Virus record (IMG/VR): IMGVR_UViG_3300042691_025822 | Span: 1-26,646 of that record | Source: a virus | Strand: one strand, 5' to 3' | Length of the DNA: 26,646 bases | Shown here: one piece after another, positions 1 to 26,646 of the stretch | How positions within the stretch are numbered: position 1 is the first letter of the stretch | Layout of the letters: each line of letters starts with the position of its first letter | Notes under the pieces: generated by a model | What the model was told of the DNA's origin: nothing | Databases searched by the model: none | Seen by the model: only the letters and a program-made list of their open reading frames with translations | Made by a program: the position numbers and the translations under genes

Positions 1-124
1 GTTATTCGGACCTTGGTTTTTGTGTTGATATCGCTCCCGGCATAGGTTGCAGATCGGCGCTAGAATGTATGCGGGCCGGCGAGGTGAGACTCCCGACCCG
101 TGACCACCCTGCTGTAACAGGCTA

Positions 125-310
125 ATGACTAAAAGCTTACTGAATTGAATCACGCCTGAGAATCTGCTGGCAATCAAGGATTTAGTTGCCTATGACCCGA
201 CATCCCCTAACGGGCTTAAGTGGCTTGTAAAACGCAAGGGAAGGAGTCCAAGTGGGGTTGGCCAAACCTTTTGGATTGGTTATTCCCATTATCAAGCGTC
301 TTGGATTGTA
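125..310 (+). other. Interrupted 5' extension of the HNH gene
   Basis: An ATG at 125 opens a frame identical to that of the endonuclease below. It reads MTKSLLN and then meets TGA at 146-148. From 149 the frame is open into the ATG at 311. The 54 codons from 149 look like protein, for example DLVAYDPTSPNGLKWLV, which resembles the usual N-terminal YDP...L.W region of phage HNH endonucleases. The family-like start is therefore upstream of 311, and either a nonsense mutation or a non-canonical start is involved. TGA is the ordinary stop of many genes in this window, so general recoding of TGA is unlikely. Confidence 0.5.
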
Positions 311-1222
311 ATGATCTTAAATGGCAAGTGGCCAACCGATGGCGACTCCGTAGTTGTAAGGATTAACAAAGAGGGCCCGTGGGGTGATGTCAATAATCTC
401 ATGTGGGCTCCAATGGGACATCAAACGGTTGTAGGTAAAATTCATAAACGCGACAAACATCTGCAAAGCGTTTTTGGAAACTCGATTCCTTCTTTAGGCG
501 ATAATTTTAGGCTTTCGACCATGTGCAAACGTGGTCACAAGTGGAATGATTACCCTGTTACCCTTTACGCTAAGAAAGGAAATGAATGGAGGTGTGAGCA
601 ATGTATAAGAATAAACAAACCACTCAAGCGTGACCCCGATGCTCCTAGGCTTACAGTTCAAGAGCGTAGGCGCGCCTACAAAGCAGCATACAGGCAGGCT
701 CTAGCGAGTAGAGGCCTGACTGCTAAAGGCACTGAGCGTATTAACGCTTACCCAGGTTCAGAGCAAAGCGCGTTGAACAAAGCTCTTCGCACTGGAGGCA
801 ACCTGCCCACGGTAGCCCGCCTTGTGATCCAGCAACAGCGCCAATACTGGGACGAAAACCCTAGGGCAAAAGCAAGGCATGACCGCAAATGGAAGCAACT
901 GAGCTGGTGGCTTCGTTACGCGATCACCCCAGACCTTCGCCTTTACCATCGAGAAAAATCAAAACGCCGCAAGGCTCAAGATCGGGGCCAGACGCCTATG
1001 CAAGTTCCTGTTTCTGCCTTGCACCAAAGGTTTAACGAGTTCAATAACTGCTGCGCATATTGCGGCACTGATGGCGATATGCAAATTGAGCACGTTGTTC
1101 CTATTAGCAAAAACGGAGCGCATGATATTGGGAATATAGTGCCAGCATGTATGTCATGCAACTTTTCAAAGCGCTCTAAAGACATGGAGGGCTGGTACAA
1201 AAATCAACCTTTTTTTCAATGA
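311..1222 (+). CDS. HNH endonuclease (possibly 5'-truncated)
   Basis: This is a homing-type or packaging-associated HNH nuclease. Numbered from the ATG at 311 (303 aa), residues 1-36 look like the end of a degenerate N-terminal HNH/AP2-type region (VVVRINKEGPWGDVNNLMWAP). A zinc-ribbon-like pair follows (C72..H76 and C95xxC98), then a basic linker. The catalytic HNH module is at 248-287: C248xxC251, E260-H261 for metal and catalysis, N275, C280xxC283-N284 and K287. Phages often carry HNH genes immediately before the terminase genes, where the nuclease may aid packaging or act as a mobile gene. The segment is AT-richer than the terminase genes after it, which suggests a separate origin. The 311 start is the first ATG after the in-frame TGA at 146-148, but recognisable family sequence lies upstream of it, so the protein may be truncated or the gene decaying. 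Confidence 0.8.
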   Translation: MILNGKWPTDGDSVVVRINKEGPWGDVNNLMWAPMGHQTVVGKIHKRDKHLQSVFGNSIPSLGDNFRLSTMCKRGHKWNDYPVTLYAKKGNEWRCEQCIRINKPLKRDPDAPRLTVQERRRAYKAAYRQALASRGLTAKGTERINAYPGSEQSALNKALRTGGNLPTVARLVIQQQRQYWDENPRAKARHDRKWKQLSWWLRYAITPDLRLYHREKSKRRKAQDRGQTPMQVPVSALHQRFNEFNNCCAYCGTDGDMQIEHVVPISKNGAHDIGNIVPACMSCNFSKRSKDMEGWYKNQPFFQ

Positions 1223-1313
1223 GCTTCGATTAAGGAAAATTCAGAGCGTGCTTACCCCCCCTGCGGTGTCCAGCTTGACCTTGCCATAGCCTAAAAGCCA
1301 CAACCTTCTAAAC

Positions 1314-1350
1314 TGCAACCCGGTTGCAACCGCTGCTAATCTGGTTGCAA
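1314..1350 (+). promoter_or_regulatory. Iterated GGTTGCAA motifs upstream of terS
   Basis: TGCAACC (1314-1320) faces GGTTGCA (1322-1328) across one base. GGTTGCAACC at 1322-1331 is itself a perfect 10-bp palindrome. GGTTGCAA recurs at 1343-1350 and runs into the terS start codon. Iterated and palindromic copies suggest a protein-binding site: an operator for the packaging operon, or a recognition site for the small terminase near a cos or pac site. The role is inference; the repeats are directly visible. Confidence 0.4.
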
Positions 1351-1982
1351 TGGCGACCCCACTCAATAGCACCAAGGGCGCGGCCCTGATTGATGCGGCG
1401 ATAGCTCCAGAAAGGGGCTGCAGTCGGCAGAACCTGGAGAAGCTGTGCGAGAAAGGAGGGTTGCTGGGCAGTCCCTGCATCCTCAGGGCCAAGCCGTTGC
1501 TGGTGGATGCCGACATCCTCCTTGACGAGTACCTGGCCAGGGTGGCGCCGTTCCAGGTCGAGGCTGTGCAGCCGGCGGCCAAGCGCAAGCCGGCAAGCCA
1601 GGCGCCCCTCAAGCTCTCGCGCCCACCTTCCCCAGCCCTCGGCGACGACGACCTATGCGCCCAGCCCGATGCCGATGACGAGGCAGTCCCAAATTTCCAC
1701 GATGAACGAGCGCTGCACGAACGGGAGAAACGGCTGATTGCCAGGATGGAGAGAAAGAAGGAAGCCAATAAGCTGCTCCCCCGCGAGGAGGTTTTTCCGG
1801 CTTGGGATGCAGCGGTCAACATCACCCGGACCACGATGTTGGGAGTAGCCAGCAAGCTCAAGCAGCAAATTCCGCACTTGACCCCCGACGAGGTGGCGGT
1901 CGCGCAGGATCTGATTCGAGAGGCTCTGGAGTCCCTGGCCTCTGGCGACCTGAGGGAGCGCTACCCAGAGGTTGAGCCGTGA
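1350..1982 (+). CDS. terS: Terminase small subunit, Nu1-like
   Basis: This 210-aa protein probably recognises phage DNA and hands it to the large terminase. Residues about 10-65 resemble a winged or helix-turn-helix DNA-binding region (IDAAIAPERGCSRQNLEKLCEKGG). A low-complexity Pro/Ala linker lies at about 70-110 and a charged, helical C-terminal half at 110-210 (ALHEREKRLIARMERKKEANK). The Nu1 assignment rests on this layout and on its place directly before a GpA-type large subunit, not on strong sequence identity. Its TGA overlaps the GTG start of terL in a GTGA junction, so the pair is translationally coupled. The start at 1350 follows the GGTTGCAA repeats; no clear Shine-Dalgarno sequence is seen. 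Confidence 0.7.
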   Translation: MATPLNSTKGAALIDAAIAPERGCSRQNLEKLCEKGGLLGSPCILRAKPLLVDADILLDEYLARVAPFQVEAVQPAAKRKPASQAPLKLSRPPSPALGDDDLCAQPDADDEAVPNFHDERALHEREKRLIARMERKKEANKLLPREEVFPAWDAAVNITRTTMLGVASKLKQQIPHLTPDEVAVAQDLIREALESLASGDLRERYPEVEP

Positions 1983-3976
1983 CCCTGCCGGCGGTGCAGG
2001 AGCTGACGCGGCGCATCCTTGGCGGCTTCAAGCCACCCCCAAAGCTCCGGCTGTCGCAATATGCGGACCAGCCAGCCACGGTTGATGGCGGCGCGGTGAT
2101 GACCGGCAACGCGGCAGAGAAGGGGCAATGGAGGACGCTGCCATACCAGCGGCCGATCCTGGACGCGTTCACCGATCCCAATGTGGAGACGGTGGTTTGC
2201 CTGAAGTCCGCCCGCGTTGGCTGGACAAAAATGCTGGGCGTGGTTGTTCAGTATTACTCGCACCATGATCCATGCCCGATCATGATTGTGCAGCCAGTTA
2301 AAGAAGATGCAGAAGGATATTCAAAGGAAGAAATCAAGCCATTATTTGAAGACACCCCAGCATTGCAAGGGCTGATAACAGAAGCCAAAGCACGCAATAC
2401 AACAAGTAACACAATACTCCTGAAACAGCTTAGCAATGGTGGGCTAGTTGACATAGTAAACGCTGCGAGCGGTCGGGCCTTTAGAAGGAAATCCAGAAAA
2501 GTTGTGCTGATGGATGAGCGCGATGCTTATCGCCAAATCCCAGAAGGCAATGTTGACAAACTTGCCCGCAACCGTGCTGATTACTACTGGGATCGCAAAA
2601 TCGGTGTAGGTAGCACACCAATTTTTAAGGATGGCCCCACCGAGACCCTGTACCTCAAATCTGACCAAAGAAAATTCTTTGTTCCCTGCCCGTTTTGTGA
2701 TCATTATCAGGTTTTAAGATGGGATCAAATGATAAAAGAGGGCGAATATACCGCCCACTACGAATGCGAAAATTGCAAAAAGCCAATCCCGCATAGCAAA
2801 AAGCGCTGGATGGTGGAGCGCTGCGAGGATCGGCCTACCGCTGTTTCCCAGGTTCCGGGCCTGGTTGGCTTTCATGTGTGGGCGGGCTACAGCTACAGCC
2901 CTGCAGCGGACTGGGCAATCCTGGTCAGGGAATATCAGGAGGCCCTGGAGGCGCTGCGCAAAGGCGACCCAGAGCCAATGCAGACCTTTAAAAACACGGT
3001 GCTGGGCGAAGGCTGGGAGGACTCGCTGGCCGGCAAGGTTTCCGCCGACAACCTGGCATTGCGGCGGCAGTCTGAGGCGTTGGGCAATGGCTACGAGATC
3101 AAGGAATATGGCAATGGCATGGGCCCGGTGCCCAATGGCGTGCTGCTGATCACCGCTGGAGTCGATAGCCAGGGCGGCGGGGGCACGGCAAACGAGCGGT
3201 TGGTGGCCACCGTTTGGGGATGGGGAAGGGGTGAGGAGGCCTGGCATCTGGGCCACTGGGAGATTGACGGGGATCCGCAGGACGAAAACACCCTGGCGCA
3301 GCTAGACGCGATTGCTGATACCAAGTGGGTCCGAGAGGATGGCTGCGTGCTTAAGCTCGCCCGGGGCGGCATTGATGAGGGCGGCGATGCAACAAGCGCC
3401 CATGCCATCCGTGAATTCTGCTCAACCCGGAAGGATGTGTGGGTGCCGGTGCGCGGGGCCCCGCAAAAGGGTAAGCCTTTGTTAGGCAGGGGGACGCCAG
3501 TGAGTATCAACCGCAAAAACAAGCCGATCGTGAAAAACGGGGTCACCCTGTATTTTGTGGGCTACGACGAAAGCATTAAGCTCCTGCAGCGCCGCCTGGG
3601 AATCGAGACCCCAGGCTCTGGATACCTGCATTTTGGCCTGTGCTCACATGATCAGTTTCTGGCGGAGCTGTTCCCCTGGAAGCGGTTCCGCGAAACCAAG
3701 AAAGGTGAGACCAGATATTTTTGGGAGAAGCCGGCAAGTGCCAGGGATGAGGCCGGCGACTGCACCCGCTACGCCTATGCGGTGTTCCAATTGGTGGCCA
3801 GGCGCTACACCACGGGCACCATGTGGACCCAGCTGGAGCGGTCAGTGGGGGCCCTGCCAACATCCAAGCCGGCCCAGGCCTCCAGGCCTAGCGCCCCCAG
3901 GCCCGATAGCGCCAAGTCAGGTGGCTGGCTGGGCAAATCAGCCAGGGGTGCCCGCAAGGGTTGGCTGAGTCGGTAA
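1979..3976 (+). CDS. terL: Terminase large subunit, lambda GpA family
   Basis: This is the ATP-driven DNA-packaging motor and genome-cutting nuclease, docking at the portal. Its 665 aa match the GpA family's usual size. Visible motifs: YQRPILDAF (56-64); a Walker A-like loop K76-SARVGWTK-84; a Walker B VVLMDE at 175-180; and a zinc-ribbon insertion with C237xxC240 and C263xxC266. The C-terminal nuclease domain has acidic residues at D396 (AGVDSQ), D466/D470 (GGIDEGGD) and D594 (DEAGDCTRYAYA). The tail beyond 625 is Ala/Pro/Ser-rich. GTG is the start, overlapping terS by four bases. Codons within about 2260-2780 are clearly AT-richer than the rest of the gene, as if that segment had a different history. 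Confidence 0.93.
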   Translation: MTLPAVQELTRRILGGFKPPPKLRLSQYADQPATVDGGAVMTGNAAEKGQWRTLPYQRPILDAFTDPNVETVVCLKSARVGWTKMLGVVVQYYSHHDPCPIMIVQPVKEDAEGYSKEEIKPLFEDTPALQGLITEAKARNTTSNTILLKQLSNGGLVDIVNAASGRAFRRKSRKVVLMDERDAYRQIPEGNVDKLARNRADYYWDRKIGVGSTPIFKDGPTETLYLKSDQRKFFVPCPFCDHYQVLRWDQMIKEGEYTAHYECENCKKPIPHSKKRWMVERCEDRPTAVSQVPGLVGFHVWAGYSYSPAADWAILVREYQEALEALRKGDPEPMQTFKNTVLGEGWEDSLAGKVSADNLALRRQSEALGNGYEIKEYGNGMGPVPNGVLLITAGVDSQGGGGTANERLVATVWGWGRGEEAWHLGHWEIDGDPQDENTLAQLDAIADTKWVREDGCVLKLARGGIDEGGDATSAHAIREFCSTRKDVWVPVRGAPQKGKPLLGRGTPVSINRKNKPIVKNGVTLYFVGYDESIKLLQRRLGIETPGSGYLHFGLCSHDQFLAELFPWKRFRETKKGETRYFWEKPASARDEAGDCTRYAYAVFQLVARRYTTGTMWTQLERSVGALPTSKPAQASRPSAPRPDSAKSGGWLGKSARGARKGWLSR

Positions 3977-3985
3977 GATGGGGCC

Positions 3986-4204
3986 ATGGCCTATACCTCT
4001 GAGGATGTTGCTGCGGATCTTGCTGAGTTGCGCAGCAAGATCAATCAGGGCGTCTTAAAAGCTCGATTCTCTGACGGCAGGGAGATCACCTATCGATCCC
4101 TGGATGAAATGCGGCGGATCGAGCAGACCATGGCTGCTGAAGTGGCGCCAACTACTACCCGCCGCGTCCGCCGAACCTATTTCAGTATGAAGCGGGCAAC
4201 CTGA
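3986..4204 (+). CDS. gpW-like head-tail joining protein
   Basis: This 72-aa protein has the size and pattern of lambda gpW: a helical N-terminus (DVAADLAELRSKINQG), a short beta hairpin (LKARFSDGREITYRS), a second helix (LDEMRRIEQTM) and a basic C-terminus. gpW sits under the portal after packaging and prepares the head for tail attachment. Its position between the large terminase and the portal is the lambda order (A-W-B). Its TGA overlaps the portal ATG in TGATG. The call rests on size, predicted fold and gene order. Confidence 0.8.
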   Translation: MAYTSEDVAADLAELRSKINQGVLKARFSDGREITYRSLDEMRRIEQTMAAEVAPTTTRRVRRTYFSMKRAT

Positions 4205-5736
4205 TGGGCAAAGGCAAGGCCAAGGCCAAAGCCCGCAAGGGCTCTAAGTCGGTAGAACGAGATATTGCCCGCCATGCAATGGCAGGCTTTGAGGCGGCCA
4301 GGGATACCCGCCGCACTGCTGGATGGTGGGGAACTGCAAGCGGCCCAAATGGCGACCTTCGCCAGGCCTGGCATTGGCTGGTAAAGCGGCACCAGGACCT
4401 GGCCGACAATGATGGGTATGCAAAAAGAGCCATTGGCGTGATCGTCAACAATTGGATTGGAGACGGCATTATGAGTAATCCAACAAATGGGACAAAAAGG
4501 TACAATAAATTATGGCAGCAATGGGCGGATGTTGTAGAGTCTGATTTTTATGAAACCCATAACTGGTACGGCAACCAAGCCCTAGGCAGCAGAACCACTG
4601 CGGTTCGTGGTGCTGTGCTGGTGCGTAAAAGGGTATTCCCTGAGATTCTTGATAAATACGGACTTGTGCCGCTACAGGTGCAAATGCTTGAACCTGATTG
4701 GCTAGATTTTAACAAGGACAACAGTAACGATATATTGTTTGGCCAGCAGTTTGATAGTTCAGGTAGGTTGCAAGGGTACTGGATCCGAGACAACCACCCT
4801 GGCGAATCCGTGCTTGGGACAAACGTAAGAGTGCAAAGCACCTTTGTGCCCAAGTCAGAGATCCGTTTACATTTTGACTGCCAACGAGCTGGTCAAAGAA
4901 TGGGGCTTCCCTTTGGTACGGCAGCGATTCTGACCCTGCGCGACATGGGCGACATCAGGGCAGCTCAGCAAATGAAAGACAAGATTAGCGCTTGCTTTTT
5001 TGGCATTAGCCATGACTCTGATCCCACTGTAGACAAGCTGACTGACGAAGAAGGCAACCCAATACTTGGAATTGAATTTGACGAAATTGAACCTGGCGCA
5101 GTCCAGCACCTTCCCCCAGGTCGAGACTTCAAGGCATTTACCCCGCCAAGCTCCGGCGACTTTGTAAGCACCCATCGAGAGTACGCCCACTCGGTTGCAG
5201 CGGCCTACGAGATCACCTATGAGTCAATGACGGGGGATCTTTCCAACGTCAATTACAGCTCATTCCGTGGCGGCTGGCTGGAATTCAGCAGGCGAATTGC
5301 TTATCTGCGCGGCAAAGTTTCGATGCCTTCAATGCTGGCGCCCGTTTGCCGATGGCATGACGAGCTAGCCCGCATGTCTGGGCTGCTGAAAGGTCCCCCC
5401 GTTGCGTGGGCGCATACTCCGCCACGTCGGGAAATGATCGACCCGACAAAGGAAATCCCTGCACTTATTCATGCGGTTAGAGCAGGTTTTATGAGCCTGT
5501 CAGAAGTGCAACTATCTTTTGGCTATGTTCCCAAGGAAATTATAGAAGAATTAGCCAAGGATATGCAAAGCGCCAGGGATTCTGGGCTGATTCTCAGCAC
5601 AGATGCCGGTCTGGTCAGCAATGCAGGCGTCACCCAGGCCCGCCCTGCAGGCTCCGCGTTCACATCCTCAGCGCCAGACCCCGGCGCTGAGGAGAGCGAA
5701 AGTGACGACGATCAACCGTCTGCCCCAGCCCTTTAA
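4204..5736 (+). CDS. Portal protein, lambda gpB family
   Basis: This is the dodecameric ring at the capsid vertex through which DNA enters and leaves. At 510 aa it is close to lambda gpB. Family features include the basic N-terminus, RDLxDNDGYAKRAIGVIVNNWIG (about 61-84), the WHDEL stretch near 385 and a Pro/Ser/Asp-rich C-terminus typical of the processed or crown end. It overlaps the gpW-like gene by one base. Bases about 4440-4760 are AT-richer than both flanks. Its stop at 5736 lies 14 bases before the GTG that can open the protease/capsid gene. Confidence 0.92.
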   Translation: MGKGKAKAKARKGSKSVERDIARHAMAGFEAARDTRRTAGWWGTASGPNGDLRQAWHWLVKRHQDLADNDGYAKRAIGVIVNNWIGDGIMSNPTNGTKRYNKLWQQWADVVESDFYETHNWYGNQALGSRTTAVRGAVLVRKRVFPEILDKYGLVPLQVQMLEPDWLDFNKDNSNDILFGQQFDSSGRLQGYWIRDNHPGESVLGTNVRVQSTFVPKSEIRLHFDCQRAGQRMGLPFGTAAILTLRDMGDIRAAQQMKDKISACFFGISHDSDPTVDKLTDEEGNPILGIEFDEIEPGAVQHLPPGRDFKAFTPPSSGDFVSTHREYAHSVAAAYEITYESMTGDLSNVNYSSFRGGWLEFSRRIAYLRGKVSMPSMLAPVCRWHDELARMSGLLKGPPVAWAHTPPRREMIDPTKEIPALIHAVRAGFMSLSEVQLSFGYVPKEIIEELAKDMQSARDSGLILSTDAGLVSNAGVTQARPAGSAFTSSAPDPGAEESESDDDQPSAPAL

Positions 5737-5750
5737 CATGGCCCCACAGA

Positions 5751-7916
5751 GTGCCCCCCACAATGAGCAAAGGAGTAACAGTTAGAGCCGCCGCCACTGC
5801 CCCAATGCTGCGGCTTTACGGCGAAGTCGGTGTTGATGTGCTGGTTGACGACGTGGCCCGAGCGCTGGACGCTGCAGGCGGGCGCGATGTTGAGATCCAC
5901 CTGTTTTCGCCTGGCGGCGCAGCGGCCGAGGGGATTGCAATTCATAACGTGCTGGCGGCTTACAAGGGGAAAAAGACCTATGTGATCGATGGCCTGTCTG
6001 CGTCTGCCGGCTCGATCGTGCCGATGGCCATCAGCAAGGCCAAGGGTGATCGTCGTCTGATGCCAAAGAACGCTCTGATGATGATCCACAACTGCTGGAG
6101 CGCGGCGGCCGGTGATGCCGATTCGATGGACGCGGCTGCGGCCATGCTGCGCGTGCATTCGCAGGTTTACTCCACCACCTACGCCGACGCATCGGGCCAG
6201 CCCGTTGAACAGGTCCTGGAGTGGATGGGCGCAGCGCAGGGAGGCGGCACTTGGTTTACTGCTGAAGCGGCCCTGGCGGCTGGCCTGATCGATGAAGTGA
6301 TCGCCCCGGTAGATGTGCGTGCCAGCGTCCCAGTCCTGCCCGCCGGGCGCTTCCCTGACCTTCCCGGATGGGTGGCCAAGGCCCTGGCGTCAACGGTTAG
6401 AATAGAATCAGGAGATCATTCTGAACACTCCCGAGCTGAACCCATGCCCACGCACGATGAAGCCGGGAGCGCACCGGCCGCAGTTATCGAATCGCCCCCC
6501 GTGGTCGCTTCTGTTGAAGCTGCCCCTGCTGCCCCTGCCGTAGTGCAGGCTGCCGTCACCCCTGCCGCTTCAGTGGTTGCCGCTGATTCCGTGGCCCTCG
6601 CCAATGCAAAGCGCGAAAACGAAATCCGTCGCTGCGCTGCCGAGGCTAGCCTCGCGCCCGCTGCAGTTCAGGCGCTGGTTGACAGCGGCAAGCCGTTTGC
6701 TGATGTTGCCCTGGAGATCGTGAAGGCTCACGCCAAGCCCATCGAGGCCGCCGCCGCCAACGCCGGACACCCGGCGCGGATTCAGGTCACCCGCGATGCA
6801 GGCGACTCGCTGATGGTCGGCTTGCAGGATGCGATCTGGGCCAAGATCCGCCCCGAGGAAGCGCCTAGCGATGCTGCGCGGCCCTACGCCGGAATGCGGA
6901 TGATGGAGATCACCCGCGTTTTTGCTGAAAGTCGAGGCATCAACACCGTTGGACGCTCGCCTCACCAGCTCATTGCCCTGGCTTTGCACACCAGCGACGA
7001 CTTCCCGAACCTGCTGGGCAATGTCGCCAACAAGACCATGATGCAGGGGTGGGCCGAGGAAAACCATCGATGGGAAACCTTCTGTACCAGGCGGGACTTG
7101 GCGGACCTCAAGCCGACCAATGAGATGTTCATTGCCGGGAACCTTGAGCCGATTAAGGCAACAAATGGTGAGCCCGCCGACAAGACCAAGGCCGATGCCC
7201 GCATGGAGGGAGGCGAATACCAATTCGCCACTCTTCAAGACGGGAAGGTGTCATGGCAGCTGAGCAAGTACACGCGGGGCTTGCGAGTGGCTGAAGAGGT
7301 CTTCATCAATGACGACCTAAGCGGGCTGGCCCAGGTCCCTGAGATGTTTGGCCGAGGTGGTCGAAGGGCTCAGGCCAAGGCTATCTATGGCCTTATCACC
7401 AGCAACGCAGTCGTCGGGATTGACGGCTTGCCATTGTTCCATGCCAGCCACAACAACACCGGCACTGGCACCATCGGCAACACAGGATGGAATAATGCCG
7501 TCCTGAAAATGTTTACCCAATCAGACCCGGCTGGCAATCCCTTGGAGCTGGAGCCGGCCATGACCCTGGCCCCCGCTGCGCTGCGCGGAACCATGTCGCA
7601 GTTCTTGCGCCCGGTCAACTACATGGCCACTGCGCTTACCGGCAACGCAGGCCCTGCGGTGTCTGCCTATTCAGGCGTCATTGAGGATATCTACTCTGCT
7701 CGCCTGGATGCCAACAGCGCGGTCAAGTGGTACACAATGGCGCCTAAAACCGCAGTGGAGGGCATCACTTATGGATTCCTCCAAGGCGAAAGCGGCCCAA
7801 CGCTGACCACCGAAACCAAGCGCAATCCTGATTGCGTGGACTTCCTGTTCCGCATGTATTTTGGTTGCACGATTAAGGACTATCGATTTATCTATCAATC
7901 TACTGGTGTTGATTGA
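5751..7916 (+). CDS. ClpP-type prohead protease / major capsid protein fusion
   Basis: One 721-aa polyprotein. Residues 15-200 are a ClpP/S49-like serine protease: SPGG oxyanion loop at 53-56, SASAGS with the likely nucleophile S85, MMIH with H113, and AGLIDEV near 178-183. Residues 215-340 are a low-complexity Ala/Val/Pro region and helices resembling a scaffold. Residues from about 350 to 721 are the major capsid protein, of the Mu gpT-like or fused-capsid type. Fused protease/capsid proteins are a known family in tailed phages; cleavage would release the shell subunit. Start: GTG 5751 or ATG 5763 (in frame, four codons later); the ATG is my preference. An internal in-frame ATG at 6444 (M232) begins the scaffold-like region and could give a protease-free product, as lambda Nu3 does within C; that is inference. 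Confidence 0.88.
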   Translation: MPPTMSKGVTVRAAATAPMLRLYGEVGVDVLVDDVARALDAAGGRDVEIHLFSPGGAAAEGIAIHNVLAAYKGKKTYVIDGLSASAGSIVPMAISKAKGDRRLMPKNALMMIHNCWSAAAGDADSMDAAAAMLRVHSQVYSTTYADASGQPVEQVLEWMGAAQGGGTWFTAEAALAAGLIDEVIAPVDVRASVPVLPAGRFPDLPGWVAKALASTVRIESGDHSEHSRAEPMPTHDEAGSAPAAVIESPPVVASVEAAPAAPAVVQAAVTPAASVVAADSVALANAKRENEIRRCAAEASLAPAAVQALVDSGKPFADVALEIVKAHAKPIEAAAANAGHPARIQVTRDAGDSLMVGLQDAIWAKIRPEEAPSDAARPYAGMRMMEITRVFAESRGINTVGRSPHQLIALALHTSDDFPNLLGNVANKTMMQGWAEENHRWETFCTRRDLADLKPTNEMFIAGNLEPIKATNGEPADKTKADARMEGGEYQFATLQDGKVSWQLSKYTRGLRVAEEVFINDDLSGLAQVPEMFGRGGRRAQAKAIYGLITSNAVVGIDGLPLFHASHNNTGTGTIGNTGWNNAVLKMFTQSDPAGNPLELEPAMTLAPAALRGTMSQFLRPVNYMATALTGNAGPAVSAYSGVIEDIYSARLDANSAVKWYTMAPKTAVEGITYGFLQGESGPTLTTETKRNPDCVDFLFRMYFGCTIKDYRFIYQSTGVD

Positions 7917-7967
7917 TCAATGCTTTCTCTTGACAACTTTAACCCATCCCATCCTTGAGGCAATCCA

Positions 7968-8324
7968 ATGGCTAAGTTTTTCCCAATCCAAGATGGGGAC
8001 ACGATCCCCTTTCCCGCTCCATACGCGGTTGAATCAGGCGCTGGTGCGCTGATCGGCGCTGTGTTTGGCGTTTCACTGGCGAAATTGGCCAACGGCGAGG
8101 TTGGGCAGTTCGGCCTTGTGGGCGTAGCTCAGCTGCCCAAGGCCACTGGCGCCGCCGCCAACCTTGGCGCAAAGGCCTACTGGGACAACACCAACAAAAA
8201 CGTAACCGCCAGCTCCAGCGGTAACACCCTAATCGGTGTATTTGTGCCAGCCACGCCAGCCCAGACCACTGCGTACGCCTCTGGCGACACCCTGGCCAAC
8301 GTCCGCCTTAACGGCGCCTTCTGA
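7968..8324 (+). CDS. Capsid decoration/cement protein, DUF2190-like
   Basis: This 118-aa, Gly/Ala-rich, beta-rich protein has the DUF2190 pattern: an early GxxIPFPAPYAVESGAGALIG stretch, FGVSLAKLANGEVGQF, a conserved-looking AYWDNTNKNVT, and a C-terminal IGVFVPA...ANVRLNG. Members of this family bind the outside of the capsid lattice and stabilise it. It follows the capsid gene after 51 bases and shares a TGATG junction with the next gene. The upstream TTGAGG (about 7955) is a weak ribosome-binding sequence. Confidence 0.8.
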   Translation: MAKFFPIQDGDTIPFPAPYAVESGAGALIGAVFGVSLAKLANGEVGQFGLVGVAQLPKATGAAANLGAKAYWDNTNKNVTASSSGNTLIGVFVPATPAQTTAYASGDTLANVRLNGAF

Positions 8325-8734
8325 TGAGCTGGGCCCGCCTATCGGCCCATGCAGATCGGGCGGCCCTGGATTTCATGGGCGGCGTCAGCGTAATTGCTGG
8401 CGCCGTTTCTGGTCGTGGTTTTTTGGAAGAAAACGTTGAAATGGTTTTTGATAATGAAGCAATGGTTGTACCGTGGCTATTGAAATTTCGAACTACAGAT
8501 TTTCCGGGCCTGGACTACGGCCAATCTATTGTTGCTGATGGGATTTCGTTCAAGGTTGAGCGCCGCCCCGAACCAGTCGCTGGTAGTGAACCCCGGGAGC
8601 TGAGCTGGTCCATGGTCAGGCTGGCGCGATCCGTGGCGGTGGTTATCCCCCTAATCTCCCGCCTCTTTCGCACCGGCTCCGGTCAGTTGCTGGTCGCCGG
8701 CTCCGGCCGCTCGCTGCAAACCCAGCCGTTCTAA
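8324..8734 (+). CDS. Probable head-tail attachment protein (gpFII-like)
   Basis: A 136-aa protein whose size and layout fit the lambda gpFII type: an N-terminal helix, a beta barrel with VSVIAGAVSGRGFLEEN, then WLLKFRTTDFPGLDYGQSI, and SFKVERRPEP, where the FII family has 'gd.i.v....f.V..v'. FII-type proteins bind the portal/W complex and form the surface to which the tail joins. The last 40 residues (VAVVIPLISRLFR...) are hydrophobic or basic and do not match the family I know, so the C-terminus may be an unrelated extension. It overlaps the decoration gene by one base. Assignment is by position and predicted fold. Confidence 0.5.
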   Translation: MSWARLSAHADRAALDFMGGVSVIAGAVSGRGFLEENVEMVFDNEAMVVPWLLKFRTTDFPGLDYGQSIVADGISFKVERRPEPVAGSEPRELSWSMVRLARSVAVVIPLISRLFRTGSGQLLVAGSGRSLQTQPF

Positions 8735-8743
8735 CCGAGAGCC

Positions 8744-11062
8744 ATGACCCAAACACCGCTCACGATCTCTCAGCTACCAAGCCTGGACACCGTCCAAGGC
8801 ACCGATCGCCTGGTGCTGGATCGCATTGGCGCGGCGGTAACGGCTGGCTCGTTTGTTGTTGGGCAAGCGTATCAAATTATCAGCGCAGGAAATACCTCTT
8901 TCACGGCCATTGGCGCAGAATCAAATGCAGTTGGCGCTTATTTTGTAGCCACTGGTGTAGGCACGGGGACTGGCACGGCAGGGCCCATCAATACAGGGGA
9001 CGCTCCGGTGTCGGCGCTTGCGGCGCTGCTGGGTGGCGACCCTGCTGGAACGGCCGCTGCAGCTGTGGCTGCCCACGCGGCTGCTGCAGACTCTCACCCT
9101 GGATACACAACCCCGCAGGAGGCAGCGGCGGCGGCTCCGGTGCAGTCGGTTGCGCTGTCGGTGCCCAGTGGTTGGAGCGCCACCAGCAGCAACGCAGGTG
9201 GCAGCGTCACCCTCACCCTGGCTCTCCCAGTCGGCTACAGCGTGCCGAGCAACCTCAGGCAGGAGGACTGGGACACGGCATTCACGCAGCGCCGAACATG
9301 GGACGGCGGCAACGCTCACCTCAACGCTGCCACGGGCCGGGCCAGTCTGGAGTTAGGGACTGCGGCGCTGGAAACCAGCACAGCATTGCGCGATCGATCC
9401 AGCCATACCGGCACGCAGGCGCTCAACACAATCAGCGGCCTGGGAACCGGCGTACCCACGGCACTGACAACCAACGTTGGTACCGCTGGGTCCCTGGTGG
9501 TCCTGGGCGGCGCTGGTGGCACGCCATCGGCCTTGGGGTTGATCAACGCCACCGGCCTGCCGCTGAACACTGGCGTTACAGGGCTCCTGCCGGTAGCCCA
9601 TGGTGGCACCGGTACGGCGACACCAGGACTGGTGCAAGGGGCCAACGTCACAATCAGCGGAAGCTGGCCAAACCAAACAATCAACGCTACCGCTAACGCC
9701 TATTCGTTTGCCGCATCCCAGCGAATCTTTGGCCGCAACTCTGCCGGCGCTGGCCCAGGCGAGGAGATCAGCCTATCCCAGCTGCTTGATTGGGGCAGCA
9801 GTGCTCAGGGAACGATTCTCTATCGAGGGTCGTCGGGCTGGGTGGCGCTGCCTCCTGGCACCCCGGGGCAGTTTTTGCGGACTGCTGGCGCAGCGGCAGA
9901 CCCTGCGTGGGCGGCACCCAGCGGCGGCGGCGATGCGTTGACAGCAAGCCCGCTGAGCCAGTTTGCGGCCACCACTTCGGCGCAGTTGCGCGGGGTCATC
10001 AGCGACGAGACCGGCAGCGGCCTGCTCTTTTTCCAGAGCGGAGACTTGGGCACCCCCAGCGCTGGGGCCCTCACCAATTGCACCGGCTTGCCTGTGAGCA
10101 CCGGCGTTACCGGTTTAGGAACTGGCATCGCTGCGGCGCTGGCAATCAATGCGGGGTCAGCCGGTGCTCCAGTGCTGTTCAACGGCGCGGGCGGCACCCC
10201 TTCCAGCCTCACGCTGGCCAACGCCACGGGGCTGCCGTTTGAGGCGGGTGTCAGTGGCAAGCCGACGACTTTGGCCGGCTATGGAATCACCGATGCCGTG
10301 GGATCCAGTGACCCCCGGCTGAGCGACGCCAGGACCCCAACGGCTCACAACCAGGCATGGTCAACGATCACCGCCACGCCCACAACCCTGGCGGGCTATG
10401 GAATCACCGATGGATTCACCGAGGGCCAGGTTCGAGCAACCCCCCTCACTGGCTACACACCTGCCGCCGGCACGGTTGCCGCGACTGACTCAATCCTCCA
10501 AGCCTTTCAGAAAATTGTAGGCAACATTGCCGCACGGGCCTTGGCTGGCCTGATTGGATCCAGCGGCTTGACCATGGCCACCAACCGCCTGGCGGGGCGG
10601 TTTGATGCTGGCGAGGGGGCGGTGCAAGAGGTCGCCGTTGGAACGCCGCTACAGCTATCGTCCGGCGCTCTGAGCCTGTCATCTATTGCCGATGGAATGA
10701 TATTTAAGGTAACAAACAAAGGGGAAGCAGGAACTGCCGCTACCAATTACGACGAATTGCCGGTTGCTGTTACTAACGGAACCTTTACTATTTCGGGCAT
10801 ATATTTTGGGTGCCACATTGATTCTGTTGGCACTGGCACAGCAACTTTTAACGCTTACCGCCGAACAGCGGCAGGCGTTAAAACGTCGCTGCTGACGGCT
10901 AACGCCACGCTATCCGCTGGCGCCAGCCTCGTGGACGCAACCTCGCTGCTAACCGGAGCCACAGGGATCACCGCCGGCACTCGTGTTGGTTTTGATGTCC
11001 TTGGCTTTGGTGGCGCCACGGGGGTGTTTGTTGTCTTCCAATTCACTCGCACTCAAGTCTGA
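8744..11062 (+). CDS. Fibre-like repetitive structural protein
   Basis: This 772-aa, Gly/Ala/Thr-rich protein resembles a trimeric phage fibre. Near 35-80 it has the common fibre segment 'VGQAYQIISAGNTSFTAIGA.SNAVG..F.ATGVGTGTGTA'. Several degenerate repeats follow: GLGTGVPTAL (232 on), GGTPSALGLINATGLPLNTGVTG (258 on), GTPSAGALTNCTGLP (436 on), GGTPSSLTLANATGLP (483 on), and TTLAGYGITD twice (508 and 547). VAHGGTGT at 284 on is a typical fibre motif. The last 120 residues look like a separate beta-rich head. It sits between head-completion and tail genes, unlike lambda fibres, which follow J. It could therefore be a head fibre or a tail/side fibre; the sequence does not decide. Confidence 0.75.
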   Translation: MTQTPLTISQLPSLDTVQGTDRLVLDRIGAAVTAGSFVVGQAYQIISAGNTSFTAIGAESNAVGAYFVATGVGTGTGTAGPINTGDAPVSALAALLGGDPAGTAAAAVAAHAAAADSHPGYTTPQEAAAAAPVQSVALSVPSGWSATSSNAGGSVTLTLALPVGYSVPSNLRQEDWDTAFTQRRTWDGGNAHLNAATGRASLELGTAALETSTALRDRSSHTGTQALNTISGLGTGVPTALTTNVGTAGSLVVLGGAGGTPSALGLINATGLPLNTGVTGLLPVAHGGTGTATPGLVQGANVTISGSWPNQTINATANAYSFAASQRIFGRNSAGAGPGEEISLSQLLDWGSSAQGTILYRGSSGWVALPPGTPGQFLRTAGAAADPAWAAPSGGGDALTASPLSQFAATTSAQLRGVISDETGSGLLFFQSGDLGTPSAGALTNCTGLPVSTGVTGLGTGIAAALAINAGSAGAPVLFNGAGGTPSSLTLANATGLPFEAGVSGKPTTLAGYGITDAVGSSDPRLSDARTPTAHNQAWSTITATPTTLAGYGITDGFTEGQVRATPLTGYTPAAGTVAATDSILQAFQKIVGNIAARALAGLIGSSGLTMATNRLAGRFDAGEGAVQEVAVGTPLQLSSGALSLSSIADGMIFKVTNKGEAGTAATNYDELPVAVTNGTFTISGIYFGCHIDSVGTGTATFNAYRRTAAGVKTSLLTANATLSAGASLVDATSLLTGATGITAGTRVGFDVLGFGGATGVFVVFQFTRTQV
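10277..10412 (+). repeat. 19-bp direct repeat inside the fibre gene
   Basis: The 19-mer GGCTATGGAATCACCGATG occurs exactly at 10277-10295 and 10394-10412, 117 bases apart and in frame. It encodes GYGITD in both copies, each preceded by TTLA. The pair could support recombination that deletes or adds a 39-residue unit of the fibre shaft. Confidence 0.8.
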
Positions 11063-11673
11063 TGACCGCTTCAAACATTGCTACCAATTTCGACACAGGA
11101 GTCCGTTATTACACCGATCCGCCACGAGAGGGCGTTAGTGTTGATCTGTTTGTTCCGCTGCGGGATGGCGCTATCACCAATGCATCCGGGGCGCTATGGC
11201 CAAACTTATTCGGCCTCCCCGAGGACCGTCCTGAGCTGGCTTGGTATCTGAAGACCGCCCCCCAGCCCCGCGAATATGACGACCGTACCCATTTTGAGGT
11301 CGCAACCTGGGGCCCGGTTCCTTATGCCAGCCCCAAGCCAGGTGGCCCATTGGGGACGTGGGAAGAGACGCTGGAGGTAAAGCCGCATTCGCAGGCTGTG
11401 CTGATTGATCAAGTCGAGGCTGCCTACTCTCAGGCAAACTCCCGCCTATACCCTGCCAACGGAGACCCCCTTATTCGCGAGCTGTTTGACGAAGCAGATG
11501 CCCGCGATAAAGACAATGAGGCGACAGAGCCAATGCAGGCGTTATTGGTTTATCGCCAAAAGATTAGAGACGCTGGCCTGGCCAACTTTCAGCGCAAGAC
11601 CGCGCTGATCGCAGACATCAAGGCTGGCCGGGCATTTGACCTTTCCGCTGGCTGGGTCAATGAGGTTTCGTGA
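11062..11673 (+). CDS. Unknown protein following the fibre gene
   Basis: A 203-aa protein of no family I recognise with certainty. The N-terminal 100 residues are beta-rich with aromatics (RYYTDPPREGVSVDLFVPLRDG, THFEVATWGPVPYASP). The C-terminal half (110-203) is helical and charged and ends QALLVYRQKIRDAGLANFQRKTALIADIKAG, which recalls tail-fibre assembly chaperones, where a 'W..YRQ.LRD' pattern is common. Its start overlaps the fibre stop as TGATG, so it is coupled to the fibre. A chaperone or fibre-associated role is inference from position and the C-terminal pattern. Confidence 0.65.
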   Translation: MTASNIATNFDTGVRYYTDPPREGVSVDLFVPLRDGAITNASGALWPNLFGLPEDRPELAWYLKTAPQPREYDDRTHFEVATWGPVPYASPKPGGPLGTWEETLEVKPHSQAVLIDQVEAAYSQANSRLYPANGDPLIRELFDEADARDKDNEATEPMQALLVYRQKIRDAGLANFQRKTALIADIKAGRAFDLSAGWVNEVS

Positions 11674-12544
11674 AGAATGGAGACGCGGGCCATGGGTGGG
11701 AGGTAGCCGGATGACCGTTGTCGCAGACCGGCGAAAACCCCCCAGTGGAAGTTTCGACGCCGACGCCCAGGCCTTTATCACAGCTCGCGAAGCGGCGGCC
11801 GGCGCTGCATTATCTGCAGCGGTCAAAACGCTTATCAACGATTATTTCGTGGGATTAAAAACAGAAGGAATTTATTCATTGCTTACATATCTGGCGATAT
11901 TCCAGAGCGCCGTCAATCTAAGCACGGCGCTAGTTCCTGCAGTTGGCCCCGCTCCAACTAGCACTGGTTTCATTGCGTCTGACTTAAGCGCAAAAAACGG
12001 ATTAACAGGCAGAGGTTCTACCGGCGGCGCTGCTACGACATTCTTGCTAACAGGTTTTAATGCTAATACGTTAAATCAAAACAGCAATTTTATGTACTTT
12101 AACGGTACAGGTTTTGCTACTACTGGTAATGCATTTAGCGTGGTAGGGGGGATTTTTGCGGGGGTCCCAACTCACCTATGGGATATAATTCCCGCAGGTG
12201 GAGGTTTGCGGTATTTTCGTACATACGGCACTGCATCGATTACGCGAAACACGGGTTTTACCTCTTCCGGGTCGCTGTCTATTGACCGATCTGCCAGCAA
12301 CCTCGCGACGGCGTACCAGGATGGCGTAGACGTGGGCACCAGCACGGCCGCTTCCGCTGCGTTTCCCGCTAGTCCGATAGCGATTTTTGCCCGCCGGCAA
12401 ATAAACAATGGCGCTACAGAGTTTCAATTTTTGGGCACGTTGGGGGTCGCCGCTTTTGGCGCGTCAATGACGGCTGCACAGCATCTGGCGCTGCACAACC
12501 TCACCCAGGCGTTGCGGTTGGGAATGATGGCTGCCATTCCGTAA
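11660..12544 (+). CDS. Surface/fibre-type structural protein
   Basis: About 294 aa from ATG 11660, which overlaps the previous gene by 14 bases. ATG 11711 and a TTG at 11636 are alternative starts in the same frame. The pattern matches an uncharacterised phage family with 'AFITA....A..AA...L...LK..GIYS.L......' near the N-terminus, followed by a Gly/Asn/Ser-rich beta domain (SNFMYFNGTGFATTGN) and a concanavalin/LamG-like end (ATAYQDGVDVGTSTAASAAFPASPIAIFARRQ, MTAAQHLALHNLTQAL). Such proteins are usually encoded among structural genes and are presumed to sit on the virion surface. Its middle part, about 11850-12450, is AT-richer than its surroundings. Confidence 0.7.
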   Translation: MRFREEWRRGPWVGGSRMTVVADRRKPPSGSFDADAQAFITAREAAAGAALSAAVKTLINDYFVGLKTEGIYSLLTYLAIFQSAVNLSTALVPAVGPAPTSTGFIASDLSAKNGLTGRGSTGGAATTFLLTGFNANTLNQNSNFMYFNGTGFATTGNAFSVVGGIFAGVPTHLWDIIPAGGGLRYFRTYGTASITRNTGFTSSGSLSIDRSASNLATAYQDGVDVGTSTAASAAFPASPIAIFARRQINNGATEFQFLGTLGVAAFGASMTAAQHLALHNLTQALRLGMMAAIP

Positions 12545-12587
12545 GCTGCCAGGCATCAAGCCAGCTTGCATCGGCATGGCCTATAAT
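12543..12587 (+). promoter_or_regulatory. Candidate hairpin and -10 element before the small membrane genes
   Basis: AAGCTG (12543-12548) and CAGCTT (12562-12567) can form a 6-bp stem directly at the preceding stop codon. No T-run follows, so a strong terminator is doubtful. A perfect TATAAT lies at 12582-12587. TTGCAT at 12566-12571 is only 10 bases upstream of it, too close for a standard -35. A -10-only promoter serving the small membrane-protein cluster is possible. Confidence 0.3.
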
Positions 12588-12614
12588 CACGCCACAGCAA
12601 CAACGGACTGAGCA

Positions 12615-12695
12615 ATGCCGGAATTTGACCAAATTGTTCATGCAGGCTTGGCTATAAAGATAGCTGATGTTAAAGGCTTTGTCGATACATTATAA
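12615..12695 (+). CDS. Possible 26-aa small ORF
   Basis: ATG 12615 to TAA 12693 encodes MPEFDQIVHAGLAIKIADVK followed by GFVDTL. It starts 28 bases after the TATAAT and its TAA overlaps the next ATG (TAATG), the same junction style as the certain genes here. It has no recognisable domain. It could be a leader peptide that couples translation to the membrane protein downstream. The evidence is only position and junction. Confidence 0.35.
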   Translation: MPEFDQIVHAGLAIKIADVKGFVDTL

Positions 12696-12823
12696 TGAAG
12701 TTAATCCCTGACGATCTGCTCTCGATGACGCTGTGGCACCTGGCGTTATTTCTGCCTGCCTGGGGCGTGCTCACACTGGTGCCAGCCGTGCGGCGCTGGC
12801 TGCGGGCGAGGTTGGAACCGTGA
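12695..12823 (+). CDS. Small single-span membrane protein (42 aa)
   Basis: ATG 12695 to TGA 12821 encodes a 42-aa protein with acidic residues near the start (MKLIPDDLLS), one hydrophobic segment at about 11-31 (MTLWHLALFLPAWGVLTLVP) and a basic end (RRWLRARLEP). That is the layout of a one-span membrane protein with a positive cytoplasmic tail. It overlaps the upstream 26-aa ORF by one base and the downstream GTG by four (GTGA). With the next two genes it forms a block of membrane proteins, so a holin or anti-holin role is possible but unproven. Confidence 0.55.
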   Translation: MKLIPDDLLSMTLWHLALFLPAWGVLTLVPAVRRWLRARLEP

Positions 12824-13314
12824 GTGAGGACCAAAACCAAGGCACCCCACGCAACGCGGTCTCACTAAGCGATCTGGGCGGATTGTTTAACATGCTCGAC
12901 CGGGCATGCGGTGAATTGTCTGGCGTTAAAAATCAGCTCCAAAGCTTTACTGCTATACCAGTACATTTGCAAAATTTATGCGATGGCCAAAAGCGCATGG
13001 AGCAAGCAATATCTGATCTTAAAGCAGACCATAAAGATGCAGTTCGTGACATGAGTGCGCATAAAGAAGACATCATAAAGCTTCAAGGCACTGTCGATAC
13101 TTTAGCCAAAGAAGCAGGACAATTAGAGAAATCTGTTGAAAAACTGCAGACTGATATGAATGGCATTGTTGTCAAAATTGCCGCAGTTGCAGGCGGTGTA
13201 AGTATGGCGATCTGGTTGGTGACGCAGGGCATCGCGGTGTATGACAAGCTGCCCCATGGCTCAGGCAAGGTGGGATCTATCATGCCCCCAGTACTGACGA
13301 GGGGGAGGGGATGA
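12820..13314 (+). CDS. Coiled-coil protein with C-terminal membrane anchor (holin/XhlA-like)
   Basis: I chose GTG 12820 (164 aa) rather than the upstream GTG 12733, because 12820 forms a GTGA overlap and the extra residues would duplicate the 42-aa ORF in another frame. Residues 50-115 form a long charged helix with heptad-like spacing (KRMEQAISDLKADHKDAVRD, LEKSVEKLQTDM). Residues 117-140 are one hydrophobic span (VVKIAAVAGGVSMAIWLVTQ). XhlA-type proteins of phages share this coiled coil plus tail anchor and act with holins in lysis. It could equally be a membrane-tethered structural or superinfection-exclusion protein. Bases about 12940-13190 are AT-richer than the flanks. Confidence 0.65.
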   Translation: MSEDQNQGTPRNAVSLSDLGGLFNMLDRACGELSGVKNQLQSFTAIPVHLQNLCDGQKRMEQAISDLKADHKDAVRDMSAHKEDIIKLQGTVDTLAKEAGQLEKSVEKLQTDMNGIVVKIAAVAGGVSMAIWLVTQGIAVYDKLPHGSGKVGSIMPPVLTRGRG

Positions 13315-13565
13315 ATACACGCGAGCTGATCACCGTCACCATCGCGCTATGCCTTGGGCTGGCCGCTGTTGGTGGGTTTGCTGGCGCGGCTCATACCTGC
13401 AAGGTTCAGCCAGGAAACTGCCTGGAGGGCTGGAAGGTTGCCGGCGAGGGAGCACTGGCAGCAGCTCTTACTGGCGGGACCCTGCTGGCTCAGATTGACA
13501 GCCGCAAGGGCAAGTCGCCTGAAGACTTGCCGCCGCTGCCGCAGGACCGGCAAGGGGAGCCATGA
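13311..13565 (+). CDS. Small two-span membrane protein, holin-like
   Basis: An 84-aa protein with hydrophobic segments at about 6-27 (LITVTIALCLGLAAVGGFAG) and 43-61 (VAGEGALAAALTGGTLLAQI), separated by a short loop with two cysteines (C30, C37), and a charged, Pro-rich C-terminus. Size and two-span layout fit small class II holins. It overlaps both neighbours by four bases (ATGA at 13311 and 13562). No endolysin or spanin pair is visible in the window, so the lysis role is inferred from topology only. Confidence 0.6.
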   Translation: MNTRELITVTIALCLGLAAVGGFAGAAHTCKVQPGNCLEGWKVAGEGALAAALTGGTLLAQIDSRKGKSPEDLPPLPQDRQGEP

Positions 13566-14038
13566 CCCTCCCCATCAGCGCCCAGATCATGGACGCCCTG
13601 GCGGGCCTGTTGAAAGGCACGGCCGCCGCCGAGGACCGGAGCGATATTGCCGGCGTCGGGGCCTTGTTTCTTGACGCAGCCAGGGTTGCATCTGAGCCCG
13701 ATGGCGTGGTGATCAAGCTGGATCAGGAAGGGGAAGCCCTCGATAGGGTCTTGAGCGCTTGCCAAGTGGTCTCAACCCTTCCGGTCGTCATCACCATCAC
13801 CAAGTCCCGAAAGCCAGGGGAGCCCCCAAATTGGCGAATCCTGGGCCCGTTCTGCGCAGCGGTCCATGCACGCATCATGGCCGGGAGGCGAGACCTGGGG
13901 GGGCTGTGCATCGACATCGAATCCCGTGGCCGGATCCATGAGCCCAACCTGCAAGCATGTGAAGTCAGAATGATTTACAATGTCACTTATTACACGGCCA
14001 TCTCCAACATCACATTGCATGAAGAAGGCAACGCCTGA
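13562..14038 (+). CDS. Tail terminator / minor tail protein (gpU-like)
   Basis: A 158-aa protein of the kind that caps the tail tube at the head-proximal end. An N-terminal helix is followed by 'VVITITKSRKPGEPPNWRIL', then GLCIDIESRGRIHEP, where homologous families have a conserved 'AIDIEPEG', and a final strand 'ACEVRMIYNVTYYTAISNIT', matching the usual ending 'v...y.v.Y.t...d'. It lies just before the tail tube gene, the expected position. It shares an ATGA junction with the membrane protein upstream. Confidence 0.65.
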   Translation: MTLPISAQIMDALAGLLKGTAAAEDRSDIAGVGALFLDAARVASEPDGVVIKLDQEGEALDRVLSACQVVSTLPVVITITKSRKPGEPPNWRILGPFCAAVHARIMAGRRDLGGLCIDIESRGRIHEPNLQACEVRMIYNVTYYTAISNITLHEEGNA

Positions 14039-14255
14039 AGAGCCCCCTACGCCGCCGCTGCCTTCTGGCCCTGGCGCCTATCTGCTCACCAACAATGAGT
14101 GGATCCTCGAATCCGTAACCCAACCCCCCGAAGCCAATGGCCCGCAACATCTCTCAGTTCCTGATGGCAGCGCTGGAGACGACCTATGGAACGTCAGCAG
14201 CCCCGACGGGGGTGAACGCGATCCGGGTCAGGGACCCGAAGCTGACAGCCCTTGA
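14019..14255 (+). CDS. Possible 78-aa ORF overlapping the tail tube start
   Basis: ATG 14019 lies inside the end of the terminator gene and runs to TGA 14253. It fills the 98-base gap and then overlaps the first 119 bases of the tail tube gene in another frame. The first 35 residues read like a real protein (ATPEEPPTPPLPSGPGAYLL then TNNEWILESVTQPPEA). The part beyond 14137 is Gly/Asp/Pro-rich, as expected from an overlapping shadow. It may be a genuine short gene with an extended overlap, or just a leader. No family recognised. Confidence 0.35.
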   Translation: MKKATPEEPPTPPLPSGPGAYLLTNNEWILESVTQPPEANGPQHLSVPDGSAGDDLWNVSSPDGGERDPGQGPEADSP

Positions 14256-15075
14256 CGCCACTGCACTGGAGCGCCCCAGCTTAGACGGGCAGTTCGGCAC
14301 CGCCTTGTCGGATGTGATGGCCGAGCTGAAAAACGGCGTTGCCTTTGACATTGAAGCTGTCGGCTCTGGCACCGCTGGCACGCCCCCTGCCTACGGCATC
14401 TTCCTGCGTGCTGCGGGGATGAGCCTGGCAACGGTTGCCACCACCAGCAACACCTATTCATTTGTGACAGGCGGAGCCGACTCCCTGACTTTCTACCACG
14501 ACTGGGACGGCAACAAGCACCTAGGGATAGGTGCTCGAACCAGGAGCTGGGAGCTCAAGATGCAAGCTGGACAGGTGCCGCTGTTCTCGTTTGATGTTCC
14601 TGGCATTTACGTGCCTCCAGTAGATGCAACATCCTTGACACCGACTTATAGCGCTATGGCCGCGCCTGTAGCCTGTAATTCTGTCAATACACCAACGTTT
14701 AACCTTCATGGTTATAGCTGTTGCATTATTGATTTTTCGTTGAAATGTGATAACACTGTGGAATTTTACGATCGAATGGGTTGCGCTCCTAATTTTCAGA
14801 TTGTAGATCGCGTAATCACCGGATCTCTTAAGCTGCAAAGGCCGGATTCGCTAACCAGTAAGGATTTTTACGCGATAGCAGTAGCCTCTACCAATGGTGC
14901 GCTTAACTTCACCCATGGCACGGTGCCGGGCAATCGCTTGGTTGTTAATCACCCCAAGGTTCAGCTAGGCGCCCCAACGCCTGACGATGATGCTGGCATC
15001 GCAGCGCTAACCATTCCGTTTACGGTGCGACGTACTGAAGGCCTCAGCGACTCTGGCACGCTGGCTTTTACTTGA
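14137..15075 (+). CDS. Major tail tube protein
   Basis: This 312-aa protein polymerises into the tail tube around the tape measure. The N-terminus, MARNISQFLMAALETTYGTS followed by AAP, is the usual start of tube proteins ('...k.E.tyGT.a.p'). Then come beta-rich stretches, SNTYSFVTGGADSLTFYHDW (about 107-126) and WELKMQAGQVPLFSFDVPG, and a final strand domain, LTIPFTVRRTEGLSDSGTLA. It sits between terminator and chaperone genes, in canonical order. Bases about 14690-14880 are AT-richer than the rest. Confidence 0.88.
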   Translation: MARNISQFLMAALETTYGTSAAPTGVNAIRVRDPKLTALDATALERPSLDGQFGTALSDVMAELKNGVAFDIEAVGSGTAGTPPAYGIFLRAAGMSLATVATTSNTYSFVTGGADSLTFYHDWDGNKHLGIGARTRSWELKMQAGQVPLFSFDVPGIYVPPVDATSLTPTYSAMAAPVACNSVNTPTFNLHGYSCCIIDFSLKCDNTVEFYDRMGCAPNFQIVDRVITGSLKLQRPDSLTSKDFYAIAVASTNGALNFTHGTVPGNRLVVNHPKVQLGAPTPDDDAGIAALTIPFTVRRTEGLSDSGTLAFT

Positions 15076-15118
15076 TCAGCTCAAACCCCAGCCCAATCCT
15101 TTACCCCTGATTTCCCAC

Positions 15119-15571
15119 ATGGCTTTCAATATTGACCAGGTTGGCAGCACCTTCAGCGGTGAAGTGAAGCTCAGCATTCCGATCGAAGGCGGGCGCGAAG
15201 AAGTGTCGTTTACGGCCATTTTTGAGCGGGGCCAGCAAACCGAGATTGAGGAGATGCGAGAGGGGTTCCGTGCCTATGCCGCAGTCATTCAGGCCATTGC
15301 CAATGGCACGCAGCCCCCTGCCGCGGCCGACGGACTGGAGCGGCTGAGCCTGGTCCCGATCGCCCAGAAAGTGCTGGTTGGCTGGGGCGATGACATGCAG
15401 GGAGGCGACGACAACGAGCCGATGAAATTTACGGCCGAATCGAAAACGCGGGTGATCGAATTCCCTGGAATGGCCGACGCCATTGTTTCGGTGTGGAACA
15501 AGCTCACGGATCCTGAAGCGGGAAAAAAGCCAATCTCCAAGCCATCGCGAGGGAATGGCATCGGCAAATGA
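15119..15571 (+). CDS. Tail assembly chaperone, gpG-like
   Basis: A 150-aa protein that keeps the tape measure soluble while the tube assembles. The N-terminal strands (EVKLSIPIEGGREEVSFTAI) and the helix FERGQQTEIEEMREGF fit the family. The middle has the characteristic VLVGWGDDMQGGDDNEPMKF, and a helix follows at about 115-130 (IEFPGMADAIVSVWNKLTD). Near the end, codons 134-136 (GCG GGA AAA) form the slippery site described separately. Its stop overlaps the next ATG (ATGA). A 43-base gap separates it from the tube gene, with no obvious ribosome-binding site. Confidence 0.82.
   Translation: MAFNIDQVGSTFSGEVKLSIPIEGGREEVSFTAIFERGQQTEIEEMREGFRAYAAVIQAIANGTQPPAAADGLERLSLVPIAQKVLVGWGDDMQGGDDNEPMKFTAESKTRVIEFPGMADAIVSVWNKLTDPEAGKKPISKPSRGNGIGK
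15520..15526 (+). other. Programmed -1 frameshift site GGGAAAA (gpG to gpGT type)
   Basis: In the frame of the 15119 gene the codons are GCG-GGA-AAA-AAG, giving X XXY YYZ as G GGA AAA. This is one base different from the lambda gpG slippery heptamer GGGAAAG. A -1 shift enters the frame of the 15568 gene. I read every codon of that frame from 15526 to 15568 and found no stop (KANLQAIAREWHRQ, then M). The fusion would hold 136 residues of the first protein plus 134 residues from the -1 frame, about 270 aa. Lambda makes gpGT in this way; the use here is inferred. Confidence 0.75.
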
Positions 15572-15930
15572 CCACTGCCGGCCCCGTCGAAACCCAGTCG
15601 CAAGAAAACGCTCGCCTGGCTGGAGAGGCAAAGCGGCTGGGGATTGTCGGCTTTGTGCCTGAGGATCGCCCCGAACCTGCTGAGCCCATCTGCTGGATAT
15701 GGCCCGAGAACCTGGATGCGTTCGAGTGGTGGTGCCGGGTCTGGACGCAATGGAACTGGGCCACCAACTACACCCCTGAGGGGCATCCGTACCGGGTTCG
15801 CACGGGCCTCAACTACTCGGCGGTGATCGACCTGGCAAGCCTTCGCCGCGGCCGTGGCGCGGTGGCTGTGCTGATGGACGAGCTAGGGGTGATCGAGCAG
15901 GAGCTTCTGTCACTGTTGAGGGGTGCCTAG
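15568..15930 (+). CDS. DUF1799-like second chaperone segment (gpT-like)
   Basis: A 120-aa frame with the DUF1799 pattern: 'IWPENLDAFEWWCRVWTQWN' (about 44-63), then 'GLNYSAVIDLASLR' (80 on), and a C-terminal helix DELGVIEQELLSLL. In related phages this region is expressed as the C-terminal part of the frameshifted chaperone and contacts the tape measure. It may also be translated alone from ATG 15568 (ATGA overlap), but expression through the GGGAAAA site is the likelier main route. Its TAG abuts the tape measure ATG. Confidence 0.75.
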   Translation: MTTAGPVETQSQENARLAGEAKRLGIVGFVPEDRPEPAEPICWIWPENLDAFEWWCRVWTQWNWATNYTPEGHPYRVRTGLNYSAVIDLASLRRGRGAVAVLMDELGVIEQELLSLLRGA

Positions 15931-18813
15931 ATGGCGGTGAATTTTGATGCTGTTCTGAAGATCGGCGCCCAGGTCACGGGCATGGGGGCAGTTGCCCAGC
16001 TTGGCAGAGAAATCAACAAGGTGGCGGAGGCGACCCGTGGAGGATTTACCGCCACAATCAACAGCGCCTCCTGGCAGGCTGCTGCAGCTGGCGCGACTGC
16101 CGTTGGCGTTGCCCTTGCGACCAGCACCAAAGCAGCCATTGATTTTGAGACCAGCGTCTCCCAGGTGCGCAAGGTCATGGATGGCCTGGAGACGCCCCGA
16201 GCGATTCAGGAGATGTCGGATGAGATCATTGATCTATCTAAGCAATTCCCGATCGCGGCGAAGGGCTTTGCGGAGATCTACGCAGCGGCCGGCGCGTCGG
16301 GTATCGCCAGGGGTGAGGTGCGGCAGTTTGCCGAAGATGTTGCAAAGATCAGCATTGCTTTCAATATGACGGCAGACGAGGCCGGTTCGTCTATTGCAAA
16401 GATGCGAACGAGCATGAATCTAACCCAGCCAGAAGTAATGAAATTGGCTGATTCAATGAATGAACTTGATAAAGCTGGCGCCGCTAATGGCCAGCAGTTG
16501 ATTAATTTTGCCTTGCGATCTGGCGCTGTTGGCCAGCAGGCAGGGTTGACGGCCGAGCAGGTTGCAGGCTTTGGCGCGGCAATGATCTCGGCCGGCGTTG
16601 AAACCGAGATCGCCGCCACCAGCTTCAACAACATGGTAAAAGCCCTCACGCGGGGGGATTCCATGACGGATCGCCAGATCAGAGCGCTGCAGACCCTGGG
16701 GATGGCGTCTGGCCAGGCCGCCACGGCCATCAGCACGGCCCAAGACGAGATGGCGCGATCGGCCGAGGATCGACGCTATGAAAACGCCCTGAACCGCCGC
16801 AAGGATGGCGCGATCAGGATTGCCGAGACGGAGACAAACGGCGTTTTGCGGGAAGCCCAAAGGCGAATGGATGAACAGCTAAAGATTCTGGATCAATTTG
16901 TATCGCAAGAGGAAAAAACGCTGAACATAAATTACAGAAATATTGAGACGGCAGAGCGCCGTCGAACCGAAGACCTGTTGGAGGAATTGCGCGAGCGTGT
17001 CACTGGCACTGATCAAGCATCCCAAGACTATCTCAAGAGCGAACGTCGGGCCATAGAGGATGCTTCCCAGTTAAGGATGGACGCAATTAACGAAAGGAAA
17101 GATCAAGAATTGCAAAAAGTCAGAGACATGGCCGATGAAGAAAAGAAATTACACGAAGAAAGCGCGGCGGCATTCAAGCAAGCCGAGCAAGAAAAACTAG
17201 ACAGCAAGAAAAAGCAAATAGAATCATCGTTCACAGAAGAGCGAGCGTTATACGATGGCCAGCAAAAGGTTCTAAAGATTCAACAAGACGAAGCCGCTAG
17301 GAAGTCGGGCGAAAGTGCAGGGCTGCTACTGGCCAGAAACATGATAACCAACGCAGAACCCACGATAATTGCGATGCTCGATAAGATCAAAAGCCTGCCC
17401 AAGGAGTTGCAGCTGCCTACGTTTACCGACTTCTTTGGCGATGAGGCTAGGGGTCTATATCCGATGATTAACAATACGCAGAAGCTTGCAGAAATGCTAA
17501 AAGTCGCCAGCGACCAAGCCAAGAACATGGAATCGGTTACGGCTGAGGCTGGCATTATGATGGAAACCACTGCAGCGCAAATGCTGCTAGCAAGAAACAA
17601 CGTAGAGTCTCTGCAGATTGAAATAGGCAATCAACTGTTACCCTTGATCAAAGAGCTAATTCCTGGGTTTGTTGGAGTAGTTCAAGCAATCTCAGGCTTT
17701 GCCGAAGCCAATCCACTGCTCACGCAAATGGCCATTGGGGTTGGCGCGATTGGCGCTGCGGCGATCATTGCCCTGCCCGTCGTGGCTGGGCTGGTGATGT
17801 CGATCCAGACCATCGCAGGACTTGGCCTCGGCGCCACCTTTGCCGGCTGGGCTGGGGCCTTACCTGCAGTGGTGGCAGGTCTTACGGGCATCGCCGGCAC
17901 TATCGCCTCAGTAGCAACCGGCCTAGCCGCCCTGGTGGCCGGGTTCGTCTCCGCCCCTGTCTTGATCGGCGCGGCTGCCGTCGCTACGGCCGTTGCGATT
18001 TTCAGCTTCCGCGACCAGATTGCCGATGCTTTCCGGGGGCTGTTCGATCTGATCGCCAACCCAACTACCGGGTTCATCGCAATGATCGGCGGTGGCTGGA
18101 ACATAATGATGGACGGCATCAGCAGCTACGTCGGCAACATCCTGCCGAACATCACCGAAAACTGGACCGCCTTCATTGACACGATCATCGGCCCAGAGAA
18201 TGGCCTGCTCGCCCGTTTGGGGCAGACCTGGAACAGCGCCATGGATTCGATGCGCGACTATGCGGTGGGGCTGGTGCGGCCCATCACCGATGCCTGGGAA
18301 TCCATCATTGGCACGGTGCGGGGGGTGATCAATGGAGCTCTGAGCCTGGCCGGCCGCGCCGTCAACAGCTTTATCGATCAGATCAACCGCCTCATTCAGG
18401 CTGCCAATTCAGTGAGCGCGGCTGTGCGTGGCCCGCAGCTGGGGATGATTCAGCCCGTCGAGGTGCCGCAGTTTGCCGTAGGCGGCCGGGTGGATCGGCC
18501 AACGCTGATCATGGCCGGCGAAGCAGGCCCTGAATACATCGTGCCTCAGCGGAAAGTTCCGCAGTTCATCCAGGCGCAGATGGGGGATCAAAGCCTTGGC
18601 ATCCGCCAGGGTGGCAGCGGCTCCAGAGGAGCAGCCAGCAGCAGCTTTACCGCTGAGTTCAAACTCAACCATACCGGCCCGGTCTACCGGCTTCCCGATA
18701 ACACCGACGCCATAACCCTGGCAGACGCCGAGGCCATCACCGCCAGAGCACTGGAGGACTACGAAACCTACCGGGTGAGCATTGATGGCCGCCGTGCGAT
18801 AGGGATTGCCTGA
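15931..18813 (+). CDS. Tail tape measure protein, TP901 type
   Basis: A 960-aa protein that fixes tail length and is ejected with the DNA. The TP901 domain begins near 70 (FETSVSQVRKVMDGLE) and continues with GFAEIYAAAGASGI and ALRSGAVGQQAGLTAEQVAG to LQTLGMASGQA at about 253-263. It then resumes at about 475 (TIIAMLDKIKSLPKEL, FTDFFGDEARGLYPMI). The intervening 200 residues (about 268-465) are a highly charged helical, coiled-coil-like insert. Residues 600-695 are strongly hydrophobic, as expected for the part that may enter the host membrane. The C-terminus has the typical 'FAVGGRVDRPTLIMAGEAGP EYIVP' segment. By the usual rule of about 0.15 nm per residue, the tail would be roughly 140-145 nm. 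It overlaps the next gene as TGATG. Confidence 0.93.
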   Translation: MAVNFDAVLKIGAQVTGMGAVAQLGREINKVAEATRGGFTATINSASWQAAAAGATAVGVALATSTKAAIDFETSVSQVRKVMDGLETPRAIQEMSDEIIDLSKQFPIAAKGFAEIYAAAGASGIARGEVRQFAEDVAKISIAFNMTADEAGSSIAKMRTSMNLTQPEVMKLADSMNELDKAGAANGQQLINFALRSGAVGQQAGLTAEQVAGFGAAMISAGVETEIAATSFNNMVKALTRGDSMTDRQIRALQTLGMASGQAATAISTAQDEMARSAEDRRYENALNRRKDGAIRIAETETNGVLREAQRRMDEQLKILDQFVSQEEKTLNINYRNIETAERRRTEDLLEELRERVTGTDQASQDYLKSERRAIEDASQLRMDAINERKDQELQKVRDMADEEKKLHEESAAAFKQAEQEKLDSKKKQIESSFTEERALYDGQQKVLKIQQDEAARKSGESAGLLLARNMITNAEPTIIAMLDKIKSLPKELQLPTFTDFFGDEARGLYPMINNTQKLAEMLKVASDQAKNMESVTAEAGIMMETTAAQMLLARNNVESLQIEIGNQLLPLIKELIPGFVGVVQAISGFAEANPLLTQMAIGVGAIGAAAIIALPVVAGLVMSIQTIAGLGLGATFAGWAGALPAVVAGLTGIAGTIASVATGLAALVAGFVSAPVLIGAAAVATAVAIFSFRDQIADAFRGLFDLIANPTTGFIAMIGGGWNIMMDGISSYVGNILPNITENWTAFIDTIIGPENGLLARLGQTWNSAMDSMRDYAVGLVRPITDAWESIIGTVRGVINGALSLAGRAVNSFIDQINRLIQAANSVSAAVRGPQLGMIQPVEVPQFAVGGRVDRPTLIMAGEAGPEYIVPQRKVPQFIQAQMGDQSLGIRQGGSGSRGAASSSFTAEFKLNHTGPVYRLPDNTDAITLADAEAITARALEDYETYRVSIDGRRAIGIA

Positions 18814-19298
18814 TGGCGGACTACGGCCCCCGCGTCTACACCCAGACACTGAAATGGATGGACAGCAGCGGCAACGCAAAGGCCCGCTGGCACCGTCTCG
18901 ATGGGATCAACAACAGCCCCTTCACTTCCTTTGATGCCGGCGATGGCGACGGGCTGCAGTCCTGGGAGTTTCAGGAGTTCTACTGCCCAGGGTTTGACTC
19001 AGGCTTAACGACCGGATCGGTTGAGATCGTGTGCGCCTATTCTCCCGCTGTCATGGCCCTGGCGCTTCAGGCAAACGCCAATCAATGGCTGATTGAGGTG
19101 ACTCAGTTCGAGGTTGTCCTGGGCGGGCTCAGCAGGGTTGATTCGGTCCTGGCGGGCAGCATCACCGCCAGCGGCCCTCTCACCGGCATCACGATCACCG
19201 GCACCATCTCGCCGCCCCCGGTTGCCGTGACCTTCCCGCCAATCACGCTCACGCAAGAATTGATCGGTACGCCCTGCGTGTTGGATTTTTCGACATGA
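18813..19298 (+). CDS. Minor tail protein (distal tail, gpM/gpL-like position)
   Basis: A 161-aa, beta-rich protein lying between the tape measure and the tip protein, the position of the lambda gpM/gpL genes and of distal-tail proteins in other siphoviruses. Visible features are an N-terminal YGPRVYTQTLKWMDSSG, the acidic FTSFDAGDGDGLQSWEFQEF and a Pro-rich ISPPPVAVTFPPITL before the C-terminal ...PCVLDFST. I cannot tie it to a single family. It is coupled to both neighbours (TGATG at 18811 and ATGA at 19295). Confidence 0.6.
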   Translation: MADYGPRVYTQTLKWMDSSGNAKARWHRLDGINNSPFTSFDAGDGDGLQSWEFQEFYCPGFDSGLTTGSVEIVCAYSPAVMALALQANANQWLIEVTQFEVVLGGLSRVDSVLAGSITASGPLTGITITGTISPPPVAVTFPPITLTQELIGTPCVLDFST

Positions 19299-21433
19299 TT
19301 GCATTCAAGTCCAGTAGCCCAGGCGGCAGCAGATACGGGAAGGCGTCAGTCCCTGTAGGCAAGAGCGGGGCCGTGGCCCTTGGCGGCTCGGCCCGGCCCG
19401 GGGCCATCAATGGCGCCGAGGCCAACAGCTCTTGGAATTCCAACCAGCAAGCGATGACTTTGCTGGAGAGGGCCCCGATTGTTTGGTGTCGGCGCGTTGG
19501 TGATAGCTGCGGCAGCCCCTCGAATGATGCCGTTGGCGGGGTCTTGGTGTCACCAAAGGCCACGGCATGTCGGTTTGACACCCCATTGTTGGAGGGCCAG
19601 CCCGTGGCCAATGCCGTCGCGGCCAAGTATCGCTTAGTCGTCTCCCAGGGCAAGCTTGGCGGGATCTCGGTCAACGGTGTTTTCCAGGGTCGCTGCAGGG
19701 TTGGGCAGTTCAGCCAGTCCTATGGCCCGAAAACTGCTGGCACTTGGACACCCGGCAATTTTCTGGTTGCTGTTTATTCGGGCTCTCAGTTAATTGCCAA
19801 CAAAGTAGATGCACCGACACAATGCGGAACGGTTGGCACGCATAAAGATCTGACAACTGTTTCGTTTAGCGTTACATACTTTAACGGCTTTGATGTTGCC
19901 GGTGTTGGCCTGCCAGACCGTGGCTTCTGGAAGCGACAAATCCATTTATTCATCCGCAATGGAGTCGAAACGACTAGGCTGCTGGACAATACTTACGGCA
20001 GTTCTAACAACTTAGCTGATCTTTATTTATACTTACTAAACAATGACGGACGCACAGCAGAGGTTCAGATTGATCCGGAGTCACTGACCGCAGCGGCTCG
20101 GTTTATGGACGTTAATGGGCTCTACTGGAATGGGGTGCTATCGGAGCCGACCAGCATAAGCGACTGGATGAGTAAGGTCGGGCCTTATTTCATGGTGCGT
20201 GAAACCAAAATCGCTGGGCGCTATGGCCTGCGGCCGTTGCTGCCGGTTACGCCATCTGGGGCTATTGACACTGAGCCGCTGCGGCCGAAATGGGTGTTTG
20301 ACGGCAAGGCAATTGTTGATGGTAGCTACACCTGGCAGACGGCAAGCGCTGATGCCAAGAGGCCTTATAGGGCCGTGGCGGCATGGCGCCAACAGGGGGC
20401 AGAAGGATTGTCGAGAATGACCCGAACCACAGAGGTAGCCTATAGCGACACTCCAGACACCGCGAAGACAGAAGAGCACGACCTGTATCAGTTTGCAACA
20501 TCAGAATTGCACGTTGTCAGGGCGATGCGATTTGCCCAGGCCAAACGGCGATACATCACCCACTCGGCAACGGTGGCAATCAGAGCGGGCTTTTGGAATT
20601 CAACCTTAGGGGAAGGTGAGTTAATTCAACTGCAGCAAGACCGCGAGGACGTGGATGGGGTGAGCAGCCCCATGGTCGAGCTCTACTGGATCGTCAGCGC
20701 CAACACCGGCCGCGAGGGCACCCTGACCCTGCAGCTAGAGCACTGCCCGACCGATGGCTTGGGCCGGTCCCTGGTGGCCCGGGACGTGGCAGCGGTGCAG
20801 ATTGACGGAACGATCCTGTTGACTGGCGACACCGCCCCCAACTGTGACGCTGACCCCAGCAGGGCCACTGATTGCAGCATCCCAGCGCCCGATGAAGAGA
20901 GTTGGACTAGCGAGGAGGTTTGGTTTTACGGGCGCTACGGCCGGCGGCCGCTACCCGGCGAATATGTGGGCGGTGGATTCTCTAGCCGCAGCCCCGGTAG
21001 TGGTGGCCCCGGCGACGGTGGCGGCGGCGGTGGTGGTGGCGGTGGTGGCGGGCCTACTGCCCCCCTGCCTCCCACTGGCCCCGTCGATCCTCCTGGAATC
21101 CCATCCTGGCCCGGTACCCCCGATGGCCCGGCAGACCCCCCGTTACCGCCAAAGCCTCCGCAGAATTACACGAAATATGTGTTGCTTTTGGGATTTGTCA
21201 AAATCGAAGAGCCGAATAAGGGCGCAGTTGAAATTGTGCAAGTTGATGTTCCCATTGAACTAGGTCAAACTGCATATATCCATGGCAGCTCTGACAACTC
21301 TTTTACTTATGTTCAAAAAGTTAACGCAGACGGCACATTCGCAGCTCTGTCAAATTATCAACATTTGAGAGACGGGACTTTTATGGGAAACTGGGGCTGG
21401 GAATGGAAAACCCGCTCACTAGGCCCCGTCTGA
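19295..21433 (+). CDS. J-like tail tip / host-specificity protein
   Basis: A 712-aa protein forming the tail tip and probably touching the receptor. The N-terminal half contains many strands and three Cys-containing segments. Residues 285-305 (ISDWMSKVGPYFMVRETKIAGRYGL) and 430-450 (ITHSATVAIRAGFWNSTLGEGELI) match the tip/hub region that in J-like proteins assembles the tail cap. After about 545 the sequence changes: a Ser/Gly-rich stretch, 12 consecutive glycines (575-586), a Pro-rich stretch and then a separate beta domain (about 628-712, beginning YTKYVLLLGFVKIEE). The C-terminal domain follows a flexible linker and is AT-richer, which suggests an exchangeable receptor-binding module. Position after tape measure and minor tail protein fits J. 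Confidence 0.75.
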   Translation: MIAFKSSSPGGSRYGKASVPVGKSGAVALGGSARPGAINGAEANSSWNSNQQAMTLLERAPIVWCRRVGDSCGSPSNDAVGGVLVSPKATACRFDTPLLEGQPVANAVAAKYRLVVSQGKLGGISVNGVFQGRCRVGQFSQSYGPKTAGTWTPGNFLVAVYSGSQLIANKVDAPTQCGTVGTHKDLTTVSFSVTYFNGFDVAGVGLPDRGFWKRQIHLFIRNGVETTRLLDNTYGSSNNLADLYLYLLNNDGRTAEVQIDPESLTAAARFMDVNGLYWNGVLSEPTSISDWMSKVGPYFMVRETKIAGRYGLRPLLPVTPSGAIDTEPLRPKWVFDGKAIVDGSYTWQTASADAKRPYRAVAAWRQQGAEGLSRMTRTTEVAYSDTPDTAKTEEHDLYQFATSELHVVRAMRFAQAKRRYITHSATVAIRAGFWNSTLGEGELIQLQQDREDVDGVSSPMVELYWIVSANTGREGTLTLQLEHCPTDGLGRSLVARDVAAVQIDGTILLTGDTAPNCDADPSRATDCSIPAPDEESWTSEEVWFYGRYGRRPLPGEYVGGGFSSRSPGSGGPGDGGGGGGGGGGGGPTAPLPPTGPVDPPGIPSWPGTPDGPADPPLPPKPPQNYTKYVLLLGFVKIEEPNKGAVEIVQVDVPIELGQTAYIHGSSDNSFTYVQKVNADGTFAALSNYQHLRDGTFMGNWGWEWKTRSLGPV
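21017..21052 (+). repeat. GGN run encoding 12 glycines
   Basis: Twelve consecutive glycine codons (mostly GGC/GGT, ending GGG) lie in frame in the tail tip gene. They form the hinge between the tip body and its C-terminal domain. Tandem GGY triplets can change in number by replication slippage without breaking the frame. Confidence 0.9.
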
Positions 21434-21434
21434 A

Positions 21435-22655
21435 ATGGCCAACTTCCCGGCACTTCGCCCCGCTACCGTCCAGATCACTCCCGGCGCGGTGCCTACCACC
21501 CTGACAGCGGGCTATGACGGCAGCACAACAACCAGCACAGCCGACCTGGTGCCGACCGGTGACGTGCTCGATCTGACATTTGAGGGGATCACCGAGACCG
21601 AAGCCCGCAGCGTGCCCGATCACCAGCAGTCCCAACGGGGCCAATCGTTTCTGTTCAGCTCCACCACCCTGGCTGCATCGCGGACCCCGCCAGGGTTTCA
21701 GTGGGCCTACGCCCAACCGGTCAGCCAGGACGATATTCGAGCGGTTGAGGGGACTGAGTTCTACCGGCTGGTTGTCCGGTTTGTTGGCGTTTGGATTCGA
21801 CGCGCCTCAACCCCATCCGCATCTACCCGAATCGAGCTGAGAACCACAGCGGCCAAGGCCTTGCCGGCAGGCACCCCTTTAGCATCCACGGCCCTGCGGT
21901 TGACAACATTTGCGGCGGGGATGGCCACCGGCACGCCGTCCCAGTTAGCATTTCTCCTATTGAAAACCACCCCAGCAAACGTCAGGGTTCCGACCGGTGA
22001 AGATTTTTATTGGCCTGAAACTTTGCTGCTGTGTGGATTTAATGGAACCAATGGATCGCAGACATTTGTAGACGAAGGCCCTCTAGGGCTAACGCTTTCG
22101 GCGGTAGGCAATGCGGAAATATCAACTGAGCAATCAGTGTTTGGCGGTAGCTCGCTTAAACTTACACAACCAGATCAAACCAGCCCCGCTAGCGCGGTTC
22201 AATTGCCGACAGATTCTAGGCTGGTAATACCAGGTGAATTTACGCTTGACCTTCGCATCAGAATGCTTAGCTCAAAAAACAATACGATCCTAGCCAAAAA
22301 TAACCCTGAAAACTTTGTTGGCATAGATACAAGCCAAAACAATATATATATGCTTTACTCTAGCGGCCAAGCCTACCAAGCATACTCTCCACCGATTAAT
22401 ACATGGCTAGCGTTAAGATACACCAGAAAGCTAAACCCCAGCGCCACAGCATGGATTTACTATTATTTTGCCAACGGTGAGTTGTTGATGGCTAGAGACT
22501 CACAGCCTCTGGTAAATTTGGATTTTTCCGGCGCACGAATTGGTTGGCGTGAATCTGCGGGAGCCCACGCTTATATTGACGAGCTGCGGTTATCGGCAAT
22601 TTGCAGGGGAACCACGGCCTACACCGTGGACGCCGCACCATTTCCCCGGACATAG
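21435..22655 (+). CDS. Tail protein with C-terminal LamG/concanavalin-like domain
   Basis: A 406-aa protein starting one base after the J-like stop. Residues 1-190 are a beta-rich N-terminal part (LTAGYDGSTTTSTADLVPTG, FQWAYAQPVSQDDIRAVEG) that probably anchors to the tail. Residues 195-400 have the LamG-like layout common at phage receptor-binding ends: LLLCGFNGTNGSQTFVDEGP, SVFGGSSLKL, EFTLDLRIRML, WLALRYTRKL and finally YIDELRLSAICRGTTAY. LamG-like domains bind sugars or surface polymers, so a receptor or adsorption role is likely. About 22000-22530 is AT-richer. The gene converges with the - strand block 19 bases on. Confidence 0.72.
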   Translation: MANFPALRPATVQITPGAVPTTLTAGYDGSTTTSTADLVPTGDVLDLTFEGITETEARSVPDHQQSQRGQSFLFSSTTLAASRTPPGFQWAYAQPVSQDDIRAVEGTEFYRLVVRFVGVWIRRASTPSASTRIELRTTAAKALPAGTPLASTALRLTTFAAGMATGTPSQLAFLLLKTTPANVRVPTGEDFYWPETLLLCGFNGTNGSQTFVDEGPLGLTLSAVGNAEISTEQSVFGGSSLKLTQPDQTSPASAVQLPTDSRLVIPGEFTLDLRIRMLSSKNNTILAKNNPENFVGIDTSQNNIYMLYSSGQAYQAYSPPINTWLALRYTRKLNPSATAWIYYYFANGELLMARDSQPLVNLDFSGARIGWRESAGAHAYIDELRLSAICRGTTAYTVDAAPFPRT

Positions 22656-22674
22656 CTGGCGGCACTGGGTCGGC

Positions 22675-23016
22675 TCACACCGCCCGTAGCTCAACCCCAG
22701 TGACCTGCCACAGCCCCCCAGGCAGCAAGGCCCAGGATGGCGCCGACGCATATCGCCATCGAACCGGGACCGGCGGTATGGCACGCCCCACCCAAACCGC
22801 AGAGGGCAGCTCCCAGGATGCCAATAGCCCAACGATCCTGAAGTGCTCCTCAAAGTCGTCGAACTGCGCGGGGGTGAACACCGGCAACGGCAAGCTCACG
22901 GTCTGGCCAGCCAAGGTGCCGCTCAACAAAAACCGCCGGTCAAGTTCGGCGGCAATATTGAAATCTCCTAGCGTATGCGGCCTCCCGATCGGCAAGCAAG
23001 ATTCAGGGAAATTCAT
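22675..23016 (-). CDS. Small minor-tail-like structural protein
   Basis: A 113-aa protein on the reverse strand. It matches the outline of a small phage virion family: an N-terminal RPHTLGDFNIAAELDRRF, then VFTPAQFDDFEEHFRIVGLL, an 'IPPVPVRWRYASAPSWALLPG' strand and the ending LWQVTGVELRAV, where relatives end 'G.W.V...LEv'. It overlaps the stop of the upstream 283-aa gene by one base (TAATG). Function beyond virion structure is unknown. Confidence 0.6.
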   Translation of the reverse strand: MNFPESCLPIGRPHTLGDFNIAAELDRRFLLSGTLAGQTVSLPLPVFTPAQFDDFEEHFRIVGLLASWELPSAVWVGRAIPPVPVRWRYASAPSWALLPGGLWQVTGVELRAV

Positions 23017-23867
23017 TAAACGTAAACCCCGGCGATATCAAAGAGATTGGCATTAATTGGATAAGCAGCACCCGTGGCAGGGTAGACTATTCCCCAATCT
23101 ACAATCATCAAAACCCTGTCGGCGGTAGCAGCCCCGCCAAGCCTTTGATAGTAAACCACATATCTAGGTGAAACTGTAACGCCCGTAAGGATAATTTGAT
23201 TGGCCTGCACTATGGTTTTGTCGGCAGCATCGTCGCGGGTGATCGTCAACGGGGCAGCCACGCCACCAGCGGTGTAGCCAGTGCCAGTCACCTCGCTGGT
23301 GAGATCCGACCGGAACGAATGGGCGGCGCTAGGGGTGTAGCCAGTGCCTAGCAGCATGGCGTAGTAGTTGCCAGCGCTCAGGTTTATGGTTTTGTTTATA
23401 ATCGCATTAACTGTTGCGTGGGGAATTATGATAGTGCCGCTGCCTACCTGTGCGGTTTCAATTTTTGCTTCTTCGATCCTGAATAATCCGCCAGTGCTGC
23501 TTTGTGCGCTGCCGATGTTGTTGTATCCCAGTACAGTCTGCTCGGAGGGGGTTGCTGAAGGCCGATAGTAATACAGAATCCCACTGGCGCCCGTGATATT
23601 GGCATTCCATGTAACTGGAGCGATAGTTAGGGCATTGATCCCAGTGGTAGTGTTCATTGAGTTGGCAAGCGTTACCGGTTTTCCGCCTGCTGAATAGCCG
23701 GTAACTGGGGTAATCTCACCGCTACCAATTGCGGCCATAGTATCGTGGGTGTCCCTATTAAATACAAAACTGGAAGTCATTAGCTGACCGTAAAATGTGC
23801 CGGTCAGCGGCATGTCGGTAGTGGCCAGGCTGTATTGGGCCCGGTTGCTGAGGATGAAGACAGGCAT
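23016..23867 (-). CDS. Duplicated-domain surface protein (fibre/spike-like)
   Basis: A 283-aa protein made of two related beta-rich units. Unit A (about 20-130) has MLTGTFYGQL-like strands, 'HDTMAAIGSGEITPVTGYSA' and then 'GG..VTLANSM' and 'ILYYYR'. Unit B (about 165-283) repeats the order with 'RSDLTSEVTGTGYTAGGVAA', 'QANQIILTGVTVSPRYVVYY' and 'LMIVDWGIV'. The 'EV.GTGYTAGG' signature is common in phage structural proteins of unknown exact role. Its location on the strand opposite to the tail genes, together with the 113-aa gene, is unusual. It could be a fibre, decoration or adsorption protein. Confidence 0.65.
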   Translation of the reverse strand: MPVFILSNRAQYSLATTDMPLTGTFYGQLMTSSFVFNRDTHDTMAAIGSGEITPVTGYSAGGKPVTLANSMNTTTGINALTIAPVTWNANITGASGILYYYRPSATPSEQTVLGYNNIGSAQSSTGGLFRIEEAKIETAQVGSGTIIIPHATVNAIINKTINLSAGNYYAMLLGTGYTPSAAHSFRSDLTSEVTGTGYTAGGVAAPLTITRDDAADKTIVQANQIILTGVTVSPRYVVYYQRLGGAATADRVLMIVDWGIVYPATGAAYPINANLFDIAGVYV

Positions 23868-23890
23868 TAGGCGCGGCTAGATTGTTGCCA

Positions 23891-24121
23891 CTATGCTACC
23901 GGGCCTGGCAGGGTGTAGTTCCCGTCGAAGCGAGGCCCTAGATAAATGTCGCCAGGGCGAGGGCGGAATCTACGGCTCAGATCAATCACAACGTTGGGGC
24001 TACGAAGATCCACTCCGTACAGCCGTGCCAGCTTGGGGCTGTTGATGAAATGCTCTTGCCCGTCGTTGGCGCTGGTCACGTAGCCAGGGCACAACACATA
24101 GCGGGTTTGGGGGTCGTTCAT
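23891..24121 (-). CDS. Conserved-type small phage protein, function unknown
   Basis: 76 aa from ATG 24121. This start gives an ATGA overlap with the gene upstream; the longer frame back to 24277 is not needed. The protein begins 'YVLCPGYVTSANDGQEHFI' (residues 8-26), then LARLYGVD and ends with 'PGDIYLGPRFDGNYTLPG'. This pattern recurs in small phage proteins with no assigned role, usually near other accessory genes. It has no membrane segment. Confidence 0.65.
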   Translation of the reverse strand: MNDPQTRYVLCPGYVTSANDGQEHFINSPKLARLYGVDLRSPNVVIDLSRRFRPRPGDIYLGPRFDGNYTLPGPVA

Positions 24122-24384
24122 TCGTCCTCTGTCAGTGGGTTGGATGGATCCATGCAGCGATTGCAACCCACCCTGCCGGAGCAGTCGCACAGCCCCTCGA
24201 TATGCGGAAGGTGGGACCAGGCAGCGATGAGGTGGGTGGTGGGTTGCTGGGCGCGGTGACGATGGATCAACTCCCACAGCGGCCCAGGGCGGGGATCCTG
24301 GTGGAGGGTGCCATCGATGACAACCTCCCAGCAGCCGCTGCCCCTAGCATCGGTTCCAACCCGCAACTGAGGCTCGCACGTCAT
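24118..24384 (-). CDS. Small Cys-rich protein, function unknown
   Basis: 88 aa from ATG 24384. The longer frame to 24501 is rejected because those extra residues are antisense to the NblA-like ORF. Residues 1-60 are mixed strands and helices (SGCWEVVIDGTLHQDPRPGP, HLIAAWSHLPHIEG). A tight cysteine cluster, CDCSGRVGCNRC, lies at about 68-79 and could bind a metal. Its ATG (CAT at 24382-24384) overlaps an ATG of the other strand in CATG. It overlaps the 76-aa gene downstream by four bases. Confidence 0.55.
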   Translation of the reverse strand: MTCEPQLRVGTDARGSGCWEVVIDGTLHQDPRPGPLWELIHRHRAQQPTTHLIAAWSHLPHIEGLCDCSGRVGCNRCMDPSNPLTEDE

Positions 24385-24400
24385 GGCACCACAGCCCTGG

Positions 24401-24808
24401 ATGATTCCACAGCTGAGCCTAGAGGCCGAGTCGGACCTACAGCGCATGAGGGAATTGTTGCAAACCATGAGCCGTGATGAGCTATTGGGGCAGGCAGACA
24501 TTCTTCTGAATCAAGTAGTAAATAAAGCGGCCGTCATCAGCCAGGCAATCCGCCACATTTCCGAGCTGGAGGCCCAGGAGGCGGTACGGGACCCAGCGCC
24601 GGGGCCAATACCTCAGGGCTGGGGGCAGGGTGCTGGGGGGATTGGAGTAGGGTCACACCACCGGGCCCACGCGCCTGATCTCCCAGTAGGCGCCAGTGCC
24701 TGCCTGCAACTTGGCCTCGACCAATCCGTGTTTCATCAGCGCGGAAATGCGGCGGCTGACTGCGGATTGCGTGCAGCTCCAGCGGGCTTTCAGCTCTGCC
24801 GTGGTTAG
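24401..24808 (+). CDS. NblA-like small protein with C-terminal extension
   Basis: Lone + strand ORF in a - strand block, read from ATG 24401 (135 aa); ATG 24383 is an alternative. Residues 1-60 are two amphipathic helices: PQLSLEAESDLQRMRELLQT, then MSRDELLGQADILLNQVVNK and IRHISELEAQEA. The 'LSLE....L......MSR.EL...' layout resembles NblA, the roughly 60-aa adaptor that directs phycobilisome breakdown in cyanobacteria. nblA genes are known in freshwater cyanophages such as Ma-LMM01 and PaV-LD. Codon use looks coding. Beyond residue 60 the frame becomes Gly/Pro-rich, and from 24653 it is antisense to the HTH gene, so the natural end may be earlier or the gene has lost its stop. The NblA call is pattern-based and tentative; a different helical protein is possible. 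Confidence 0.5.
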   Translation: MIPQLSLEAESDLQRMRELLQTMSRDELLGQADILLNQVVNKAAVISQAIRHISELEAQEAVRDPAPGPIPQGWGQGAGGIGVGSHHRAHAPDLPVGASACLQLGLDQSVFHQRGNAAADCGLRAAPAGFQLCRG

Positions 24809-24958
24809 CAACGGGGTCAGGCCGGCCCGGATGCGTGGCCCCAGCCAGTCGGCCAGCTCCAGGCAATCGAGCAGGGCGCTATCGGGCACCCAGGCACGCC
24901 GAATCAGCAGGGCATGCACCAGGTCGGCGCGGTCGCCAAGGTCTGGGGCTGTCGTCAC
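24653..24958 (-). CDS. HTH-like protein, copy 2 of a tandem paralog pair
   Basis: A 101-aa probable DNA-binding protein. Residues 16-40 are a helical region with 'ALLDCLELADWLGPRI'. Residues 48-80 have a winged-helix pattern, 'LLTTAELKARWSCTQSAVSR' and then 'RISALMKHGLV', and the end reads 'GAYWEIRRVGP'. The neighbouring 91-aa protein shares the same order (LLDCL..A, the L...W.C....A..R motif, YWE.HRVGP), so the two are paralogs. The ATGA junction couples them. Its 3' end overlaps the + strand NblA-like frame by about 156 bases. A role as regulator is inference. Confidence 0.65.
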   Translation of the reverse strand: MTTAPDLGDRADLVHALLIRRAWVPDSALLDCLELADWLGPRIRAGLTPLLTTAELKARWSCTQSAVSRRISALMKHGLVEAKLQAGTGAYWEIRRVGPVV

Positions 24959-25230
24959 GCCGGCCCCACGCGATGCACTTCCCAGTAGGCGTTGCGGCCG
25001 GAGTGGTAGGTGCTATCGACCAGCCGCTCAAACCGCAGGGTATCCATCCGGCGGATTGCCTCCCAGTTGGAGCAGCGCCAAAGAGAGTGCAGCTTGGCCA
25101 AGGTGATCGGCTGGGAGACGATGTCGGGATGAAGTTTCTCCAGCTCTGCGGCCAGGGACAGGCAGTCCAGCAGGGTGTCAGGGGCAACCGTGCCCCGGCG
25201 GGCGAGGGTAGCGCGTAGAAGGTCGATCAT
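24955..25230 (-). CDS. HTH-like protein, copy 1 of a tandem paralog pair
   Basis: A 91-aa protein: MIDLLRATLARRGTVAPDTL, then LLDCLSLAAELEKLHPDIV, an HTH-like 'LAKLHSLWRCSNWEAIRRMD' and the ending 'GRNAYWEVHRVGPA'. It aligns over its whole length with the 101-aa protein downstream. The shared C-terminal YWE.RRVGP motif suggests a common wing or dimer surface. It overlaps thymidylate kinase at 25227-25230 and the second copy at 24955-24958. No closer family was recognised. Confidence 0.65.
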   Translation of the reverse strand: MIDLLRATLARRGTVAPDTLLDCLSLAAELEKLHPDIVSQPITLAKLHSLWRCSNWEAIRRMDTLRFERLVDSTYHSGRNAYWEVHRVGPA

Positions 25231-25868
25231 TTGGTGGCCTCGATGAAATTTGCAATGATGTTGCGGCAGGTCTGTGCGACCAGGTCCCGGTGCTGCTCGG
25301 CGTCAATGCGGACCCAATCCCGTTGCATGGCCAGCTCCAGGAACCCATCAACTACGCGGGCCATGAACTCTTCCCTCTCCCCCTCGATGCGATCGGCCAG
25401 TCGGTCACCACGGCGGCGGCGAGACTCGGCGAGGGACACATCAAGCCAGAGGGTCAGGCCAGGCTTCAGATCGCCGGTTGCGATGGACTCCAGGGCGTAG
25501 ATCGCCTCGAGGTCCAGCCCCCTGCCATACCCCTGATAGGCGGCACTGGACCCGGTGAAGCGGTCGCACAGAACCCAGTGGCCGGCATCAAGCGCCGGGC
25601 GGATCACCTCGGCAACGTGCTGGGCGCGGTCGGCTGCGTAGAGAAGCAGCTCGGTTATGGGCTCAGGTTGCACGGCATCGGGAGGGTGCAGCAGCAGCTC
25701 TCGCAATGCCTGGCCCAGGGCCGTGCCGCCAGGTTCACGGGTCGCCACCAATTGAGCGCCTGGGGGCATTAGGCCGCTGTGGGGCAGCCATTCGCGCAGG
25801 GCCTGAAGCTGGGTGGTTTTGCCGCAGCCGTCGATGCCCTCCAAAACAATGAAAACGCCTTTGGTCAT
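25227..25868 (-). CDS. tmk: Thymidylate (dTMP) kinase
   Basis: 213 aa from ATG 25868, chosen because it makes an ATGA overlap with the gene upstream and removes a non-homologous 29-residue extension. It transfers phosphate from ATP to dTMP, supplying dTDP and then dTTP for phage DNA synthesis. Visible motifs: P-loop EGIDGCGKTT at 10-19, TREPGGT at about 43-49, the DR motif and substrate-binding stretch CDRFTGSSAAYQGYGRG at about 111-127, and an Arg-rich LID region (RRRRGDRLADRIEGE). Length and all key residues fit an intact bacterial-type enzyme. It sits in a tightly overlapping - strand operon. Confidence 0.92.
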   Translation of the reverse strand: MTKGVFIVLEGIDGCGKTTQLQALREWLPHSGLMPPGAQLVATREPGGTALGQALRELLLHPPDAVQPEPITELLLYAADRAQHVAEVIRPALDAGHWVLCDRFTGSSAAYQGYGRGLDLEAIYALESIATGDLKPGLTLWLDVSLAESRRRRGDRLADRIEGEREEFMARVVDGFLELAMQRDWVRIDAEQHRDLVAQTCRNIIANFIEATK

Positions 25869-26221
25869 GGCGCCTCCTCCGCGTCGGCTTGCTCCCACTT
25901 CGCCAAGTACTCCGGCAGCGGCGGCAGCGGGCCGGTCATGCCGGATTGAGTCCACGCATTCACGTCAGGCAGGACACCACGAAAAGCGCCCCAGCGTTCC
26001 ACCCTTTGCAGCGCTTCCCTGGCTGTTGCCAGTTTTGTCAGTTGCTCGGATTGCAGGACGATGAGCCTGCGCGTCTCCAGGTTGATCTGCGCCCCGAGAA
26101 CGGCTTGTTCTTTCAAGCGTTGATTCTCCACCTCAAGCCGGCGGATCGTCCGCCAGGGGTTGAACAGGTTGGCGAGGGTGTGAAGGGTTGGGGTCATGGT
26201 GTTGGGTGTTGGGTTATTCAT
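25865..26221 (-). CDS. Coiled-coil protein, function unknown
   Basis: 118 aa from ATG 26221, which overlaps the end of the upstream gene by eight bases; ATG 26197 is an alternative in the same frame. After a short Pro/Thr-rich start, residues 25-75 form a long charged helix (IRRLEVENQRLKEQAVLGAQ, LIVLQSEQLTKLATAREALQ) likely to dimerise. The C-terminal part is Pro-rich (GPLPPLPEYLAKWEQADAEE). No domain recognised. Coupled to tmk by an ATGA junction. Confidence 0.55.
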   Translation of the reverse strand: MNNPTPNTMTPTLHTLANLFNPWRTIRRLEVENQRLKEQAVLGAQINLETRRLIVLQSEQLTKLATAREALQRVERWGAFRGVLPDVNAWTQSGMTGPLPPLPEYLAKWEQADAEEAP

Positions 26222-26477
26222 CGGTCCACAGATCAGCCAGCACAATCCCGGCATCCTGCGGCACGTCCTCCGGCGACCACCAGGCGGCGCCAACCGGGGC
26301 CCGTCCATCCATGGTGGGACGGCGGCGCAGGGCCCAGGCGGTGAATTCAGGGCCAATGCTGCCAGGGTCGGTCTGCCCCGCCAGGGCCCGTGCCTTGCCT
26401 CTGGTCAGGGCGAACACGTAGCCGACGTAATCTTCCCCATCCCGGGGGCGGGCCTGGAAGCAGAGGGCCGGGGTCAT
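26214..26477 (-). CDS. Small unknown phage protein
   Basis: An 87-aa soluble protein with 'DGEDYVGYVFALTRGKARAL' near the N-terminus and 'EFTAWALRRRPTMDG' in the middle. The ending 'AAWWSPEDVPQDAGIVLADL' is acidic and aromatic. The pattern resembles small phage proteins of unknown role encoded with nucleotide-metabolism genes. Its ATG overlaps the upstream stop (ATGA at 26474-26477). Confidence 0.55.
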   Translation of the reverse strand: MTPALCFQARPRDGEDYVGYVFALTRGKARALAGQTDPGSIGPEFTAWALRRRPTMDGRAPVGAAWWSPEDVPQDAGIVLADLWTDE

Positions 26478-26646
26478 GGTTTCCTGTATTCAGAAAGTGA
26501 TCTAGTCAGTTCCATGGATGCGCGGCGTACCGCACCGGATGGGGCGCTACCTGTCATGTCACAACCGCCTGCTTCCCAGTACGCAAGCAGCAATTCGCTG
26601 CGGTCCATAAACTCTCTGGCCGCTTTCATTGCGGCCCTGAGTTTTT
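26474..26646 (-). CDS. Small ORF at the right edge, possibly partial
   Basis: The frame is open from the window edge to TGA at 26474-26476. ATG 26629 would give a complete 51-aa protein, beginning MKAAREFMDRSELLLAYWEA and then GGCDMTGSAPSGAVRR. The frame also continues upstream through 26646, so the real start may lie beyond the window. It is helical and charged and no family was recognised. Its stop overlaps the next ATG as in the rest of this operon. Confidence 0.5.
   Translation of the reverse strand, partial: KLRAAMKAAREFMDRSELLLAYWEAGGCDMTGSAPSGAVRRASMELTRSLSEYRKP

Follow-up and report, generated by a model that had tools for sequence, protein, structure and literature searches.

The window, that is, the whole stretch of 26,646 nucleotides that was analysed, was a virus record of 26.6 kb whose gene set was of the siphovirus type. 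The plus strand encoded an HNH endonuclease, TerL, portal, head protease/major head protein, tail terminator, tape measure and tail proteins, and from about position 22,675 onward the genes lay mainly on the minus strand. TerL was 69% identical to TerL of Synechococcus phage S-LBS1, whose Synechococcus host has phycoerythrin-rich phycobilisomes (PMC6157547). These structural genes and this TerL identity placed the locus in a virus infecting cyanobacteria. A phycobilisome-bearing cyanobacterial host had been proposed in the sequence-only reading from the nblA-like gene, and TerL gave independent support to it; sequence comparison supported a siphovirus of phycobilisome-bearing freshwater picocyanobacteria of the Synechococcus/Cyanobium type.

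An NblA-like open reading frame of 141 codons was found on the plus strand, from the ATG at 24383 to a stop codon ending at 24808. The start had been placed earlier at 24401, which is an internal in-frame ATG (residue 7), while the remark that the gene lies opposite to its neighbours was correct, the adjoining genes being on the minus strand. The conserved part (80 codons, 24383..24622, plus strand) encoded an N-terminal W-M-I-P motif and then an NblA-type domain at about residues 10-58. A promoter scan near the start revealed no promoter-like site. On one side a small 88-aa ORF (24118..24384, minus strand) formed a divergent pair with the gene, its ATG overlapping the NblA-like ATG (CATG). 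S-LBS1 (A31), S-CBS1 (gp25) and many virus loci had a similar small ORF there, likewise on the opposite strand. On the other side, a winged-HTH (MarR-like) protein was encoded convergently (24653..24958, minus strand), in the position that a sigma factor occupies in S-LBS1 and S-CBS1. It was followed by a second small protein (24955..25230, minus strand), whose C-terminal part resembles the adjoining HTH protein; both end in YWE(I/V)xRVGP, and from their sequences the two ORFs look like a tandem duplication. Thymidylate kinase (PF02223; 25227..25868, minus strand) belonged to the same flanking block, which also exists in freshwater relatives.

The last part of the ORF (24623..24808, plus strand) was a tail antisense to the HTH gene, which was not conserved and was read in another frame downstream of a deletion of 2 nt, as judged against the related loci L003 and L004. 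The proteins of L003 and L004 had 89 aa, and both stopped ahead of the HTH gene. In the window 2 nt were lost after 24622, so the relatives' TAG (24648-24650 in the window) fell out of frame. The 75-residue antisense extension described in the sequence-only reading was thus present, but it was a frameshift product private to this contig, and the idea of a new C-terminal domain was rejected for this reason. The deletion could stem from an error in sequencing or assembly, and the frameshifted tail might impair the window copy.

Homologues with intact frames were identified in L003, L004 and L005, whose aligned proteins were 86-89% identical to that of the window, and the frame was also intact in the S-LBS1 homologue A32 (32% identity). 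Most differences in the plus frame affected the third position of a codon (9 of 13 against L003, 12 of 17 against L004), and dN/dS was 0.14 and 0.12 for the two comparisons. The NblA-like gene is under purifying selection.

Related virus loci (80 in total) were fetched via the neighbouring tail protein, and their ORFs were then scanned with a profile of the first five members. About 20 distinct homologues were obtained in related siphovirus records, with lengths of 75-98 aa in the relatives, many of them 20-35% identical to the window protein. S-LBS1 A32, S-CBS1 gp26 and KBS-S-2A CPKG_00010 (the last one added by tblastn) shared both the family and the slot with the window gene, S-CBS1 being less similar to the window protein than S-LBS1. 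A second search covered 23 whole records and detected the family in 20 (E <= 0.1), with one weak, stop-interrupted match among them; S-CBS3 and two other records of the 23 gave no family match. In loci with enough flank, the usual order was a same-strand lysis gene, a small opposite-strand ORF starting within about 70 bases of the NblA-like gene, the NblA-like gene itself and an opposite-strand regulator. The regulator was a sigma factor in S-LBS1, S-CBS1, KBS-S-2A and others, in contrast to the HTH protein of the window, and freshwater relatives had HTH and thymidylate kinase genes there. This fixed slot held in most loci examined, and the window itself had no lysis gene there. A C39-type peptidase, a probable lysis gene, lay ahead of the slot in close relatives (L003, 9108-9743), and at this place the window had minus-strand ORFs of the phrog_644 and phrog_7644 types (23016-24217).

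Close relatives were checked for annotation with another function, and all annotated copies were "hypothetical". Back-translated pattern searches with the window protein returned only near copies, with none in genome contigs. Family members were also seen on two small contigs (3-6 kb) of picocyanobacterial assemblies, L221 and L222, a sigma factor and a peptidase adjoining the member in L221; these copies were regarded as prophage or phage contamination.

The NblA layout that had drawn attention to the ORF, LSLEAESDLQRMRELLQTMSRDEL, was confirmed and matched PF04485 positions 1-49 of 50 in register. The PF04485 HMM search did give a match (15.1 bits, E 9.9e-4 for this record), but below the cut-off of 25. 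Pfam scans of the window protein scored PF04485 at 13.3-15.2 bits with E 0.03-0.12, and the best score among relatives was 18.3 bits against the same cut-off, with only 2 of 20 members matching at all. The sole family match of the window protein to NCBIfam was the NblA model NF045916 (residues 11-34; E 0.014, 15.5 bits against a cut-off of 100). No single family member exceeded the Pfam or NCBIfam cut-off. Single-sequence searches of the window protein gave no match in PHROGs and no NblA by phmmer against PDB, and tblastn of S. elongatus NblA against annotated phages gave nothing useful.

Profiles built from the phage family were searched against PDB. With profile A5 (20 phage members, no NblA), the first four ranks among 177,635 entries were 3cs5 (E 1.5e-4), 1ojh (0.05), 2q8v (0.068) and 2qdo (0.11), all of them NblA and all in register 10-58. 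With profile A7, from which the window's own clade was removed, 3cs5 was again at rank 1 with E 0.006, with GluA2 chains at E 0.03-0.1, and the E-value support from A7 alone was modest. When a phage-only profile was run against six-frame ORFs of 80 cyanobacterial loci, all 80 NblA ORFs ranked above 4,364 others, the first non-NblA ORF having E 0.46. In the reverse search, with an NblA profile as query and 17,834 ORFs from phage loci as targets, the family made up the top 14 entries, including several overlapping copies of the same loci (best E 0.0058). Comparison of the phage family with NblA by hhalign gave Prob 93.5 and E 2.4e-7, against Prob 1.3 for the reversed-NblA control. These profile tests share seed proteins and so are not fully independent, while their databases and directions differ. 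At the sequence level, we considered the profile comparisons decisive for NblA homology, where the single-sequence match alone would be only suggestive. They support naming the window protein a divergent homologue of NblA rather than a Pfam NblA member, because the scores are below the curated cut-offs.

AlphaFold2 on the family alignment predicted helices at residues 13-26 and 31-69 with mean pLDDT 92.5, and the control model of a real NblA had helices at 12-25 and 30-60. Since the alignment pairs window residue 10 with NblA residue 9, the two models share one helix register. The predicted fold was the helical hairpin expected of NblA, a protein of about 60 aa with a short helix followed by a long one. 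Foldseek searches of PDB and BFVD with the window model returned no NblA structure and no meaningful match; this silence was uninformative, because a genuine NblA model used as positive control also had 0 matches.

The window protein resembled NblA (PF04485 and the four PDB structures above) in its small size, in-register homology over about 49 residues with LSxE...(M/I)SR, and two predicted helices with equal limits. The similarity was strongest in the N-terminal half, namely the first helix and turn. Of the ClpC-binding motif LSLEQ.F, the window protein retained LSLE, with EAES in place of EQQF, a stretch that is variable across the family. Unlike NblA, to which it was 27% identical, the window protein had a W-x-x-P leader, which was conserved in the family and absent from the cyanobacterial NblA aligned. 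Its second helix, the phycobiliprotein contact in NblA, had diverged strongly, with changes in its C-terminal part, and exceeded that of NblA by about 9 residues. L51 and K53 of Anabaena NblA, which we take to be the phycobiliprotein-binding residues, aligned to A55 and R57 of the window protein in a strongly diverged region. The sequence-only reading of the ORF as a divergent NblA was supported by the phage-only profiles, the reverse search and the in-register helix layout.

Related genes in cyanobacterial genomes were also found by the phage profile, best in genomes of 2-3 Mb. In one picocyanobacterial genus, 23 of 25 genomes had matches, often 2-5 each, and most of these host genes were of the type ELSVGQQFEIERFNRAIDATADPDQLR... 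Two to five nblA-like paralogues, mostly unscored by Pfam, were seen in each of eight picocyanobacterial genomes (L216-L220, L223-L225), often paired on opposite strands about 1 kb apart, and a small "LKW..GELS" ORF lay near them in L216-L218. No phycobilisome gene cluster was seen beside the host nblA-like genes, whose neighbours, by eye, were psbA-like, transporter and reductase-like ORFs. By hhalign, these divergent host genes were homologous to the phage family (Prob 96.7, E 4.2e-10), while the picocyanobacterial family scored Prob 59.5 against canonical NblA in profile-profile comparison. By these scores, the siphovirus family is closer to NblA and to the picocyanobacterial group than those two are to each other.

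Phage nblA is known in Ma-LMM01, MaMV-DC, PaV-LD, podoviruses, S-TIM5 and S-SCSM1, and a divergent nblA was reportedly described by Nadel et al. in 2019. S-SCSM1 ORF237, published as NblA (PMC9602691), matched the picocyanobacterial profile (4e-7) and gave no match to the siphovirus-family profile, so it represents a branch distinct from that of the window. Because ORF237 matches their profile, the host genes found here appear to be the "divergent nblA-like" genes cited in PMC7439483. The freshwater cyanophage genes of Ma-LMM01, MaMV-DC and PaV-LD are likewise viral and would serve the same purpose, but they are near canonical NblA according to the literature and their carrier phages are unrelated. 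In Ma-LMM01, NblA retains every conserved residue and is 35% identical to its host counterpart (PMC4103541).

In cyanobacteria, NblA is an adaptor which joins ClpC to phycobiliproteins and so recruits the Clp protease to the antenna (PMC7966870). It contacts ClpC through a conserved N-terminal motif and phycobiliproteins through a C-terminal one (PMC4103541). Expression of cyanophage nblA in cyanobacteria leads to loss of phycobilisomes (PMC9602691). The ORF is probably a divergent viral nblA, and by analogy its product would most likely be a ClpC adaptor for phycobilisome breakdown in infection. The phage protein would dimerise into a four-helix bundle like NblA, its N-terminal LSLE motif would bind host ClpC and its second helix would bind phycobiliproteins. 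The Clp protease would then be brought to the antenna and the phycobilisomes degraded, which may benefit the phage by freeing amino acids and lowering light input during infection.

A ClpC adaptor derived from NblA that delivers a new cargo, such as a host regulator or a defence protein, was considered unlikely. It would suit a protein whose NblA similarity lies mostly in the first helix and turn, with a divergent, longer second helix and a leader that the aligned NblA lack, and a slot adjoining a sigma factor in marine relatives and S-LBS1. Against it, every named host strain is a phycobilisome-bearing Synechococcus, other phage NblA proteins that are divergent do bring about a loss of phycobilisomes (PMC9602691), and no positive evidence pointed to another cargo. 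We consider quite improbable a specific version, in which a re-targeted adaptor retains the ClpC-docking half, its new, longer helix 2 and its W-x-x-P leader select a different host protein, and the small divergent ORF is its functional partner. Re-targeting keeps a small chance, since the half for ClpC is more conserved than the half for the cargo. It is very doubtful that the protein acts as a dominant-negative NblA, which would pair with or compete against host NblA-like proteins and shield the antenna in infection. Hosts of this kind do carry several nblA-like genes, and NblA works as a dimer (PMC7966870), so mixed dimers might be disabled by an altered cargo helix; however, published tests of phage NblA show degradation rather than protection, and no sequence feature suggests inhibition.

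An unrelated generic two-helix phage protein resembling NblA by compositional chance is strongly disfavoured. It could draw on the weak single-sequence matches (E 0.03-0.12) and on the Foldseek result, but Foldseek misses a genuine NblA model too, NblA specifically came out on top in two independent databases and in either direction of search, and the reversed controls failed. That the frame is spurious and antisense to genuine minus-strand genes is scarcely credible, although the ORF shares sequence with the HTH gene and reaches the start of the 88-aa ORF. The overlap with the HTH gene arises from the frameshift, and the reading was refuted by a frame and protein kept in about 20 phages, by the selection acting on the plus frame, and by annotation as CDS in S-LBS1, S-CBS1 and KBS-S-2A.

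Cyanosiphoviruses have been described as being without photosynthesis genes such as psbA and psbD, in the S-LBS1 paper, where nblA is not mentioned (PMC6157547), and no photosynthetic gene was listed for the S-CBS1 group in a 2017 survey (PMC5332604). The legend of Fig. 5 in PMC9602691 includes a symbol for cyanosiphovirus nblA sourced from Nadel et al. 2019, so we do not claim the first siphovirus nblA. Phage NblA is already known, and the window gene adds to it a new, divergent member from a lineage of siphoviruses. If the family works as NblA, the S-LBS1/S-CBS1 lineage would dismantle the antenna instead of supporting photosystem II. The constant position of the gene in freshwater and estuarine phages whose hosts are in culture (S-LBS1 on TCC793, S-CBS1 on CB0201 and KBS-S-2A on WH7803) makes this idea directly testable. 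In addition, the siphovirus family bridges canonical NblA and the poorly recognised picocyanobacterial nblA-like genes, and thereby helps to name the host genes.
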